64,000 nt of DNA from an uncultured Bacteroidales bacterium (GTDB lineage Bacteria; Bacteroidota; Bacteroidia; Bacteroidales; UBA932), in contig CASFPH010000009.1 in the NCBI GenBank assembly GCA_949296645.1, positions 1-64,000 of the forward strand, read 5' to 3'. This document shows positions 1 to 64,000 of the stretch, in pieces. The translations under genes were made by a program, and so were the position numbers. Position 1 is the first letter of the stretch; each line of letters opens with the position of its first letter. Below the pieces are notes generated by a model. The model saw only the letters and a program-made list of their open reading frames with translations. It did no database searches and was not told the DNA's origin.

Positions 1-97
1 AGTTGTGTATCGTTGTTACCGAAATCGGTGCATTATTGTTACCAAAATCTGAGCACTCCCGATTACCGAAATCTGTGCACTTCTCGTTACCGTTTAC
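1..97 (-). mobile_element. Terminus of an IS21-like insertion element (edge fragment)
   Basis: Three imperfect tandem units of 23-24 bp start at 15, 38 and about 62, each beginning (G/A)TTACC(G/A)AAATC and containing a TG(C/A)GCAC-like core; a fourth partial GTTACC lies at 86-91. Multiple short terminal repeats of this kind are known from the ends of IS21-family elements. Read on the minus strand the repeats follow a TGTAAACGGTAAC sequence that would be the outermost tip, with 5'-TG at about 97. Right of 97 the sequence is coding sequence of ccsA, and the ccsA frame runs into the repeats, so the repeats interrupt that gene. The transposase genes would lie left of the window; the IS21 assignment is an inference from the repeat pattern only. 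Confidence 0.55.
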
Positions 98-775
98 AAG
101 AGTGGCGGGCTTTGTTTTTCCGAACAGGCGCAGATGAATGTAGAGCAGATATCCGGCCCATGTTATTGCCGCCCATGTCTCTTTCGGGTCCCAGCTCCAA
201 TAGTTTCCCCATGCCTGTTTTGCCCATATTGCCCCGGTCATCATTCCTATCGTAAGGAATGCAGTGCCGGCGTATACGAGGTTGTCGCACGAGTCTAGAT
301 ATTCTTCCCTGTGACGTGCCAGACCGGCTACGGCAAGGATGAAAGAACATCCAAGAAGCGAGTAGGAAAAAATATATACCGTGACGTGCGGTATGAACTA
401 TATGCTCTGGAGCGCCGGCATGAGTGACTGGTCATGTATTTCGGGTCTCACTATGTTTATGATCGAAAATACGGTTGAAACTACAGTGGAAAAAGAGAGT
501 ATCCATTTGTATTTCCATCTGAGATATGTGATTGTTCCGGCTATTCCCATAAAAAGGGAATACCATAGTCTGGTTTCTCCCATTGTCCTTAGGGGCGGTC
601 TTTCCAGTGAAGTCCATAATCCCGCGATAAATGCGGCAAACACAACGGTTTCTGCCGTGGACAGCAGAACGGCAAACCTGCTTCTGCTGCCTGACAGCAA
701 GGCTGTTATCGCACCTGCCGTCCACAATATGATCGATATTGCGGCAAATATGTAGAAAGTGTTCCAGGTTATCAT
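98..775 (-). pseudogene. ccsA: Broken cytochrome c assembly protein CcsA/ResC
   Basis: CcsA is the membrane partner of ResB in system II haem export and attachment to apocytochrome c. The N-terminal part (about 126 codons from an ATG at 775; another ATG lies at 796) has several membrane segments and ends ...ALQSI followed by TAG at 398-400. The same frame continues past the TAG as FIPHV and then into the diagnostic CcsA haem-handling segment with WGNYWSWDPKETW around 180-220, so the stop sits where the family has tryptophan (TGG to TAG). The gene is cut a second time near 97, where repeats of an insertion element replace its last membrane segment. The start directly follows the resB stop (TGAAATG), so the two were one operon. 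No function is expected from this copy. Confidence 0.8.
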
Positions 776-776
776 T

Positions 777-1670
777 TCAAGCTGATTTTTTTGCATTGTG
801 TCTTTTTATACCGCCCGTAAACATAAGTACCGCTCCGGCCATTGTCATTATGATACCGGCAAGTATCAGCCATTTGTAAGGTTGTCTGACTATCAGCAGC
901 GTACAGTATTCGGGTGTTATGTTTTCGGTATCATATCCGGAAAGATAAATGTCTTCTCCGAAGCCAGAGGACAAGGGCCTGTTTACTTCAAGGATGAAGG
1001 ATTCGTTTCCGCATCCTATGGTAGCTGTATAGCGCTTTGGCGCACCGTTTTCGTAGAGGGCCATATTGAAATCCCGCAGGGTAAATTCCCTGTCAAGAAG
1101 TACCGGTCTGCCTTCCTGGTTGTATGCTGTACGGTTTGTGAGATTTCTGAATACGGGAATGCTGAGGGTCGTTTCATCCGCTTTTTCTATAAAGCAGGCG
1201 AACACGGCAAGCCACAGGCCGGCGTGGTTCAGAAAAAATCTCCATCGCATGTTTCTGTTTTTTGAAATGATCCTTCGTATGGTAACCATTCCCAGATTTG
1301 TAAGAAACCAGAAAAGTATTACCGAAAATGTCCATGTCCCCGTGAAATTATAGAAACCCATTTTGCCTGCAAAGCCTCCCATGGAGGCGGCCTTTTCAGG
1401 GGACATTTGTGTAAATAGACCTGTTATAAGTGCCCCGACGGCAATCATACATAAAACAAGTATTGTCATATGTCCTGAAGATAGTACGGCAGTAGTTGTG
1501 GATTCCCTGCAGTTGCGTTCAAGATGGAACATGCCGAATATCCACAGCATGGCAATAATCAGATTGACCGGAAAGGAAAAGAAGCCGGCAGGAATATATC
1601 CGAAAAGAATCTGGAGCAGACATCCTGCAGCCAGAGACAGGAAAACCGGCAGATAAACTCCGGATTTCAA
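777..1670 (-). CDS. ResB-like cytochrome c biogenesis protein (start region probably frameshifted)
   Basis: The protein (297 aa as an open frame) has N-terminal hydrophobic segments, a pair of central membrane spans near residues 85-130, a large extracytoplasmic stretch and a last span near residue 270, as in the short ResB-like proteins that sit before ccsA in Bacteroidota. ResB with CcsA ligates haem to apocytochromes. The open frame begins only with TTG at 1670. A better start, ATG at 1694 (MTNKDEKK), is in another frame because of nine consecutive A residues (about 1671-1679 on the complement); eight A would read MTNKDEKKLKSGVYLP. With the neighbouring ccsA dead, a slippage mutation is likely. 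A TATTTTTG promoter element lies at 1725-1732. No nrfHA or other cytochrome gene is adjacent. Confidence 0.6.
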   Translation of the reverse strand: MKSGVYLPVFLSLAAGCLLQILFGYIPAGFFSFPVNLIIAMLWIFGMFHLERNCRESTTTAVLSSGHMTILVLCMIAVGALITGLFTQMSPEKAASMGGFAGKMGFYNFTGTWTFSVILFWFLTNLGMVTIRRIISKNRNMRWRFFLNHAGLWLAVFACFIEKADETTLSIPVFRNLTNRTAYNQEGRPVLLDREFTLRDFNMALYENGAPKRYTATIGCGNESFILEVNRPLSSGFGEDIYLSGYDTENITPEYCTLLIVRQPYKWLILAGIIMTMAGAVLMFTGGIKRHNAKKSA

Positions 1671-1724
1671 TTTTTTTTTCGTCCTTGTTTGTCATAGTTC
1701 CATTGTTGGCAAAAGATGGCGAAA

Positions 1725-1732
1725 CAAAAATA
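1725..1732 (-). promoter_or_regulatory. -7 promoter element TATTTTTG for resB-ccsA
   Basis: On the minus strand this reads TATTTTTG, an exact match to the Bacteroidota consensus TAnnTTTG, about 30 nt upstream of the ATG at 1694 rather than of the TTG at 1670. That supports the upstream start. No clear -33 element was seen. Confidence 0.5.
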
Positions 1733-1785
1733 GTAAAAAAAGAGATTGTAAAAATTATTTGTTGGTTATAATTATATATTATTAA

Positions 1786-1802
1786 CTGTTTTAATAAAAC
1801 AG
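1786..1802 (+). promoter_or_regulatory. 17-nt perfect palindrome abutting the M81 gene promoter
   Basis: CTGTTTTA-A-TAAAACAG is a perfect inverted repeat with 8-bp arms and a 1-nt centre. It ends exactly where the -7 element TATCTTTG (1803-1810) begins, so it fills the spacer between -33 and -7. A repressor bound here would block the polymerase. The regulator is not identified. Confidence 0.45.
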
Positions 1803-1810
1803 TATCTTTG
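1803..1810 (+). promoter_or_regulatory. -7 promoter element TATCTTTG for the M81 gene
   Basis: Exact TAnnTTTG match 23 nt upstream of the ATG at 1834; directly preceded by the palindrome at 1786-1802. Confidence 0.6.
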
Positions 1811-1833
1811 TGGGAAAATATTGATGAACCATT

Positions 1834-3354
1834 ATGAAAAAATTATTTCTGCTGTTGTCAGTTGTGACAACCATGCTTTCGTGTTCGGAAAGCAAAAAAC
1901 CGAAGATTGCCATTGTTGGAGTTGGGATAGAGTGCAGTACATTCTCTCCTGCAAGAACGACATTTGACATGTTTCGTCCGTTGTACGGGGAGGACATAAT
2001 AAAGAGTTATCCTTTTTTCAGGGAGGATTCCATTCTGCTGTCAAGGGCGGACTGGAAACCTGCCTTTCTGGCCTGGGCCACTCCGGGCGGAATGGTGACA
2101 AGGGAGTGCTATGATACACTGCTCAACCGTTCTTTGAGACTTCTGAAAGAGCAGATGCCGTTTGACGGTATATTTCTTGATATCCACGGTGCGATGAGTG
2201 TCGAGGGACTGGATGATCCGGAAGGGGACTATATAACGAAAATCAGGGAGGTGGTCGGAGATGATGTGATGATTTCCGCATCGATGGACCCGCACGGATG
2301 TGTTTCGCACAGACTGGCAAAGAACGTCGATATGATAACGTCCTACAGGATGTCACCTCATGAGGACAGATATATTTCAAGGGAGAGAGCCGTCGTCAAT
2401 CTGCTTGACAGGCTGGAGAGCGGAAAAGGCAAACCGGCCTATAAGGCGTGGGTCAAGGTACCTATCCTCCTTCCTGGAGAAAAAACATCTACAAGGGTGG
2501 AACCTGGCAAGTCCCTCTACAAGGCAATCGAACCGATAGAGGCTCTGGACGGAGTCGTGGACGCGGCTATATGGATGTCATATCCGTGGGCTGACGAGCC
2601 GAGAAACCATGGCGTGGTAATGGTTGTGGGGGATGATAAGGCACAGGTAGAGGCTGGAGCCAAGTCACTTGCGGAGCATTTCTGGTCGGTAAGGGACAGA
2701 TTCGAATTTGTGGCGCCGACTGCTTCTTTGGAAGAGGTGCTTGAAAATGCATTGAAAAGCAAGGTAAAACCTTATTTCATCAGTGATATGGGTGACAATC
2801 CTACTGCAGGCGGGGCAGGTGATGTCACATGGACTCTGGACAAACTGCTCAAAAGACCGGAATTCAAGAACAGGAACGGCAAAAGGCTGATATATGCGTC
2901 AATACCGGGTCCGGAACTGGTTGAGGCTGCGAAAAAGGCAGGAGTTGGCGGTACGGTTGACGGAGAAGTCGGTGCCATGGTGGATGACAGATACTGTCCT
3001 CCGGTAAGAATAAAAGGTGTCGTGGAGAAAATTGTGGAAGACGGGGAAAATGACCAGATCGTAGTCAGATGCGGTTCAATGCAGGTGATTGTTACTGAGA
3101 AAAGAACCGGTTTCCATTACGAGAGAAACTTCGACAGGCTGGATCTTAAACCGAGGGAAGCGGACATAATTGTTGTAAAACTGGGTTACCTTACAGAAGA
3201 ACTCTACGCAATGAGAGCCGACTGGATGATGGCGCATACAAGGGGAGGAGTGGACCAGGAACTGATCCAATTGCCTTATAAGCGTCTGGAAAGACCGATA
3301 TATCCGCTTGATCCGGATATGGCTGATCCTAAACTGGAAGTGGTTTTTCTTTAG
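1834..3354 (+). CDS. M81-family (MlrC-like) metallopeptidase lipoprotein
   Basis: This 506-aa protein belongs to the MlrC/DUF1485 family, named for microcystinase C and now counted as metallopeptidase family M81. Residues 1-17 form a lipoprotein signal ending in the lipobox M-L-S-C (Cys17), so it is probably anchored in the periplasm or outer membrane rather than cytoplasmic. The N-terminal domain begins IAIVGVGIECSTFSP (25-39), and the family's metal-site motifs are visible as DIHGAMSVEG (116-125) and DPHG (152-155). The C-terminal MlrC domain starts near residue 300 with SDMGDNPTAGGAGD. It stands alone with its own promoter and a following terminator. The true substrate is unknown; a small linear or modified peptide is a family-based guess. 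Confidence 0.85.
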   Translation: MKKLFLLLSVVTTMLSCSESKKPKIAIVGVGIECSTFSPARTTFDMFRPLYGEDIIKSYPFFREDSILLSRADWKPAFLAWATPGGMVTRECYDTLLNRSLRLLKEQMPFDGIFLDIHGAMSVEGLDDPEGDYITKIREVVGDDVMISASMDPHGCVSHRLAKNVDMITSYRMSPHEDRYISRERAVVNLLDRLESGKGKPAYKAWVKVPILLPGEKTSTRVEPGKSLYKAIEPIEALDGVVDAAIWMSYPWADEPRNHGVVMVVGDDKAQVEAGAKSLAEHFWSVRDRFEFVAPTASLEEVLENALKSKVKPYFISDMGDNPTAGGAGDVTWTLDKLLKRPEFKNRNGKRLIYASIPGPELVEAAKKAGVGGTVDGEVGAMVDDRYCPPVRIKGVVEKIVEDGENDQIVVRCGSMQVIVTEKRTGFHYERNFDRLDLKPREADIIVVKLGYLTEELYAMRADWMMAHTRGGVDQELIQLPYKRLERPIYPLDPDMADPKLEVVFL

Positions 3355-3421
3355 ACAAGCCTGTATGATTATGAAATGACTGCTGTAATATGAATTTTCA
3401 AGTGGAAGCAGTTCTGGATGT

Positions 3422-3459
3422 AACCCCGGAAGTTTACTGAACGACTTTCGGGGTTTTAT
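3422..3459 (+). terminator. Rho-independent terminator after the M81 gene
   Basis: AACCCCGGAA pairs with TTTCGGGGTT across a 15-nt loop and is followed by TTTATT on the plus strand, 67 nt after the M81 stop. Confidence 0.7.
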
Positions 3460-3483
3460 TGTACTCGATTAATGGGATAAATG

Positions 3484-4060
3484 TCAACTGAAAAGACACT
3501 TGTCTGCATAGAAAAACAGGACGCCACCAAAATACATCATTCCCAATTTTGATTTCAGTGTCTGTTTTCCGCGCTTTTTATAGGCTTTTACGGAATCTAC
3601 CGTCAGATTCATTATTTTAGCAATTTTCTCATTCGACATTCCCTGCAGACTTAAAGTGTAGATTTTCCTGTAGATTTCGGGAAGTTCGGAAATGGCTTTT
3701 TTTCAACAGAAGATAAACCTCTTCCTTTATTATTCTGTTCAGAAAGATCTCTTCTTTTTCGATGCCGGAATCTTTCAGATAATTGCTGGATGCCTTGCTG
3801 TGTCTCAGATAGTTCAATGCACGGTTCCTGACAGAAATGAACAGCCATGATTTCAATGACTCCAATGTGCTGAAAAGAAGTTTTCTGGAATACAGTTCAA
3901 GTATGACATCGTTTACAATGTCTTCGGCACAACTTTTATCCCTGACATATTTATATGCAAATAATCAGAGGCTTTGATAGTATTCATCAAAAATGAAACG
4001 GTAGCCGTCTTCCATCCCTTCGTTGATATGCCTGATCCGTATAGATTCACTCTGTTCCAT
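3484..4060 (-). pseudogene. ECF (sigma-70 family) RNA polymerase sigma factor pseudogene
   Basis: Reading on the minus strand from ATG at 4058-4060 gives MEQSESIRIRHINEGMEDGY and then a region-2 helix with FDEYYQSL-stop-LFAYKYV; the TGA is at 3966-3968, where a Cys codon is likely. The frame continues through AEDIVNDVILELY and SWLFISVRNRALNYLRHSKA, both typical of Bacteroidota ECF sigma factors. At a run of seven A (3697-3703 on the plus strand as T) the frame is lost by one base; removing one A restores AISELPEIYRKIYTLSL, the region-4 helix-turn-helix EKIAKIMNLTVDSVKAYKKR and an end at 3484. Two independent lesions show that the gene is dead. An intact promoter element remains at 4094-4101. 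No FecR anti-sigma or SusCD genes are beside it. Confidence 0.85.
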
Positions 4061-4093
4061 TCATTTTCAATATTGAATAATCTGAAATTCTTT

Positions 4094-4101
4094 CAAAGTT
4101 A
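4094..4101 (-). promoter_or_regulatory. -7 promoter element TAACTTTG of the sigma-factor pseudogene
   Basis: Exact TAnnTTTG on the minus strand, 33 nt before the ATG at 4060. It shows that transcription signals outlived the reading frame. Confidence 0.5.
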
Positions 4102-4165
4102 ATATTTTTTTGACACTTTTCGATACTGTCCGTGTTTTATAAATGAAATTGAAAAACCGGAAGAG

Positions 4166-4852
4166 TTGATTTCTGAAGCAGAAATAGCTCAGGAGCCTGA
4201 AAGACGTTTCCAGTCAGTACTTGACAGGTGGAATAAAGGTGACCGCTCTCTGGAGACAGGATTGAAATATTTTGCAAAATATCCAACCGCATCCGATGAA
4301 TTCGATGATTTTTATCTGCAGCTTTCTCCGATTGAGCAATGCGATACCACTCTGCAGATAATGCTTGTATTCAGAATGCGTCTTGATTCTGATGCCAAAG
4401 TTATTGATTATATAGCTTCCAACTGGAAAAATCAATATGAGTCTTCATTACATGCGGATTATTGGAAAATGCTGCTTTCCAAATCGTTCAAGCAGCAGCT
4501 GGAAAAAGCAGAAGGTTCAGATGCTTTTGATAATGTTTGCGATAGATGGCGTGAATATGAACTTCCTTTTACTGATGAGGATATCGCCATGATGGTTTGT
4601 GCACGATATTTTGAAAAGGGTGAATATGACCGCGGGTATGAGGCGCTGGATGATCTGATGGAGAAATATCCAACGGCTTTTCCCGGAATTTTGAGCAAAT
4701 TCTACGACCTTGCAAGTTCAGTTAATGTCCCTTCGGAAGAGCGGCGTAAAATATGGATGGATTATGTGGAAAAGTTTCTGATTGAAAATACGCCAATGGC
4801 GGTTCCGATGAAAGAAATGTTCGAATATCTGGTTTCTCCTTTGAGAAAATAA
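4166..4852 (+). CDS. Unidentified cytoplasmic protein, start codon apparently lost
   Basis: I do not recognise this 228-aa protein. It is acidic, has no signal peptide or membrane segment, and is mostly predicted helix, with repeated patterns such as YFEKGEYDRGYEALDDLMEKYP that resemble TPR-like helical pairs. The open frame starts only with TTG at 4166, yet the sequence directly upstream in the same frame (4139-4165) reads INEIEKPEE, which looks coding. The codon at 4139-4141 is ATA where MNEIEKPEE would need ATG, so the natural start may have been lost by one base change. It is flanked by a dead sigma factor, and a strong shared terminator follows. Confidence 0.55.
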   Translation: MISEAEIAQEPERRFQSVLDRWNKGDRSLETGLKYFAKYPTASDEFDDFYLQLSPIEQCDTTLQIMLVFRMRLDSDAKVIDYIASNWKNQYESSLHADYWKMLLSKSFKQQLEKAEGSDAFDNVCDRWREYELPFTDEDIAMMVCARYFEKGEYDRGYEALDDLMEKYPTAFPGILSKFYDLASSVNVPSEERRKIWMDYVEKFLIENTPMAVPMKEMFEYLVSPLRK

Positions 4853-4881
4853 GAGAAAGACCGTTTGATTTATAATAAAAT

Positions 4882-4916
4882 GAGACTGTACGAAATGTTG
4901 TACAGTCTCGTTTTTT
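4882..4916. terminator. Bidirectional terminator between the 4.2-kb ORF and menA
   Basis: GAGACTGTAC and GTACAGTCTC form a perfect 10-bp stem with an 8-nt loop, followed by six T on the plus strand and preceded by A-rich sequence that serves the minus strand. It lies between convergent genes; the menA stop is at 4915-4917. Confidence 0.8.
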
Positions 4917-5823
4917 AAATTATCGGAATCAGCGATATGATAAGCAATATGCAGTAGAACAGTTGCAGCTGGGCGGTACATTTGTCGGCATCATTCGCTT
5001 CTTGTGGCATGTCGACTGATTTTCTTACAATCCTGATGCATTTGAAGAACAGAGGCAGGGAAAGAAGTGTTACAAGTGATGTAATCGGAAGTATTCCCGC
5101 CGCGATCAGCAGCAATGTTGAAACCGGTTGTATGACAAGCAGCGAAATGTACATTGCATATGCCTTTTTCCCTCCTGCGATCATGGCGATTGTCTTTATG
5201 TTGGCCTGAGTGTCGGTTTTTATGTCCCTTATGTTGTTGGCCAGAAGTATGGCCGCGATTGAAGGAAAATAGCATAAGGTGAGAAGAATGACATCAGCGT
5301 CTAAGCTTCCGGACAATATAAGCGATGTCGCAATGGCCGGCATTATACCGAAAAACAGAATGATGTGGATTTCTCCCAGAGCCCTGTATTTCATCAGGTG
5401 GTATGAACTCGTTCCAACTGCGGTCAGAACCCCTGTTATTACTATCGGCAATATGCTTTCCGGTTGAACAAAAATCAGTATGGCCGAACCTGCCAGACAG
5501 GCGGCAGCCATCGATGCCAGCCCGTAGATTCTTATTTCGGACCGGCTGAACCTGCCGTCTACAAGGCTTCTTACGCAAAGGGCGTCTTTAGTGTCTATTC
5601 CGTTTATATAGTCGTTGTAGTCGCTGAGAAGGTTGCCTGCAGTATGGAACATTGCGACTGACAATATGAGAAGTATCGCAATAAAAGGCGATACTTCCAA
5701 TTTCCCTGAGAAAAGGATGAATGCGGCTGTAACCATTACAGGCATTATGGATGCCGGCAGTGACCAAGGCCTTGCGGCAATTATCCATTCCCTTATGTTT
5801 CTTTGCTGTATGCTTGCTTCCAT
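4915..5823 (-). CDS. menA: 1,4-dihydroxy-2-naphthoate polyprenyltransferase
   Basis: MenA attaches the polyprenyl chain to 1,4-dihydroxy-2-naphthoate to make demethylmenaquinone in the cytoplasmic membrane, the last step but one of menaquinone synthesis. The 302-aa protein is of UbiA type, with about nine membrane spans. It carries the first Asp-rich motif DYNDYINGID (68-77) and a second one, NIRDIKTDTQAN, near residue 197; these bind the Mg-prenyl diphosphate. RPWSLPASIMPV near residue 18 is typical of MenA rather than UbiA. It abuts the barrel gene upstream (stop at 5824, start at 5823), so they are probably co-transcribed. Menaquinone implies anaerobic respiration, possibly fumarate. Confidence 0.92.
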   Translation of the reverse strand: MEASIQQRNIREWIIAARPWSLPASIMPVMVTAAFILFSGKLEVSPFIAILLILSVAMFHTAGNLLSDYNDYINGIDTKDALCVRSLVDGRFSRSEIRIYGLASMAAACLAGSAILIFVQPESILPIVITGVLTAVGTSSYHLMKYRALGEIHIILFFGIMPAIATSLILSGSLDADVILLTLCYFPSIAAILLANNIRDIKTDTQANIKTIAMIAGGKKAYAMYISLLVIQPVSTLLLIAAGILPITSLVTLLSLPLFFKCIRIVRKSVDMPQEANDADKCTAQLQLFYCILLIISLIPII

Positions 5824-6447
5824 TTAGAAAAGATATCCTACCGTGATTGAAATATTGGCATTCCTTGCTTTGTATATGTCCCTCATGTTGCAGAATCCGA
5901 GCTGGGTGTCGAGACCAACGAGTATTCTCCCGAGTTCAACACCGGCACCTATGTTCCAACCTAAGTCAAAGCGATTATAGTCAGCTCCGTTGTTGGCAAA
6001 CGTACCTTTTTTTATGCTGCTTTTGGTTCCGTCATTTCTGGTTATTGTCTTGGCATTTCCTGCAATTCCACAAGCAATATACGGTCCTGTGGCAAAAATG
6101 AAATTGGTGTTGTCCGCTATGGCAAAACGCAACTGGGCATTGACGGGGATTTCCAGATATATCTGTGTTACTGAAAATTTGTTTTTGAAACCGGATTCTC
6201 CCGAAGGCGTGAAACTGTACTGCATTCCCTTCTGGGTAAAAAACAGCGAAGGCTGTAAAGACAGCAGTTCATTGAAACGGTATTCCATTCCTGCGCCTAC
6301 GCGTATTCCTGCCCTGAAATTCGCATCATCGGCTTCCTTTCCCATATGTGTGCTGAGATTCAGACCGGCTTTTACGTTATACGAAATCTGTGAATATCCG
6401 ATAGTGCATATAAGCACCATAAGTGCTGTAAGCAGTGTCCTCTTCAT
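5824..6447 (-). CDS. Outer-membrane beta-barrel protein (PorT-like, OMP_b-brl_2)
   Basis: The 207-aa precursor starts with a signal peptide (residues 1-19, cleavage near GYSQ) followed by alternating hydrophobic strands such as YNVKAGLNLSTHMG, RAGIRVGAGMEYRF, LSLQPSLFFTQKGM and a final VGYLF ending in phenylalanine, the usual barrel C-terminus. The pattern and length fit an eight-stranded PF13568-type barrel, common in Bacteroidota; the function of most such proteins is unknown. It sits between an OmpA-like lipoprotein gene and menA on the same strand. Confidence 0.8.
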   Translation of the reverse strand: MKRTLLTALMVLICTIGYSQISYNVKAGLNLSTHMGKEADDANFRAGIRVGAGMEYRFNELLSLQPSLFFTQKGMQYSFTPSGESGFKNKFSVTQIYLEIPVNAQLRFAIADNTNFIFATGPYIACGIAGNAKTITRNDGTKSSIKKGTFANNGADYNRFDLGWNIGAGVELGRILVGLDTQLGFCNMRDIYKARNANISITVGYLF

Positions 6448-6468
6448 GATGATTTGTTTTAGTTGTTT

Positions 6469-7143
6469 TTATTTTGAATTTTCTGCATTGCGGATCATTT
6501 CCTCGCTGGCATACATGTATACTTCGACTCTTCTGTTTTCGTCGGCGGACAGGCTTTCGTCATATTGCGAATAACCCAATCCCTTTACTTCCTTGAACTG
6601 GGATGCCGATACACCGCATCTCTGCAGATATTGCTGTACTGAAAACGCTCTGTCCGTAGATACTTTCTGGTTTGCCTCGTATGTGCCTACCTTGTCTGTA
6701 TGTCCGAAAACGGCAATGTCTATCGTCGGATCCTCCTTGAGTATTACAGCAAAATCTGACAATGCCTTCTGTGAACTGCTGCTGAGTTCAGAAGAGTTGA
6801 AAGCGAAAAGAATGCCTGAGTTGAAAGTTACCTTTACTGCCGTCAGTCCGTTGCTGTCGGTTATTTTTTCGACTTCAGCACCTTCTATCTTTGCCGCTTC
6901 TTCGGCTTTCTTGTCCATTGTACGTCCTATTATTGCACCGGTGCCGGCTCCTACGGCTGTTCCTATTGCGGCTCCAATTGCAGCTCCTTTACCTTTTCCT
7001 GCAATGCCTCCGATTGCAGCGCCCAAAGCTGCTCCGGATCCTGCTCCGATGAGTGTACCTTTGCCTGTCTTGTTCATCGTTCCGCAACTGCCGGCCATTA
7101 TGGCGGCTATAAGACACGCTGATGTAAATCTTAGAATTTTCAT
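6469..7143 (-). CDS. OmpA-family peptidoglycan-binding lipoprotein with glycine zipper
   Basis: Residues 1-20 are a lipoprotein signal ending A-G-S-C (Cys20). Residues about 31-75 form a glycine-zipper membrane segment (repeats of GAAxGAxIGG). The OmpA C-terminal domain (about 105-215) has the peptidoglycan-contact pattern [14 protein letters not shown] and a downstream RRVEVY. The arrangement resembles E. coli YiaD. It probably links the outer membrane to the cell wall. The promoter element at 7173-7180 lies inside a 31-bp inverted repeat, which suggests regulation. Confidence 0.88.
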
Positions 7144-7157
7144 TGTTTATATGTATT

Positions 7158-7188
7158 AATTTCACTATTTTGCAAATATAGTGAAATT
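7158..7188. promoter_or_regulatory. 31-bp inverted repeat overlapping the OmpA-lipoprotein promoter
   Basis: Arms AATTTCACTAT (7158-7168) and ATAGTGAAATT (7178-7188) are perfectly complementary over 11 bp around a 9-nt centre. The minus-strand -7 element TATATTTG (7173-7180) is inside the repeat. The upstream gene's stop codon (7187-7189) overlaps the end. No T-run follows on either strand, so an operator is more likely than a terminator. Confidence 0.55.
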
Positions 7189-7597
7189 ATTTCTTTTTTC
7201 TGATATTTCTTAACCTGTCTGCAGACTGTACCAGCGCTTCGTCACGGGCTATGCTTCTGAATGCAAGAAGCAAGAGTACCATTGAAATAAGCGGAAACAG
7301 TGCCGTGGTGGAAAACGCTGCCCCTTTGGTGGTGAAGAATATATAGGCTATCCAGCATTGGAATCCGAACAGGATAAGCGTGTTCATCATGGCGATTCTC
7401 ATCTGCATGATTCGGTTTTTATAGCAGAATATGTCTGCGAACGATATCAGTGACGTTATGCTTATCAGGATAGTGAATGTGAGAGAGTCCGTATACATTA
7501 TCCTTTCAGTCTGTACGAACATGAACGGTGTGAAGAAAAGTGCTCCTGTAAACAAGGCTGCAGCCAGCAGATATACAGTTTGGATTCTTTGTATCAT
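7187..7597 (-). CDS. DUF4293 four-helix membrane protein
   Basis: A 136-aa inner-membrane protein with four hydrophobic segments (about 7-28, 38-56, 68-88 and 96-115) and a basic tail RNIRKKK. The opening MIQRIQTVYLLAA is the hallmark of DUF4293, a family restricted to Bacteroidota whose function is unknown. It has its own TATTTTTG promoter element at 7625-7632 and is divergent from the nucleoside phosphorylase. Confidence 0.85.
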   Translation of the reverse strand: MIQRIQTVYLLAAALFTGALFFTPFMFVQTERIMYTDSLTFTILISITSLISFADIFCYKNRIMQMRIAMMNTLILFGFQCWIAYIFFTTKGAAFSTTALFPLISMVLLLLAFRSIARDEALVQSADRLRNIRKKK

Positions 7598-7624
7598 TTT
7601 GTTTTCTGTTTTTTTGTTTTTTTA

Positions 7625-7632
7625 CAAAAATA
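7625..7632 (-). promoter_or_regulatory. -7 promoter element TATTTTTG for DUF4293
   Basis: Exact TAnnTTTG on the minus strand, 27 nt before the ATG at 7597. Confidence 0.5.
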
Positions 7633-7675
7633 ATAATTTTTTGTTCCCTCATACTTGTGTCCATGGAAAGATTTA

Positions 7676-7707
7676 TTGGATAATCTCGCCGTTTATCCCT
7701 ATTTTTG
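7676..7707 (+). promoter_or_regulatory. Promoter (-33 TTG, -7 TATTTTTG) for the nucleoside phosphorylase
   Basis: TTG at 7676-7678 and TATTTTTG at 7700-7707 are separated by 21 nt, the spacing of the Bacteroidota housekeeping promoter; the ATG is at 7727. Confidence 0.6.
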
Positions 7708-7726
7708 TAAATAAAAAGATACGATT

Positions 7727-8626
7727 ATGAAAAGAGTCATACCTGAATCGGAACTGATGATAAATCCTGACGGATCCGTTTTTCACCTTCATATAAGGCC
7801 TGAAGAGATTGAGGAAAACATTATTCTTGTCGGTGATCCGGGACGTGTGGATATGGTCGCATCCTTTTTTGATGAAATCAGGTTCAGAAATGCTTCGAGG
7901 GAATTCATTTCTGTTACGGGGTCGTATAAGAGTATGGGTGTCACTGTGCTTTCCACCGGAATAGGAACTGACAATATTGATATTGTGATGAACGAGCTGG
8001 ATGCTCTGGTCAACATAGATTTCACAACAAGGACCGTAAAGGAAAAACATACGGCTCTGCGTATTCTGAGAATAGGAACTTCGGGTGCGGTACAACCGGA
8101 CATTCCGGTCGGATCAATGGTATTTTCGAGATATTCCGCAGGTTTTGACGGTCTTCTGAACTGGTATGCGAACAGGGAAAAAGTAACCTGTACCGATATG
8201 GAAGAGGCATTCGTAAAGGAAACCGGATGGCTCGACATTCTGCCGAGACCATATTTCGTAAAGTCAGACGACAGTCTTGCTTCCTTGTTCGAAAAGGATG
8301 CCCTTATGGGTATTACCATGTCGGCATCGGGTTTCTACGGACCTCAGGGCCGTGTTTTGAGAATTCCGCTTTCCATGCCTGACATGCTTGACAGATTCGA
8401 GAGATTCTCAAGCCGCAATTTGAAAATTACGAATTTCGAGATGGAGAGTTCTGCCGTTGCGGGTCTGGCGGCGCATCTCGGACACAGGGCCGCTACTGTC
8501 TGCTGCATAATAGCAAACAGAAATGTAATGAAAAGCAATACGGATTATAATGCGATGATTCGCGGTGTTGTAGGGAAATCGCTGGACCTGCTTTCAAAAA
8601 ACAGGATACCAACTCATAATGAGTGA
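7727..8626 (+). CDS. Uridine-phosphorylase-type nucleoside phosphorylase
   Basis: This 299-aa protein belongs to the PNP_UDP_1 (NP-I) superfamily, which splits nucleosides with phosphate into base and ribose-1-phosphate. Family marks are ILVGDPGRV (phosphate loop, near residue 32), GTSGAVQPDIPVGS (near 125) and the ribose-binding FEMESSAV (near 237). The length and the FGPQGR-like segment (GFYGPQGRVLR) point to the uridine phosphorylase branch, so pyrimidine salvage is the best guess. It is a single-gene unit with its own promoter; a second, unrelated-type phosphorylase is at 27506. Confidence 0.85.
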   Translation: MKRVIPESELMINPDGSVFHLHIRPEEIEENIILVGDPGRVDMVASFFDEIRFRNASREFISVTGSYKSMGVTVLSTGIGTDNIDIVMNELDALVNIDFTTRTVKEKHTALRILRIGTSGAVQPDIPVGSMVFSRYSAGFDGLLNWYANREKVTCTDMEEAFVKETGWLDILPRPYFVKSDDSLASLFEKDALMGITMSASGFYGPQGRVLRIPLSMPDMLDRFERFSSRNLKITNFEMESSAVAGLAAHLGHRAATVCCIIANRNVMKSNTDYNAMIRGVVGKSLDLLSKNRIPTHNE

Positions 8627-8705
8627 TACCCGAAAAATGATTTCTGGTTTTAGGTTAAAAGAGCACCGCAAATATAATAAATAATTGAATTAAAGCAATC
8701 TGTTG

Positions 8706-9944
8706 ATGAAAATCGCTAAATTTATTTCTGCAAGGATGAGGAATTCAGGTTCCGGTGGGGAAGTTTCAGGATTGAGCAGCAGGATTGCCGTGTTTTCAGT
8801 TGCTGTCAGCATTGCGGTTATGATCGTGGCTCTTGCCGTATCACTCGGATTCAAGCATGGAATATATGAAAAGACTTCCGGTTTCGTGGGTGAACTTTTC
8901 TTGATGCCGCCCGGTATAGGCATTTACGAAAACCAGTATCCGGTAGACAGGAATTTTTCCTATATCGATGAAATAGCATCATCCGGACATGTTTCCAGCA
9001 TATCACCGTTTGTATATGCGACAGGTATACTGCAGAAGGATACTGAAGTGGATGCTCTCCTTTTCAAAGGGGCGGATTCTACATACAGCACGACTTTTTT
9101 CTCTTCCGTACTTGACGAAGGGGTCCTTCCGACATTCAAGGGGAACAGGGCTTGTGACAGTATAGTGATATCACGCAGTCTGGCCCGAAAAAAAGGAATC
9201 GCTACCGGTGATTTCATGACAGTCAGTTTTATTGCCAATTCAGTGAGGGTCAGGAAGTTCTTTGTTTCGGGAATATATGATGCCGGTTTCGGAGAACTTG
9301 AGGACAGGATGGTGCTTGCGGATATGAGAATTCTCCAGAGAGTAATGGGGTGGGATGAAAACAAGATAAACGGTTATGAGATTTTTCTCGATAATCCGGA
9401 TAATGAAGGAATTGTTTCCGTGGAGATAGAAAGAATACTGTACGAGGCTCCTGATGACGAGGATTCCATGGCTCTCGGTTCAGTAAGAGATGTTTTTCCT
9501 CAGATTTATGACTGGCTTGGCCTTCTGGACCTGAATCTTGTCGTCCTGCTTGTGCTTATGACAGCTGTTTCCGGATTCAATATGGTTTCGGCGCTTCTTA
9601 TTCTTCTTTTCGAAAGGATATCTATGATAGGCACGCTTAAGGCTATGGGTATGAAGAATTCTGTCGTGGCGGAAATATTCATGCGTAATTCTTCCGTGCT
9701 TATATTGAAAGGAATGTTTATAGGGAATCTGGTCGGACTTGTCCTGTTGTTTGTACAGAAGGAATTCTCGGTGATAGGTCTTGATCCTGCAAGTTATTTT
9801 GTGGATACGGTACCTGTGCATCTTCCCGTCGTATGGTGGGCGGTATTGAATGTATCGGCGTTCATTTTCATCCTGGTCATTCTGCTGCTTCCTTCATTGT
9901 TCATCTCCGGTGTGCGTCCGGAGATGACCATGAGGATGAAATAG
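8706..9944 (+). CDS. LolC/E-like ABC transporter permease (FtsX domain)
   Basis: The 412-aa protein has one N-terminal membrane span (about 25-50), a large periplasmic MacB-type domain and three C-terminal spans forming the FtsX domain (about 275-400), including the typical ISMIGTLKAMGM coupling helix. This is the layout of the lipoprotein-sorting permeases LolC/LolE, which move lipoproteins from the inner membrane toward the outer membrane. No ATPase gene is adjacent. The start is ATG at 8706; TTG at 8703 directly precedes it. It could also be another FtsX-type transporter. Confidence 0.82.
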   Translation: MKIAKFISARMRNSGSGGEVSGLSSRIAVFSVAVSIAVMIVALAVSLGFKHGIYEKTSGFVGELFLMPPGIGIYENQYPVDRNFSYIDEIASSGHVSSISPFVYATGILQKDTEVDALLFKGADSTYSTTFFSSVLDEGVLPTFKGNRACDSIVISRSLARKKGIATGDFMTVSFIANSVRVRKFFVSGIYDAGFGELEDRMVLADMRILQRVMGWDENKINGYEIFLDNPDNEGIVSVEIERILYEAPDDEDSMALGSVRDVFPQIYDWLGLLDLNLVVLLVLMTAVSGFNMVSALLILLFERISMIGTLKAMGMKNSVVAEIFMRNSSVLILKGMFIGNLVGLVLLFVQKEFSVIGLDPASYFVDTVPVHLPVVWWAVLNVSAFIFILVILLLPSLFISGVRPEMTMRMK

Positions 9945-9947
9945 AAA

Positions 9948-11036
9948 TTATTCCGTTTCTATACTTGTAAGCACCCTGCCTATCAGGGTTATTGTGTTAG
10001 GTTCCAGTTTGTGGAGTACTGACCTTATATATTCGGAAGTTCTGGTTTTGAGGGCCTCGTCCGATTTTACAGGAATAAGTCTGTTCAGGTTCAGCAGGAT
10101 AAGATTGAAATCTGTCTTTGCAAGTTCGTCACCCGTACTTTCCAGCAGGTCGAGATATGCGTTGTAATCTCCTTTGGCATAGCATTCTATAAGTCCGAAA
10201 ACAGGCTGGTACGGGTAGACTTTATCGAATCCGGCATCCTGTATGTCCTGTCTCAGCTTTTCATATGCCTGAGGATTGTACATCTTCGTTACGAAAATAT
10301 GACCTGAAAGATATTTGAGGATTTCAGAGTGATACAGCCTGCGTGCAGTTTCGGCAGCATCCGATCTTATGTTCCTGTCGAATTTGCTGAAATTTGCAAA
10401 CAGATATTCGGCAGCAGGACTGTTTGCATCGGTTGTGTATTTTTTGTATATGAAGAAATTTTCCGCACTTCTTTTCTGCTTGTCATCAAGTGAATTGAAA
10501 TAATCCCCGATGATTTTCATTCCTTCGTCCTCTTTTCCGGACTGCAGGGTGTACAGAGCATATCCGTCTACAAGTTCTGGGGTTCTTTCTCCGTTGTCGT
10601 ACCTTTCCTTCATTTTTTCAGGAGACATGTCAGGGTTGAGTTCATTCTTGACCTTGCGTACGAAATCATCTGCCTGCATGGAACCTTTGATATTCATCAG
10701 TACCTTCCTGTTGCTGTCAATCACGATGAATGTAGGATAGGCATTTACCTTGAATTCGGAAGCGGCGTCCTTACCTTCTTTCTCCGCGTTTAGCTTGAGG
10801 CAGATGAAGTTGGCGTTGAAATAGTCTCCGACGTGTTTCTGCGGGAAAACATTTTTGGCCATCATCTTGCACGGACCGCACCAGTCAGTGTAAAAATCGA
10901 TGAAAATGAGTTTGTTTTCCTTTTTCGACAACTCGATTGCTTCGTCAACGGTTATGTTTCTGAAGTTCGTCTGTGCGAATGCCGTCATGCTCAGTACGAC
11001 GGCAAGTGTTGTAGATAATAATTTTTTCATGTTCAT
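9948..11036 (-). CDS. Exported thioredoxin-fold protein with helical C-terminal domain
   Basis: A signal peptide (about 1-21, cleavage after FAQ) is followed by a thioredoxin domain with WCGPC at 52-56 and the cis-proline segment AYPTF near residue 98. The remaining two thirds (about 140-362) are helical with no motif I recognise. The protein probably reduces or checks disulfides of envelope proteins. ATG at 11036 and ATG at 11030 are both possible; the promoter element ends at 11048, which favours 11030. It converges tail to tail with the permease gene (3-nt gap) and is divergent from the porin. Confidence 0.82.
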   Translation of the reverse strand: MNMKKLLSTTLAVVLSMTAFAQTNFRNITVDEAIELSKKENKLIFIDFYTDWCGPCKMMAKNVFPQKHVGDYFNANFICLKLNAEKEGKDAASEFKVNAYPTFIVIDSNRKVLMNIKGSMQADDFVRKVKNELNPDMSPEKMKERYDNGERTPELVDGYALYTLQSGKEDEGMKIIGDYFNSLDDKQKRSAENFFIYKKYTTDANSPAAEYLFANFSKFDRNIRSDAAETARRLYHSEILKYLSGHIFVTKMYNPQAYEKLRQDIQDAGFDKVYPYQPVFGLIECYAKGDYNAYLDLLESTGDELAKTDFNLILLNLNRLIPVKSDEALKTRTSEYIRSVLHKLEPNTITLIGRVLTSIETE

Positions 11037-11047
11037 AATTTTGGGCG

Positions 11048-11055
11048 CAAAGCTA
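11048..11055 (-). promoter_or_regulatory. -7 promoter element TAGCTTTG for the thioredoxin gene
   Basis: Exact TAnnTTTG on the minus strand; it forms a divergent pair with the plus-strand element at 11085-11092. Confidence 0.55.
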
Positions 11056-11084
11056 ACAAAATATTTTAATAAATTATTTATTGC

Positions 11085-11092
11085 TAAATTTG
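11085..11092 (+). promoter_or_regulatory. -7 promoter element TAAATTTG for the porin operon
   Basis: Exact TAnnTTTG, 19 nt before the porin ATG at 11112. Confidence 0.55.
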
Positions 11093-11111
11093 CACGGTTT
11101 GAACAAATGTC

Positions 11112-12134
11112 ATGAATTCGTCTTGTATTTACAGAAATGTCCTGTTGCTGGCGGGAATTGTTTTTCCGTTTTTTTTGTCTGCAGCGGAATTTGCCACCGA
11201 AACGTTTTCGGCACCGTCTGCCGGGCAGATGCAGAAAAAAAAGGCAGTTTCATTTGACGGCTATATGAAACTGCGTAACGAGTATGATATGGAAGGAAAC
11301 GTGAAGTTTGCGGCCAAGAACCTCAGAATGGGGATACGCGGTAACATAGCGGATTTCTTTTCATACAGGGTTCAGGCGGATCTCGCACACAAGTTCACAC
11401 TGCTTGACGCTTATGCTGCATTTACACCTGCCGATGGCCTGCAGATTACTTTCGGGCAGAACGTCATACCTTTTTTCAATATTCCCTCGATCACTCCGGG
11501 GCTTTTGTGGTTCAGCGACTATCCTCTGTTTGTTACCAATTCTCCATTTTCCGTAAGGGATGTTGGTATTTCCGCTTCTTATACTTTCGGAGGGGAAGCA
11601 TTCCCGCTGACTGTCAAGGCCGGATATTACACCGGATGCAATTTCAACGAACCTCAATGGAAGAATACTCCGTCGCTCAGTGCGAAGATTGAGGCAGGAA
11701 AAGACGGTAACGGATTCAGGATTGCTGCCAAGGTGATGCAGAACGACAGAATAGAAAACGACGGTACCTTTACCTATATCAACTGGGGAATAGAGTCGGG
11801 ATACAGGAGAGGCCGGCTGATGCTTTCTACGGAGTATACGAATCATAATTGTCTGGACAGAAACAACCAGATTTCGAATGTGCTTTTGCAGGGGGCATGG
11901 ATATTTGCCCTGGAAGGTAACGGGGCAGTAAAGAGTCTTGCCCCTGCTGTCAAATGGGATGCCGTGGGACATAATGTAATGGACAACGGCCTTGATGTAA
12001 ACCGTCTGACTGCCGGACTTACCTGTGCATTTGAGGTATACAGGATAGCTTCGCATCTTCGTATAGACTATGAACATTCACTTACAGGGAATCTGGGCAA
12101 CAGGTTAGTTCTGGAAGTGCAGGTCGCTTTTTGA
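11112..12134 (+). CDS. Porin O/P-like outer-membrane porin
   Basis: The 340-aa precursor has a signal peptide (about 1-24) and then alternating strands, with FDGYMKLRNEYDM, the LDAYAAFTPADGLQITFGQ turn and a C-terminal LVLEVQVAF ending in Phe. This matches the phosphate-selective porin O/P family (PF07396), a 16-stranded outer-membrane channel for small anions. The following symporter, amidase and nucleotidase genes lie on the same strand with short gaps. The substrate is not determined; phosphate or dicarboxylates are reasonable. Confidence 0.8.
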   Translation: MNSSCIYRNVLLLAGIVFPFFLSAAEFATETFSAPSAGQMQKKKAVSFDGYMKLRNEYDMEGNVKFAAKNLRMGIRGNIADFFSYRVQADLAHKFTLLDAYAAFTPADGLQITFGQNVIPFFNIPSITPGLLWFSDYPLFVTNSPFSVRDVGISASYTFGGEAFPLTVKAGYYTGCNFNEPQWKNTPSLSAKIEAGKDGNGFRIAAKVMQNDRIENDGTFTYINWGIESGYRRGRLMLSTEYTNHNCLDRNNQISNVLLQGAWIFALEGNGAVKSLAPAVKWDAVGHNVMDNGLDVNRLTAGLTCAFEVYRIASHLRIDYEHSLTGNLGNRLVLEVQVAF

Positions 12135-12171
12135 AAAGATATTGTATTTTAAAACAAAACCTGAAATAATT

Positions 12172-13341
12172 ATGAAAAAATTTAAAGTAGGTCTGCTTGC
12201 AAAAGTAATAATCGCTATCATTCTGGGGTGTCTGGCTTCAATGTTCTTTCCTGACTGGCTGACCCGTCTGTTCGAGACATACAATTCGATATTCAGCAAC
12301 TATCTGGGATTTGCCATACCACTTATAATACTGGGGCTTGTAGCTCCCGGAATAATAGAACTTGGCGGAGGCGCCGGAAAGATGCTTCTGCTGACTACTC
12401 TTATTGCATATGGAAGCACTGTCTTTTCGGGATATCTTTCATATTTTGTATCTACCTTGACTTATCCTTATATTTTGAATCCTGAAGATTTCGTTGAGGT
12501 GAATTCCCAGTCTGCAGTGAAAATACTTCCTTATTTCACCATAGACATGCCGGCTCTTATGAGCGTGACGTCTTCTCTGGTGCTTGCGTTTATCACAGGT
12601 CTTACCCTTTCCGGTATAAAGGAAAAGGCAAGGACCCTGGTTGCAGCAGTCTCAGAATTCAAGGAAATGGTAATGATAGTAATAACCAAATCCATCATAC
12701 CGCTGTTGCCGCTCTTTATTTTCGGTATTTTTCTGAAACTCGGAGCTGAAGGACAGGTTGTTTCCGTCCTGGGTCTCTTCCTGAAGGTGATAGTCGTGAT
12801 ATTCGTAATGCATGTTGCCCTTCTGATAATACAGTTTTCGATAGCAGGGGCGGTGACACGTCGCAATCCTTTCAAACTGCTTGTGACAATGCTGCCGGCA
12901 TATATGACGGCGTTAGGGACGCAGTCTTCCGCCGCAACTATTCCTGTCACTCTTGAAAGAGCCAAGAAAAACGGCGTGAAAAGCGAGCTTGCGGAATTTG
13001 TCATACCTCTATGTGCGACGATACATCTCTCAGGAAGTATTCTGAAAATAGTGGCCTGTGCTCTTGCCATTGCATGGATGACTGGCATGCCTACAGACGT
13101 GACGCTGTATTCCGGTTTCATATTCATGCTGGGGATAACGATGGTGGCAGCGCCTGGCGTTCCCGGTGGAGCGATAATGGCGGCTCTTGCCGTCCTGTCT
13201 TCGGTTCTCGGTTTCGATGAAACGCAGCAGGGACTTATGATTGCCCTGTATATCGCGATGGACAGTTTCGGGACGGCATGCAATGTTACAGGAGATGGAG
13301 CCATTGCACTTGTAATGGACAGGATATATTCAAAAAAATAG
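12172..13341 (+). CDS. Dicarboxylate/amino acid:cation symporter (DAACS)
   Basis: This 389-aa inner-membrane protein belongs to the glutamate-transporter fold family (GltP, DctA, SstT). The two hairpins and substrate helices are clear: the serine-rich HP1 loop GTQSSAATIP, the HP2 loop APGVPGGAIMA, and TM8 MDSFGTACNVTGD with substrate-binding Asp, Thr and Asn residues. It is shorter than GltP (437 aa). ATG at 12172 is chosen over the TTG at 12142 because the TTG-initiated extension is not hydrophobic and lacks support. It probably imports an acidic amino acid, serine/threonine or a dicarboxylate with Na+ or H+. Confidence 0.88.
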   Translation: MKKFKVGLLAKVIIAIILGCLASMFFPDWLTRLFETYNSIFSNYLGFAIPLIILGLVAPGIIELGGGAGKMLLLTTLIAYGSTVFSGYLSYFVSTLTYPYILNPEDFVEVNSQSAVKILPYFTIDMPALMSVTSSLVLAFITGLTLSGIKEKARTLVAAVSEFKEMVMIVITKSIIPLLPLFIFGIFLKLGAEGQVVSVLGLFLKVIVVIFVMHVALLIIQFSIAGAVTRRNPFKLLVTMLPAYMTALGTQSSAATIPVTLERAKKNGVKSELAEFVIPLCATIHLSGSILKIVACALAIAWMTGMPTDVTLYSGFIFMLGITMVAAPGVPGGAIMAALAVLSSVLGFDETQQGLMIALYIAMDSFGTACNVTGDGAIALVMDRIYSKK

Positions 13342-13344
13342 ACC

Positions 13345-14127
13345 ATGAACATACTCTGTGTGGAACCTTCGTGCTTTTGCAGCAGCAAAGAGGAACGTCT
13401 TGAAATGTACGGGAATATGCTTGATATGCCTGTTCCCAGAAAAAGGGGAATAGACATCATCGTGTTCCCCGAATTCTTTTCCACAGGATTTCATCCCGGA
13501 TTCGATGATTTCGAGAATACGGAAGACGGTGTTTCGTTATCATGGATGAAGAGAATTTCCGTTATCTACGATGCGGCCGTTTGCGGTTCCGTTCCCGTAT
13601 CTGACGGAAACGGTAAATACAACAGGTTTTATTTTGTATACGGTGAAAAGGTGATTTCCAGTTATGACAAAAGGCATATTTTCCTCGGGGCTGAAGCCGA
13701 GGCCTTTTCTCCTGGGAACAGACGGGTAATCGTGGATTTCAGGGGAATGCGTTTTTTGCTCCAGTTGTGTTTTGATTTGAGATTCCCGGTATGGTCCAGG
13801 GTTGTGGACGGTGATTATGATGCCGTACTTAACATAGCCCAATGGCCTGGATCAAGAGTAGGGGCGGCGGAGCTGCTTGTCAGGGCCAGGGCCGTTGAAA
13901 ACCAATGCTATTATATTTTCTGCAATTCCGCATCTGAAATTGCCGGGGAGCAGGAGGGGGGACGTTCTCATGCCGTTTCCCCATACGGGGACCTGCTTGT
14001 GCCTGAAGAATATTCAACCGGATCCGGCAGGATGTTGCTTTTCGATATTGATGTGCAACTTGTACGGAAATCCAGAAAAACATTCAAAGTCTGGGCTTCT
14101 TCCGACAGATTTGAACTTATCTACTGA
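13345..14127 (+). CDS. Nitrilase-superfamily amidase (omega-amidase-like)
   Basis: The 260-aa protein has the Glu-Lys-Cys triad of carbon-nitrogen hydrolases: Glu in VFPEFF (about residue 43), Lys in SYDKRH (about 112) and Cys in LLQLCFDLRFP (about 139). The RFPVWSR segment is characteristic of the YafV/Nit2 omega-amidase group, which hydrolyses alpha-ketoglutaramate or alpha-ketosuccinamate, a repair or glutamine-transaminase recovery step. The gene follows the symporter by 3 nt, so the two are co-transcribed. Confidence 0.86.
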   Translation: MNILCVEPSCFCSSKEERLEMYGNMLDMPVPRKRGIDIIVFPEFFSTGFHPGFDDFENTEDGVSLSWMKRISVIYDAAVCGSVPVSDGNGKYNRFYFVYGEKVISSYDKRHIFLGAEAEAFSPGNRRVIVDFRGMRFLLQLCFDLRFPVWSRVVDGDYDAVLNIAQWPGSRVGAAELLVRARAVENQCYYIFCNSASEIAGEQEGGRSHAVSPYGDLLVPEEYSTGSGRMLLFDIDVQLVRKSRKTFKVWASSDRFELIY

Positions 14128-14165
14128 TGTTTTTTATATCTTTACACGTTCAAAGTTTAAGTGAA

Positions 14166-15917
14166 ATGAAATATAGAATCATAGCAAGTTTTCTGTTTTT
14201 ATCGTTGACGCTTTCGGTTTCTTCGTGCGGAGACGCTCTGAAAAGAAACGGAGAAGTAATTTTTGACATCTATTCCACAAATGACACTCATTCTGCTATC
14301 TTCGATTCGGTATATGTCGGAGGATACAGAAAGGACTATTCTCTGTCGCGACTGGCTTCATTTTTGGAAGAGCGGCGTAATGACTCCAGAAAATATCTTC
14401 TCATAGATGCAGGGGACCATCTTCAGGGTGACAATTCAGCGTATTATTTTAATTTCATCGATACCGCGGCCTGTACGTTTTCAAGAATATTTTCTTATTT
14501 GGGCTATGATGCTCTGGTTGTAGGAAATCACGATATCGAGACTGGGCCGTCTGTATATTACAGGTTCAGACGCGAACTTGAAAAAGCGGAAATACCATAT
14601 CTGGCTGCAAATATTACCGCTTCGGATGACGGAAGCAAACCTTTCGAATCATACAGGGTATTCAATGTAGACGGGGCCAGAATCCTTCTGATAGGGCTAA
14701 CCAATGAAAACATAAAGGGATGGCTTCCGGAATCGGCCTGGAAAGGTCTGGAATTCGACGATCCGCTGGAAACTCTTGAGTCGCTCGTCCCAAAAATAAG
14801 AAGAAAGGAAAAGGCTGACATGGTAATAGTAGCGATACATTCTGGAATAGGGGATGGAAATGACAATCAGGAAAATGTTGCCCTTTACCTCGCAAGGAAA
14901 CTCAAGGATGTGGATATAATATTTGCGGCGCATGATCACAGCAGATATCTTGAACAGATTCCGAATGCTTCCGGAGATTCGACTCTCCTTATTACCGCAG
15001 GTTCGAAAAGCCATTATCTTTCTTCAGTTTCTGTCAGACTGGAATTCAAGCGTGACAAGGTCGTTTCAAGGAAAATAAGCGGTGATATAGTAGATCTGGC
15101 GGAATATCCTTCTTCCGAAAAATATGACGAGGCATTCCACAAGGATTTCGTTAAGGTAAAGGAATTCACCAATCGAAAGATAGGAAAAAATGCATCCGTC
15201 ATACGTTCGGCCAGGGCCCTTGCCGGTCCGTCGGAATATATGCAGCTTATGCATGATGTCCAGAAAAAACTTACCGGAGCTGATATTTCAATAACGGCGC
15301 CTCTGAAGATGAATTTCATAATAAGGAAAGGTCTTCTTACTGTAGATGATGTGTTCAAACTATGTCCTTTCGAGAATACTGTCTACAAGATAAGGATGAC
15401 AGGACAGGAGATGGATTCATATCTCGAGAGGGTCTATTCCAACTGGATAAAAACCGTTTCTTCGGAAGATGACATGCTTCTGAATCTTTACAGAACCGAT
15501 GACGGTGGCTACAGGATAGTTAACAACACATATAACCTGGATTCCGCTTTCGGTATAGATTATACTGTAGATGCGACCAAACCTGCCGGTGATAGGGTAA
15601 CCATTGCAGCTTTTTCCGACGGACGTCCTTTTTCGGTTGATTCGCTTTATACGGTAGCTATTTCATCATACCGTTTCAGTGGAGGTGGAAATCTTCTTCA
15701 TCCGGTGATAGAAGGAGGAAAGGCCGAACTTGAGTCGAGAGGTGTGTCGGAATACGGAGATCTGAGGACGGCCCTTATCGACTATATTTCCGAAATGGGC
15801 GAACTTAAGATCAGAGTGCAACGCAACTGGGCTTTTGTTCCCGAAGACTTAATCAGAAAACCTCTGTTCAGAAGCATGGACTTATTTATTGATTCTCCTT
15901 CTGAGACTGCAAGATAG
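14166..15917 (+). CDS. 5'-nucleotidase / cyclic phosphodiesterase lipoprotein (UshA/YfkN type)
   Basis: From ATG at 14166 the 583-aa protein has a lipoprotein signal ending in S-S-C (Cys21). The calcineurin-like metallophosphatase domain shows its metal ligands in STNDTHS, DAGDHLQGD, VVGNHDIE, AIHSG and AAHDHS. The C-terminal 5'-nucleotidase domain (about 340-560) contains the substrate-stacking region with YRFSGGGN. It should hydrolyse extracellular nucleotides at the cell surface or in the periplasm, giving nucleosides and phosphate. A near-consensus -7 TATCTTTA precedes it. Its last 36 nt overlap the 3' end of the convergent glycosyltransferase gene. Confidence 0.9.
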   Translation: MKYRIIASFLFLSLTLSVSSCGDALKRNGEVIFDIYSTNDTHSAIFDSVYVGGYRKDYSLSRLASFLEERRNDSRKYLLIDAGDHLQGDNSAYYFNFIDTAACTFSRIFSYLGYDALVVGNHDIETGPSVYYRFRRELEKAEIPYLAANITASDDGSKPFESYRVFNVDGARILLIGLTNENIKGWLPESAWKGLEFDDPLETLESLVPKIRRKEKADMVIVAIHSGIGDGNDNQENVALYLARKLKDVDIIFAAHDHSRYLEQIPNASGDSTLLITAGSKSHYLSSVSVRLEFKRDKVVSRKISGDIVDLAEYPSSEKYDEAFHKDFVKVKEFTNRKIGKNASVIRSARALAGPSEYMQLMHDVQKKLTGADISITAPLKMNFIIRKGLLTVDDVFKLCPFENTVYKIRMTGQEMDSYLERVYSNWIKTVSSEDDMLLNLYRTDDGGYRIVNNTYNLDSAFGIDYTVDATKPAGDRVTIAAFSDGRPFSVDSLYTVAISSYRFSGGGNLLHPVIEGGKAELESRGVSEYGDLRTALIDYISEMGELKIRVQRNWAFVPEDLIRKPLFRSMDLFIDSPSETAR

Positions 15918-16865
15918 CCTTTCTGCAGTTGTCATGGCCAGAAACAGCGGCCTTGCAATCCTGAATCTGTATAAGCGTATAAGCATTCTGTCCATTGCGG
16001 ACAGATGCTTTTTTATTTCAAATTCGTCTGAAGTCACCGATTTGTAAAGACTGATGCTTTCCGGATAATTTCCGATCCATGGGTTGCTGCTTTTTCTGAT
16101 ATATATTTTATACCACCACAAAATGTCGGCGAGGGAATATTTTCCGATGTTGTCTTTCAGGTTGTCATCCGCACATATGATTTTTTGTACGACCTTGTTG
16201 TAGTCGGTCATGTAGCTGAAATCCAGATGTGCCCTCGATGCAGAACCGCTGCGTTGGAAATAATTGAGGCAAATTTCCTCTACAAAGCCTGCTCTGGGCT
16301 GTTTTATGCCGGCGCTGAGATTCACAAGTCTGTCTTCTCCGCTTTTGATGCGTATGTCGAGATCCATGCAGCCGGACAGGATATCCCTGCGGTAAAGTTT
16401 TGCAAGCCATACGGAAATCTCACGGTAAAGGATTTTTTCGAAAAAGCCGTATCCTGTCAGAATTCCGCTGCATTTTTCCTTCATTTCGCAACTGTATGAG
16501 TCTGTAACCCTTCTTGCATTGCATGAGCAGATATCAAGGTTTTCGGCCTTTGCCTTTTCCATCATTTTACCGATGGCGAACGGTTCCAGCGTATCGTCGC
16601 CGTCAAGGAAGAAGACGTATTCTCCCGTTGCGGTTTCCAATGCATTTTTCCTTGCAATATACACTCCGGTATTGTTCTGGTTTATGACAATGCAGCGGTT
16701 GTCGCCTTTTGTCGCCCTGTATACTTCTTCGAGCGTATTGTCTGTGCTGCCGTCATTTATTATTATGATTTCTATGTCCCGATAGGTCTGTCTCATTGCG
16801 GATTCCACGGATTCCGCAATATATTTTCCTACGTTGTAGGCTGGAATAATTATGCTGGCTTTCAT
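15882..16865 (-). CDS. Family 2 glycosyltransferase
   Basis: A GT-A fold enzyme of 327 aa: it opens ASIIIPAYNVGKYI, has the nucleotide-binding NDGSTDNT (near residue 38) and the metal-binding FFLDGDD (near 90). There is no membrane segment, so it works on the cytoplasmic face, adding a sugar to a surface glycan or lipid carrier. No other polysaccharide gene is nearby, and the acceptor cannot be inferred. The 3' end overlaps the convergent nucleotidase gene by 36 nt. Confidence 0.9.
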   Translation of the reverse strand: MKASIIIPAYNVGKYIAESVESAMRQTYRDIEIIIINDGSTDNTLEEVYRATKGDNRCIVINQNNTGVYIARKNALETATGEYVFFLDGDDTLEPFAIGKMMEKAKAENLDICSCNARRVTDSYSCEMKEKCSGILTGYGFFEKILYREISVWLAKLYRRDILSGCMDLDIRIKSGEDRLVNLSAGIKQPRAGFVEEICLNYFQRSGSASRAHLDFSYMTDYNKVVQKIICADDNLKDNIGKYSLADILWWYKIYIRKSSNPWIGNYPESISLYKSVTSDEFEIKKHLSAMDRMLIRLYRFRIARPLFLAMTTAERLSCSLRRRINK

Positions 16866-16885
16866 GACGGATTACTGTCGATATG

Positions 16886-16924
16886 AAAAAAGGCGTATGC
16901 CTTTAGCAGGTATCGCCTTTTTTA
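16886..16924. terminator. Bidirectional terminator downstream of rny
   Basis: AAAAAAGGCG and CGCCTTTTTT form the outer stem around TATGCC...GGTAT inner pairing. The T-run on the minus strand serves rny, whose stop is at 16941; the structure sits just before the glycosyltransferase start. Confidence 0.75.
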
Positions 16925-16940
16925 TCATGTTTCAGGTTAT

Positions 16941-18485
16941 TTATTTTGCGAAACTTATGGATCTTGTCTCACGTATTACGGTAATCTTGACCTGGCCCGG
17001 ATATACCATTTCTTCCTGGATCTTTTTTGCTATTTCCATGGATAGGGTTTCAGCTTCCTGGTCGCTCACCTGTTTGCTTCCTACGATTACACGCAGTTCT
17101 CTTCCTGCCTGTATTGCATATGTCTTTGTAACGCCTGGATGTGACATTGCAATGTCTTCCATTTCCTTAAGACGTTTAATATATGATTCGATGACTTCGC
17201 GTCTTGCGCCCGGTCTTGCGCCTGAAATAGCATCGCCGACAAGTACAAGCGGAGATATCAGGGACATCATTTCCACTTCTTCGTGATGTGCTCCTATCGC
17301 ATTGCATACTTCCGGTTTTTCCTTGTATTTTTCGGCAAGTTTCATACCCAGTATTGCATGCGGAAGCTCAGGATCTTCATCCGATACCTTTCCAATGTCA
17401 TGGAGAAGACCGGCCCTTTTGGCGATTTTAGGATTGAGACCGAGTTCCGAAGCCATGGTTGCACAGATGTTTGCGACTTCACGTGAGTGCTGAAGCAGGT
17501 TCTGTCCATATGAGGAACGGTATTTCATCCTTCCTATCAATTTGACAAGTTCCACGTGCAGTCCATGGATTCCAAGGTCGATACAGGTCCTTTTACCGGT
17601 TTCCATTATTTCATCCTCAAGTTGTTTCTGGACTTTTGCCACGACTTCCTCTATTCTTGCAGGATGGATTCTTCCGTCAGTAACAAGCTGGTGAAGGGCC
17701 AGTCTTGCCACTTCCCTTCTTACAGGGTCGAATGCTGACAAAAGTATGGCTTCCGGAGTGTCATCAACCACGAACTCAACACCGGTAGCAGCTTCGAGGG
17801 CTCTGATGTTTCTTCCCTCGCGGCCTATTATCCTTCCTTTTATCTCGTCGCTTTCAATATTGAATACTGTAACGGCATTTTCAATTGCCGTTTCCGGAGC
17901 TGTTCTCTGTATTGTATTGATTACAATTCTTTTCGCTTCCTTGCTTGCAGTCAGCCTTGCTTCGTCCATCACATCATTTATGTATGACATTGCCTGGGTC
18001 CTTGCTTCATCCTTCATTGTTTCCATTAGCTGGTTCTTGGCTTCTGCAGCGGTCATTCCGGCAATTTCCTCAATTTGCCTGATGGTTTCGGATTTCAGCC
18101 TGTCACATTCTTCGCTTTTCCTGTTGACGATTTCGACCTGGTTTTTGAGATTTTCCTTGATGGACTCTATTTCTTTCTGCTTTTTGTTTATTTCCTGGTT
18201 TTGCTGGTTTAGGATGAGCTCTTTCTGTTTGAGTTTGTTTTCAATCTGCTGTATCTGGTTGTTTTTTTCTGAAACGTACTGTTCATGTTCGCTTTTGAGT
18301 TGCAGGAATTTCTCCTTTGCCTGAAATATCTTTTCCTTTTTGATGGATTCGCCTTCCTGCTCGGCTTCCTTGAGGATCTGTTCCCTCTTCTTTGTAAGTA
18401 CTACTTTTGTTACTATGTAGTATGCGGCGAAAAATCCTGCAATTGCCGCAATCAATGCTGCTGCTATGATAGTTATTACATCCAT
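16941..18485 (-). CDS. rny: Ribonuclease Y
   Basis: RNase Y is a membrane-anchored endonuclease that begins mRNA decay. The 514-aa protein has an N-terminal membrane span (about 5-25), a long Lys/Glu/Gln-rich coiled coil (about 28-160), a KH RNA-binding domain with [15 protein letters not shown] (near 217) and an HD domain with LLHDIGKV (near 365) providing the metal site. Length and order are those of B. subtilis RNase Y. It lies downstream of zapA and a structured RNA gene, all on the minus strand. RNase G is also in the window (45338), so this organism has both decay enzymes. Confidence 0.96.
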
Positions 18486-18528
18486 TTTATATATAGTTTA
18501 GTATTTGTTCAATATAAAACGGAAGATA

Positions 18529-18716
18529 TAAAAAACCGCCGGAATGCTGTTTAGACAAAAATCTGTCCAAGTAGGATTTGGGCTCCGATTATAGACGCAG
18601 ACTTCCAACGTCCTGCGTGCAGAATCCCCGAAGGTAACCTAGGCCTGTCCTTGTCTGTCGGTTCACCCGGTACGTTTTTAAGTGTTGATTTTCGCAAAGA
18701 GCGAAACCGGCGGTAT
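18529..18716 (-). ncRNA. ssrS: Structured RNA, probably 6S RNA
   Basis: Between zapA and rny is a non-coding stretch of about 190 nt closed by a perfect 8-bp helix: ACCGCCGG at its 5' end (18714-18707) pairs with CCGGCGGT at its 3' end (18542-18535), followed by TTTTTATA, an intrinsic terminator. Inside are further helices: a TTTCGC/GCGAAA hairpin, a GTA-CCGGGT-ACCGA helix pairing with TCGG-GCCC-TAC, and an apical CGCAGGAC/GTCTGCG hairpin. The size, closed-rod layout and position next to zapA match 6S RNA, which binds the main RNA polymerase holoenzyme in stationary phase. The identity is inferred from synteny and shape, not from an alignment. Confidence 0.68.
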
Positions 18717-18717
18717 G

Positions 18718-19023
18718 TCAGATATTTACATTACTCTGTTGTAAATAGTTCTCCAGTTGTCTGTTTATCGCGTCAATCCCCCCTTCTAGTCCGGCCAGTT
18801 CATTTTTCTCAGTTTCTATAAGCATGCTGACGAATTGCAGACTGGCAAGGGCCAGTATATCCTGAGTGTCCTTTCCCGGATATCTTTTCTTGTATATCAG
18901 GGTCTTTTCGTTCAATTTGTTTGCCGCCAGCCTTACCACCTCTTCGTCAGCCGGATTTATGTTCAATTGATATGATCTGTCCGCAATCGTAACTCGTATG
19001 GATATGTTTTGCTGTTGTTCCAT
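18718..19023 (-). CDS. zapA: Cell division protein ZapA
   Basis: ZapA cross-links FtsZ filaments at the division ring. The 101-aa protein begins with the ZapA fold ISIRVTIADRSYQLNINPADEEVVRLAA and ends with a coiled-coil helix. The conserved block DTQDILALASLQF fits the family. One base separates it from the upstream coiled-coil gene, so they form an operon, and the 6S-like RNA starts directly at its stop codon. Confidence 0.92.
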   Translation of the reverse strand: MEQQQNISIRVTIADRSYQLNINPADEEVVRLAANKLNEKTLIYKKRYPGKDTQDILALASLQFVSMLIETEKNELAGLEGGIDAINRQLENYLQQSNVNI

Positions 19024-19024
19024 T

Positions 19025-19339
19025 TTATTCGTTTAGCAATGCAATGCACTTGTCTATCTCACGTATAAGTCCGGTTATGACCTGCTTCGCTTCATTCGAA
19101 CTTCCCGAGGAAGCAACGAACGCCTCTCCCAACTGTAGCCTGTTTATTTTATCTTCCAGTTCTTTTTTTCTGTTGTTGTTTTTACTTATTTCAATTTCAT
19201 AGTGCAGTATGCGCGTCTTGTATTTAGAAATTTCGTCTTTCAGGCGCTCGTTCTCCGCAGCCGTTGTCTCATATCTGGAAATGAGCAATTCAATCTGGCT
19301 TTTCAGTTTCTCCAATGCCGTTCTTGACGTTTCTTTCAT
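19025..19339 (-). CDS. Coiled-coil protein in the zapA operon (ZapB-like)
   Basis: A 104-aa soluble protein made almost entirely of heptad repeats (LEKLKSQIELLISRYETTAAENERL and onward), with a short tail. The layout and the position just before zapA suggest a ZapB-like division factor, as in other Bacteroidota, but I see no sequence motif that proves it. The promoter element TATATTTG lies at 19375-19382. Confidence 0.75.
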   Translation of the reverse strand: MKETSRTALEKLKSQIELLISRYETTAAENERLKDEISKYKTRILHYEIEISKNNNRKKELEDKINRLQLGEAFVASSGSSNEAKQVITGLIREIDKCIALLNE

Positions 19340-19374
19340 TTTGGTTTCCGTACTTTATCGCGCATATTACATTG

Positions 19375-19382
19375 CAAATATA
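19375..19382 (-). promoter_or_regulatory. -7 promoter element TATATTTG for the zapB-like/zapA operon
   Basis: Exact TAnnTTTG on the minus strand, 35 nt before the ATG at 19339. Confidence 0.55.
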
Positions 19383-19470
19383 GTAAAAACAAATATATTT
19401 TTCTTAAATATCCCTTATCTTTTGTTATATGGCCGGTTGCGGAGTCTCTTGCAGGTTTTTCTGACCTTAT

Positions 19471-19521
19471 AAAAAACTTCAGGGACTGTATCAGTAGTTT
19501 ATTCTGACACAGCCCCCGAAG
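19471..19521 (-). terminator. Terminator of the acyl-CoA synthetase/2-oxoacid oxidoreductase operon
   Basis: On the minus strand CTTCGGGGGCTGTGTCAG pairs with CTGATACAGTCCCTGAAG (a few G-U pairs or mismatches) and is followed by TTTTTTATAAGG. It lies 24 nt after the stop at 19545. Confidence 0.8.
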
Positions 19522-19544
19522 TCAAGAGACGTAAATATTCCGTC

Positions 19545-20087
19545 CTATTTCTTTATAACCTTGTTCATACCGACCTGAATAGCCTGTTCATTCATAGGAA
19601 TGAGGTGATGATGCCTTTCAGGAATGGATTTCTTGAGTCCTTTGATGACATTCTCCATTTTTACTATAGGTTTCATCTTGAGGAATGCGCCAAGAACCAC
19701 CATATTGTATGCTTTAGCATTGCCGAGTTCCGCACATTCAGCAGCCGCATCTATTGTGCAAATGGTGATGTCGGTTCTTGTAGGATGGTGAGTAATACCA
19801 TTAGGATCATAAATAAGAAGTCCACCTGGTTTTACTGCACTTTCAAATTTGTCAAGTGACTGCTGGTTGAGAATGATTGCAGTATCGAACTTGTTGAGAA
19901 TAGGAGAACTGATTTTGTTGTCGCTTAAGATAACCGTAACATTTGCCGTACCACCTCTCATTTCAGGACCATATGACGGCATCCATGCCACTTCCTGATC
20001 CTGCATGATTCCGGAATACGCAAGGATTTTACCCATGGAAAGGACTCCCTGTCCTCCGAATCCTGCTATAATTATTTCTTCTTTCAT
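19545..20087 (-). CDS. 2-oxoacid:ferredoxin oxidoreductase, gamma subunit
   Basis: The 180-aa gamma subunit of the 2-oxoacid:acceptor oxidoreductase complex, which binds CoA and helps transfer the acyl group. It opens with the family signature IIIAGFGGQGVLSMGKILAY and has SYGPEMRGGTANVTV. It is the last gene of a six-gene minus-strand operon (acyl-CoA synthetase, small membrane protein, ferredoxin, alpha, beta, gamma). With its partners it oxidises a 2-oxoacid to acyl-CoA and CO2 and reduces ferredoxin. Confidence 0.92.
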   Translation of the reverse strand: MKEEIIIAGFGGQGVLSMGKILAYSGIMQDQEVAWMPSYGPEMRGGTANVTVILSDNKISSPILNKFDTAIILNQQSLDKFESAVKPGGLLIYDPNGITHHPTRTDITICTIDAAAECAELGNAKAYNMVVLGAFLKMKPIVKMENVIKGLKKSIPERHHHLIPMNEQAIQVGMNKVIKK

Positions 20088-20104
20088 CTTTTTTACCTTT
20101 TTTA

Positions 20105-20866
20105 TTAAATGTCTTTAATATCACCGACCGGATATTTAGGGAACATGTTTTCCTCCATCCATTGGTTGGCCTTTACAGGATTCATCTTCCATCCTGAGTT
20201 GCAGGTACCTACAACTTCAATGAATGATGTACCTTTCTTCATCATTGAATTCTCGAATGCTTTTCTGATTGCCTTTTTGGCTTTTCTTACCGCTACAGGA
20301 TTCTGTACCGACTGTCTAGTCACATAACATGTCCCGTCTAGCTGTGCGATAAGTTCGGTTAGTTTGAGCGGATAACCGTTGAGTTCTGCGTTTCTTCCGT
20401 AAGGGGTAGTTGCGGTAACCATTCCCAGAAGTGTAGTCGGTGCCATCTGGCCTCCTGTCATACCGTAAATGGCATTGTTTACGAATATGACTACGATGTT
20501 TTCGCCCCTGTTGCATGCGTGCATGATTTCACCAGCACCTATCGAAGCGAGGTCACCGTCTCCCTGATATGTGAATACGTATTTTTCAGGATTGAGTCTT
20601 TTGATTGCCGTGGCAAGAGCAGGAGCTCTACCGTGAGCAGCCTCTTCCCAGTCTATGTCAAGGTAGTTGTATGCGAGAACGGCACATCCTACAGGAGATA
20701 CGCCTACGGTCTTGTCCTGGATACCCATCTCTTCGATAACTTCAGCAATAAGCTTGTGAATCACACCGTGAGAACATCCCGGACAATAGTGCATGACATT
20801 GTCGGTAAGGACAGGTGTTTTACCGTATACCTTATTTTCTTCTTTGATTATATCTTTAATATCCAT
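20105..20866 (-). CDS. 2-oxoacid:ferredoxin oxidoreductase, beta (TPP) subunit
   Basis: The thiamine-diphosphate subunit (253 aa). The TPP/metal motif is GDGDLASIGAGEIMHACNRGENIVVIFVNN-like, with GDGD near residue 92 and the second metal ligands at NNAIYGMTGGQMAPTT. CPGCSHG near residue 28 is a typical cysteine segment of these beta subunits. ATG at 20866 is chosen; a frame open to 20911 would overlap the upstream alpha gene and adds an atypical extension. The TTLLGMVTATTPYGRN segment is shared by the ketoisovalerate and 2-oxoglutarate branches, so the exact substrate is not settled by sequence alone. Confidence 0.92.
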   Translation of the reverse strand: MDIKDIIKEENKVYGKTPVLTDNVMHYCPGCSHGVIHKLIAEVIEEMGIQDKTVGVSPVGCAVLAYNYLDIDWEEAAHGRAPALATAIKRLNPEKYVFTYQGDGDLASIGAGEIMHACNRGENIVVIFVNNAIYGMTGGQMAPTTLLGMVTATTPYGRNAELNGYPLKLTELIAQLDGTCYVTRQSVQNPVAVRKAKKAIRKAFENSMMKKGTSFIEVVGTCNSGWKMNPVKANQWMEENMFPKYPVGDIKDI

Positions 20867-20873
20867 TGTCCTA

Positions 20874-21950
20874 TTATTTAAATCTCTTAACAATTGCTTC
20901 GTAAATTTCATCCGGAGATGCTACCACACCGCCCATTCTTCCGAAGAAGTGAACAGGTACCTTTCCGTTTGCTATGAGTTTGAGGTCTTCAACCATCTGG
21001 CCTGCGTTAAGTTCCACGCTCATCATTGATTTAAGTTGAGGAAGACGGTTTTCGATAGCCTTCTTAGGGAACGGGAACAGGGTGATAGGTCTGAGGAGAC
21101 CGACTTTGATGCCTTCTTCTCTGGCTCTGTCTATTGCAGTTTCTGCGATTCTGGCCATACATCCGAAGGCTACGATAAGATGTTCGGCATCGTCACATCT
21201 GTATTCGGTGTAACGGACTTCGTTTTCTTCAACTGTTCTGTATTTTTCCTGAAGATGGATATTGTGCTTTTCCTGACTTACAGGGTCGAGGTCAAGAGAT
21301 GTGATGATGTTTCTCTTTCTGTCCGCTGTCTTTCCGGTTGCGGCCCAAGGTGCATTCTTGATTATTTCTTCTGCAGTCCATCTCGGTTTCTGTTCCTTGA
21401 TTTCAACCTTTTCCATCATCTGTCCGATGACACCGTCGGCAAGAATCATTGCCGGCATGCGGTACTTGAATGCAAGTTCGAATGCAAGGTCAACGAAATC
21501 GTACATTTCCTGGCCGTATGCAGGAGCAAGCACGATTATCTTGTAGTCACCGTGTCCGCCGCCTTTTGTAGCCTGAAAATAGTCGGACTGAGAAGGCTGG
21601 ATGGTACCGAGACCAGGACCTCCCCTCTGTACGTCAACGACAAGACAAGGCAGTTCTGCGCCAGCCATATAGCTGATACCTTCACACATCAGACTTATTC
21701 CAGGGCTGCTGGATGAAGTCATCACTTTCTTTCCTGTACCTGCACCACCGTAGACCATGTTGATGGATGCTGTTTCACTTTCAGCCTGAAGTACGACCAT
21801 TCCGGTTGTTTCCCAAGGCTTTTCGGCCATTAATGTTTCCATCACTTCTGACTGGGGGGTGATAGGATAGCCGAAATAACCGTCGCATCCGCAGTGGATA
21901 GCTGCCAATGCGATGGCTTCATTTCCTTTAAGTAGTATTTTCTCTGCCAT
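20874..21950 (-). CDS. vorB: 3-methyl-2-oxobutanoate (2-ketoisovalerate) ferredoxin oxidoreductase, alpha subunit
   Basis: The 358-aa alpha subunit starts ILLKGNEAIALAAIHCGCDGYFGYPITPQSEVME, where YPITP is the substrate-handling motif of the superfamily. DVQRGGPGLGTIQPSQSD is typical of the VorB-type alpha subunits of Bacteroidota. VOR converts the 2-oxoacids of valine, leucine and isoleucine to branched acyl-CoA. Coupling in the operon with an ADP-forming acyl-CoA synthetase supports an amino-acid-degrading, ATP-yielding role. 2-oxoglutarate cannot be excluded as substrate. Confidence 0.88.
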   Translation of the reverse strand: MAEKILLKGNEAIALAAIHCGCDGYFGYPITPQSEVMETLMAEKPWETTGMVVLQAESETASINMVYGGAGTGKKVMTSSSSPGISLMCEGISYMAGAELPCLVVDVQRGGPGLGTIQPSQSDYFQATKGGGHGDYKIIVLAPAYGQEMYDFVDLAFELAFKYRMPAMILADGVIGQMMEKVEIKEQKPRWTAEEIIKNAPWAATGKTADRKRNIITSLDLDPVSQEKHNIHLQEKYRTVEENEVRYTEYRCDDAEHLIVAFGCMARIAETAIDRAREEGIKVGLLRPITLFPFPKKAIENRLPQLKSMMSVELNAGQMVEDLKLIANGKVPVHFFGRMGGVVASPDEIYEAIVKRFK

Positions 21951-21963
21951 ATCTCTGAATTTA

Positions 21964-22185
21964 TTAGATCTTAACTCGATAAACGGTAATTACCGAGTCC
22001 GGACATACCGTTGCACAATTTGTACATCCTGTGCATGACTCAGGGTTTGCCATGTAGGCGAAGTTGTACCCTTTTCCATTGACCTCCTTGGACAAGGCAA
22101 TGGTTTTTGTGGGACAGTTTGCAACGCAAACGCCGCAGCCTTTGCATTTTTCGTTGTCAACCACGATTGCTCCTCTTAGTGCCAT
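21964..22185 (-). CDS. 2x[4Fe-4S] ferredoxin (delta) subunit of the oxidoreductase
   Basis: A 73-aa ferredoxin-like protein with two complete cluster motifs, CKGCGVCVANCP (near 14-25) and CTGCTNCATVCP (near 51-62). It wires electrons from the TPP site to free ferredoxin. It is 13 nt upstream of the alpha gene and starts the oxidoreductase part of the operon. Confidence 0.93.
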   Translation of the reverse strand: MALRGAIVVDNEKCKGCGVCVANCPTKTIALSKEVNGKGYNFAYMANPESCTGCTNCATVCPDSVITVYRVKI

Positions 22186-22215
22186 ATTGTATTATTTGTT
22201 ATTGGGTTATGTTGT

Positions 22216-22371
22216 TTATTTTGTACTGAAAAATTCAAATCCGGCTCTGATGCCTTCGATTATCGAGTTCCATCGTATTATTATGCCAATTACAAGCAGT
22301 ATGAACAATACTATGAAACCCTGCATGGTCGGCGTCTGTTCCTTGTATTTTTCTATAAGTCTTTTCAGCAT
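22216..22371 (-). CDS. 51-aa single-span membrane protein in the acyl-CoA/2-oxoacid operon
   Basis: A small gene starting with ATG at 22371, two bases after the stop of the acyl-CoA synthetase (TAAAATG), and ending with TAA at 22216-22218. The product begins MLKRLIEKYKEQTPTMQ, has one hydrophobic span GFIVLFILLVIGIIIRW (about 18-34) and a short polar tail ending FEFFSTK. The position inside a tight operon, a clean start and stop, and a typical positive-inside N-terminus support a real gene. No family is known to me; it may anchor or modulate one of the neighbouring enzymes, but that is a guess. Confidence 0.75.
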   Translation of the reverse strand: MLKRLIEKYKEQTPTMQGFIVLFILLVIGIIIRWNSIIEGIRAGFEFFSTK

Positions 22372-22372
22372 T

Positions 22373-24424
22373 TTACTTTTCTATTCTTATCCTTGCATCC
22401 ACGGTTGTAACGGTCTTCGGATTACCCAGAAGAGGATTCAGGTCCATTTCGTATATTTCCGGAGCTATTCTGCACAATGCGGAAACACGCCTTATCGCTT
22501 CATTGAACAATACTTCGTTCACTCCTTCCTGTCCTCTTGTTCCCTGGATCAGCTTGTATCCGCGAAGCGAATGTATCATGTTGTCGGCTTCCGTTTTTGA
22601 TACAGGAGTGAGTCCTGAAGAAACGTCCTTTAAGGCTTCGATGAATATTCCGCCAAGTCCGCACATTACCAGATGTCCGAATTTGCCTTCGCGTTTTGCT
22701 CCTATGAAAAGCTGCGTCCCTGTCAGCATCGGCTGGAGCAGGACTGCAGTGGTGTCCTTGATCTTCATCATTCTTGCAAATTCCGAAAACAGTGTTCCGT
22801 CGTCGTTTATACCGAGTGTTACACCTCCGACGTCAGTCTTGTGCACAGGTCCCACTACCTTCATCACTATCGGATAACCTATTGCCTTGGCTTCCCTGAT
22901 AAGGTCTTTTTCGTTGTTGACTACGGCTTCCCTTGCCCTTGATATGCCGGCGGCGTCGAGCAGAATCTGAACCTTGTCCGGCGACAGGTATCCGTTGCCG
23001 GCTTCATCGATGACTTTCCTTATCATTGCTATGTCTACAGGGGCCGATTCCTCTTCCCTGATGGCTCCGGTTGCGTTCAGAACTTCCGAAAGTGCTTTTC
23101 CGAAAGGCACTTCGTCAGGGAAACAGACGCCTCCCTTGTCCATGAAGTACTGTATTTCATCCTTTACGTTTATCACCGAAGGCAGTACAGGATAAATAGG
23201 TTTTGTGGATTTGCTTATCTTGTCCCATAGAACATCGTAAACGTCGTATACATGTCCCAGTCCAGGTGAGCCGAATATGACTACCACGGCGTCCACGTCG
23301 AAGTCGTTTTCGCATGCATCAAGAATATGGCCCAGCTGTTCGGCAGTACCTGTGGCCAGGAAGTCTATCGGGTTTGCGACTGACGATCCTGGATAAAGTT
23401 TTTCGAGAAGTTCCTTTGCCTTTTCTCCCTTTATTTCAGGAATCTTTATTCCGTTTGTAGAGAGTACGTCCGTAAGCATGACTGCAGGACCTCCGGCATG
23501 TGTTACGATTGCTATCTTTTTGCCTTTAGGTTTCGGGAATGTAAGTACGGATGCCAAGGTGACAAGTTCCGTTCTCCCGTAACATCTTATTATGCCTGCC
23601 TTTTTGAAAAGAGCGTCAACTGCCTGGTCTGGAGAAGCCAGAGCTCCGGTGTGTGATGATGCGGCACGGCTTCCTGCTTCGCTGTAACCTGATTTGATTG
23701 CAGCAACCGTCGCTCCTTTCAGACTCAGTGAGCGTGCATGTTTCAGAAGCTTTTCAGGATTATTGATACTTTCGATGTACAGCAGTTTTACAGGAGAACT
23801 TACACCCGGTTCATATGATTCGTCGAGGTATTCGAGTATGTCCTCTACTCCAAGCTGTGCGCTGTTCCCTACCGAGAATATAGAAGAAAACCTCAGTCCC
23901 AGGTTCATTGCAGCTTCAAGTATGAATACTACAGTGGCGCCTGAACCGGATATTATGTCCGCACCATATGAGGACAGTTTCGGAACAGGTTTGGTGAACA
24001 GTCCGGCATAGTTTGGAGTCATCACTCCGATGCAGTTCGGGCCTATCAGGGATGCCCCCGTCTCGTTGACTATGTCAGTTATCTCCTTTTCTATTCTGGC
24101 TCCTTCCTCACCGTCTTCATGGAATCCGGCGGAAAATATTATGACGGCCTTGCAGCCTTTTTTCTTGCAAAGTGTTTCTACGGCCTGGGTGCACGATCCT
24201 GCGGGAATGGCAAGTATTGCGAGATCCACATCCGACAACTCGTCAACTGACTTGCATGCCTTTATTCCCTGAACATATTCAGCCTTAGGGTTTACTACAT
24301 GTATCTTTCCGCTGTATCCGGTGTGAATAAGATTGTACAGGGCGTTGCCTCCCGGTTTTCTTACATCGTCGGACCCCCCTACGACAACGATGCTCTTTGG
24401 ATTTATAAGTTGTTTAGTTACCAT
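22373..24424 (-). CDS. ADP-forming acetyl/acyl-CoA synthetase (fused alpha-beta)
   Basis: The 683-aa enzyme converts acyl-CoA, ADP and phosphate to acid, CoA and ATP. The alpha part (about 1-460) has a CoA-binding Rossmann domain (SIVVVGGSDDVRKPGGNALYN) and succinyl-CoA-ligase-like domains with SSHTGALA carrying the phospho-histidine (near residue 257). The beta part (about 470-683) is an ATP-grasp domain with YPIVMKVVGPVHKTDVGGV and GLGGIFIE. Fusion of the two parts is common in Bacteroidota. It heads the operon with the 2-oxoacid:ferredoxin oxidoreductase, so the acyl-CoA made there is the expected substrate. Confidence 0.93.
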   Translation of the reverse strand: MVTKQLINPKSIVVVGGSDDVRKPGGNALYNLIHTGYSGKIHVVNPKAEYVQGIKACKSVDELSDVDLAILAIPAGSCTQAVETLCKKKGCKAVIIFSAGFHEDGEEGARIEKEITDIVNETGASLIGPNCIGVMTPNYAGLFTKPVPKLSSYGADIISGSGATVVFILEAAMNLGLRFSSIFSVGNSAQLGVEDILEYLDESYEPGVSSPVKLLYIESINNPEKLLKHARSLSLKGATVAAIKSGYSEAGSRAASSHTGALASPDQAVDALFKKAGIIRCYGRTELVTLASVLTFPKPKGKKIAIVTHAGGPAVMLTDVLSTNGIKIPEIKGEKAKELLEKLYPGSSVANPIDFLATGTAEQLGHILDACENDFDVDAVVVIFGSPGLGHVYDVYDVLWDKISKSTKPIYPVLPSVINVKDEIQYFMDKGGVCFPDEVPFGKALSEVLNATGAIREEESAPVDIAMIRKVIDEAGNGYLSPDKVQILLDAAGISRAREAVVNNEKDLIREAKAIGYPIVMKVVGPVHKTDVGGVTLGINDDGTLFSEFARMMKIKDTTAVLLQPMLTGTQLFIGAKREGKFGHLVMCGLGGIFIEALKDVSSGLTPVSKTEADNMIHSLRGYKLIQGTRGQEGVNEVLFNEAIRRVSALCRIAPEIYEMDLNPLLGNPKTVTTVDARIRIEK

Positions 24425-24443
24425 ATCGTATATTAATTTCAGA

Positions 24444-24451
24444 CAAAGATA
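24444..24451 (-). promoter_or_regulatory. -7 promoter element TATCTTTG for the acyl-CoA synthetase operon
   Basis: Exact TAnnTTTG on the minus strand, 19 nt before the ATG at 24424. Confidence 0.6.
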
Positions 24452-24521
24452 ATAAAAATCATGAAATATAAATAAAACGATTAATGTTTTTAACTGTCTG
24501 TCGGATAGTGCTTGAAAAATG

Positions 24522-26168
24522 TTACAAATCCACGGTTTTGACTGATACAGGTCTGTTCCTGCATATTCTTTTGTCGAAGGCGAACCAGTATCTTTTTCCG
24601 AAATGTCTGTCCGTGACGTATCTGTATGTCAGGAAAGGGTTGTCTTTGTCAAGCAGGGGATTTTCATGCCGGCAATCATCGAATTTCCACATGATTGAAA
24701 GAGACCCGAAGTCCTTTTTTACTGAAAGTCCTGCTTCGATCCAGTACCTGACGAATGACGGAATCAGTTCCGGTCTGTGTTTTTCCGTGAATTTCCCGAG
24801 AATTCCGGCCCTTGCTTCCTTACCGAGTAGTTCAGATATGAGCATCCTGTCTCCGGTAAATTCAAGAAGTTCTGTCAATGTATCTTTCCCGCTGACAAGA
24901 ATCCTGAAGAAATTCCTCCATTCAGGATCGTTGTACCAGAAATCGAGCATGCGCGATATTTTCATGGCCTTTATAAGTTCGTCATAGGAAATATCAGGGG
25001 TGGAGAGTACTTCGTACGGGGGAAGCGGGGAATATTTTATACCGTGTTGTACCGAATGTTCCCTCATGTGTGTCCCGGGGAGCAGTTTCAGCAATTCGAG
25101 TTGAATTTCGTGTACTCCTGTGCCTGTAAGGACGGCTACATCTTCCAGCAACCTGTCCAAAGTATATCCCGGAAGACCGGCTATGAGGTCTGTGTGTATT
25201 TCCGAGTAACTGTTTTCAATCAGGTTGCGGATTCCGGCAAATGCTTTTTCTGAACTTCCTTTTCTTCGGCAGAGTGTGATTACGTTTTCATCCAGACTCT
25301 GGATTCCCGCTTCGAGGTGTAGAAGCCCTCGCGGCATTGCGGAAATTCTTTCCATGAGTTTCCTGTTCATGAGTGCGGGATGTATTTCCAGATGGAACCT
25401 GATCTTTCCCGAAAAATCCCCGAATATTTCGAGCATTTCGGAAGCTCTCTCCGGCTTTGCATTGAATGTCCTGTCCAGAATGCGTATTTCACGTATTCCA
25501 TGTTTACATGCATTTTCTATGCGTGAACGTATATCCGGAATATCTATTTCCTGTGTCCTCCCGTCCAGCCCGCTTATGCAAAACGTGCAGGTGTTGAAGC
25601 ATCCTCTGGAAGTTTCGATTTGGATAAATGACTTGTCCCATCTGAAAAATACGGATGATTCAGGATATGACAGCGATGCGAAATTCTTTGTCTGTATTGC
25701 TGAACTGTCATGGTATGACCATGTGCCGTCGTTTCCCTTCTCAAGATAGCACATTCCGGGAATCATGCGGTATTTCAGAGGTGATGAGATGAGTTCATTG
25801 AAGATTTCCTCGCCTTCGCCCTTGAAAACCGCATCTACTTCCAGGTTTCTGTGGAGAAATTCCGAATTGTCTCCGAGAAATTCAGGCCCTCCGAGAAGTA
25901 CGGTGCATTCCGGATACAGTTGTTTTATTTTCTTTATGATTCTGATGGCATACTCATGATTGAAGAGCCACAACGTGGACATGAGCAGCTGCGGTGCGAA
26001 ATTTTCCGTTTCAGATATCAGTTCCTGTTCAGGGGTCTTTACGGTTCCGGATATTATTTTCCACTCGTGTGCATTTCTGGTTTCTTCATGAAGTTGTGCG
26101 TCGAGTGCCGGAATTGCCAGCGAAGAATGGGAATAGGATGAATTTATGTCTAACCAGAGTATACGCAT
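24522..26168 (-). CDS. B12-binding radical SAM enzyme (probably DUF4080 type)
   Basis: The 548-aa protein begins at ATG 26168 (MRILWLDINSSYSHSSLA); a longer open frame upstream is not supported. The N-terminal half is a cobalamin-binding-like Rossmann domain (about 1-140) with LLGGPEFLGDN, followed by a radical SAM barrel whose cluster motif is CFNTCTFC near residue 180. The C-terminal region resembles DUF4080. The reaction is unknown; relatives perform methylations or ring rearrangements. Each turnover of a radical SAM enzyme generates 5'-deoxyadenosine or, for methylation, SAH as well, and the divergent neighbour gene encodes a deaminase of those by-products. The two genes share one palindromic promoter. 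Confidence 0.82.
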   Translation of the reverse strand: MRILWLDINSSYSHSSLAIPALDAQLHEETRNAHEWKIISGTVKTPEQELISETENFAPQLLMSTLWLFNHEYAIRIIKKIKQLYPECTVLLGGPEFLGDNSEFLHRNLEVDAVFKGEGEEIFNELISSPLKYRMIPGMCYLEKGNDGTWSYHDSSAIQTKNFASLSYPESSVFFRWDKSFIQIETSRGCFNTCTFCISGLDGRTQEIDIPDIRSRIENACKHGIREIRILDRTFNAKPERASEMLEIFGDFSGKIRFHLEIHPALMNRKLMERISAMPRGLLHLEAGIQSLDENVITLCRRKGSSEKAFAGIRNLIENSYSEIHTDLIAGLPGYTLDRLLEDVAVLTGTGVHEIQLELLKLLPGTHMREHSVQHGIKYSPLPPYEVLSTPDISYDELIKAMKISRMLDFWYNDPEWRNFFRILVSGKDTLTELLEFTGDRMLISELLGKEARAGILGKFTEKHRPELIPSFVRYWIEAGLSVKKDFGSLSIMWKFDDCRHENPLLDKDNPFLTYRYVTDRHFGKRYWFAFDKRICRNRPVSVKTVDL

Positions 26169-26190
26169 CGGCTGCCTTTTGTTTATGGCA

Positions 26191-26207
26191 CAAAAATAGT
26201 ATTTTTG
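26191..26207. promoter_or_regulatory. Palindromic bidirectional promoter core
   Basis: CAAAAATA-G-TATTTTTG is a perfect 17-nt palindrome made of two exact TAnnTTTG elements back to back: 26191-26198 for the radical SAM gene (ATG at 26168) and 26200-26207 for the deaminase gene (ATG at 26229). Their 5' leaders would be only about 15 nt. Confidence 0.65.
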
Positions 26208-26228
26208 CATGGAAAAGGAATTCATGTG

Positions 26229-27503
26229 ATGGGTAATCTGTATTTGAAGAATGTAGTGACGGATGCTGGTGTCCGTGATGTGCTGATAATGGACGGACTG
26301 TTTACGGAAATACTTCCTGCCGGTACTGATGTGAGCGGACGGGCAGACGGAATGCCGGTTCTGGATGCATCCGGAAAAAGGATTGTACCTTCGTTTGTAA
26401 ATATGCATACGCACAGTGCCATGACTATGATGAGGGGTGTAGGAGAGGATATGTCTCTCGGAAACTGGCTGGATAAGGTATGGCGCATGGAAAAACATCT
26501 TAATCCTGATTTCATATATTATGGTACCAGACTGGCCTGTCTGGAGATGATTAAGACCGGTACGGCCTTTTTCAATGATCAGTACTGGATGATAGATTCG
26601 GCCATGCGGGCCGTCGCCGATTCAGGCATGCGGGCACATCTTACTTATGTAATGCTGGACCAGTTTGACAGGAATGCGGCTGCACGGCAGCGGGATGAGT
26701 GTGAGGCATCCTTTGCAGCTTCCACAGCCTGGCCTGAAAAAATAAGGTTCGGTATTTCGGTGCATGGCGTATATACGGTTTCGGAAGAAAATATAGTGTG
26801 GGCCGGGGAATTTGCCTCAAGACACGACCTGAAACTGCATGTTCATCTTTCGGAAACAGAAAAAGAGAATGCCGACTGTATTTCGCGGACAGGCATGACT
26901 CCGGTTGCATATCTTGATTCTCTTGGATTTTTAGGAGAAAACGTGATAGCAGCGCATTCGCTTTGGCTCACTGATAAGGATATCGATATTCTGGCCCGAA
27001 GAGGTGTGACGGTTGTGCATAATGTGAATTCGAATCTAAAACTGTCGTCAGGATACCGTTTTCTTTACAATGAGTTGCGCGATGCAGGCGTCCGTGTAAC
27101 ACTCGGTACAGACGGATGTGCCTCATCCAACAATCTGGACATGCTGGAGTCCATGAAAACTATGGCTCTTGTTCAGAAAGCATGGCGCGGTGATCCTGCC
27201 GCGATGCCGCTGGACGAACTGATGAAAATCGCTTCCGCTGCCGGCTACGAAGCTCTCGGAGTACCTGGTGGTTCCATTAGGGAAGGGTTGTCTGCAGATT
27301 TTATTCTTGTGGATACGGATTCCTGTCCGTTCATTCCGGACTATAACTTTTATGCCAATCTTGTTTATTCGGCCAACAGTTCCTGTGTCGATACTCTGGT
27401 TTGCGGAGGCGATGTCCTGATGTCAGGACGAAAGGTGGAGAACGAAAGGACCGTTCTTGACGATTGTCGTAAATATCTTGATAAATTCATTAAAAATATA
27501 TGA
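26229..27503 (+). CDS. MTA/SAH/5'-deoxyadenosine deaminase-type amidohydrolase
   Basis: A 424-aa member of the MtaD/DadD amidohydrolase family, which removes the 6-amino group of 5'-modified adenosines. The metal and catalytic residues are visible: HTH at 60-62, His in [11 protein letters not shown] (near 212) with the following Glu, His in VIAAHSLWL and Asp in [12 protein letters not shown] (near 295). ATG at 26229 is chosen; TTG at 26205 is within the promoter. The next three genes follow with gaps of a few bases or overlaps, and encode a 6-oxopurine phosphorylase, an aldolase and MtnA. Products would be 5'-deoxyinosine, methylthioinosine or S-inosylhomocysteine. Confidence 0.88.
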
Positions 27504-27505
27504 TT

Positions 27506-28360
27506 ATGAGTACTCAGCTTTCAAATATGTTTGATACATCCGTATACGAAGAAGCCTGCGGATACATCAGTGGCAGGGTGAAGGAATCTTTCGGGGAAAG
27601 AAAGCCCATTGCCGGAGTAATATTGGGCAGTGGGCTTGGAGGTCTTGCAGATGTGATAGAATCCAGTCTTGTAATACCGTATTCGGATATACCGCATTTC
27701 CCGCAGTCTACCGCAGTGGGACATAAAGGTAATCTGATCTTCGGAATGCTTGGCGGAAAGTTTATTGTTGCAATGCAGGGACGATTCCATTATTATGAGG
27801 GTTATGAAATGAGGCAGGTTACTTTTCCGGTGAGGATAATGAAACTTTTGGGCATCGATTATCTGTTTGTCTCCAATGCTGCCGGAGGAGTGAATTATGA
27901 TTACAGGGTAGGAGATCTCATGATTATAAGGGACCACATTAATCTTATGCCTAATCCGCTTGTCGGGAAGAACAACGACAGGTTCGGACCGAGATTTCCG
28001 GACATGACAAGACCTTATGACAGAACCCTTATCGCAAAGGCGGAAGAGGTGGCGGAAAGGCTGGGTTACTCCCTTAAGAAAGGCGTATATCTTGCGGGGA
28101 CCGGGCCTACGTATGAGACCCCTTCGGAATATGAGTATTTCAGAAGAATAGGTGCTGATGCCGTGGGGATGTCGACAGTGCCGGAGGTAATCGTGGCAAG
28201 ACATTCCGGAATACCTGTTTTCGGCATGTCGGTAATAACCAATGAAGCCCATCATTTTGCAGATGATTTCGTAAACGACGGTGATGATGTTGTAAAAGCT
28301 GCGAACGAAGCTGCAGGACGTATGACGGCAATATTTACCGGTATATTGGAGTCCCTGTAG
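27506..28360 (+). CDS. Trimeric purine nucleoside phosphorylase, 6-oxopurine type
   Basis: A 284-aa trimeric PNP-family enzyme splitting purine nucleosides with phosphate. Family marks: GSGLGG (41-46), NAAGG (124-128) and [10 protein letters not shown] (200-209). Three positions that fix base choice are visible: Glu204 (YET), Met222 (VGMSTVPE) and Asn246 (VITNEA), matching Glu201, Met219 and Asn243 of human PNP. Methylthioadenosine phosphorylases have a different segment with Asp at that site, so inosine- or guanosine-like substrates are expected, consistent with a deaminase acting first. ATG at 27506 is used; another ATG lies at 27500, overlapping the deaminase stop. Confidence 0.9.
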
Positions 28361-28362
28361 GC

Positions 28363-29052
28363 ATGGATGCGTTTCAATATGAGACTGTCACCGAAGCAGT
28401 CGTAAAATATTGCCGTATGATGTGGGAAAAGGGTTTTGTCGACGGTAATGGAGGCAATGTTTCCGTCAGGCTCGACAGAAATACCTTTATCGTTACGCCT
28501 ACGTTGTTTTCCAAGGCGGATGTTCGGGCTGTGGATCTGTGCCTTGTCGATTCTTCCGGAGCTCTTCTGAAGGACAGAATGGAATATTACGGACATAATC
28601 CTGATGTAAGGCCTACAAGTGAGTTCGTCACGCATCTGGCTGTATATTGTGCAGACCCTTCAGCCAGGGCCGTGGTTCATACCCATCCTCCATATACATG
28701 TTCCTATGCCTTTACTTCTGAGGTGCCGGTAAAGCCTCTTGATCCGGAATCGGCAATATGGATCGGCAACCTGGCGATGGTCCCTTATGCAGGACCAGGA
28801 TCCGATATGCTTGCCTTCAAGGTGGAACAGATGGCATCAGGCAGAAACGCACTGATATTGCAGAACCATGGTCTTCTTGCATGGGGAAAGAGCATAAGGG
28901 ATGCATATTGGAGAACAGAGATAGTCGAGGCTCACTGTATGAAAAGCCATCTTGTCGAATGCCGGAATGCTGCTCCGCGCAATTTTACGGCTGAGGAATG
29001 CAGGGAACTTGAAGCTTTGAGGTCTGTTTTTCTGAATGGAAGGGATAAATGA
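28363..29052 (+). CDS. Class II aldolase (5-deoxyribulose/methylthioribulose-1-P aldolase candidate)
   Basis: A 229-aa zinc aldolase of the fuculose-1-phosphate aldolase/adducin family. Zinc ligands are His106 and His108 (VVHTHPPY) and His169 (LQNHGLL); the catalytic acid is Glu87 (PTSEFVTH), and GNGGNVSVR (28-36) is the phosphate loop. In the DHAP shunt the enzyme called Ald2 cleaves 5-deoxyribulose-1-phosphate or 5-methylthioribulose-1-phosphate to DHAP and an aldehyde. Its place between the phosphorylase and the MtnA gene strongly suggests that role. MtnB dehydratase of methionine salvage has the same fold, but no other salvage genes are here. Confidence 0.85.
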   Translation: MDAFQYETVTEAVVKYCRMMWEKGFVDGNGGNVSVRLDRNTFIVTPTLFSKADVRAVDLCLVDSSGALLKDRMEYYGHNPDVRPTSEFVTHLAVYCADPSARAVVHTHPPYTCSYAFTSEVPVKPLDPESAIWIGNLAMVPYAGPGSDMLAFKVEQMASGRNALILQNHGLLAWGKSIRDAYWRTEIVEAHCMKSHLVECRNAAPRNFTAEECRELEALRSVFLNGRDK

Positions 29053-29062
29053 TCGTAAAAGT

Positions 29063-30130
29063 ATGAAAGATATGTTTGTTTTGAAAGATGCAGTAGGTTT
29101 GACGGAAGACGCTTCGAAACTTGTCTTTCTTGATCAGACACAACTTCCTCTGAAGGAGGTATATGTGGAAACCGATGACATTGATGAAATATGCGATGCA
29201 ATATCCAGACTTAAGGTGAGGGGCGCTCCGGCCATAGGAGTTGCGGCGGCACTCGGACTCGCGGTGAGTTTTAACAGCGCCATCCGGTGCGGCGGAAATA
29301 CAGAGGACCGTGCGGCATTGTTCCATTCTTATGCGGAAAAACTTGCCGCTTCAAGACCTACGGCGGTGAATCTTTCGTGGGCTGTCAACAGGATGCTTTT
29401 CGTATTCGACAGGTCTGTCCGGGACGGTTTGTCCGGCACCGGTTTAAGGCATGTCCTGCTGGACGAGGCAATCTCCATCAAAACGGAGGATATTGAAAAA
29501 TGCAGGATGATTTCCGAGAACGGACTGAAACTTATCGGAAAAGGCAGCAGGATACTTACGCACTGTAATGCGGGACATCTTGCAGTTTCAAGATACGGTA
29601 CCGCTCTGGGGCCGGTACACCTTGCACTTGAACGGGGACTTGAACCGGTAATCTATGTCGACGAGACACGCCCTCTTCTGCAAGGTGCCAGACTGACAGC
29701 TTATGAAATGGTAAGGGACGGTGCGGAAACAATTCTTGTCTGCGACAATATGGCAGCATCACTGATGTCGTCCGGCAAGATAGACATGGTTTTTGTCGGA
29801 TGTGACAGAATAGCAGCAAACGGAGATGTTGCCAACAAGATAGGGACATGCGGTCTTGCCGTAATAGCTTCATATTTCGGAGTGCCTTTTTATGTGCTGG
29901 GACCGACGACAACCTATGATCCCGACACTCCGGACGGAAAATCGATAATCATCGAGCACAGGCGTGCTGAAGAAGTTACCGAAATGTTTTATTCGGAAAG
30001 GATGGCGCCTGAAGGTGTGGGCGTATATAATCCTGCCTTTGATGTTACTCCGTCTTCCCTTGTTACAGGGTATGTGAGTGAATATGGCCTTTTTGACAAT
30101 TTTGAGGATTTTAAAAAATCATTGATCTGA
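29063..30130 (+). CDS. mtnA: 5-methylthioribose-1-phosphate / 5-deoxyribose-1-phosphate isomerase
   Basis: MtnA opens aldose-1-phosphates to ketoses. The protein (355 aa from ATG 29063) has RGAPAIGVAAALG (53-65), catalytic Cys168 in LTHCNAG and catalytic Asp248 in VGCDRIAANGD, matching Cys160 and Asp240 of the B. subtilis enzyme. An ATG at 29036 overlaps the aldolase end. It is the last enzyme of the four-gene cluster. MtnA is known to accept 5-deoxyribose-1-phosphate as well as the methylthio substrate, as in the described DHAP shunt. Confidence 0.92.
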   Translation: MKDMFVLKDAVGLTEDASKLVFLDQTQLPLKEVYVETDDIDEICDAISRLKVRGAPAIGVAAALGLAVSFNSAIRCGGNTEDRAALFHSYAEKLAASRPTAVNLSWAVNRMLFVFDRSVRDGLSGTGLRHVLLDEAISIKTEDIEKCRMISENGLKLIGKGSRILTHCNAGHLAVSRYGTALGPVHLALERGLEPVIYVDETRPLLQGARLTAYEMVRDGAETILVCDNMAASLMSSGKIDMVFVGCDRIAANGDVANKIGTCGLAVIASYFGVPFYVLGPTTTYDPDTPDGKSIIIEHRRAEEVTEMFYSERMAPEGVGVYNPAFDVTPSSLVTGYVSEYGLFDNFEDFKKSLI

Positions 30131-30140
30131 AACGTACGGA

Positions 30141-30944
30141 ATGAGCGTTAAATTTTTCAGTTTGAGGAGCGGGAGCAGCGGCAATTGCTATTATTTCGGC
30201 AACGAGCGTGAAGCCTTTCTTGTGGATATGGGGGTCGGACCGAGAATCCTGACCAGAAAACTTAGGGAGGCAGGGCTCGATATGGGCAAAATATCATTTA
30301 TGCTTGTTACCCACGACCATATAGACCATATCAAACATCTGGGAGGTTTTGCCAAAAGGTTTCAGCTGCCGGTCTATGCACCTGACAGACTTCACAGGAG
30401 CCTTGATACGCATCCGTGTACGAGGGGATGCATGTCTGGATGCCGGTATGTCATAGACGAAGCTTCGTTTCTGGATACGGGTAACATAAAGGTAAAGGCT
30501 TTCAGGGTTCCTCATGATGCTACTGTAACATACGGTTACCATATCGATTTTTACGGGGAGCGCATTACGATAATAACGGATGCCGGTGATGTGACGCAGG
30601 AAATGCTACGCTATGCGGCAATTGCAAAACACCTTGTGATAGAGTCGAATTATGATCTGGACATGCTCATGTCAGGCCCGTACTCTCCGGAACTTAAAAG
30701 GAGGATAATAAGCGGGCACGGTCATTTGAGCAACGAACAGACTTCATATATAATAGAAAGGATCTGTGCTTCGGAAAAATCACCGGCGAAGAACATATTT
30801 CTCTGTCATATAAGCGATAACAACAATACTCCGGAACTGGCTTATAAAGCGTCGCAGGAAGCTCTGCGAAGGATAGGGAAGGAGTCATCAGTCAATCTTG
30901 CGGCATTGCCGCGCAAAACCAATTCCCCTATATTCGAATTGTAG
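30141..30944 (+). CDS. MBL-fold metallo-hydrolase (WalJ/YycJ-like)
   Basis: The 267-aa protein begins with the YycJ signature FFSLRSGSSGNCYY and has the metallo-beta-lactamase motif THDHIDHI (near residue 55), with further ligands at HDATVTYGYH and a C-terminal CHISDNNNTPE. WalJ-type proteins are putative nucleases linked to cell-wall or DNA processes. It is 10 nt after mtnA on the same strand but has no evident role in that pathway. Confidence 0.88.
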   Translation: MSVKFFSLRSGSSGNCYYFGNEREAFLVDMGVGPRILTRKLREAGLDMGKISFMLVTHDHIDHIKHLGGFAKRFQLPVYAPDRLHRSLDTHPCTRGCMSGCRYVIDEASFLDTGNIKVKAFRVPHDATVTYGYHIDFYGERITIITDAGDVTQEMLRYAAIAKHLVIESNYDLDMLMSGPYSPELKRRIISGHGHLSNEQTSYIIERICASEKSPAKNIFLCHISDNNNTPELAYKASQEALRRIGKESSVNLAALPRKTNSPIFEL

Positions 30945-30968
30945 CATGGCTGGCCTGCTCGGTAAATG

Positions 30969-31002
30969 AAAAAAAAGCTGTCCCCTTCACGGTGGGGACA
31001 GC
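30969..31002 (-). terminator. Terminator of pckA
   Basis: On the minus strand GCTGTCCCC-ACCGTGAA-GGGGACAGC has a perfect 9-bp stem followed by eight T. It lies 44 nt after the pckA stop. Confidence 0.85.
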
Positions 31003-31045
31003 CCGGCTTCATCAAAATATTATCAATAATCTGTTCAAGATTCAA

Positions 31046-32650
31046 TTAGAGTTTCGGACCTGCCGCAACAAGTGATTTTCCGAGATCGTTTCCTGTGAAT
31101 TTTTCGAAATTCTTTATGAATCTTCCTGCAAGGTCTTTTGCTTTTGTTTCCCATTCAGCTGGAGATGCATAAGTATTGCGCGGATCCAGAATATTTGTGT
31201 CAACGTTAGGGAGAGCCTTAGGCACTTCGAGGTTGAACATAGGGATTACGCTTGTTTCGGCCTTGTCCATTGATCCGTCGAGGATAGCGTCTATTATTGC
31301 ACGGGTATCCTTGATAGAGATACGTTTTCCGGTTCCGTTCCATCCTGTATTCACGAGATATGCCGTGGCTCCGCTTGCTTTCATCCTCTTTACAAGTTCT
31401 TCTCCGTATTTTGTAGGATGGAGAGACAGGAACGCAGCTCCGAAGCATGCTGAGAATGTAGGGGTAGGTTCTGTAATACCTCTTTCGGTACCTGCCAGTT
31501 TTGCGGTGAATCCACTTAGGAAGTAGTACTGGGTCTGTTCAGGATTCAGTTTGGAAACTGGAGGAAGCACTCCGAATGCGTCAGCCGTAAGGAATATGAC
31601 CTTCTTTGCAGGACCTGCCTTGGAAACAGGTTTTACAATGTTGTCTATATGATAGATAGGGTACGATACACGGGTGTTTTCCGTAACGCTCTTGTCGTTG
31701 AAATCTATTTTGCCGTTGGCGTCTACGGTCACGTTTTCAAGAAGCGCGTTTCTCTTGATTGCGTTGTAGATGTCAGGCTCGTTTTCCTTGCTCAGGTTGA
31801 TTACCTTTGCATAGCATCCGCCTTCGAAGTTGAATATGCCTTCGTCATCCCAGCCGTGTTCGTCGTCGCCTATGAGCTGGCGTTTAGGGTCTGTTGAAAG
31901 TGTAGTTTTTCCTGTTCCAGAAAGACCGAAGAAGATGGCTGTGTCGCCGTCTTTGCCGACGTTGGCAGAGCAGTGCATTGAAGCGATGCCTTTGAGAGGA
32001 AGGAGATAATTCATGTATGAGAACATGCCCTTCTTCATTTCTCCACCATACCATGTATTGATGATAACCTGCATCTTTTCGGTAAGGTTGAATACCGTAG
32101 CGGTTTCCGAATTCAGACCGAGTTCCTTGTAGTTTTCAACTTTTGCCTTTGAAGCACAGAGGCATACGAAGTCAGGTTCGCCGTAATTTTCCAGTTCAGC
32201 ATCGGAAGGACGTATGAACATGTTCTTTACGAAGTGAGCCTGCCATGCAACTTCCATTATGAAACGGATTTTCAGCCTGGTGTTTTCATTTGCCCCGCAG
32301 AATGTATCCATTACATAGAGCTTCTTGTTGGAAAGCTGTCCTGCAGCAATCTTCTTGAGTTCGTTCCACGAATTCTGGGACAGTGGTTTGTTGTCGTTCT
32401 TATATTCATCGGATGTCCACCATATGGTGTTTTCGGTAGTCGCATCTTTTACGAAAAACTTGTCTTTAGGAGATCTTCCGGTATATATCCCTGTCATTAC
32501 ATTGACTGCGCCGAGTTCGGTTACCTGACCTTTCTCATATCCTTCAAGTGCAGGATTGGTCTCGTCTGCAAAGAGCTGTTCATAACTCGGATTGTGGTAA
32601 ATTTCCTGAACGCCGGTAATACCGTACTTTGTTAAGTCCAATTTTGCCAT
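31046..32650 (-). CDS. pckA: Phosphoenolpyruvate carboxykinase (ATP)
   Basis: The ATP-type enzyme interconverting oxaloacetate and PEP; in fermentative Bacteroidota it usually runs in the carboxylating direction and makes ATP on the route to succinate. The 534-aa protein shows the kinase-1a P-loop [11 protein letters not shown] (near residue 245), the metal/second-ATP motif [13 protein letters not shown] (near 265) and [10 protein letters not shown] (near 57) for oxaloacetate. It is monocistronic, with a terminator behind and a 221-nt upstream region. The reaction direction is inferred from lifestyle. Confidence 0.96.
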
Positions 32651-32784
32651 AATTTTAAGATGTTTAATATGTTATTACTTAATTCTATCCGTATAACTAA
32701 ATTTTATCGCTTAACCTTATATGCAAAAATTCTGCCAAAGTGTGCAAAAAGTACTGTTGTCATCTTTTCGCAATTTTACCCAAT

Positions 32785-32822
32785 CAAATGTAATATATTT
32801 TTTTTAAAAACTGTTACATTTG
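32785..32822. promoter_or_regulatory. Inverted repeat between pckA and recQ
   Basis: CAAATGTAA (32785-32793) and TTACATTTG (32814-32822) are perfectly complementary 9-bp arms separated by 20 nt of A/T-rich sequence. The site lies in the 221-nt divergent region and could be an operator for either gene; no known regulator site was recognised. The rest of this region shows only A/T-rich sequence. Confidence 0.35.
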
Positions 32823-32835
32823 GGAGCAAGTGATT

Positions 32836-32843
32836 TATTTTTG
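32836..32843 (+). promoter_or_regulatory. -7 promoter element TATTTTTG for recQ
   Basis: Exact TAnnTTTG, 28 nt before the recQ ATG at 32872. Confidence 0.55.
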
Positions 32844-32871
32844 TAAAAAAATAGTCTTGACATAAGGGAGA

Positions 32872-34791
32872 ATGAAGGATTTAAGGGAAATATTGTCTGA
32901 GTATTGGGGTTATGCTTCCTTCAGGCCGAAGCAGGAGGAAATAATGAAAGAAGCCGTGGCCGGGCATGACGTCCTGGCGATAATGCCGACGGGAGGCGGA
33001 AAGTCATTATGTTATCAGGTGCCGTCTATGGCCATAGACGGGATTGCCATAGTAGTCTCTCCGCTCATAGCCCTTATGAAGGATCAGGTACAGTCGCTTC
33101 AAAGACGTGGGATAAAGGCTGTTTCCGTTCATTCCGGCATGAGTCCCCAGGAGATTGACGCTGCTCTGGACAATGCTGTGTACGGTGATTACAAGTTTCT
33201 TTATGTTTCTCCAGAACGTCTGAAAACCAGAATTTTCAGAGAAAGAGTCAGAAAGATGGACGTGAATTTCATTGTGGTCGACGAAGCGCATTGCATTTCG
33301 CAGTGGGGATACGATTTCAGGCCTGATTATCTTGATATAATCACCCTCAGGGAAATTCTGACGGAAAAAGTGCCGGTCATTGCCGTAACGGCTACTGCCA
33401 CTCCTGCAGTGGCTGATGACATAATGTCAAGACTCGGGTTTCCTGTAAAGAATATCATCGTATCGGGCTTTGAAAGGCCCAATCTGTCCTACGTGGTCAG
33501 AAAGGTGGAGGACAAGCTCGGAAATATGATGAGAATCCTTGACGGAGTTCCTGGATCGGGAATAATATATGTGAGACAGAGAAAGCGTGCGGAGGAAATC
33601 AGCGCTTTTCTTCGTACAAAGGGGATTTCAGCCGATTATTATCATGCCGGTCTGAGTGCGGAGTTGAGAAACCTGAAACAGGATGCATGGGTAAACGGAA
33701 AAACAAGGATCATGGTTGCAACAAATGCTTTCGGGATGGGTATAGACAAACCTGACGTGAGAACGGTAGTGCATTACGACCTTCCGGAATCCATCGAAGC
33801 GTATTTTCAGGAGGCTGGACGTGCCGGAAGGGACGGTCTCCGTTCCTATGCCGTCCTGCTTGCGGCAAATGCCGACAGAGCCAATCTTAAGAGATTTCTT
33901 CCGGTTGCCTTTCCGGATATAGATTATATAGCCGATATTTACCAGAAGGTTTTCAAATATCTTGGGATTCCGTATGAGTCTGGTGCCGGAGAAACCTACA
34001 AGTTTGAAATATTTCCGTTTGCGGAACATTTCGGGTTGCAGCAGGCAAAGGCATATTATGCTGTCAAATACATAGCCAGAGAAGGATACTGGACACTTAC
34101 TGATGAAATCGACAATCCTTCAAGGGTTGTATTTTCCGTTTCCAGGGATGAACTGTACAAGGTTCAGCTCGCAAGTGAAGACAAGGATTCGTTTATAAGG
34201 ACACTATTAAGATTATATCCCGGAATTTTTTCTTCCATGGTAAGAATCGACGAGGAATTCATAGCCGCAAAGCACAGATGCAGTGTGCAGGCTGTAAAGA
34301 ATTTCCTTATTTCCCTTTCAAGGGATCATGTTGTCAGGTATATTCCGAAGACAAGGTCTCCACTTCTGATTCTCAATAACGAGCGCCTGCTGGAATCCAA
34401 TTTCTATATTGACAGAAAACGCTATGATAAGCTCCGTAACGCTTATTCAGACAGACTTGATGCAATGCTTGCTTATGCAGGAAACGATGATGAATGCCGT
34501 GCCGTGGCTCTTTCGGGATATTTCGGTCGTAAAGTTGCCGAATGCGGCTGTTGTGACGTCTGTCTGAAAAAGCGCAATTCGAAGAATCCTGATGCCGTAA
34601 GGGCAAGGATAATGAATGCCGTGAGAGAAGGCGGCGGGCGTATAAGCATAGCGGAACTTCAACTGGAACTAGAGAGGCAGATACCTGAAGTTCTGGTTGA
34701 AGTCCGTAATATGGCGGATTCCGGAGTCCTAAGAATAGAGAACGGTTCCTATATTGCCGCAGTCGGGGAGGATGCTTCGTCTACAAGATAG
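32872..34791 (+). CDS. recQ: RecQ-type ATP-dependent DNA helicase
   Basis: A 639-aa 3'-5' helicase. The superfamily 2 motifs are in order: FRPKQEEIM (motif 0, near 18), MPTGGGKSLCYQVP (Walker A, near 39), DEAHCISQWGYDFRPDY (motif II plus the RecQ aromatic loop, near 137), VTATATP (motif III) and QEAGRAGRDG (motif VI, near 312). The RQC zinc cluster with CRAVALSGYFG and CGCCDVC lies near residue 545. The C-terminal stretch is short and I see no clear HRDC domain. The last 43 nt overlap the convergent oxidoreductase gene. Confidence 0.93.
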   Translation: MKDLREILSEYWGYASFRPKQEEIMKEAVAGHDVLAIMPTGGGKSLCYQVPSMAIDGIAIVVSPLIALMKDQVQSLQRRGIKAVSVHSGMSPQEIDAALDNAVYGDYKFLYVSPERLKTRIFRERVRKMDVNFIVVDEAHCISQWGYDFRPDYLDIITLREILTEKVPVIAVTATATPAVADDIMSRLGFPVKNIIVSGFERPNLSYVVRKVEDKLGNMMRILDGVPGSGIIYVRQRKRAEEISAFLRTKGISADYYHAGLSAELRNLKQDAWVNGKTRIMVATNAFGMGIDKPDVRTVVHYDLPESIEAYFQEAGRAGRDGLRSYAVLLAANADRANLKRFLPVAFPDIDYIADIYQKVFKYLGIPYESGAGETYKFEIFPFAEHFGLQQAKAYYAVKYIAREGYWTLTDEIDNPSRVVFSVSRDELYKVQLASEDKDSFIRTLLRLYPGIFSSMVRIDEEFIAAKHRCSVQAVKNFLISLSRDHVVRYIPKTRSPLLILNNERLLESNFYIDRKRYDKLRNAYSDRLDAMLAYAGNDDECRAVALSGYFGRKVAECGCCDVCLKKRNSKNPDAVRARIMNAVREGGGRISIAELQLELERQIPEVLVEVRNMADSGVLRIENGSYIAAVGEDASSTR

Positions 34792-37586
34792 AGAATGGAC
34801 CTGAATGTCATTCCGCTGTGTTTTGACAACCCTATCTCACAGGTTCTGCTGGTAGCATATCCTTCAGTACAGCCTTTTGTCTGATCGGCAAGGTATCTCA
34901 GTCCGTGAGCGTTGAGTTCAGGGAGTATGAAACCCCTGTCTCCGGCGAATCCACAGCAGTTGCTGTCTATTATGACAACTTCTTCAGCACATGCCTTGGC
35001 AATATCGTAAAGCATGTTGTCTACATTCATTTTCTTTGCCGAGCATACTGCAAAAACGGCTATTTTCCGTTTTACCTTCTTTATTTGCAGTTTAGGAAGT
35101 ATGTGTTTCAGTATGAATTCCGCAGGTTCGTACAGTTTCAGTTCGCCTCCCATATTGGTGTGCATCGTGTAAAGACACGGGCTCATGTCGCACAATACCG
35201 GATACTTTCCGTTTTCCGATGCTTTCAGGAGGGCGGATTTAAGGTTGTCGGATGCATATTTTCCGGCTTCCGTATATCCTTTGCTTGAGAAAGCCATGCC
35301 GCAGCATAGTTTGTCCATGTTTTCAGGATAGATTACCTCGTACCCTGCCTTTTTCAGCAACTTTTCAGTCAGGACAGTCAGTTCCGGTTCCTTGGCGTAG
35401 GCTTTGGATACTCCCATGCTTCTTGTTATGCAAGATGGAAAGTATACTGCTTTTTCCTTGCCGGAATCCTGAATGCCGTGTCGCTTTGTCCTGATTCTGC
35501 GGGAGGCTTTCGGGAAATGTTCGTTCCACTGTGGAACGGTACCGAAGCTGATTTTTCTTACGGCTCCGGCAAGTGCCCCGAAGATTTTCTTGCCCGTAAT
35601 GCAGCGTACGGCATAAAGCGCATTGAGTCCGCATCTCATTCCGGCTGTCACCCTGTCCATATTGGATGCTATTTTAAGCGCTGTTTTTTCCGACTTTTCG
35701 GAGTGAAGTTCATGCCTGAGTTCCTTTATCAGTTTGCCGGCATCGGCACCTACAGGACATCTGGTGAAACACAGACTGTCTGTTGCACAAGTGTCCATTC
35801 CTGCGTATTTGTAAAGTTTCCACATTTCAGCCGCCCTGTGCGGTTCTTCTCCGGTAGAAGAAAGCCTGTGCATTTCCCTGAATGCCGCGACCCTTTGTCT
35901 TGGGGAGAGCGTAAATCCTTCGGAAACGCATCCTCCTTCGCAGAAACCGCATTCCATACACTTGTTTACGGTTTCCCTTATTTCCGGACATGGCTTGAAG
36001 TTCTTGATGTGTATTTCCTTGTCTTCGTTCAGTATCACTCCCGGATTGAGTATGCCTTTCGGGTCGAAAAGCTTCTTTACTTCCTTCATCAGTCCGTATG
36101 CCTGCTTTCCCCATTCCATTTCAACGAAAGGGGCCATGTTGCGTCCTGTACCGTGTTCGGCTTTCAGGGAACCGTCGTAGCCGTTGACTACAAGGTCCGC
36201 AACGGCATCCATGAACCGTGCATAGCGCTCTATCTCCTTTTTTGAACTGAAATCCTGGTTGAACATGAAATGAAGATTGCCTGCAAGTGCATGTCCGAAA
36301 ATCACTGCATCGTCATATCCGTGTTCCTGGAATACTTTTCTCAACCTTGTAGTTGCTTCCGCCAGTTCCGAGACAGGAAAACAGATGTCTTCTATGATTG
36401 CGGTAGTTCCCGATTTTCTCATGCCGGCCACTGTAGGCAATGTTTCCTTGCGTATTTTCCAGAGAATCGCCTGTTCTTTCGGGTTTGTCGTGAACTTCAG
36501 TGGAAGTTCAGTCGGTATCTCCCTTATGCTCTGGTAAATTTGGTATGTCTGGTCGTCAAGCTTTCTGGCGTTTTCGGCTCTTGTCTCTATGAGCAGGGCA
36601 CAGGCTCCGTCGGAGAGTGTTTTAAGATATTCCGGCACGCCAGGACGGCTGTCTACCGATTTTATTCCGGCCCTGTCGATAAGCTCGACAGCCGATACGG
36701 GCTGGCTTTTCAGTATCTGAACAGCTTCACATGCTGTTGCCGTTGACGGATATATGGCAAGCGCCAGGGACTTGTTTTTATATTCGGCAACTGTATTGTA
36801 TGTTATTTCGGATATGAAGGCGAGAGTGCCTTCTGAACCTATGACAAGGTGCTTGAGAATGTCGAATCCGTCGCTGTAATCGGTAAATGCATTAAGGCTG
36901 TATCCGGTAGTGTTCTTTATCTTGTATTTTTTTACAATCCTTTCCCTGAGTATGTCGTCTTCTGAAATTCTCCGGCTGATATGTTCCAGTCCCCTTATAA
37001 GATGACCGTGCGTTTTCAGAAATTCTTCCCTGGATTTTTTGTCGGCTGTATCAAGGTACGTACCGTCGGCAAGAATGATTTTGATTTCATCAATGGTCTT
37101 GTATGAGTTTTCAGATGTACCGCAGCACATTCCGCTTGCGTTGTTGGCTGCTATGCCTCCTATCATGGCCGAGTCTATTGATGCAGGGTCAGGCCCTATC
37201 TTCCTTCCGTATATGGACAGATATCTATTTGCATGTCCACCCCTGATTCCCGGTTGGAGGGCAATTCTGAGACCGTTGTCCATTATGCGGTACTCGTTCC
37301 ATCCGTGCGATGCTATGACAAGCACCGAGTCCGAAATGGCCTGTCCGGACAAAGATGTACCTGCGGCCCTGAATGTGACCGCTATGTCGAGATCGTTTGC
37401 TTCGGTAAGTATGCCGGTTATTTCATTGTCATTCCATGCCTTTATAACCAGTTTGGGTATCAGCCGGTAGAACGATGCGTCGGTGCCGAACGCCAGTGTG
37501 CTCAGTGAGTCGTGAAACATGCGGCTTTCAGGTATACCGCGTTTTACAAGTCTGTCGTACAGAGTCTTATACTTACCTGTTATCAT
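34749..37586 (-). CDS. FAD-linked oxidase fused to 2x[4Fe-4S] and CCG domains (D-lactate dehydrogenase-like)
   Basis: A large 945-aa protein. Residues about 45-220 form an FAD-binding PCMH domain (FRAAGTSLSGQAISD and IGGIAANNASGMCCGT), 240-500 the FAD-oxidase C domain with a substrate-site FGHALAGNLHFMF and EHGTGRNMAPFVE, about 520-620 two Cys clusters (CMECGFCEGGC and CATDSLCFTRCP), and the last third CCG domains (CCGMAFSSKGY, CCGFAGDRGF) like GlpC/LldE. Such fusions act as membrane-associated D-2-hydroxyacid dehydrogenases feeding quinone or Fe-S partners; D-lactate is the likeliest substrate. It overlaps the thioredoxin-like gene by 14 nt, so they are co-transcribed. Confidence 0.87.
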   Translation of the reverse strand: MITGKYKTLYDRLVKRGIPESRMFHDSLSTLAFGTDASFYRLIPKLVIKAWNDNEITGILTEANDLDIAVTFRAAGTSLSGQAISDSVLVIASHGWNEYRIMDNGLRIALQPGIRGGHANRYLSIYGRKIGPDPASIDSAMIGGIAANNASGMCCGTSENSYKTIDEIKIILADGTYLDTADKKSREEFLKTHGHLIRGLEHISRRISEDDILRERIVKKYKIKNTTGYSLNAFTDYSDGFDILKHLVIGSEGTLAFISEITYNTVAEYKNKSLALAIYPSTATACEAVQILKSQPVSAVELIDRAGIKSVDSRPGVPEYLKTLSDGACALLIETRAENARKLDDQTYQIYQSIREIPTELPLKFTTNPKEQAILWKIRKETLPTVAGMRKSGTTAIIEDICFPVSELAEATTRLRKVFQEHGYDDAVIFGHALAGNLHFMFNQDFSSKKEIERYARFMDAVADLVVNGYDGSLKAEHGTGRNMAPFVEMEWGKQAYGLMKEVKKLFDPKGILNPGVILNEDKEIHIKNFKPCPEIRETVNKCMECGFCEGGCVSEGFTLSPRQRVAAFREMHRLSSTGEEPHRAAEMWKLYKYAGMDTCATDSLCFTRCPVGADAGKLIKELRHELHSEKSEKTALKIASNMDRVTAGMRCGLNALYAVRCITGKKIFGALAGAVRKISFGTVPQWNEHFPKASRRIRTKRHGIQDSGKEKAVYFPSCITRSMGVSKAYAKEPELTVLTEKLLKKAGYEVIYPENMDKLCCGMAFSSKGYTEAGKYASDNLKSALLKASENGKYPVLCDMSPCLYTMHTNMGGELKLYEPAEFILKHILPKLQIKKVKRKIAVFAVCSAKKMNVDNMLYDIAKACAEEVVIIDSNCCGFAGDRGFILPELNAHGLRYLADQTKGCTEGYATSRTCEIGLSKHSGMTFRSILYLVDEASSPTAAI

Positions 37587-39114
37587 TTTTTTCCTTTTTA
37601 AGCAGAGATTCCAGAGTTATGGTATTTATGTCTTTTGCAAGAATAATCATATCATTGCCGATCAGGTATATTGACGGAACATATCTCAGATCGAACTTTT
37701 CGTACATTTCGGATTCCCCGTTGCAATCGTTCAGATATACAGCATTTTTCTTCTTTCTGCTTTTCATGAATGCATATTCTGTCCACGCATCTGAATCCGT
37801 TCCCGTATATATGCTTATGAATTTTACATCAGGATATTTACCGATTATCCTGTCCATGTCTTCTTCCACAGCTTTGCATACCGGACAGTTTAGGTCGTTG
37901 AAATATACTACCGTCCTTTTGCCGCATATGCCTGAAAGAAGCACTCTGTTGCCCCCGATATCGCTCAGTTCGAGGTCTTCCATGCGGCTTCCCAATCTGT
38001 TTCGTCTGAACATTTCCATTTCATGACTCATTTCCGCTATGAAACGGCTGCTCCAGTATTCAGGCTTTCCCAGCATGTATTCTTCGGCAATGTATTCGGA
38101 AGCAAGCATGAATCTGTAATCTCCAGAGGATTTGAATGTACTGTACATTTCCATCATGGTTTCCCGGTACATGAGATCGTCGTCCTTGCTTTTCTCATAG
38201 AATCCGTCGATTATGTATTTCAGGTCCCCGTATGTCTGCGGATTTACTTCTTCAAGAAGTCCGGTGATGAACTTTTTTACGGAATCGGAGAAACGGATGC
38301 GCTCGCCTATTATCCTTACGGTATTTATTACATCAAGGTTTCTCCCTGCAATTATGCCGTTTTCGTCAACAAGGACAAGTTGCGGCGTTTTCATTACATT
38401 GTAAAGTATGTGGAATTCCGAAAGCATTTCAGGATCGTAGAGATGGAATATCCTTATTGTGTTGAAATTGTTTCCATCGTTGTTCTGCGATTGTCTGCAC
38501 TCAAGATTGTTTTCTGATATGTATTTCTGCCATTTTTCACTGTTTGTACCTGTATATACGGCATAAATGTCCACTCCTGCACAACCTGATTCATGCATGA
38601 ATCTGGACAGTAGAGGAGTCTGGATGTTGCACTGGCTGCAATCGGTGTCGTAAAAATATATTATCTTGAACCTGCATTTCCTGTCATTTATCCCTATAGG
38701 TTCAAGATACCGGTCATAAAGTGTAAGATCCGGGTTTTCCATGCCTACCAGGGACTTGCTGTTGAAATCGCAGTAGAGTTTTATCAGCGTGATGGCATTT
38801 TCGTTCGGTATCTTCAGTTTCCCGTTCAGAAAATAGTTTTCCGCTATGTATACGGCATAGTTCTCGTCGCCCATGACGGAGGATCCGATAAAGAAATTGT
38901 AGAGGGTGTATGCTGTTCTTGCCTTTGCGCTGTCTGCGCCTCCTGAGATTATAGTGGAATCTATCTGCCTGAAAATATTGTGATTACCTGGTATGCGGAC
39001 TGTTTTTTCTTCGTTTTCCGCATTCGCCTCAAGTGTTCCTGTAATCAGAAAAAGTATCGTGCAGGCGATAATCCCGTAAACGGCAGAACCGATATGTGTT
39101 ATTTTACCGTTCAT
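37573..39114 (-). CDS. Exported protein with two thioredoxin-like domains
   Basis: A 513-aa protein with one N-terminal hydrophobic segment (about 12-32, signal or anchor). The first thioredoxin-like domain (about 145-290) has CSQC at 159-162 and a cis-proline in MKTPQL (244); the second (about 378-505) has CPVC at 410-413 and a cis-proline in RYVPSI. A helical linker joins them. The two domains share the local phrase IYTGT, so an internal duplication is likely. Both active sites keep two cysteines, but neither is CGPC. It is translationally coupled with coaD upstream and the oxidoreductase downstream. A role in envelope redox chemistry is inferred. Confidence 0.78.
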   Translation of the reverse strand: MNGKITHIGSAVYGIIACTILFLITGTLEANAENEEKTVRIPGNHNIFRQIDSTIISGGADSAKARTAYTLYNFFIGSSVMGDENYAVYIAENYFLNGKLKIPNENAITLIKLYCDFNSKSLVGMENPDLTLYDRYLEPIGINDRKCRFKIIYFYDTDCSQCNIQTPLLSRFMHESGCAGVDIYAVYTGTNSEKWQKYISENNLECRQSQNNDGNNFNTIRIFHLYDPEMLSEFHILYNVMKTPQLVLVDENGIIAGRNLDVINTVRIIGERIRFSDSVKKFITGLLEEVNPQTYGDLKYIIDGFYEKSKDDDLMYRETMMEMYSTFKSSGDYRFMLASEYIAEEYMLGKPEYWSSRFIAEMSHEMEMFRRNRLGSRMEDLELSDIGGNRVLLSGICGKRTVVYFNDLNCPVCKAVEEDMDRIIGKYPDVKFISIYTGTDSDAWTEYAFMKSRKKKNAVYLNDCNGESEMYEKFDLRYVPSIYLIGNDMIILAKDINTITLESLLKKEKNDNR

Positions 39115-39584
39115 TTCTTGAGAAATTCGGCAACATTCACATTGTCAGGCATAAAGCCTTTTGTATTACCTCCGTGTATCAGTACGTCCCTGACGACTGT
39201 GGAGGAAATGAACGAGTATTCCCCTGAAGCTGGGATGAAAACGGTAAGAATGTCAGGCGCAAGCTTCTGGTTTGCCTGTGCCACGACACTTTCCATTTCG
39301 AAATCGGTGGTGGTGCGGAGCCCCCTGATCATATAGGATATTCCCATTCTTTTGCACAGGTCCACAGTAAGTCCTTCATATTTGCAAACTGAAACCCCCT
39401 TCATACCCTCCGTAGCTTTTTTAATGATTTCGATTCTTGTATCCGCGTCGAAGAATCCTTTTTTTGAACTGTTGTATCCGACGGCAACTGTTACATTGTC
39501 GAAAAGCTTAAGGGCAGAGCGGAGGACATCCATGTGTCCTGCCGTAAATGGATCGAAAGAACCCGGGAATATCGCCTGTTTCAT
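39111..39584 (-). CDS. coaD: Phosphopantetheine adenylyltransferase
   Basis: CoaD adenylates 4'-phosphopantetheine, the penultimate step of CoA synthesis. The 157-aa protein has the nucleotidyltransferase motif TAGH (14-17) after FPGSFDPF, IRGLRTTTDFE (near 88) and ISSTVVRD (near 124). Length and motifs are standard. It overlaps the next gene by 4 nt. The enzyme of the following step, coaE, is elsewhere in the window (51352). Confidence 0.97.
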   Translation of the reverse strand: MKQAIFPGSFDPFTAGHMDVLRSALKLFDNVTVAVGYNSSKKGFFDADTRIEIIKKATEGMKGVSVCKYEGLTVDLCKRMGISYMIRGLRTTTDFEMESVVAQANQKLAPDILTVFIPASGEYSFISSTVVRDVLIHGGNTKGFMPDNVNVAEFLKK

Positions 39585-39615
39585 GATTGTTTCATCTTTT
39601 GTTTGAAGATGTCCG

Positions 39616-40020
39616 TTATTTGAAAACGGCTACCTTGTTTTTTCCCGCATCGAGCAGTACGACAGAACTGTCCTTTTCAACCTGAAGGTATTTTACATCT
39701 GAAAGTCTTTTGAGAAATTTGCTTTCGAGATCGAGGTTAGGCCCTGCCATCATGGTCGTAGCCATCTGTCCGAATTCGCATTTACCGCTTTTCTCATCGT
39801 ATTCCATACCTCCGAAATAACGGTTCACCCCAGAAAATCCTGCCACTTTGGCAGAATCGAAAACTATGTTCGGCTGGAAATCTGCAGGAAGTTCCACAGC
39901 TGTCCCGTTTTCAAATATCTGCTTGAGAGACATTTCTTTTCCATATTCAACTTTTGCGGTATTTGTCGTACATGCAGCAGCTGCCAGAATAATTGCAGCT
40001 GAAATGATAGATTTTTTCAT
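39616..40020 (-). CDS. META-domain (HslJ-like) lipoprotein
   Basis: A 134-aa lipoprotein: signal MKKSIISAAIILAAAAC with the lipobox Cys at 17, then a META/HslJ-type domain with the phrases SGVNRYFGGMEYD and FGQMATTMMAGPNLDLE, a pattern typical of that family. ATG at 40020 follows the lipoprotein signal; a longer frame toward 40254 lies inside ung in another frame and is rejected. Its role is unknown; HslJ relates to envelope stress or novobiocin tolerance in E. coli. Confidence 0.85.
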   Translation of the reverse strand: MKKSIISAAIILAAAACTTNTAKVEYGKEMSLKQIFENGTAVELPADFQPNIVFDSAKVAGFSGVNRYFGGMEYDEKSGKCEFGQMATTMMAGPNLDLESKFLKRLSDVKYLQVEKDSSVVLLDAGKNKVAVFK

Positions 40021-40082
40021 TTTTATGTGAGATTTTAAAAATTGTGCGAAAGTATTACTTATAGTTCTAATGAGCAAATATT

Positions 40083-40754
40083 TTACCATTCGATTTCCTT
40101 CATCCCGAAGGATTTCAGAAAGTCGTTGCATTTTGAAAAATGTCTGCATCCGAAAAATGCGCCCTTGGCAAGCGGGGACGGGTGTGCGGCTTCGAGTACG
40201 AGGTGCTTTGTGCGGTCGATAAGGCCGCTTTTGCTTTTTGCGAAATTGCCCCACAGCATAAATACTACATGCTCCTTTCTGTCAGAGATGGCCTTTATTA
40301 CCGCATCCGTGAAAGTCTGCCATCCGATCCTCGCGTGTGAGCCCGGTTCGCCTTTTATTACGGTCAGCGAAGCATTAAGCAGGAATACCCCCTGTCTGCT
40401 CCATGATTCAAGGCAGCCGTTGTCTGTATCTTTCGCTATGCCTGTATCGTCAAATATCTCTTTATATATGTTTTTAAGTGACGGGGGAGGGGTAACTCCA
40501 GCAGGTACTGAAAAGGATAGGCCGTGTGCCTGTCCCGGATTGTGATAAGGGTCCTGACCCAATATTACGACTTTCAGATCCTTGAATGAGGTGAGGTGAA
40601 ATGCGTTGAGCACGAGATTCATTGGAGGGTAAACCGTTTTTCCCTCCCTCAAATCGCGTGATATAGTCCTTTTTATTTCGAGATAATATTCCTTGTTTAT
40701 CTCGGGGGCCAGAATTTCATCCCAGCCTTCAGCCAGATATTTCTCAGGTATCAT
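40083..40754 (-). CDS. ung: Uracil-DNA glycosylase
   Basis: Family 1 UDG removes uracil from DNA. The 223-aa protein carries the water-activating motif GQDPYHNPGQAHGLSFSV (Asp in DPYH) and the DNA-intercalation motif HPSPLAKGAFFG. ATG at 40754 lies 8 nt downstream of the lon stop, so transcription from lon probably continues. Confidence 0.96.
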   Translation of the reverse strand: MIPEKYLAEGWDEILAPEINKEYYLEIKRTISRDLREGKTVYPPMNLVLNAFHLTSFKDLKVVILGQDPYHNPGQAHGLSFSVPAGVTPPPSLKNIYKEIFDDTGIAKDTDNGCLESWSRQGVFLLNASLTVIKGEPGSHARIGWQTFTDAVIKAISDRKEHVVFMLWGNFAKSKSGLIDRTKHLVLEAAHPSPLAKGAFFGCRHFSKCNDFLKSFGMKEIEW

Positions 40755-40761
40755 TTGTGTC

Positions 40762-43164
40762 CTAAAATATGAAGTCAAGAACATCCTCGATGGTGTTCAC
40801 ATATTTGAATTTCAGTCCCTTGACGTAAATTTCCTTTATCTCCTTTATTTCCTTTTCATTTTCCGCGCAAAGGACTATGGTTTTTACTCCGGATCTTTTT
40901 GCAGCAAGGATTTTTTCCTTTATGCCTCCTACGGGAAGCACTTTTCCGCGCAGTGTTATCTCTCCTGTCATTGCTATTCCGCTTTTCACTTTTTTCTTCA
41001 TGAACGCGGATGCCATTGCGCTTACCATGGTGATTCCGGCAGACGGGCCGTCTTTAGGTATTGCACCCTCAGGCACATGGATGTGTACGTCTTTGGATAC
41101 GAACGCCTTTGCCGTAAGTCCGAGCAGGTCGTGATGTGCCTTAAGGTACTGGTATGCAATTGTGGTGGATTCTTTCATCACGTCTCCCAGATTACCTGTA
41201 GTGGTAAGAACGCCTTTCCCTTCACTGAGACTGCATTCAACGAAAAGTATTTCTCCTCCGTTCTGAGTCCAGGCAAGTCCTGTTACCACCCCTGGGGCTT
41301 CGTTGCCTTTCTGCAGATCATGCTGTGCGGTAGGCAGTCCGAGCATTTCCTTAACCTGTGCGGAGTTTATAGCCGGGAGGGAGGTTTCTCCCATTGCCAC
41401 TTTCCTGGCTGTCTTCCTGGCTATCTTGGCTATCTGTTTTTCAAGCCCCCTGACTCCCGATTCACTTGTGTATTCGTTTATTATGGTATCGATAGCCTGT
41501 TTGTTGAACTTGAAATTCGATGTTTTCAGACCGTGCGCCTCACGCTGTTTGGGAACAAGATAGTCTTTTGCTATGTAGTATTTCTCTTCTGCAAGATAGC
41601 CGTTTACCGGAATGAGTTCCATCCTGTCCTTGAGGGCGGGCTGTATGGTGCTGATGTTGTTTGCAGTGGTTATGAACAGTACTTTCGAAAGATCATAGTC
41701 AATGTCAAGATAATTGTCATGGAACGCAGTATTCTGTTCAGGGTCCAGTACTTCCAGCAACGCTGACGACGGGTCTCCCTTGTAGTCGGAGGACAACTTG
41801 TCCACTTCATCAAGCACGATGACCGGATTTGACGACCCGGCCCTGTTTATGGCTTCTATTATCCTGCCTGGCATTGCACCGATGTATGTCTTCCTGTGCC
41901 CCCTTATTTCCGATTCGTCATGCAGTCCGCCAAGAGATATGCGTTCGTATTTCCTTCCGAGTGCACGTGCGATTGATTTGCCAAGGGACGTTTTTCCGAC
42001 GCCTGGAGGGCCGTAGAGACACAATATAGGCGACTTCATGTCCTTTTTGAGTGACAGTACGGCAAGGTATTCTATTATTCGTTCCTTTACGCTTTCCAAT
42101 CCGTAATGGTCCTTGTCGAGTACTTGCTGTGCATGTTCCAGATCGAGGTTGTCTTCGGTCGTGTCGTTCCACGGCAGCTCAAGAAGCAATTGCAGGTAGT
42201 TCATCACGACATTGTAGTCCGGGGAATTCGGATTTGTCCTTTCCAGCCTTTTTATTTCCTTGTTGAACGTTCTTGCAGTGTATTCAGGCCAGTTCTTTGT
42301 CGCGGCCTTCTGTTTCATTTCCTCTATCTCTTCCCCGCTTTCATTTATCCCGAGTTCTTCCTGAATTGTCTTAAGTTGATTATTCAGGTAATATTCCCTC
42401 TGCTGCTGGTCTATTTCACTTCTTACTTTCTGCTGGATGTCATCCTTTATCTTGAGTATCTCAAGCTGCCTGTTCAGCATCTCCAGCAGTTTGAGTGCAC
42501 GCAGTTTTATTCTCCCTTCCGTCAGCAGCACCATTTTTTCAAGCGGGTCTTCCACGTCTATGCTCGATGCTACAAAGTTTATGAGAAACTCGTCGGAGTC
42601 TATGTTCCTTATGGCAAATCCGGCTTCCTGAGGCAGATTCGGCGACATCTTGATTATCTGCAGTGCCGACTCCTTTATGGAATCGCAGATTATCTTGAAA
42701 TCCCCGTCGTCTTTTTTTGCGCTTTTGTCGGTAAGATATGTGACATTTGCCTTTATATAAGGGTCGCTTGTCACGATTCTGTCCAGGTGCAGTCTCCGTA
42801 TACCCTGCAGTATCGCGGTTACTGAGCCGTCTGGCATTTCTATGAGTTTTATTATTTTAGCCAGAGTCCCTATCTCGAAAAGGTCTTCCTGCACGGGCTC
42901 TTCGACCTTTACGTCTTTCTGGGTGACTGCTCCCATTATTTTCCCGGATTTGTATATCTCGTTTACAAGACGCAGCGATTTTTCTCTTCCTATTGTTATC
43001 GGAATTACGGTATTCGGGAAGAGTACGGCATTGCGGAGTGCAAGCACCGGCAGCTCTTCTGGTATATCCGCTTCGTTGATCTTTGAGCCGGTTTCAATAT
43101 TCATTACCGGAATGATGTTCATGTCTCCTCCTTCTAATGCTTTCAATAATTCTGAAAAATTCAT
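40762..43164 (-). CDS. lon: ATP-dependent protease Lon
   Basis: Lon degrades unfolded and regulatory proteins. From ATG at 43164 the protein has 800 aa: the LON N-terminal domain (about 35-230, [19 protein letters not shown]), an AAA+ module with [13 protein letters not shown] (near 388) and DEVDKL, and the serine-lysine protease domain with [11 protein letters not shown] (catalytic Ser near 707) and [13 protein letters not shown] (catalytic Lys near 750). A TTG 24 nt upstream is an alternative start but unlikely. No clear TAnnTTTG element was seen before it. Confidence 0.97.
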
Positions 43165-43258
43165 CTGTGATTTTATGGTTTGTGCCAATATGGCAGTTTC
43201 TATTGCGTGGTAAAGTTGTAAAATTTATTTTGGATATTAGTCAATCATTGTGCCAAAG

Positions 43259-44698
43259 CTAGAAAAGGGGGGACTGTATGGAGAAAAATATACCTCCAGT
43301 TCCGCTTCCGGTTAGGGCATAATGAGCACCGAATGTTATGTCGTAGTATGTGAGTATGTCTATGCCGGCACCCGTGCCGAACAGGAATCTGTTGGAAAAC
43401 AGGTCGGACGGATTCCCTCCGTTGTCGTGTACATAACCCATGTCGAAGAAGGCTTTCCCGTAAATCGTGAAATGGATCTTGTTGAATTTCGGGATAAAAG
43501 AGAGGAATCCGAGTGTAATTATCTTTTTGGGCAGGATGCAGTATTTTATGGAATTGTTGGATGAAACGTAGTGCTGTCCGTCAATAGTGAAATGCTCGTA
43601 TCCCCTTATCATTGCATTTTCGTAACCTATGGCCGTATTGTAAATGTAGGCGTCTCTGTTTTTGACAGATGCCGACATGCTGAGCGTAGTGGAAAGGAAC
43701 CATCTTCTTGAGAGTTTAAGATAATATTGTATCTCGCCTTTCAGTTTTCCGCAGACGAAATCGGTGTTCAAGTCGAAAATACCGTCTGCACATCCGCTTA
43801 TATAGTATCCTTCGAGCGGATATATGGCATTGTCCCTTTTGTCGAGCCCAATCGTGTTTTTTACTTCCATCGTATGTCTAGATGTGAGCGGACTCCCCCA
43901 GAAAGACGGGTTTTCCTTCAGGATCGTATCCGCAATCATGGTATGCCTGTACGAAAGTTCGAGAGTGTTTCTTAGTCTCAGTACGGGTCTTATTATATAT
44001 GTCATGTTCATACCGTATTCAGTATGCAGCGGCTTTTTCCTGTCTTTCATGTAAACTGGTATATTTCCGTGTGCGGCGATGTTTACTGTTTTGTTTACAT
44101 TGTATGATGCTCCGAAACCTATCGTATGTTTTCCGTTTCTGTCAAGGCTGATATTGCTGTAATTGAAGAAAACGCCTTTTTCGAATCCGAAAGTCACGCC
44201 TCCCGATATTTTATGGTCCAGTCCGAACATGTTTTCCTCCATTATGCCCGCTTCCGCAGTTATTTTTGAAAAATCCATGTCCTTGAGCCATGTGCTCATG
44301 TTCCTGTCTTCGAACTTGATTCCTATCAGCGGCCACAGGTACCATCTTTCCTCCACCTTTATCTCTATTGTCACGTTATTGTAATTTTCTGTCACATCAG
44401 TGTTCATGGAGGAAATGTCAGCTGATGTGTCTGAAAAACAGTCGATGTATATATAATTGAACAGCGAAAGATTCAGGAGGTTTCCCCTTGCTGAAATTAT
44501 CTTTTCGGCCAGGGCCTCCTTTTCGTATATGTCATTGATATTAAACGGCAACTCCTTCAGTATGACCTTGTCGGATGTGCGCTTGTTGCCGGATATATTG
44601 ATTTCCGTTATACGGCATTCTTCTGCGTATAACTTTGATTTATAGGGTAATATGCCTATAAACAGAATTATCAGGCACTTTGTCGCAAAACGATGCAT
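43259..44698 (-). CDS. Short BamA/TamA-type outer-membrane protein with one POTRA domain
   Basis: The 479-aa precursor has a signal peptide (about 1-28), a single recognisable POTRA domain (about 32-115, ITEINISGNKRTSDKVILKELPF and EIKVEERWYLWP) and a C-terminal barrel of the bacterial surface antigen family with GLDKRDNAIYPLEGYY and IRGYEHFTIDGQHYVSSN, the latter resembling the conserved VRGY/F loop motif. BamA itself has five POTRAs, so this is a paralogue for a narrower export or lipid task. ATG at 44698 is only 3 nt after a TAACTTTG element (44702-44709), so the mRNA may be leaderless. Confidence 0.82.
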   Translation of the reverse strand: MHRFATKCLIILFIGILPYKSKLYAEECRITEINISGNKRTSDKVILKELPFNINDIYEKEALAEKIISARGNLLNLSLFNYIYIDCFSDTSADISSMNTDVTENYNNVTIEIKVEERWYLWPLIGIKFEDRNMSTWLKDMDFSKITAEAGIMEENMFGLDHKISGGVTFGFEKGVFFNYSNISLDRNGKHTIGFGASYNVNKTVNIAAHGNIPVYMKDRKKPLHTEYGMNMTYIIRPVLRLRNTLELSYRHTMIADTILKENPSFWGSPLTSRHTMEVKNTIGLDKRDNAIYPLEGYYISGCADGIFDLNTDFVCGKLKGEIQYYLKLSRRWFLSTTLSMSASVKNRDAYIYNTAIGYENAMIRGYEHFTIDGQHYVSSNNSIKYCILPKKIITLGFLSFIPKFNKIHFTIYGKAFFDMGYVHDNGGNPSDLFSNRFLFGTGAGIDILTYYDITFGAHYALTGSGTGGIFFSIQSPLF

Positions 44699-44764
44699 AT
44701 TCAAAGTTATGAAAAAAATGCTAAAAAAAAATCTGCAGATTATAAATATTCAGAAAATTAGTAT

Positions 44765-44772
44765 TACTTTTG
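44765..44772 (+). promoter_or_regulatory. -7 promoter element TACTTTTG for the HU gene
   Basis: Exact TAnnTTTG, 46 nt before the ATG at 44819; an A/T-rich leader follows. Confidence 0.55.
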
Positions 44773-44818
44773 TCGTCTTAATAGAAATGTATTAACCAAT
44801 AAAATAATAATTAACATC

Positions 44819-45103
44819 ATGACTAAGGCTGATATAGTTAATGAAGTTGCGAAGGCAACAGGTATGGAGAAGATCATGGTTCAGAATGTGATCGAGAGTT
44901 TCATGGAAAGCGTAAAGGATTCATTGTCCAAGAACGAAAATGTCTATTTGCGCGGATTCGGCAGCTTTATCGTTAAGGAAAGAGCACAGAAGACAGCAAG
45001 AAATATATCCAAGAACACAACTATAGTAATACCTGCTCACAAGATTCCTTCATTCAAACCTGCAAAGGTATTTATGGGTAAGGTGAAAAACAACGTAAAA
45101 TAG
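44819..45103 (+). CDS. HU-family DNA-binding protein
   Basis: A 94-aa nucleoid protein of the HU/IHF family: MTKADIVNEVAKATG helices, RGFGSFIVKERAQKTARNI DNA-binding arm start, and the arm tip IPAHKIPSFKPAKVFM with the intercalating proline. It bends and compacts DNA. It is probably highly expressed, as its neighbours encode translation- and RNA-related proteins. Confidence 0.95.
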   Translation: MTKADIVNEVAKATGMEKIMVQNVIESFMESVKDSLSKNENVYLRGFGSFIVKERAQKTARNISKNTTIVIPAHKIPSFKPAKVFMGKVKNNVK

Positions 45104-45169
45104 TTTTTCTCCGGTTAAGCAATTTCTGTGAACAAAATAAATATTTAAGAATCTTTAAAATCATTTGTT

Positions 45170-45262
45170 ATGCCAAGCGGTAAGAAAAGAAAGAGACATA
45201 AGATGGCAACGCATAAGCGTAAGAAACGTTTACGCAAGAACAGACATAAGAAGAAGAAATAG
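45170..45262 (+). CDS. 30-aa basic protein, AURKAIP1/COX24 (mS38-like) domain
   Basis: A 30-codon gene (ATG 45170, TAG 45260) encoding MPSGKKRKRHKMATHKRKKR and ten further residues, nearly all Lys, Arg or His. Very small proteins of this composition are conserved in Bacteroidota and match the COX24/AURKAIP1 motif found in mitochondrial ribosomal protein mS38 and bacterial bS22. It is probably a ribosome-associated protein that contacts rRNA. It follows the HU gene and is followed by a terminator. Confidence 0.82.
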   Translation: MPSGKKRKRHKMATHKRKKRLRKNRHKKKK

Positions 45263-45286
45263 TTGTCTGAATGTCGTTCTGATTTA

Positions 45287-45328
45287 GGAGGATGTCCGGA
45301 AATTCTGGGGCATCCTCAATTTTAATTT
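45287..45328 (+). terminator. Terminator after the 30-aa basic protein gene
   Basis: GAGGATGTCC pairs with GGGGCATCCTC (one mismatch) and is followed by AATTTTAATTT on the plus strand. Confidence 0.6.
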
Positions 45329-45337
45329 GTATATACG

Positions 45338-46891
45338 ATGAACAAGAACCTTATTATCAATGTCAACAGTACTGAAGTGAGTATTGCCCTTCTTCAGGAT
45401 GGCAGGCTCATTGAACTGCATAAGGAGGAACACGGAGAAAGGAGATTTTCCGTGGGTGATATCTATTTGGGGAAAGTCAAAAAGATAATGCCGGCCCTCA
45501 ATGCTGCTTTCGTGAACATCGGAGATGATAAGGATGCTTTTGTACATTACCTGGATCTGGGTCTTAATTTCAAGGCTTTCGACCTTTTTGCCAAACAGAT
45601 AAGTTCGGGCAGACCGATGAAGGACCTGTATTCTTCAATCAGAATAAATTCGATACTCGAAAAGGAGGGCAGAATAGATTCGGTCCTTTCCGTAGGGCAG
45701 CCTATAATAGTCCAGATAGTAAAGGAACCCATATCCACAAAGGGTTCCAGACTAACTTCCGAAATCTCCCTGGCAGGGAGGAATCTTGTCCTGCTTCCAT
45801 TTGCGGACAAGGTCAGTATTTCCCAGAAAATAACTTCAAAGGAAGAGAAAAAACGTCTTGAACATCTCCTTTACAGTATTCTTCCGAAAAACTACGGAGT
45901 AATAGTAAGAACGGCGGCTGAAGGCAAGAAGGCTGCGGTTCTGGATGCAGAACTCAAGATACTGGTCAAAAAATGGGAAGACTCATGGAGTATAATGTCA
46001 TCTGAAAAGGCTCCGTGTCTTGTGGCGACTGAAAATAGTCGTACGACGACAATGCTGCGTGACCTTCTCAATGAGTCGTTTACGAACATTTATGTGAATG
46101 ACGAGTCTGTTTTCGAGGAAATAAAGGAATACATATCCATCATATCTCCTGAACAGGAAAAAATAGTGAAGCTTTATACCGGACACGAGCCTATATTCGA
46201 TCATTATGATGTCATCCGGCAGATAAAGGGTGCTTTCGGAAGGGTTGTGCCCATGAGACAGGGAGCATATATTGTAATCGAACATACCGAGGCTCTGCAT
46301 GTAGTTGATGTGAACAGCGGTATAAGGGTGCGTTCCGGAGTTGATCAGGATCAGCATGCGTTTGATGTGAATATGATTGCTGCCGATGAAATTGCAAGGC
46401 AGCTGAGGTTGAGGGATATGGGAGGAATTATCATCATAGATTTCATAGATATGGATGATAATGAGTATAAACAGAAACTGTACAAGCATATGCAGGAGCT
46501 TATGCTTGAGGATCGTGCAAAGCACAATATTCTCCCGCTGACGAAATTCGGACTCATGCAGATAACGAGGCAGAGGGTGCGTCCTGCAACTGAAGTCAAG
46601 ACCAGTGAAAAATGTCCTTCATGTAATGGAACGGGGGAAGTTACATCTACTATTCTGATTGATGAGAAGCTGGAAAGGGAGTTGGCCTTCTATGCCAAGG
46701 AAAAAGCTGTAAAGAAGTTTGTCCTGCGCGTAAATCCGATTGTCGAGGCATATCTGACAAAAGGTATCTTCAACAGCATAAAATCACGGTGGTGTAAAAA
46801 GTACAAAGTGTCCGTCAAAGTCGTTCCCGATTCGGAATATGCATTTTTGCAGGCGGTCTGGTTCAATCAGACCGGAGAAAGACTTGAATGA
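45338..46891 (+). CDS. rng: Ribonuclease G (RNase E/G family)
   Basis: A 517-aa single-strand-specific endoribonuclease. Motifs in order: the S1-like segment EERRFSVGDIYLGKVKKIMPALNAAFVNIG-type (about 35-65), the catalytic DNase-I-like subdomain with VVDVNSGIRVRSG (near 322) and IIIIDFIDMDD (near 366), and the zinc-link CPSCNGTG (near 427) that joins subunits. It lacks the long C-terminal scaffold of RNase E. It starts 18 nt after a terminator, and no exact promoter element was seen. Confidence 0.94.
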   Translation: MNKNLIINVNSTEVSIALLQDGRLIELHKEEHGERRFSVGDIYLGKVKKIMPALNAAFVNIGDDKDAFVHYLDLGLNFKAFDLFAKQISSGRPMKDLYSSIRINSILEKEGRIDSVLSVGQPIIVQIVKEPISTKGSRLTSEISLAGRNLVLLPFADKVSISQKITSKEEKKRLEHLLYSILPKNYGVIVRTAAEGKKAAVLDAELKILVKKWEDSWSIMSSEKAPCLVATENSRTTTMLRDLLNESFTNIYVNDESVFEEIKEYISIISPEQEKIVKLYTGHEPIFDHYDVIRQIKGAFGRVVPMRQGAYIVIEHTEALHVVDVNSGIRVRSGVDQDQHAFDVNMIAADEIARQLRLRDMGGIIIIDFIDMDDNEYKQKLYKHMQELMLEDRAKHNILPLTKFGLMQITRQRVRPATEVKTSEKCPSCNGTGEVTSTILIDEKLERELAFYAKEKAVKKFVLRVNPIVEAYLTKGIFNSIKSRWCKKYKVSVKVVPDSEYAFLQAVWFNQTGERLE

Positions 46892-46900
46892 CCTTAAAAT

Positions 46901-46944
46901 AAACGGGATGTATCAAAATATAAGCCGATACATCCCGTTTTAAT
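46901..46944. terminator. Bidirectional terminator between rng and the M28 peptidase gene
   Basis: AAACGGGATGTATC and GATACATCCCGTTT form a perfect 14-bp stem with a 12-nt loop; T-rich sequence follows on the plus strand. The two genes are convergent. Confidence 0.88.
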
Positions 46945-46972
46945 TTTCTGTCCGCAGTTGTCTTATTCTTTT

Positions 46973-48526
46973 TTATTCCTTTATGAAAAGCCCTTCCCTT
47001 GACAGAAGGTGGTCAAGATTTGCAACTCCCAGTATTACTACAGCATTTATTACGGATGAGTATTCAAGATATTCTGCTATGGCCTTGTCATAAGTGTCCC
47101 TGTTCGTGTGCCATATTTCGCCATAGCTGAAATTATAACCTTTAATATCCCTGCCTCCGAATGAGAATGTCGGGACTCCGTTTATCATGAAGTGGGCATG
47201 ATCTGAACCCCCTGCCGTTTTCGGAATCACTCTCGGTCCGCCTTCCCTTTTGTTGAGTATGAAAGGAATTTCAGGATTGTAGTTCATTATAGGACGACAT
47301 ATCTTCTCGAAATCCTCGTACATGGCTTCCGTAACCGTCAATGACGATGATGGAGTGGGCCCGCCATCCCTGTTGAAATAATTGGCGATTCTGTCAAGTT
47401 TGTTTTTGTTGGTATTTACCCAATAAGAAGATCCGAGAAGTCCGAATTCTTCACCGGTCCATAATGCGAAGATTATGGTCCTTTTGGGTTTTATTCCGGA
47501 TTTTGCGATGAGTCTTGCCGCTTCCATGGTCACTGCCGTACCGTTCCCGCAGTCAACGGCTCCGGTGCTTGAATCGAAGGAATCGAGATGCCCTCCCATT
47601 ATTACGTACTCGTCAGGAAATTCGCTTCCCTTTATTATGCCCAGTACATTATGGAATTTTACGGCCTTAGGTCTGAAATGGTTTCTTATGTCGAACTCCA
47701 GTTCGAAATACTCGCGTTCTCTTACCTTTTTCGCAATTATGTCGTACTGGTCGCTGTTGAGTTTGATGTCAGGGATGACAGGCAGGTTGTCGAAAGTCAT
47801 GTTGAAGCAGTTCTTTCTGTCATAAAGGGCCCTGAGCGGTTCCTGGCTTGCCTGGATTATTCCAAGTATTCCGGCGTCGATCATTTCTCTGTAGAACAGG
47901 GCGGGTTCGTAATTCAACGGTATAAGGTCTTTGGGTTTGTCCGGATTTTCGCGGTTGTACTGCCTGATCTTTTCATTCTCGACCGCAATCCTTTCGTTTT
48001 CCGCTATTTTTGCGGCTCTTATTGAATCGGCTTCAGGAGAGATATCCACCGGCCAGTCGGATTTCCCGCCGATAAGCACCCATGCTCCTTTCAATGCATG
48101 TCTGATGTTGTTGAATTCGGAAACGGTTTTGGGTTCCATCAGAACACGTCCTCTCTGTATTCCTTTGGTTCCTGCCGTATATGACGGAGTGACGAATTTG
48201 AGCGTCATGCCGTCTTCTCCGAGCATCCTTCCGAACCATGGTCCCCTGTTGAAGCCTACGGCTATCTCGCCGACTTCCTGTACTTCTACTTCCAGTCCCC
48301 ATGATTTGAACCGGGATGCCGCCCACAGTTCCGCATTTTCAAGTGCATCGGATCCGATCACGCGCCCGCCTATCCTGTTTGCCAGAATATCCAGATGTTT
48401 CATTACCTGATTGTCGTTTTCTGCGATTCCGATGATTTTTTCAGCATCCTTGTCGTGATTTCGTGCTGATACCGAGAGTGATACGGACAGGCATAGAAGC
48501 AGTGCCGATACGAATTGTAGTTTCAT
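46973..48526 (-). CDS. Secreted M28-family zinc peptidase
   Basis: A 517-aa exported protein with a signal peptide (about 1-21). The M28 di-zinc site is visible: His and Asp in GGHLDSFDSSTGAVDCGNG (near 318-336), catalytic Glu-Glu in WTGEEFG (near 366), Asp in FNRDGG (near 392) and the last His in IWHTNRDTYD (near 481). A PA-like insert lies between about 120 and 290. It should act as an aminopeptidase or carboxypeptidase in the periplasm or outside, supplying amino acids to the fermentative pathways. Confidence 0.92.
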   Translation of the reverse strand: MKLQFVSALLLCLSVSLSVSARNHDKDAEKIIGIAENDNQVMKHLDILANRIGGRVIGSDALENAELWAASRFKSWGLEVEVQEVGEIAVGFNRGPWFGRMLGEDGMTLKFVTPSYTAGTKGIQRGRVLMEPKTVSEFNNIRHALKGAWVLIGGKSDWPVDISPEADSIRAAKIAENERIAVENEKIRQYNRENPDKPKDLIPLNYEPALFYREMIDAGILGIIQASQEPLRALYDRKNCFNMTFDNLPVIPDIKLNSDQYDIIAKKVREREYFELEFDIRNHFRPKAVKFHNVLGIIKGSEFPDEYVIMGGHLDSFDSSTGAVDCGNGTAVTMEAARLIAKSGIKPKRTIIFALWTGEEFGLLGSSYWVNTNKNKLDRIANYFNRDGGPTPSSSLTVTEAMYEDFEKICRPIMNYNPEIPFILNKREGGPRVIPKTAGGSDHAHFMINGVPTFSFGGRDIKGYNFSYGEIWHTNRDTYDKAIAEYLEYSSVINAVVILGVANLDHLLSREGLFIKE

Positions 48527-48609
48527 GTCAATTAAGTTTAAGTTGTTTTATAAAAAATAAGGAGTGTTATTCCAACACCCCTTGTTATGGTTGCTGTATT
48601 TACAGAATA

Positions 48610-48945
48610 TTAAAGATCTTCAAAATTCAGTTCCTTTACCCCTTCCTCGCGTCTCGTTTCTACTACGGGACATCTGTCTTTTATGTATTTGACGACTTCT
48701 TCAAGGCCTTCTGCGAATTTCTCAAAATCCTCCTTGTATAGAAATATCTTGTGTTTGTCATATGAGAATCTTCCGTCCTTTTCGATACGGCGTTTGCTTT
48801 CGGTTATCGTCAGATAATAATCGTTATTCTTAGTCGCCTTAACATCAAAAAAATAGGTCCTCTTTCCGGCTCTCACAGGCTTTGAATATACATCATCCCC
48901 GTTACGCTCCATTACTTCAGAATTTTCAAAATCTTCAAAGTACAT
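48610..48945 (-). CDS. DUF3276 (PUR-alpha-like) nucleic-acid-binding protein
   Basis: A 111-aa protein with the PUR repeat pattern of Bacteroidota and spirochaetes: VRAGKRTYFFDVKATKNNDYYLTITESKR followed by KHKIFLYKEDFEKFAEGLEE. Family members form dimers that bind single-stranded RNA or DNA; the cellular role is open. It is divergent from nusB with a promoter element on each strand. Confidence 0.9.
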   Translation of the reverse strand: MYFEDFENSEVMERNGDDVYSKPVRAGKRTYFFDVKATKNNDYYLTITESKRRIEKDGRFSYDKHKIFLYKEDFEKFAEGLEEVVKYIKDRCPVVETRREEGVKELNFEDL

Positions 48946-48969
48946 ACCAACTCTTTTTTAAATTTTTTA

Positions 48970-48977
48970 CAAAGATA
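48970..48977 (-). promoter_or_regulatory. -7 promoter element TATCTTTG for DUF3276
   Basis: Exact TAnnTTTG on the minus strand, 24 nt before the ATG at 48945; identical in sequence to the divergent nusB element. Confidence 0.58.
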
Positions 48978-49002
48978 AAATTTTTTTTCAATCTTAAAAC
49001 CC

Positions 49003-49010
49003 TATCTTTG
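49003..49010 (+). promoter_or_regulatory. -7 promoter element TATCTTTG for the nusB operon
   Basis: Exact TAnnTTTG, 22 nt before the ATG at 49033. Confidence 0.6.
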
Positions 49011-49032
49011 CAAATATTTTAAAGATGCGGAA

Positions 49033-50013
49033 ATGTTGAACAGACGGTTGATCAGAATAAAAGTCTTCAAGGTTTTATTCGGAAGGATAGTTTCGGAATC
49101 CGATTCGCTTAGGGCGGCGGAAGAGGAGTTGATGAATTCATGCAACAAGACGGTGGAGTTGTATTACTATATGCTCAACTGTGCATTGGCGGTCCGGAAA
49201 TACGCGGAGGAGAAAATAGATTCCGGAATGAAAAAATTCTATCCTACGGAAGAGGAACGCAATCCTAACAGACGTTTTGTAGATATGGAATTTTTCAGGA
49301 TTCTTGAAGACAATGCCGTTTTTGCGGATTATTGCAACAAGAGAGGATTGTTGTGGACAATAGAGGAAAGGCCTCTGGTAAGGAACATCTATGTTTCCAT
49401 GCTCGAATCCGATTATTACAAGGAGTTCATGACGGGCGGTCCGGTTTCCAGGGAAACGGAGATTAAGTTTCTTTCTTCGTTTTTCGCTTCTGAATTCGAG
49501 GATAATGAACTGCTCGAAAATATGCTCGAAGACATGAGTCCGCTATGGATAGACGATCTGGGGTATGTATTGAACCAGATAATAAGGAACCTTAAACATG
49601 TGTATGGAAGCGGCAGGGAATGGCTGCCGTCAGGGGCATTCGTTGAAAGCAGGACTATGGAAGACGGAGGCAAATATTCTGAAAATGACGAACAGTTCGC
49701 AAAGAAACTTCTGCGTGAATCCCTTTTGAGATATCCGACCATAAAGGGCAGTGTGTCCGAAATGATTTCCAACTGGGACAAGGAACGACTCGTGTTTGCA
49801 GACATGCTTCTTATATGTATGGGGGTGACTGAAGCACTGGTATTTCCGTCCATACCTGTAAAGGTTACAATAAACGAGTACGTTGAGATATCGAAGTACT
49901 ACAGTACGGTAAACAGCAAGCATTTCGTGAACGGAATACTTGACCGCGTACTGAAGAAGATGGTTGCAGAAGGCAGCATTGCCAAATCCGGTATGGGGCT
50001 GATAGAATCATAA
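49033..50013 (+). CDS. nusB: Transcription antitermination protein NusB (long form)
   Basis: NusB binds boxA RNA with NusE and supports rRNA transcription. The protein has 326 aa, over twice the E. coli length, the usual situation in Bacteroidota. The start RRLIRIKVFKVLFGRIVSE is the family's N-terminal helix, and the C-terminal half (about 200-315) contains the canonical core ending KVTINEYVEISKYYST and KHFVNGILDRV. The middle (about 85-190) is an insertion of unknown role. It starts an operon with yajC, ybbR-like, coaE and probably djlA-like, DUF5606 and rimO genes. Confidence 0.92.
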   Translation: MLNRRLIRIKVFKVLFGRIVSESDSLRAAEEELMNSCNKTVELYYYMLNCALAVRKYAEEKIDSGMKKFYPTEEERNPNRRFVDMEFFRILEDNAVFADYCNKRGLLWTIEERPLVRNIYVSMLESDYYKEFMTGGPVSRETEIKFLSSFFASEFEDNELLENMLEDMSPLWIDDLGYVLNQIIRNLKHVYGSGREWLPSGAFVESRTMEDGGKYSENDEQFAKKLLRESLLRYPTIKGSVSEMISNWDKERLVFADMLLICMGVTEALVFPSIPVKVTINEYVEISKYYSTVNSKHFVNGILDRVLKKMVAEGSIAKSGMGLIES

Positions 50014-50063
50014 TGCCGTGATGATTGCAGGATATTTATCAATCTATAAAACATATTTTTGAA

Positions 50064-50375
50064 ATGAATCTTTTAGTGTTATTGCAACAACAGTCGGCTG
50101 GTGCCGGCAACTGGTCATTTATTATAATGATGCTTCTGATGTTTGTTGTCATGTATTTCTTCATGATAAGACCGCAGCAGAAGAAACAGAAGGAACTTGC
50201 ACAGTTCAGAAACTCACTTAAAAAAGGTGACAAGGTCGTTACTGCAGGCGGTATTTACGGAACCGTGTCTGAAATAAAGGACCAGTTCATTTTCATGGAA
50301 GTGGACAATAACGTCAAGATCCGTGTGGACAAGTCTTCCGTAATAAGGGACATGTCTGATCTGCAGGGCAAGTAA
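50064..50375 (+). CDS. yajC: Sec translocon accessory protein YajC
   Basis: A 103-aa membrane protein from ATG 50064, with one span (about 18-38, FIIMMLLMFVVMYFFMI) followed by RPQQKKQKE, the typical YajC junction, and the KKGDKVVTAGGIYGTV domain. It works with SecDF. A frame open from 50025 begins with TTG and is less likely. The stop TAATG overlaps the start of the next gene by one base. Confidence 0.93.
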   Translation: MNLLVLLQQQSAGAGNWSFIIMMLLMFVVMYFFMIRPQQKKQKELAQFRNSLKKGDKVVTAGGIYGTVSEIKDQFIFMEVDNNVKIRVDKSSVIRDMSDLQGK

Positions 50376-51355
50376 TGCGTTTGCGGAATTCCAAAATAAA
50401 CTGGGGTATAAGAAGCGGAAGAGAATGGCTGATGCTGTTTTTCTCTCTGCTTCTGGCTTTTTTTATGTGGATTGTCCATAATCTGTCCACTACAACCGCT
50501 TCGTATTATAATTTCAGGATTAATGTCACGTCAAATCTTGAAGGACGGAGCGATACTGCAACTTCTGAAGGTGTGGTAGTATTGTCCGGCAAGTCTTCCG
50601 GATTCTACATATTGCAGAATTTCATTTCTGACAGGATTCCGGAGTTGTCAGTGACATTGGACAGGAAATATTTCCGTCAGGCCGATACGGGAGATTTGTT
50701 CTATGTAAAGGGGGCCGACCTGGCAGGTGAAATTTCTTCAGTCCTCAAGGACAGGATAAGCGTGGATATGATCGTGTCCGATACGGTGTTTTTCCGTTTC
50801 CCCAGACAAACCAGCAAGAGGGTTCCCGTAGTTGCGGACGCCATGATTTCATACCGTCCCCAGTTTATGTCTTTCGGGGAAATGGTGTTTACTCCTGATT
50901 CGATTACGATATACGGAGAGGCGGATCTGCTTGCTTCGGTGGATTCCGTACGGACTGAACACGTAAAGATAAGTCAGGCAGCTGGTGACATCCAGGGCGT
51001 GTGCTCACTTGTGCCGGTGGAAGGAATACGCTTCTCGGACAGGGAAGTGCTTTACAGGCAAAGTATAGGAAGGTATGTAGAGCATAGTATGACAATTCAG
51101 CCTGAGGTGATAAATCTTCCGGAGGACAAGGAGATGATTCTCTTGCCGGGAGAGTTGAAGATGGTTTTCCGTCAGCCTTTTGCAGTAAGGCAGGAGGTGC
51201 TTCCTTCGGATTTTGTGGTTGTGATAGATTATAACAGATACATATCATCGCAATCGTCGTTAGTAAGGCCCGAGGTTTCGATATCCCCGGGGTTTGTTTA
51301 TGATATAGAACTGGACCCGGTAATGGTCGAATGTATTCTCAGAAAAAAGATATGA
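50375..51355 (+). CDS. YbbR-like domain protein
   Basis: A 326-aa protein with an N-terminal membrane anchor (about 17-38, LMLFFSLLLAFFMWIVHNL) and extracytoplasmic YbbR-like repeats (about 45-120, 130-215 and 225-320). YbbR domains in Firmicutes control diadenylate cyclase, but in Bacteroidota this gene sits between yajC and coaE and its role is not known. It overlaps its neighbours at both ends. Confidence 0.87.
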   Translation: MRLRNSKINWGIRSGREWLMLFFSLLLAFFMWIVHNLSTTTASYYNFRINVTSNLEGRSDTATSEGVVVLSGKSSGFYILQNFISDRIPELSVTLDRKYFRQADTGDLFYVKGADLAGEISSVLKDRISVDMIVSDTVFFRFPRQTSKRVPVVADAMISYRPQFMSFGEMVFTPDSITIYGEADLLASVDSVRTEHVKISQAAGDIQGVCSLVPVEGIRFSDREVLYRQSIGRYVEHSMTIQPEVINLPEDKEMILLPGELKMVFRQPFAVRQEVLPSDFVVVIDYNRYISSQSSLVRPEVSISPGFVYDIELDPVMVECILRKKI

Positions 51356-51945
51356 GGGTTCTTGCTTGCACAGGAGGAATAGGTTCTGGAAAGACGTATG
51401 TAGCATCCGTTTTCGAAAGACTCGGAGTTCCCGTCTATTACTCCGATGTCAGGGCGAAGCAATTGTATTCTGAATCCGAGAGCCTGAGGGTCTCGCTTGT
51501 ATCGGAATTCGGGAGCGGTATATATGAAGACGGGCTTTTCAGAAAGGAACGGCTTGCCGAAATCGTATTTTCAGATGAAAAAGCCCTTTTGAAACTTGAG
51601 TCCATAGTTCATCCGGCAGTGATTTCCGATTTTGAAGAATGGAAATCACTCAGCTTTTCCGCTTTCGGTTTTTCCGTTTTTGAATCTGCGATAATTTTGG
51701 ATAAACCCGTATTTTCCACCCTGCCTGACAAGGTACTTCTCGTGTCGGCTCCGGAAGACATAAGGATAGAGAGGGTGATGAAGCGCGACAATGCGTCATA
51801 CGAAGATGTAAGAAAACGTATGAGAATACAGAGTTCGGATGAATTCCGAAAAGAAAAGGCGGATTTTTTTATATTTGCAGACGGAAAGACGGCGGTGCTG
51901 CCACAGATTCTTGGCGTGCTCGAGTCTATGAAAAATTTGAGATAA
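51352..51945 (+). CDS. coaE: Dephospho-CoA kinase
   Basis: The last enzyme of CoA synthesis. The 197-aa protein starts MRVLACTGGIGSGKTYVASVF (P-loop GGIGSGKT) and has the YYSDVRAK substrate segment and the LID-like RVMKRDNASYEDVRKRM. ATG at 51352 overlaps the upstream TGA. Motifs are complete; the 3' end is somewhat divergent. Confidence 0.94.
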   Translation: MRVLACTGGIGSGKTYVASVFERLGVPVYYSDVRAKQLYSESESLRVSLVSEFGSGIYEDGLFRKERLAEIVFSDEKALLKLESIVHPAVISDFEEWKSLSFSAFGFSVFESAIILDKPVFSTLPDKVLLVSAPEDIRIERVMKRDNASYEDVRKRMRIQSSDEFRKEKADFFIFADGKTAVLPQILGVLESMKNLR

Positions 51946-51952
51946 AAGAGGT

Positions 51953-52702
51953 ATGGGATACGGTAAATGGATATCCGGAGCTTTGGGATGGGTTGTCGGC
52001 GGGCCCATCGGAGGCTTGATAGGCTTTGCAATAGGCTCCCTTTTTGAAAGGGGAGCGGCTGCCGGTCAGTCAGGTAACGCCGGCAGATATTACAGTTCAG
52101 GCTATGCGGCAGGGGCACCGGGCGCAAGAAACAGTTTTCTGGTAAGCCTGCTCGTGCTTTCTGCAGCAATAATGAAGGCGGACAGGAAGGTCATGAGGTC
52201 CGAACTGGATTATGTAAAGGACTTTATAAGAAGAAATTTCGGAGAAGATGCGGTTCAGGACGCACTGTCCATATTGAAGCAGCTTCTTAACCGTGAAATA
52301 AACGTATATGAAGTAGGTACGCAGATACGGGACAATATGAACTATTCCCAACGTCTGCAGCTTTTTCATTATCTTGTAGGAATAGCGGCAGCCGACGGAC
52401 ATGTCGCGGAAGATGAAATTTCGATGCTGAAAACGGTTGCCGGAGCAATCGGCATCGATGCCCGTGATACGGATTCCGTACTGGCCATGTATGACGACGG
52501 TCTTGATTCGGCATACAGAATTCTGGAGATACCGCGTACGGCTACAGATGAAGAAGTTAAAAAGGCATATAAACGAATGGCATTGAAACATCATCCTGAC
52601 AAGGTTTCTTCGCTTGGTCCAGATGTGCAGAAAGCGGCTGAAGAAAAGTTCAAGATGATATCTCAGGCTTATGATAAAATAAAAAAAGAAAGAGGTTTAT
52701 GA
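51953..52702 (+). CDS. DjlA-like co-chaperone (TerB domain plus J domain)
   Basis: A 249-aa protein with a glycine-rich hydrophobic N-terminus (about 8-30, membrane or membrane-binding), a TerB-like helical domain (about 65-170, SAAIMKADRKVMRSELDYVKDFI and AADGHVAEDEISML) and a C-terminal J domain (about 185-249) with the DnaK-stimulating HPD in KHHPDKV. This is the order of DjlA. It should recruit DnaK to the membrane. Its stop overlaps the next start by 4 nt. Confidence 0.9.
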   Translation: MGYGKWISGALGWVVGGPIGGLIGFAIGSLFERGAAAGQSGNAGRYYSSGYAAGAPGARNSFLVSLLVLSAAIMKADRKVMRSELDYVKDFIRRNFGEDAVQDALSILKQLLNREINVYEVGTQIRDNMNYSQRLQLFHYLVGIAAADGHVAEDEISMLKTVAGAIGIDARDTDSVLAMYDDGLDSAYRILEIPRTATDEEVKKAYKRMALKHHPDKVSSLGPDVQKAAEEKFKMISQAYDKIKKERGL

Positions 52703-53145
52703 CAAAAACAGATTTACAGAGAGTACTGTCCGTTTCAGGGCAGCCGGGTTTGTTTACTTATGTGGCACAGGCTACAGCTGGAATTATCGTGGAATCTTTT
52801 CTTACAGGAAAAAGGTCATGTTTCGGCATGAGTTCCAGAATGACATCGCTTTCGGACATATCCATATATACGGAGGATGGAGAGGTGAAGCTCCAGCAAG
52901 TTCTGGAGAATATGAGGGATACGCTTGATGGAGGAGAAGCTCCTTCTCACAAATCCGCACCAGGGGAACTTAAGACCTTTTTTGAAAAGGTACTTCCTGA
53001 TTATGACAGAGACAGATTCTATGTCTCGCATATGAAGAAAGTGGTTGAATGGTACAATTTGTTGAGACAGTATGCGTCATTGGATTTTGTCTCAGCCGAA
53101 GATACTGAAAGCGAATCTGAAAATGCCGGAGATCAAACCAAATAG
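52699..53145 (+). CDS. DUF5606 domain protein
   Basis: A 148-aa cytoplasmic protein that begins LQRVLSVSGQPGLFTYVAQATAGIIVES, the recognisable start of DUF5606, which is found in Bacteroidota. SSRMTSLSDISIYTEDGEVKLQQVL follows, then a helical region with KTFFEKVLPDYDRDRFYVSHMKKVVEWY. The function is unknown. The 3' end overlaps rimO by 23 nt, so the two are translationally coupled. Confidence 0.85.
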   Translation: MTKTDLQRVLSVSGQPGLFTYVAQATAGIIVESFLTGKRSCFGMSSRMTSLSDISIYTEDGEVKLQQVLENMRDTLDGGEAPSHKSAPGELKTFFEKVLPDYDRDRFYVSHMKKVVEWYNLLRQYASLDFVSAEDTESESENAGDQTK

Positions 53146-54484
53146 AGTCCTTTTGCTGACACTGGGATGCTCGAAAAACAGAGTCGACTCGGAACATCTG
53201 TTAAGGCAGATGGCTTCATCAGGAATAGAACTTGCTCCTGGAAATGAGGATCTGGCTGACGGCAGGATAGATACCGTCATAATAAATACATGCGGATTCA
53301 TAAAGGATGCCAAGCAGGAATCGATAGATGCCATACTGGTCGCGGTTGATGCGAAGAATCACGGGTATATAAGGAATTTGGTGGTTTTCGGTTGCCTTTC
53401 CCAGCGTTACAGGGAAGAACTTATACAGGAAATACCGGAAGTGGATGCTTTTTTCGGGGCGTTGGACAATACCTCCATGCTTGAGGCAATGGGTGTTATC
53501 AGGAAAAAGGAACTTGAACAGGAGCGTGTATTGACAACCCCTTCGCACTATGCCTATCTTAAAATATCCGAAGGGTGCGACAGAGTTTGTTCTTATTGTG
53601 CCATTCCTCTGATTCGTGGACCGCACAGATCCGTTCCAATGGAGGATCTGATACGTGAAGCTTCCAATCTGGCGGATTCAGGCGTGAAGGAGCTTATAGT
53701 AATAGCACAGGATACTACTTATTACGGACTGGATCTATATGGCAAAAGAATGCTCGGAGAACTGCTCCGCAGACTGGCGGAAATAGAAGGTATCGAATGG
53801 ATAAGACTGCACTATTCCTATCCTGCAGCGTTTCCGGAAGACGTGCTGGACATAATGGCCGGGAATCCGAAAATATGCAGATATCTCGATATTCCGTTGC
53901 AGCATATATCGGACAAGGTGCTTTCTGCAATGAGGCGTTCCATTGACGGGGAATCCACAAGAAGATTGGTCAGGAAAATAAGGGAAAAGGTGCCGGGCAT
54001 AGTTCTCAGGACTACAATGATAGTCGGACATCCCGGGGAGGATTCCAGGGAATTCGAAAAATTGCTCAGGTTCGTCTCCGAAGCGTCTTTTGAGAGACTG
54101 GGTGCTTTTACCTATTCTGAAGAGGAAGGCACATACGGGGCCGAAAACCTGAAGGATACTGTAAGGGAATCTACCAAATCGGCAAGATATGAGCGACTTA
54201 TGGAATTGCAGTCGGAGATTTCTCTCAGATTCAACATGTCACGGATCGGGAGAGAAGAGACGGTAATCATAGACTCGTATTCCCGAGACGGTGTATATTC
54301 GGCCAGAAGCATGTATGAGAGTCCTGAAGTGGACGGGGAAGTACTTGTCGGTACTGAGGATATGCCGGACGATTCTCCTGTAAGGGAAGCCTTTGCGTCA
54401 GATCCTGAATCTCTGGTCGGGACATTTGCAAAGGTCAGGATTGTCGGAGCGGACGAATATGATTTGATAGCACGGTTTGTATAA
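53123..54484 (+). CDS. rimO: Ribosomal protein S12 methylthiotransferase RimO
   Basis: RimO adds a methylthio group to Asp of ribosomal protein S12. The 453-aa protein has the N-terminal UPF0004 domain with three cluster cysteines (LGCSKNR, NTCGF and FGCLSQR), the radical SAM motif CDRVCSYC (near 150) and a C-terminal TRAM-like domain. ATG at 53123 overlaps DUF5606; an ATG at 53072 gives an atypical extension. This is another radical SAM enzyme, relevant to the 5'-deoxyadenosine disposal cluster. Confidence 0.96.
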   Translation: MPEIKPNRVLLLTLGCSKNRVDSEHLLRQMASSGIELAPGNEDLADGRIDTVIINTCGFIKDAKQESIDAILVAVDAKNHGYIRNLVVFGCLSQRYREELIQEIPEVDAFFGALDNTSMLEAMGVIRKKELEQERVLTTPSHYAYLKISEGCDRVCSYCAIPLIRGPHRSVPMEDLIREASNLADSGVKELIVIAQDTTYYGLDLYGKRMLGELLRRLAEIEGIEWIRLHYSYPAAFPEDVLDIMAGNPKICRYLDIPLQHISDKVLSAMRRSIDGESTRRLVRKIREKVPGIVLRTTMIVGHPGEDSREFEKLLRFVSEASFERLGAFTYSEEEGTYGAENLKDTVRESTKSARYERLMELQSEISLRFNMSRIGREETVIIDSYSRDGVYSARSMYESPEVDGEVLVGTEDMPDDSPVREAFASDPESLVGTFAKVRIVGADEYDLIARFV

Positions 54485-54515
54485 ACGTATATTAATCTTT
54501 TAAACTGAATTTGAT

Positions 54516-55262
54516 ATGGGACTATTATCAGGAAAAGTTGCGCTTATAACCGGCGCAGCCAGGGGAATAGGCAAAGCCATTGCCTTGAAATATGCGTCTG
54601 AAGGCGCTGATATAGCATTTACAGATCTTGTAATAGATGAAAATGCTGAAAATACCAAAAAGGAACTTGAAGCATTCGGCGTGAGGGTTATGGCGATAGC
54701 TTCAAATGCTGCTTCTTTCGAGGAAGCTCATCAGACAGTAGAATCTGTGAAAGAGACACTCGGCAGAATAGACATTCTTGTAAATAATGCGGGCATTACC
54801 AAAGACGGACTCATGATGAGAATGTCCGAAGCGCAGTGGGATGCAGTAATCAATGTGAATCTGAAATCCGCATTCAATTTCACTCATGCCGTGGTGCCTG
54901 TAATGATGAGGCAGAGGTCCGGCTCCATCATCAACATGAGTTCTGTAGTAGGTGTTCACGGTAATGCCGGTCAGGCCAATTATTCGGCTTCAAAGGCAGG
55001 TATGATAGGTCTCGCGAAATCAATTGCGGCTGAACTCGGTTCGAGAGGTATCAGGGCAAACGCTGTCGCTCCTGGCTTCATCATAACGGACATGACAAAC
55101 AAGCTCCCAGAAGAAGTCAAAAAACAGTGGGCTGATGCAATACCTTTGAAGAGGGGTGGTACTCCTGAAGATATAGCAAATGTATGCCTGTTCCTCGGTT
55201 CCGAACTGTCAAGTTATGTTACGGGACAGGTAATATCGGTATGCGGCGGCATGAAAATGTAG
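54516..55262 (+). CDS. fabG: 3-oxoacyl-[ACP] reductase FabG-like
   Basis: A 248-aa short-chain dehydrogenase reducing beta-ketoacyl-ACP with NADPH in fatty acid synthesis. It has the cofactor motif TGAARGIGKAIA (near 13-24), NNAG (near 90), the active-site Ser in MSSVVGVHGNAGQ and YSASK (Tyr-x-x-x-Lys, near 155). Sequence length and NVNLKSAFNFTHAV fit FabG, but related short-chain dehydrogenases are hard to tell apart, as no fab genes are nearby. Confidence 0.88.
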   Translation: MGLLSGKVALITGAARGIGKAIALKYASEGADIAFTDLVIDENAENTKKELEAFGVRVMAIASNAASFEEAHQTVESVKETLGRIDILVNNAGITKDGLMMRMSEAQWDAVINVNLKSAFNFTHAVVPVMMRQRSGSIINMSSVVGVHGNAGQANYSASKAGMIGLAKSIAAELGSRGIRANAVAPGFIITDMTNKLPEEVKKQWADAIPLKRGGTPEDIANVCLFLGSELSSYVTGQVISVCGGMKM

Positions 55263-55276
55263 CATCACGACGGCAT

Positions 55277-56191
55277 TTATTTGCCTAATTGTCTTAACTC
55301 CTTCATTTTGCTCAGAATTATCTGTCTTTGCAAGGTGGAGGAGTTCATTTTGTATTTATTGTCCGCATAATCCAGCCATTTGAGTGCTAGGGCATAGTTT
55401 CCGTTTATTTCGCTGGCTACCGACAGATTATATGCTGCTGCTGCCGCTTTCTGAGGTGTTTTTGAGGCTGATTCGCCTATCCAGAAGTCCACTGCCTTGT
55501 TCCAATTGAAATTTGCGGCGTCTTCATAGGCTCTGGTCCAGCCGGAGTTCCCTGAATATACATACAATGCCCTTTGATCGGATATCCATTCGTCAAAGTA
55601 TTCTTCTGCCTTTACCTTTCCGAATCCTGTGCATATCTCTTCTTTAGAGGCTGCGGTCTTTGCAAGTATCAGGCTGTCCGGAGTTTCCCAATCCGAGTAG
55701 ACGTACCAGACAAGTGTATCCTTGCCGTTTTTCATGTCAAGGATCTCACCCGTATACAGATCGTACAGTTTGTAGGCTGCTTCCATCTCCACGTATACGG
55801 TACTGGCTTTCATGCCTGAATAATAATCTTCCTCGTGATTGCCTATGCTTATGTCATTGATTTTTATTCTGTCAATCGCAAATATCATGTCCAGATCAGA
55901 GAACCCGTTCTTGAAATTTTCCGAATCCGTGCTTCCGGTGAATACTGGAAGGGACTGCTTTTCCAGGTCCAGTTCCTTTTCCATCGTTTCCGCCATTCCT
56001 CCTGCGTATGATATGTAGGATACTGAATCTTCCGATACGGCATTTCCGTTTACAAGTATGCCTATGTTCCTGCCCGCTAATTCCACATTCTTTTTCGCAG
56101 GCTTTCTGGTTTCTATGTTGAACATGTATGCTGACGGCCCGCAGGATATGGCCGTCAGGCAGATGGATATCATCAGAATGACACGTTTCAT
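55277..56191 (-). CDS. DUF6340-like lipoprotein
   Basis: A 304-aa lipoprotein with signal MKRVILMISICLTAISC (lipobox Cys17). The body starts with a segment typical of DUF6340 (PSAYMFNIETRKPAKKNVELAGRNIGILV) and the C-terminal third contains TPR-like helices (QKAAAAAYNLSVASEINGNYALALKWLDYA). The function is unknown; it is common in Bacteroidales. It is convergent with fabG with only 14 nt between. Confidence 0.8.
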   Translation of the reverse strand: MKRVILMISICLTAISCGPSAYMFNIETRKPAKKNVELAGRNIGILVNGNAVSEDSVSYISYAGGMAETMEKELDLEKQSLPVFTGSTDSENFKNGFSDLDMIFAIDRIKINDISIGNHEEDYYSGMKASTVYVEMEAAYKLYDLYTGEILDMKNGKDTLVWYVYSDWETPDSLILAKTAASKEEICTGFGKVKAEEYFDEWISDQRALYVYSGNSGWTRAYEDAANFNWNKAVDFWIGESASKTPQKAAAAAYNLSVASEINGNYALALKWLDYADNKYKMNSSTLQRQIILSKMKELRQLGK

Positions 56192-56224
56192 ATTGCCGGA
56201 TTTATGTTGTTATAATATATTCAG

Positions 56225-57100
56225 TTATAATATGTTCAGTGATTGTTCCTTGATTTTTTCAAGTTCGTCCTTCATTTTTACTACCCATTTCTGGATTTCC
56301 GCATGGTTTGCCTTTGATCCCATGGTATTTATCTCACGTCCTATTTCCTGTGCTATGAACCCGAGTTTCTTGCCAGGATATTCTTCTTTTTCCATAGTTT
56401 CCAGAAAATAGTTGCAGTGTTGGCGCAGTCTTACCTTTTCCTCTGTAATATCCAGTTTTTCGAGATAATAGATAAGTTCCTGCTCGAGCCTGTTTTCATC
56501 AGGATTGACCTGTATCTCGTTCATTCTTGACAGTATACGCTGTTTTATGGCCGGAACTCTTTCCTTTTCGTACTTTTCGACTTCACATACATAGTCTTTG
56601 ATGAGCTCGATTCTGTTTATGAAGTCTTTTTTCAGGATATTACCTTCTTTTGTGCGGAAATCGTCCAGTGCAGAACAGGCATTTTCAATTGCGGAAAAAA
56701 CAACATTCCAGCTTTCATCGTCGATTTCTTCCTTGGCAGTTTCAATGACATCGGGCATCTTCAGTATCATTCCGATAAGGTCTGCTCCGTCTGACTTTTC
56801 CGTGCCGAGTTTCTGTTCAAGGTTCCTTATCTGCTGGAGATAGACGGCGGCCAGTTCAGTGTTTATGTTTCTGGCATTTTCCGTTTCGTTTTTGTCGGAA
56901 GTTATGAACAGGTCGATGTTGCCTCTGTAAAGTTTTTTTGCAATATATTGTCTTACATTCATTTCCCTGTCTCTTGGTATTGAAGACGTCTTAAGGGATA
57001 TGTCTGCATTTTTCCCGTTCAGGGACCTTATCTCCACAATATATTTCTTATTGCAAAGCAAGTATTCCGACTTGCCGTATCCTGTCATAGATTTGAACAT
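56225..57100 (-). CDS. YicC-family endoribonuclease
   Basis: A 291-aa protein starting MFKSMTGYGKSEY and containing EIRSLNGKNADISLK, both signatures of YicC, with the C-terminal DUF1732 block (GKKLGFIAQEIGREINTMGSKANHAEIQKWVVKMKDELEKI-type) near 245-285. YicC proteins cut RNA, including small RNAs. It is divergent from glnS. Confidence 0.94.
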   Translation of the reverse strand: MFKSMTGYGKSEYLLCNKKYIVEIRSLNGKNADISLKTSSIPRDREMNVRQYIAKKLYRGNIDLFITSDKNETENARNINTELAAVYLQQIRNLEQKLGTEKSDGADLIGMILKMPDVIETAKEEIDDESWNVVFSAIENACSALDDFRTKEGNILKKDFINRIELIKDYVCEVEKYEKERVPAIKQRILSRMNEIQVNPDENRLEQELIYYLEKLDITEEKVRLRQHCNYFLETMEKEEYPGKKLGFIAQEIGREINTMGSKANHAEIQKWVVKMKDELEKIKEQSLNIL

Positions 57101-57141
57101 AATTTTACTATTTTAAATATGCGAAATTACTATAAATGCAG

Positions 57142-57149
57142 TATATTTG
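57142..57149 (+). promoter_or_regulatory. -7 promoter element TATATTTG for glnS
   Basis: Exact TAnnTTTG, 21 nt before the glnS ATG at 57171; it decides for 57171 against the TTG at 57147, which lies inside the element. Confidence 0.6.
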
Positions 57150-57170
57150 CAAGTTATAAATTTTAAGAAA

Positions 57171-58844
57171 ATGAAAGAGGTGAACGAACAAACCGTTGAA
57201 AAGAAATCACTGAATTTCCTTGAGGAAATAATAGAATCCGATCTGGCATCAGGAAAATGTGACGGCGTGCTGACCAGATTCCCTCCGGAACCTAACGGCT
57301 ATCTTCATATAGGGCATGCAAAGAGCATTTGTCTGAATTTCGGACTTGCCAAAAAGTATGGCGGAAAGACAAATCTGAGATTCGACGATACCAATCCGGT
57401 AAAGGAAGATGTCGAGTATGTGGATTCGATAAAGGAAGATATAAAGTGGCTCGGTTTCGAGTGGGCCGGGGAACACTATGCTTCCGATTATTTCGACCAG
57501 CTTTACGAGTGGGCATGCCAGCTTATCAGAAAAGGTCTTGCCTATGTGGATGACCAGAGCCAGGAGGAAATACGCAAAAACAGGGGAACTGTGAGCGAAC
57601 CGGGTGTCGACAGTCCGTACCGCAACAGAAGTGTAGAAGAAAATCTCGAACTCTTCCAGGCAATGAAGGACGGAAAGTTCAAGGACGGAGAGAAGGTCCT
57701 CAGGGCAAAGATAGACATGGCTCATCCCAACATGATGTTCAGGGATCCTCTTATGTACAGGATAGTGCATGCACATCATCACAGGACGGGAAACAAATGG
57801 TGCATATATCCGATGTATGATTATGCACACGGACAGTCCGATTCACTTGAACATATAACTCATTCTATCTGTACGCTGGAATTCGATGTACATCGTCCCC
57901 TGTATGACTGGTTCATCGAAAAACTCGGTATATTTCCGTCGCATCAGTATGAATTCGCCAGACTGAATCTAACATATACCGTAATGAGCAAGAGAAAACT
58001 TCTTGAACTTGTCCGCAACAACTTTGTCAGCGGATGGGATGATCCGCGCATGCCTACCATATGCGGTATAAGAAGAAGAGGCTATACTCCTGAAAGCATA
58101 AGAATGTTTGCGGAAAAGGTAGGGGTTGCAAAACGTGACAATGTGATAGATCTTTCACTACTGGAGTGGTGTGTAAGGGAGGACCTGAACAAGCGTTCCA
58201 ACCGTTATATGGCAGTTCTCGATACTGTAAGGCTTGTGATAACGAACTGGGAGGAAGGAAAGGTGGAAGAGTGTTACGGGAATGTGAATCCTGAAAATCC
58301 TGAAGCAGGCAAAAGAGTGATTCCTTTTTCAAGGGAACTCTATATCGACAGAAATGATTTCATGGAAGAACCTCCAAAGAAATATTTCCGTCTGAAGCCT
58401 GGTGGAGAGGTACGTCTTAAATACTCGTATATCATCAAATGCGAGGAAGTTGTCAAGGACGAAAACGGAAACATTGTCGAAATAAGATGTACTTATGATC
58501 CAGACAGCAAACCGGGTGGGGAAGTATGGAGGACGGTGAAGGGTAATATCCACTGGGTTCCGGTCGACAGGGCGAAAAAGATAGAAGTCAGACTTTTCGA
58601 CAGATTGTTTACAGAACCTTTCATGGGATCGATTCCTGAAGGCAAGGATTATAAGGAATATCTCAATCCGGAGTCGCTTGTTGTAAAAACGGCATATGCC
58701 GAACCAGCGCTTATGGAAGACCGCTCAGGAATAGCCGTACAGTTCGAGCGTGTCGGTTATTTCGTAATGGACAAGGACTCTACACCGGAAAATCCGGTAT
58801 TCAACAAGACTGTTTCACTCAAGGACGGATTTGTAAAAAAATAG
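57171..58844 (+). CDS. glnS: Glutaminyl-tRNA synthetase
   Basis: A class I synthetase of 557 aa charging tRNA-Gln. It has the HIGH-type motif [13 protein letters not shown] (near 37), [18 protein letters not shown] (near 67), the KMSKS-type loop VMSKRKL (near 267) and a C-terminal anticodon-binding beta-barrel domain (about 340-555). Direct GlnRS charging is usual in Bacteroidota. Confidence 0.97.
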
Positions 58845-58851
58845 AAATTCC

Positions 58852-59340
58852 ATGAGCATAGTATCGTACTGTATATTTGCCGGCGGATGTTTTTGGGGAA
58901 TGGATTACTATTTCCGCAGGGCGGAAGGTGTAGTTTCAGTTGAATCTGGATATATCGGAGGCAAGGAAGAGAATCCTGCTTACAAGGACGTAAAGGCGCA
59001 TCTGACTGGTCATGCAGAAGCGGTCAGGGTCGGGTATGACCCGTCCGTTACATCATACGAGAAACTGGCAAGGCTGTTTTTTGAAATACATGATCCTGAG
59101 CAGACCGACGGTCAGGGTATCGATATAGGACCGCAATACCGTTCAGAGATATTCTACCTGGATGAGGAGCAGAAATCCGTAGCGGAGAAGCTTGTTGACA
59201 TTCTTGAAAAGAAGGGGTTCCGTATTTCAACAAGGCTTACCCCTGCATCAAAGTTCTGGCCGGCGGAAGAATATCATCAGGATTATTTTGCAAAAAACGG
59301 AGGTGAACCCGATTGTCATTTTTACACAAAACGCTTCTGA
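58852..59340 (+). CDS. msrA: Peptide-methionine (S)-S-oxide reductase
   Basis: MsrA repairs oxidised methionine. The 162-aa protein has the catalytic GCFWG motif (near 11-15) followed by FRRAEGVVSVESGYIGG, and DIGPQYRS near 91 in the substrate site. The catalytic Cys is Cys12; I see no obvious resolving Cys near the C-terminus except in EPDCHFYTKRF. It is 8 nt after glnS. Confidence 0.95.
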   Translation: MSIVSYCIFAGGCFWGMDYYFRRAEGVVSVESGYIGGKEENPAYKDVKAHLTGHAEAVRVGYDPSVTSYEKLARLFFEIHDPEQTDGQGIDIGPQYRSEIFYLDEEQKSVAEKLVDILEKKGFRISTRLTPASKFWPAEEYHQDYFAKNGGEPDCHFYTKRF

Positions 59341-59380
59341 TGCCGGACGAATCTTGAATTTTTTAATATATATTTCTTCT

Positions 59381-59494
59381 ACGGGCGCAGGCGAGTCTGT
59401 TTGTACTCTCGGGGTATTCCGCTGATTTTCAGTGATATATAAAAGCGAGGTTTGCAGACTCGCCCGAAAAACGCCAGAAATCCGGGCGAGTCCG
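59381..59494. repeat. Intergenic inverted and direct repeat region
   Basis: The 291-nt gap between msrA and the deoxyhypusine synthase-like gene holds GGCGAGTCTG (59390-59399), its exact inverse CAGACTCGCC (59455-59464) and a third copy GGGCGAGTCCG (59484-59494). The first pair could form a 10-bp stem around 55 nt. An ORF across it (59248-59556, minus) looks spurious. Together this resembles a dispersed intergenic element, possibly REP-like. Apart from the terminator at 59577-59606 nothing else was seen. Confidence 0.45.
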
Positions 59495-59576
59495 TAAGAG
59501 CCCTCCGCGACAATCAGTTCATTTTCAGATAGTTCAGTACGACGCCGATTACACACTCGATTTGAAAAAAGAAAGA

Positions 59577-59606
59577 AGAGGCTATGCCAGTGAAGACATA
59601 GCCTCT
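59577..59606 (-). terminator. Terminator of the deoxyhypusine synthase-like gene
   Basis: AGAGGCTATG and CATAGCCTCT form a perfect 10-bp stem; on the minus strand TCTTTCTTTTTTC follows. It lies 26 nt after the stop at 59632. Confidence 0.8.
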
Positions 59607-59631
59607 AACTATATGTAGTGCGGGTTGTGGA

Positions 59632-60606
59632 TTACCATCCCAGGATATATGCGAACATGAGTGGCGCAACTATCGTAGCATCGGATTCAATGATGAATTT
59701 CGGTGTGTCGATATCAAGTTTACCCCATGTGATTTTTTCGTTAGGAACGGCTCCTGAATATGATCCGTATGAAGTTGTGGAATCGGAAATCTGGCAGAAA
59801 TATGCCCAGAACGGAGTTTCTTCCCATTCAAGATCCTGATACATCATAGGAACCACGCAAATCGGGAAGTCGCCTGCCGTACCTCCACCTATCTGGAAGA
59901 ATCCTACACCTTTTCCGCCTGAATTGGCACGATACCATTCGGTAAGGAATATCATTGTTTCGATACCGTTCTTTATCATGTTGGTGTCGAATTCGCCCTT
60001 TATACAGTGAGCAGTGTAGATGTTTGCTGTGGTACAGTCTTCCCATGCAGGGACCACGATAGGAATGTTCTTTTCGCATGCCGCAAGTACCCAGCTGTCT
60101 TTAGGGTCGATTTCATAATATTGTTCGAGAACTCCGCTTCTGAGAAGTTTGTAGATTACTTCCCACGGGAAAAGCCTTTCTCCTTTGGCTTTCATTTCAT
60201 TCCATACTTCAACAAGATGCTTTTCAAGTCTTCTGAAAGCTTCTTCTTCAGGTATGCAGGTATCGGTAACCCTGTTCATGTGGCTGTCAAGAAGTTCCCT
60301 TTCCTGCTGCGGTGTAAGATCTCTGTAATGCGGAACCCTTTTATAGTGACTGTGTGCCACCAGATTCATTATGTCTTCTTCAAGATTGTTTGCGGAACAT
60401 GATACTATATGTATCTTGTCCTGTCTGATCATTTCCGCGAGGGATAATCCCAGTTCTGCCGTACTCATGGCACCGGCCATAGCCAACATCATTTTTCCGC
60501 CTTCCTGAAGGTGGGCGTCATAGGACTTTGCTGCATCCACCAGTGTTGCCGCATTGAAGTGGCGATAGTGGTGGGTGATAAATTGTGAAATAGGACCTCT
60601 ATTCAT
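59632..60606 (-). CDS. Deoxyhypusine synthase-like protein
   Basis: A 324-aa member of the deoxyhypusine synthase family, NAD-dependent enzymes that transfer the aminobutyl part of spermidine. Visible family features are AGAMSTAELGLSLAEMIR (near residue 45), VPAWEDCTTANIY (near 188), GFFQIGGGTAGDF (near 245) and SGAVPNEKITWGKL, where the WGK lysine corresponds to the catalytic lysine of the eukaryotic enzyme. Bacteria lack eIF5A, so the substrate must differ; homospermidine synthesis or another polyamine reaction is possible. Start ATG 60606 is used; the frame extends to a TTG at 60636. It is divergent from lysA. Confidence 0.86.
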   Translation of the reverse strand: MNRGPISQFITHHYRHFNAATLVDAAKSYDAHLQEGGKMMLAMAGAMSTAELGLSLAEMIRQDKIHIVSCSANNLEEDIMNLVAHSHYKRVPHYRDLTPQQERELLDSHMNRVTDTCIPEEEAFRRLEKHLVEVWNEMKAKGERLFPWEVIYKLLRSGVLEQYYEIDPKDSWVLAACEKNIPIVVPAWEDCTTANIYTAHCIKGEFDTNMIKNGIETMIFLTEWYRANSGGKGVGFFQIGGGTAGDFPICVVPMMYQDLEWEETPFWAYFCQISDSTTSYGSYSGAVPNEKITWGKLDIDTPKFIIESDATIVAPLMFAYILGW

Positions 60607-60646
60607 TTTTATATGATTAAAATAAGTTAAACTCATTGCAATGCTG

Positions 60647-60654
60647 CAAAATTA
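60647..60654 (-). promoter_or_regulatory. -7 promoter element TAATTTTG for the deoxyhypusine synthase-like gene
   Basis: Exact TAnnTTTG on the minus strand, 40 nt before the ATG at 60606. It forms a divergent pair with 60668-60675. Confidence 0.5.
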
Positions 60655-60667
60655 TCAAAAAAATCCT

Positions 60668-60675
60668 TACTTTTG
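60668..60675 (+). promoter_or_regulatory. -7 promoter element TACTTTTG for lysA
   Basis: Exact TAnnTTTG, 27 nt before the lysA ATG at 60703. Confidence 0.55.
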
Positions 60676-60702
60676 CGAGATATTGTATAATAAATTGAAG
60701 GT

Positions 60703-61857
60703 ATGATCAGACGGAAATACATTGACGCTTTCAGAAAACTTGAAACCCCGTTTTATTTCTATGACATGGACCTGCTTGTGCGTACATTACAGGAATATTC
60801 ATCGGAACTTTCAAAGCGCGGTTACAAGGCGCATTATGCCCTGAAGGCAAATGCAGATCCGCGGATCTTAAGCATGGTACGCTCGATGGGCTTCGGAGCC
60901 GATTGCGTGAGCGGCAACGAGGTGCGTCTGGCGGTGGAGTCCGGGTTCCCGTCAGACAAGATTGTCTATGCAGGTGTCGGAAAGACTGATAAGGAGATAA
61001 TTTATGCGCTTAAGGCTGATATTTTCTGTTTCAACTGCGAGTCATTGCCCGAACTCGAAGTAATAGATGCCCTTGCAGGCAAGTGCAGAAAAAAGGCAAG
61101 AGTCTCGTTGAGGATAAATCCCGATATCGATGCACATACCCACAGCTATATAAGCACCGGAAGAAAGGAGGACAAATTCGGTATAAGCGAATATGCGTTT
61201 GATGAGGTTTTCGCCCTTCTGGAAAAATCAGCGAACATAGAGTTTGCAGGCCTTCATTTTCATGTAGGCTCTCAGATAACGGACATGAATGTGTTCAGGG
61301 AATTGTGCAGTAAGGTGGATAATGTAGTAGGACTGTTTGAAAACAGGGGTTTCCAGGTACAGAATATCAATATGGGAGGGGGGCTCGGTGTAGATTATGA
61401 GAATCCCGAAATTTTCCCGGTCCCTGATTTCAGGGAATATTTCTCTACGATAGCAAGAAATCTCAGAAGTGCAAAAGGAAGAACGGTCCATTTCGAACCG
61501 GGACGTGCGCTAGTGGCCCAGTGCGGTCATCTGATAAGCAGAGTGCTTTATGTAAAGCATGGCCAGACCAGAAACTTTGCGGTTATTGATGCAGGAATGA
61601 ACGATCTTATCCGTCCTGCTCTTTACGGTGCTTCGCATAAAATAGAAAACATTACCTCTACAGGAGATTATCTTGAATATGATGTCGTAGGACCGGTGTG
61701 TGAATCGAGTGACAGGTTCGGCTCTTCTGTGAGTCTCAGGGAAACGGACAGGGGAGACATTATTGCAATACATTCTGCCGGTGCTTACGGCCAGGTTATG
61801 GCAATGAGGTATAACCAGAGAAAAATAGCTGAAACATATTATTCGGATTTGATATAG
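60703..61857 (+). CDS. lysA: Diaminopimelate decarboxylase
   Basis: A PLP enzyme of 384 aa that makes lysine from meso-diaminopimelate. It has the PLP lysine in AHYALKANADP (near 48), HVGSQITD (near 187), GGGLGVDYE (near 227), EPGRALVA (near 264) and the specificity loop CESSD (near 330). The last motif marks diaminopimelate rather than ornithine as substrate, though carboxynorspermidine decarboxylases are relatives, of note beside a polyamine-type gene. Confidence 0.93.
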   Translation: MIRRKYIDAFRKLETPFYFYDMDLLVRTLQEYSSELSKRGYKAHYALKANADPRILSMVRSMGFGADCVSGNEVRLAVESGFPSDKIVYAGVGKTDKEIIYALKADIFCFNCESLPELEVIDALAGKCRKKARVSLRINPDIDAHTHSYISTGRKEDKFGISEYAFDEVFALLEKSANIEFAGLHFHVGSQITDMNVFRELCSKVDNVVGLFENRGFQVQNINMGGGLGVDYENPEIFPVPDFREYFSTIARNLRSAKGRTVHFEPGRALVAQCGHLISRVLYVKHGQTRNFAVIDAGMNDLIRPALYGASHKIENITSTGDYLEYDVVGPVCESSDRFGSSVSLRETDRGDIIAIHSAGAYGQVMAMRYNQRKIAETYYSDLI

Positions 61858-61864
61858 AAAAAAC

Positions 61865-62473
61865 ATGGGCAGAGTAAGTTCCAGAGAAAAGTACATTGAA
61901 AGAATATTCGATTTGTACAGGCAGGAAGGACTGTTCCTGAATATGGATGTCGTTGCTGAGCGTATAGGTGTGACAAAGAAGACTCTTTACAACAATTTTG
62001 AAAGTAAGGAAGACATGATACGCAGTACGGTGCAGCATATGCTGAACAAGGTAGCATACGATCTTGACAAGGCATTGCGTGGAGGAACTGATGCAATAGA
62101 CAGTTTCAGGCTTGCTTTGAATGTCATGAAGGGCCTTTTCGATTCCTTCGGAGAAAAACTGATAATGGATGTCCGTACCTATCTTCCTGAGATGCGTATG
62201 CTCAACCATATTGACAGGATGAGTCTTTATTCCAGACTTATTATTGAAAACTACAAGAGGGGCGTAAGGGAAGGTATTTTCATAAAGAATCTGAAGATAG
62301 ATTATCTGGCCATATTCTTTACATCTTCCATATACAAGATGTATTACAATAATAACGTGCATGTTTACCTGAAAGATCCTTACGGGTTTACAATCGAACT
62401 TGCCAAATATCATCTGCGTTCAATAGTGAATGATACTGGCCGTATGATTCTGAGCAGGATATTCAAGTGTTAG
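61865..62473 (+). CDS. TetR/AcrR-family transcriptional regulator
   Basis: A 202-aa regulator with an N-terminal DNA-binding helix-turn-helix (about 20-50: MDVVAERIGVTKKTLYNNFESKEDMI) and a variable ligand-binding domain with no recognised motif. It lies 7 nt after lysA on the same strand, so it is co-transcribed. The target and ligand are unknown. Confidence 0.9.
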   Translation: MGRVSSREKYIERIFDLYRQEGLFLNMDVVAERIGVTKKTLYNNFESKEDMIRSTVQHMLNKVAYDLDKALRGGTDAIDSFRLALNVMKGLFDSFGEKLIMDVRTYLPEMRMLNHIDRMSLYSRLIIENYKRGVREGIFIKNLKIDYLAIFFTSSIYKMYYNNNVHVYLKDPYGFTIELAKYHLRSIVNDTGRMILSRIFKC

Positions 62474-62521
62474 GAAAAGACAGTAATGAAAATAAAAAGT
62501 AATTTAAAATAATAGATAGAT

Positions 62522-63862
62522 ATGTTTGAAAATCTGATAGACAGGCTGGAGAATTCCTTTAAGATACTCAAGGGGGAAGGGAAAATCACTGAAATCAATG
62601 TCGCGGAAACCCTCAAGGATATAAGAAAGGCTCTGCTTGATGCCGACGTCAGCTATAAGATAGCCAAGTCTTTTTGCGATGATGTCAAAAAGAAAGCTCT
62701 GGGACAGAATGTGCTGAAAGCTGTACGCCCAGGACAGATGATGACCAAGATAGTTCACGATGAGCTTACAGCCCTTATGGGTAGTGAAGCCGTGGATATC
62801 AATATAAAGGGTAATCCTGGAATAGTCCTTGTATCCGGACTTCAGGGTTCCGGAAAAACTACGTTTTCAGGAAAACTTGCCTTGAATTGCAGAACAAAGC
62901 GTGGAAAGAAAGTCCTTCTGGTGGCAGGTGACGTATATAGACCGGCGGCCATAGAACAGCTCAGGGTTCTTGCAGAACAGGTCGGTGTGGATATGTATAC
63001 GGAAGAAGGTTCCAAAGATCCGGTTTCCATAGCCAAAAATGCGGTGAAAAAGGCCCAGGCTGAGAAGTATGATCTTGTTATCATAGATACCGCCGGACGT
63101 CTTGCAATCGATGAGCAGATGATGCAGGAGATCGAAGCAGTAAAAAAGGCAGTCAACCCGACAGAAACTCTGTTTGTAGTGGATTCAATGACAGGTCAGG
63201 ATGCAGTGGATACCGCAAAGACCTTCAACGACAGACTTGATTTCGACGGAGTTGTCCTTACCAAACTGGATGGTGATACAAGAGGCGGTGCCGCTCTCTC
63301 GATAAGGGCAGTTGTGAACAAACCTATAAAATTCGTAAGTGCCGGAGAAAAAATGGAGGCTCTTGACGTTTTCCATCCGAAAAGAATTGCAGACAGGATT
63401 CTCGGGATGGGTGACGTAGTGTCTCTTGTTGAAAAGGCTCAGGAACAGTTCGATGAAGAAGAAGCCAGAAAGTTGCACAAGAAACTGATAAAGGATCAGT
63501 TTACCCTCGATGATTTCTATAATCAAATACAGCAGATCAAGAAGATGGGTAATATAAAGGATCTTGCTTCAATGATTCCGGGAATGGGAAAGGCGCTGAA
63601 GGATATCGATATGGACAATTCTTCATTCAAGGGAATTGAGGCAATTATTCTGTCCATGACCAAAGAAGAAAGGGAGAAACCGGAAATACTTAACGGAAGC
63701 AGAAGAAGACGTATAGCCGAAGGAAGCGGTACTACAATAGTTGAGGTAAACAGACTCGTGAAGCAGTTTGAGGATACAAGAAAGGTTATGAAAATGATGG
63801 CAGGCGGCGGACCTGGCAAAAATGCCATGAGAGCAATGTCTGCATTGAGAAGAAAAAGATAA
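62522..63862 (+). CDS. ffh: Signal recognition particle protein Ffh
   Basis: Ffh binds signal sequences and 4.5S RNA and delivers ribosomes to FtsY. The 446-aa protein has the N domain helices (1-90), the GTPase G domain with GLQGSGKTTFSGKLA (near 107), DTAGRLA (near 189) and TKLDGDTRGGAALS (near 247), and a Met-rich M domain (about 320-446, with MIPGMGKAL and MMAGGGPGKNAM). Confidence 0.97.
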   Translation: MFENLIDRLENSFKILKGEGKITEINVAETLKDIRKALLDADVSYKIAKSFCDDVKKKALGQNVLKAVRPGQMMTKIVHDELTALMGSEAVDINIKGNPGIVLVSGLQGSGKTTFSGKLALNCRTKRGKKVLLVAGDVYRPAAIEQLRVLAEQVGVDMYTEEGSKDPVSIAKNAVKKAQAEKYDLVIIDTAGRLAIDEQMMQEIEAVKKAVNPTETLFVVDSMTGQDAVDTAKTFNDRLDFDGVVLTKLDGDTRGGAALSIRAVVNKPIKFVSAGEKMEALDVFHPKRIADRILGMGDVVSLVEKAQEQFDEEEARKLHKKLIKDQFTLDDFYNQIQQIKKMGNIKDLASMIPGMGKALKDIDMDNSSFKGIEAIILSMTKEEREKPEILNGSRRRRIAEGSGTTIVEVNRLVKQFEDTRKVMKMMAGGGPGKNAMRAMSALRRKR

Positions 63863-63883
63863 TTTATTTAAAATATATCGTAC

Positions 63884-64000
63884 ATGGAAATTCTGGATGG
63901 TAAGAAATTGTCCGATACCATAAAAATGGAAATTTCCGCCCAAGTGGAGAAAATGGTTTCGGAAGGGAAAAAGCGCCCGCATCTTGTGGCTGTGCTTGTC
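63884..64000 (+). CDS. folD: Bifunctional methylenetetrahydrofolate dehydrogenase/cyclohydrolase, 5' part
   Basis: The first 39 codons are present and run off the right edge. They read MEILDGKKLSDTIKMEI, then KRPHLVAVLV, the typical N-terminus of FolD (GKxLAxxI followed by PxLAVILVG). FolD interconverts methylene- and formyl-tetrahydrofolate. The ffh-folD order is common in Bacteroidota. Confidence 0.85.
   Translation, partial: MEILDGKKLSDTIKMEISAQVEKMVSEGKKRPHLVAVLV

Follow-up and report, generated by a model that had tools for sequence, protein, structure and literature searches.

CydX, KdpF and AcrZ are small accessory membrane subunits with a single span, and can be encoded apart from their partner proteins. 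The 51-aa protein considered here, encoded in the window (the whole analysed stretch of 64,000 nucleotides from an uncultured Bacteroidales bacterium), is similar to these in size, single span and short charged tails, but differs in that its span is flanked on either side by an additional predicted helix. It also resembles the VorD/OorD delta subunits in being a small ORF in a vor operon; unlike these it contains no cysteine, and the neighbouring ferredoxin (21964-22185) fits that role. A weak likeness to the FXYD/phospholemman regulators of P-type ATPases extends over the span only, the FXYD motif does not occur in the window protein, and membership was rejected as non-significant on the basis of Pfam ATP1G1_PLM_MAT8 matches in three of 24 members (best E 0.024) and PDB entry 2jo1 (E 1.2). 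TatA shares the arrangement of a span followed by a second helix, but the small protein has a longer N-terminus and no FG hinge, and membership was likewise rejected, with a non-significant NCBIfam TatA match in one of 39 members (E 0.079).

The window protein matched no Pfam or NCBIfam family. Among its relatives, the best Pfam match was to bPH_7 (E 2.4e-4; two of 24 members, with one other relative scoring 16.4 bits against a cut-off of 25), and the best NCBIfam match (E 0.0057) occurred in one of 39 members. A profile search against the PDB gave no significant match (best E 0.98), Foldseek comparison of the predicted structure with the PDB returned no matches, and the titles and abstract openings surveyed, including those for the Mpv17-like cluster described below, revealed no paper on the small protein. 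We read the small protein as an undescribed, Bacteroidales-restricted family, which adds a small membrane protein maintained by selection, with no Pfam or NCBIfam model found, to a major gut and sediment order.

A conserved small gene between acyl-CoA synthetase and ferredoxin

The small gene forms part of a run of genes for an acyl-CoA synthetase (ACS) and a 2-oxoacid:ferredoxin oxidoreductase (Vor), all encoded on the minus strand:

22373..24424, minus strand, NDP(ADP)-forming acyl-CoA synthetase (ACS) of 683 aa (Pfam CoA_binding_2, Succ_CoA_lig, ATP-grasp_5), most often the gene found 5' of the small gene
22371..22216, minus strand, small gene of 51 aa (ATG 22371-22369, TAA 22218-22216), single-span membrane protein, identified by its ORF and family conservation
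21964..22185, minus strand, two-cluster 4Fe-4S ferredoxin of 73 aa, VorD/OorD-like (Fer4 family matches; top NCBIfam match OorD, below its cut-off)
20874..21950, minus strand, VorB, alpha subunit of the 2-oxoacid:ferredoxin oxidoreductase (NCBIfam NF005507, 540.8 bits, cut-off 399)
20105..20866, minus strand, VorA/KorB-like beta subunit (Pfam TPP_enzyme_C)
19545..20087, minus strand, VorC-like gamma subunit (Pfam POR)

The product of the small gene is MLKRLIEKYKEQTPTMQGFIVLFILLVIGIIIRWNSIIEGIRAGFEFFSTK. The 51-aa frame reported by the first-pass annotation is present, on the minus strand, and the plus-strand reading of 22216-22371 is not a gene. Its ATG lies close behind the upstream stop, as had been described, with exactly one base separating it from the ACS stop codon (22375-22373). 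Its own stop falls cleanly ahead of the ferredoxin, as also described, with a gap of 30 bases to the ferredoxin ATG at 22185. A structured RNA was rejected, no Rfam family having reached the gathering threshold in 21900-24700. Further downstream, a 104-aa coiled-coil-like ORF (19025-19339, minus strand) is located directly upstream of ZapA and is kept in G002 (47 %); its DivIC/ZapB-type matches are sub-threshold, and it is possibly a ZapB-like partner of ZapA.

As 18 kb of sequence holds 128 ORFs of at least 40 aa, an open frame of 51 codons is meaningless alone, and conservation was therefore used. The single-protein search, which is the independent one, matched 17 of 40 relatives (window genome included) at E<=0.1, of which sixteen are credible and belong to the same family, while the seventeenth (G035) carries an internal stop. 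With a 24-row profile, of which 15 of the 16 carriers were already rows or seeds, 16 of the 24 family genomes matched at E<=4e-18, namely the window genome and fifteen others in which the gene has no internal stop; G009 is a weak seventeenth match with this profile (8e-5). Comparison with the nearest relative (G001) gave a dN of 0.25 and a dS of 1.49, with third codon positions the least conserved. Eleven pairs were tested, and dN was lower than dS in all nine with a defined dS, the other two being saturated, and lower by a factor of three or more in 8/11; the near-identical L069/L091 pair (dN 0.014, dS 0.026) is uninformative. The small gene is a real, conserved coding sequence under protein-level selection, and the earlier description of a genuine small membrane-protein gene inside the ACS/Vor operon is upheld by its homologues in 16/24 family genomes and by dN < dS.

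The single clear membrane span that had been noted coincides with a Kyte-Doolittle maximum of 2.94 in the window protein (17-residue window) and with the central helix of an AlphaFold2 model based on 24 aligned relatives (helices 2-10, 14-32 and 34-50; mean pLDDT 90, pTM 0.52). This middle helix, about residues 14-32, is predicted to be membrane-spanning, and one predicted span in about 50-60 aa is conserved in the family, as in a small accessory membrane subunit. The Lys/Arg-rich N-terminus recognised earlier is a property of both the window protein and the family, where the mean net charge is +3.2 on the N side of the span and +1.4 on the C side. The N side is the more positive in 43 of 52 members, and an N-in orientation is therefore favoured. 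The protein would thus insert N-in/C-out, and the flanking helices may lie along the membrane. Conserved columns in the 52-row alignment include K17 (41/52; Q in the window protein), L26 (45), I30 (43), R33 (36), W34 (43), G44 (38), F45 (36) and position 48, which is F or Y in 45/52 members, with R33 and W34 predicted to form an Arg-Trp belt between the span and the second helix (34-50). Amphipathicity exceeded that of shuffled sequences at P<=0.05 for 18/52 C-terminal helices and 8/30 N-terminal segments, and is borderline for the C-terminal helix of the window protein itself, which is suggestive only of amphipathic flanking helices.

Distribution and genomic context of the small gene

The small gene is located between ACS and the ferredoxin gene in 10/16 family carriers, a count that includes G004, where ACS is broken by stops, and G021, where ACS is cut by the contig end. 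In the remaining six carriers it follows an intact ACS without ferredoxin (G020), a 219-aa ACS remnant (G014), a glycosyltransferase (G008) or an AddA-like helicase, in the latter case preceding an Mpv17-like gene (G007), or it stands by itself, flanked by an MBL-fold hydrolase and RNase Y (G002) or next to pgi (G015); the AddA, MBL, RNase Y, pgi and glycosyltransferase names were read from the sequence and are not profile calls. ACS and the small gene are on different contigs in G007 and G008, and no small gene follows ACS in either genome, while in G015 Vor is present, away from the small gene. No ACS was found in the G002 and G015 assemblies, and no VorB in G002 and G014, which yielded only distant matches (E 6.7e-21 and 4.5e-20) in frames of 619 and 622 aa that we take to be indolepyruvate oxidoreductase; the assemblies of G002, G015 and G014 consist of several contigs (completeness 96, 98 and 100 %, respectively), and a gene could fall in a gap. 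At the position of the window's whole operon, the G002 contig has just the small gene between the MBL hydrolase and RNase Y. Flanking genes are shared with both G002 and G014, including RNase-Y-like (84 and 85 %), pckA-like (76 and 72 %) and MBL-like (43 and 49 %) genes, and additionally deoD-like (61 %) and mtnA-like (49 %) genes in G014, all of these names again being read from the sequence. This synteny indicates that the lost enzymes of G002 and G014 once sat where the small gene remains. The ACS remnant of G014 (L035 8755-9414) comprises the ATP-grasp region in an intact frame of 219 aa, ends 2 nt before the small gene, and may represent decay or a repurposed single domain.

The reverse situation was also observed. 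In G016 and G017, ACS, ferredoxin, VorB, VorA and VorC occur in the same order and the small gene is missing, with gaps of 35 and 48 nt, respectively, between ACS and ferredoxin that hold no small frame (the G017 ACS is cut at the contig start), and a profile search found no homologue elsewhere in either assembly. The same type of search did not detect the small gene in G013 and G023, in which ACS and VorB are present; misses by the HMM are to be expected for a 51-aa family, so that an absence carries less weight than a presence. A VorB tree was built from 21 family genomes, leaving out G002, G012 and G014 since they lack VorB; on it, the presence and absence of the small gene requires six changes, at least two of which are forced by well-supported branches. 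For example, G017 (absent) pairs with G021 (present), with support of 97/89. Shuffled labels gave values as low in 326/500 cases, so the tree shows no clustering of presence; losses are as scattered as chance, and the small gene is therefore dispensable in some lineages. The small gene and ACS/Vor are dissociable in both directions. Operon context can thus mislead: in one genome the gene looks like a subunit of the operon, in the next it stands free.

At the order level, a 39-row profile matched 37/392 Bacteroidales genomes at E<=0.001. Thirty-five of these were accepted, many of them being profile seeds first found with the narrower 24-row profile, and two (G203 and G133) were dropped as not credible. 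ACS was detected at E<=1e-150 in 287/392 genomes. By coordinates, 26/35 small genes are directly 3' of ACS, including that of G320, where ACS is represented by a 37-aa piece at the end of a contig, while a twenty-seventh (G392) is one gene away, with an Mpv17-like gene in between. The other eight are found after a PiT phosphate permease (G110, G265), after a ZIP transporter (G129, G212, G277), downstream of a MATE-like frame (G333; name read from the sequence) or alone, in genomes without ACS at E<=1e-150 (G278, G327). Among 36 Bacteroidota ACS loci on named contigs, nine carry the small gene, always just after ACS; ferredoxin/Vor accompany it at seven of these but not at the other two (L043, L069), and locus L064 is probably not independent of G001. 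The gene is missing from the ACS loci of B. finegoldii and P. distasonis. Linkage to Vor hardly extends beyond the window's family and the wider linkage is to ACS: outside the family the small gene occurs with ACS and no Vor was seen within 1.5 kb, with the exception of G392 (L183), where ferredoxin and VorB lie about 2.3 kb downstream. In a class-level sample, 10/197 genomes other than that of the window yielded weak matches (E 2.8e-4 to 0.0095), with internal stops or in frames of 146-581 aa, and none of these was accepted. On these sequence comparisons, the family appears to be detectable only in the Bacteroidales. L117 and L118 are entered in PLSDB as 'plasmids', one of B. finegoldii and the other of P. 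distasonis, each with the label TSDC17.2-1.1; they contain genes of chromosomal type, among them ACS and those for hydrogenase maturation, and may be pieces of chromosomes.

Possible roles of the small protein

The first-pass annotation had proposed that the small protein might anchor the whole ACS/Vor/ferredoxin complex in the membrane, and had named relatives with the same operon but no frame as evidence to the contrary. The presence of the gene in the operon of the window, and of ten of the sixteen family carriers in all, speaks for an anchor, but the dissociation runs both ways: the complex occurs without the small gene in G016 and G017, which are relatives of precisely that kind, and the small gene occurs without VorB in G002, which also gave no ACS match, and in G014, where only the ACS remnant is left. 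Outside the family, moreover, the small gene accompanies ACS and no Vor was seen within 1.5 kb, G392 excepted. An anchor of the whole complex is thus very improbable and, as the wider link is with ACS (26/35) and that with Vor is nearly family-only, only a weaker version, in which the small protein works with ACS, survives. The small protein might in most lineages recruit ACS to the membrane, e.g. near an acid exporter or a phosphate supply, and have a second or decayed role where ACS has been lost. Its position directly 3' of ACS in 26/35 genomes, one gene off in a twenty-seventh, and still directly 3' of ACS where no Vor is nearby (L043, L069), makes such docking a possibility worth entertaining, if a doubtful one, given that the small gene is kept without ACS in G002, G015 and G014 (remnant only), in G278 and G327 (no ACS at E<=1e-150), beside a broken ACS in G004, and on a different contig from ACS in G007 and G008. 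Furthermore, ACS occurs in 287/392 genomes and the small gene in 35, a gap that is partly due to HMM sensitivity.

The setting in an acid-producing operon, and the PiT and ZIP transporters that adjoin the gene in other families, would suit a protein that helps the cell to export or tolerate the fatty acids, branched-chain ones among them, that Vor plus ACS release. This is rather unlikely, however, considering that there is no consistent transporter partner, that lineages which have lost ACS and Vor retain the gene, and that a single span of 51 aa is unlikely to transport alone. A chance open frame, or a translated leader regulating only the ferredoxin gene, agrees with the shortness of the gene and its location between co-directional genes, but the probability of either is negligible: sequence conservation and a dN well below dS rule out the former, while the latter is ruled out by solo copies that no ferredoxin gene follows, for instance in G002 and G015.

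The explanation we prefer, and to which we give an even chance, is that of a self-standing small inner-membrane protein which, as a subunit, assists or stabilises a widespread resident membrane protein, much as CydX, KdpF or AcrZ do, with its linkage to ACS arising by coupling. Situated one base after ACS, the small gene may draw its expression from an abundant fermentation transcript through translational coupling, and such coupling would explain the ACS linkage without an enzyme-anchoring role. The partner would be neither ACS, nor Vor, nor the Mpv17-like protein, because the small gene persists without each of these, and no consistent partner gene was found across the family and order contexts. 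Against such independence stands the strong ACS adjacency outside the family too (26/35), which it does not predict unless gene order changes slowly or coupling matters. The identity of the partner would show which function the Bacteroidales retain after loss of the adjoining enzymes. In a more specific version, which we consider improbable, the protein would be an accessory subunit of an energy-conserving membrane complex present throughout the Bacteroidales, co-expressed with the substrate-level ATP formation of ACS and, in other families, with the Mpv17-like protein and flavodoxin; if true, this would tie the end-steps of fermentation to membrane energetics.

The Mpv17-like neighbour

The Mpv17-like gene encodes a membrane protein of 230 aa that matches no Pfam or NCBIfam model at cut-off, the best Pfam hint being a sub-threshold one to Mpv17_PMP22 (E 0.019). 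In 15 of the 35 order-level matches it is found no more than 1 kb from the small gene, and at several loci a gene for a long-chain flavodoxin comes next (165.1 bits to TIGR01752, cut-off 146.75). At the order level the gene occurs in 180/392 genomes; in the window genome it is located on another contig (G000:C8:71896-72582). Since eight of the sixteen family carriers have the Mpv17-like gene and the other eight do not, it was rejected as an obligate partner of the small protein. A recurrent Bacteroidales cluster, consisting of ACS, the small protein, in some cases a 92-aa membrane protein, the Mpv17-like protein and flavodoxin, is seen in L094, L095, L099, L101 (where PiT replaces ACS), L102, L116 and others. 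Within genus g43, the Mpv17-like gene has a single in-frame TAA or TAG in G147, G228, G290 and G344, and none in G390; these stops may reflect decay, or something else.
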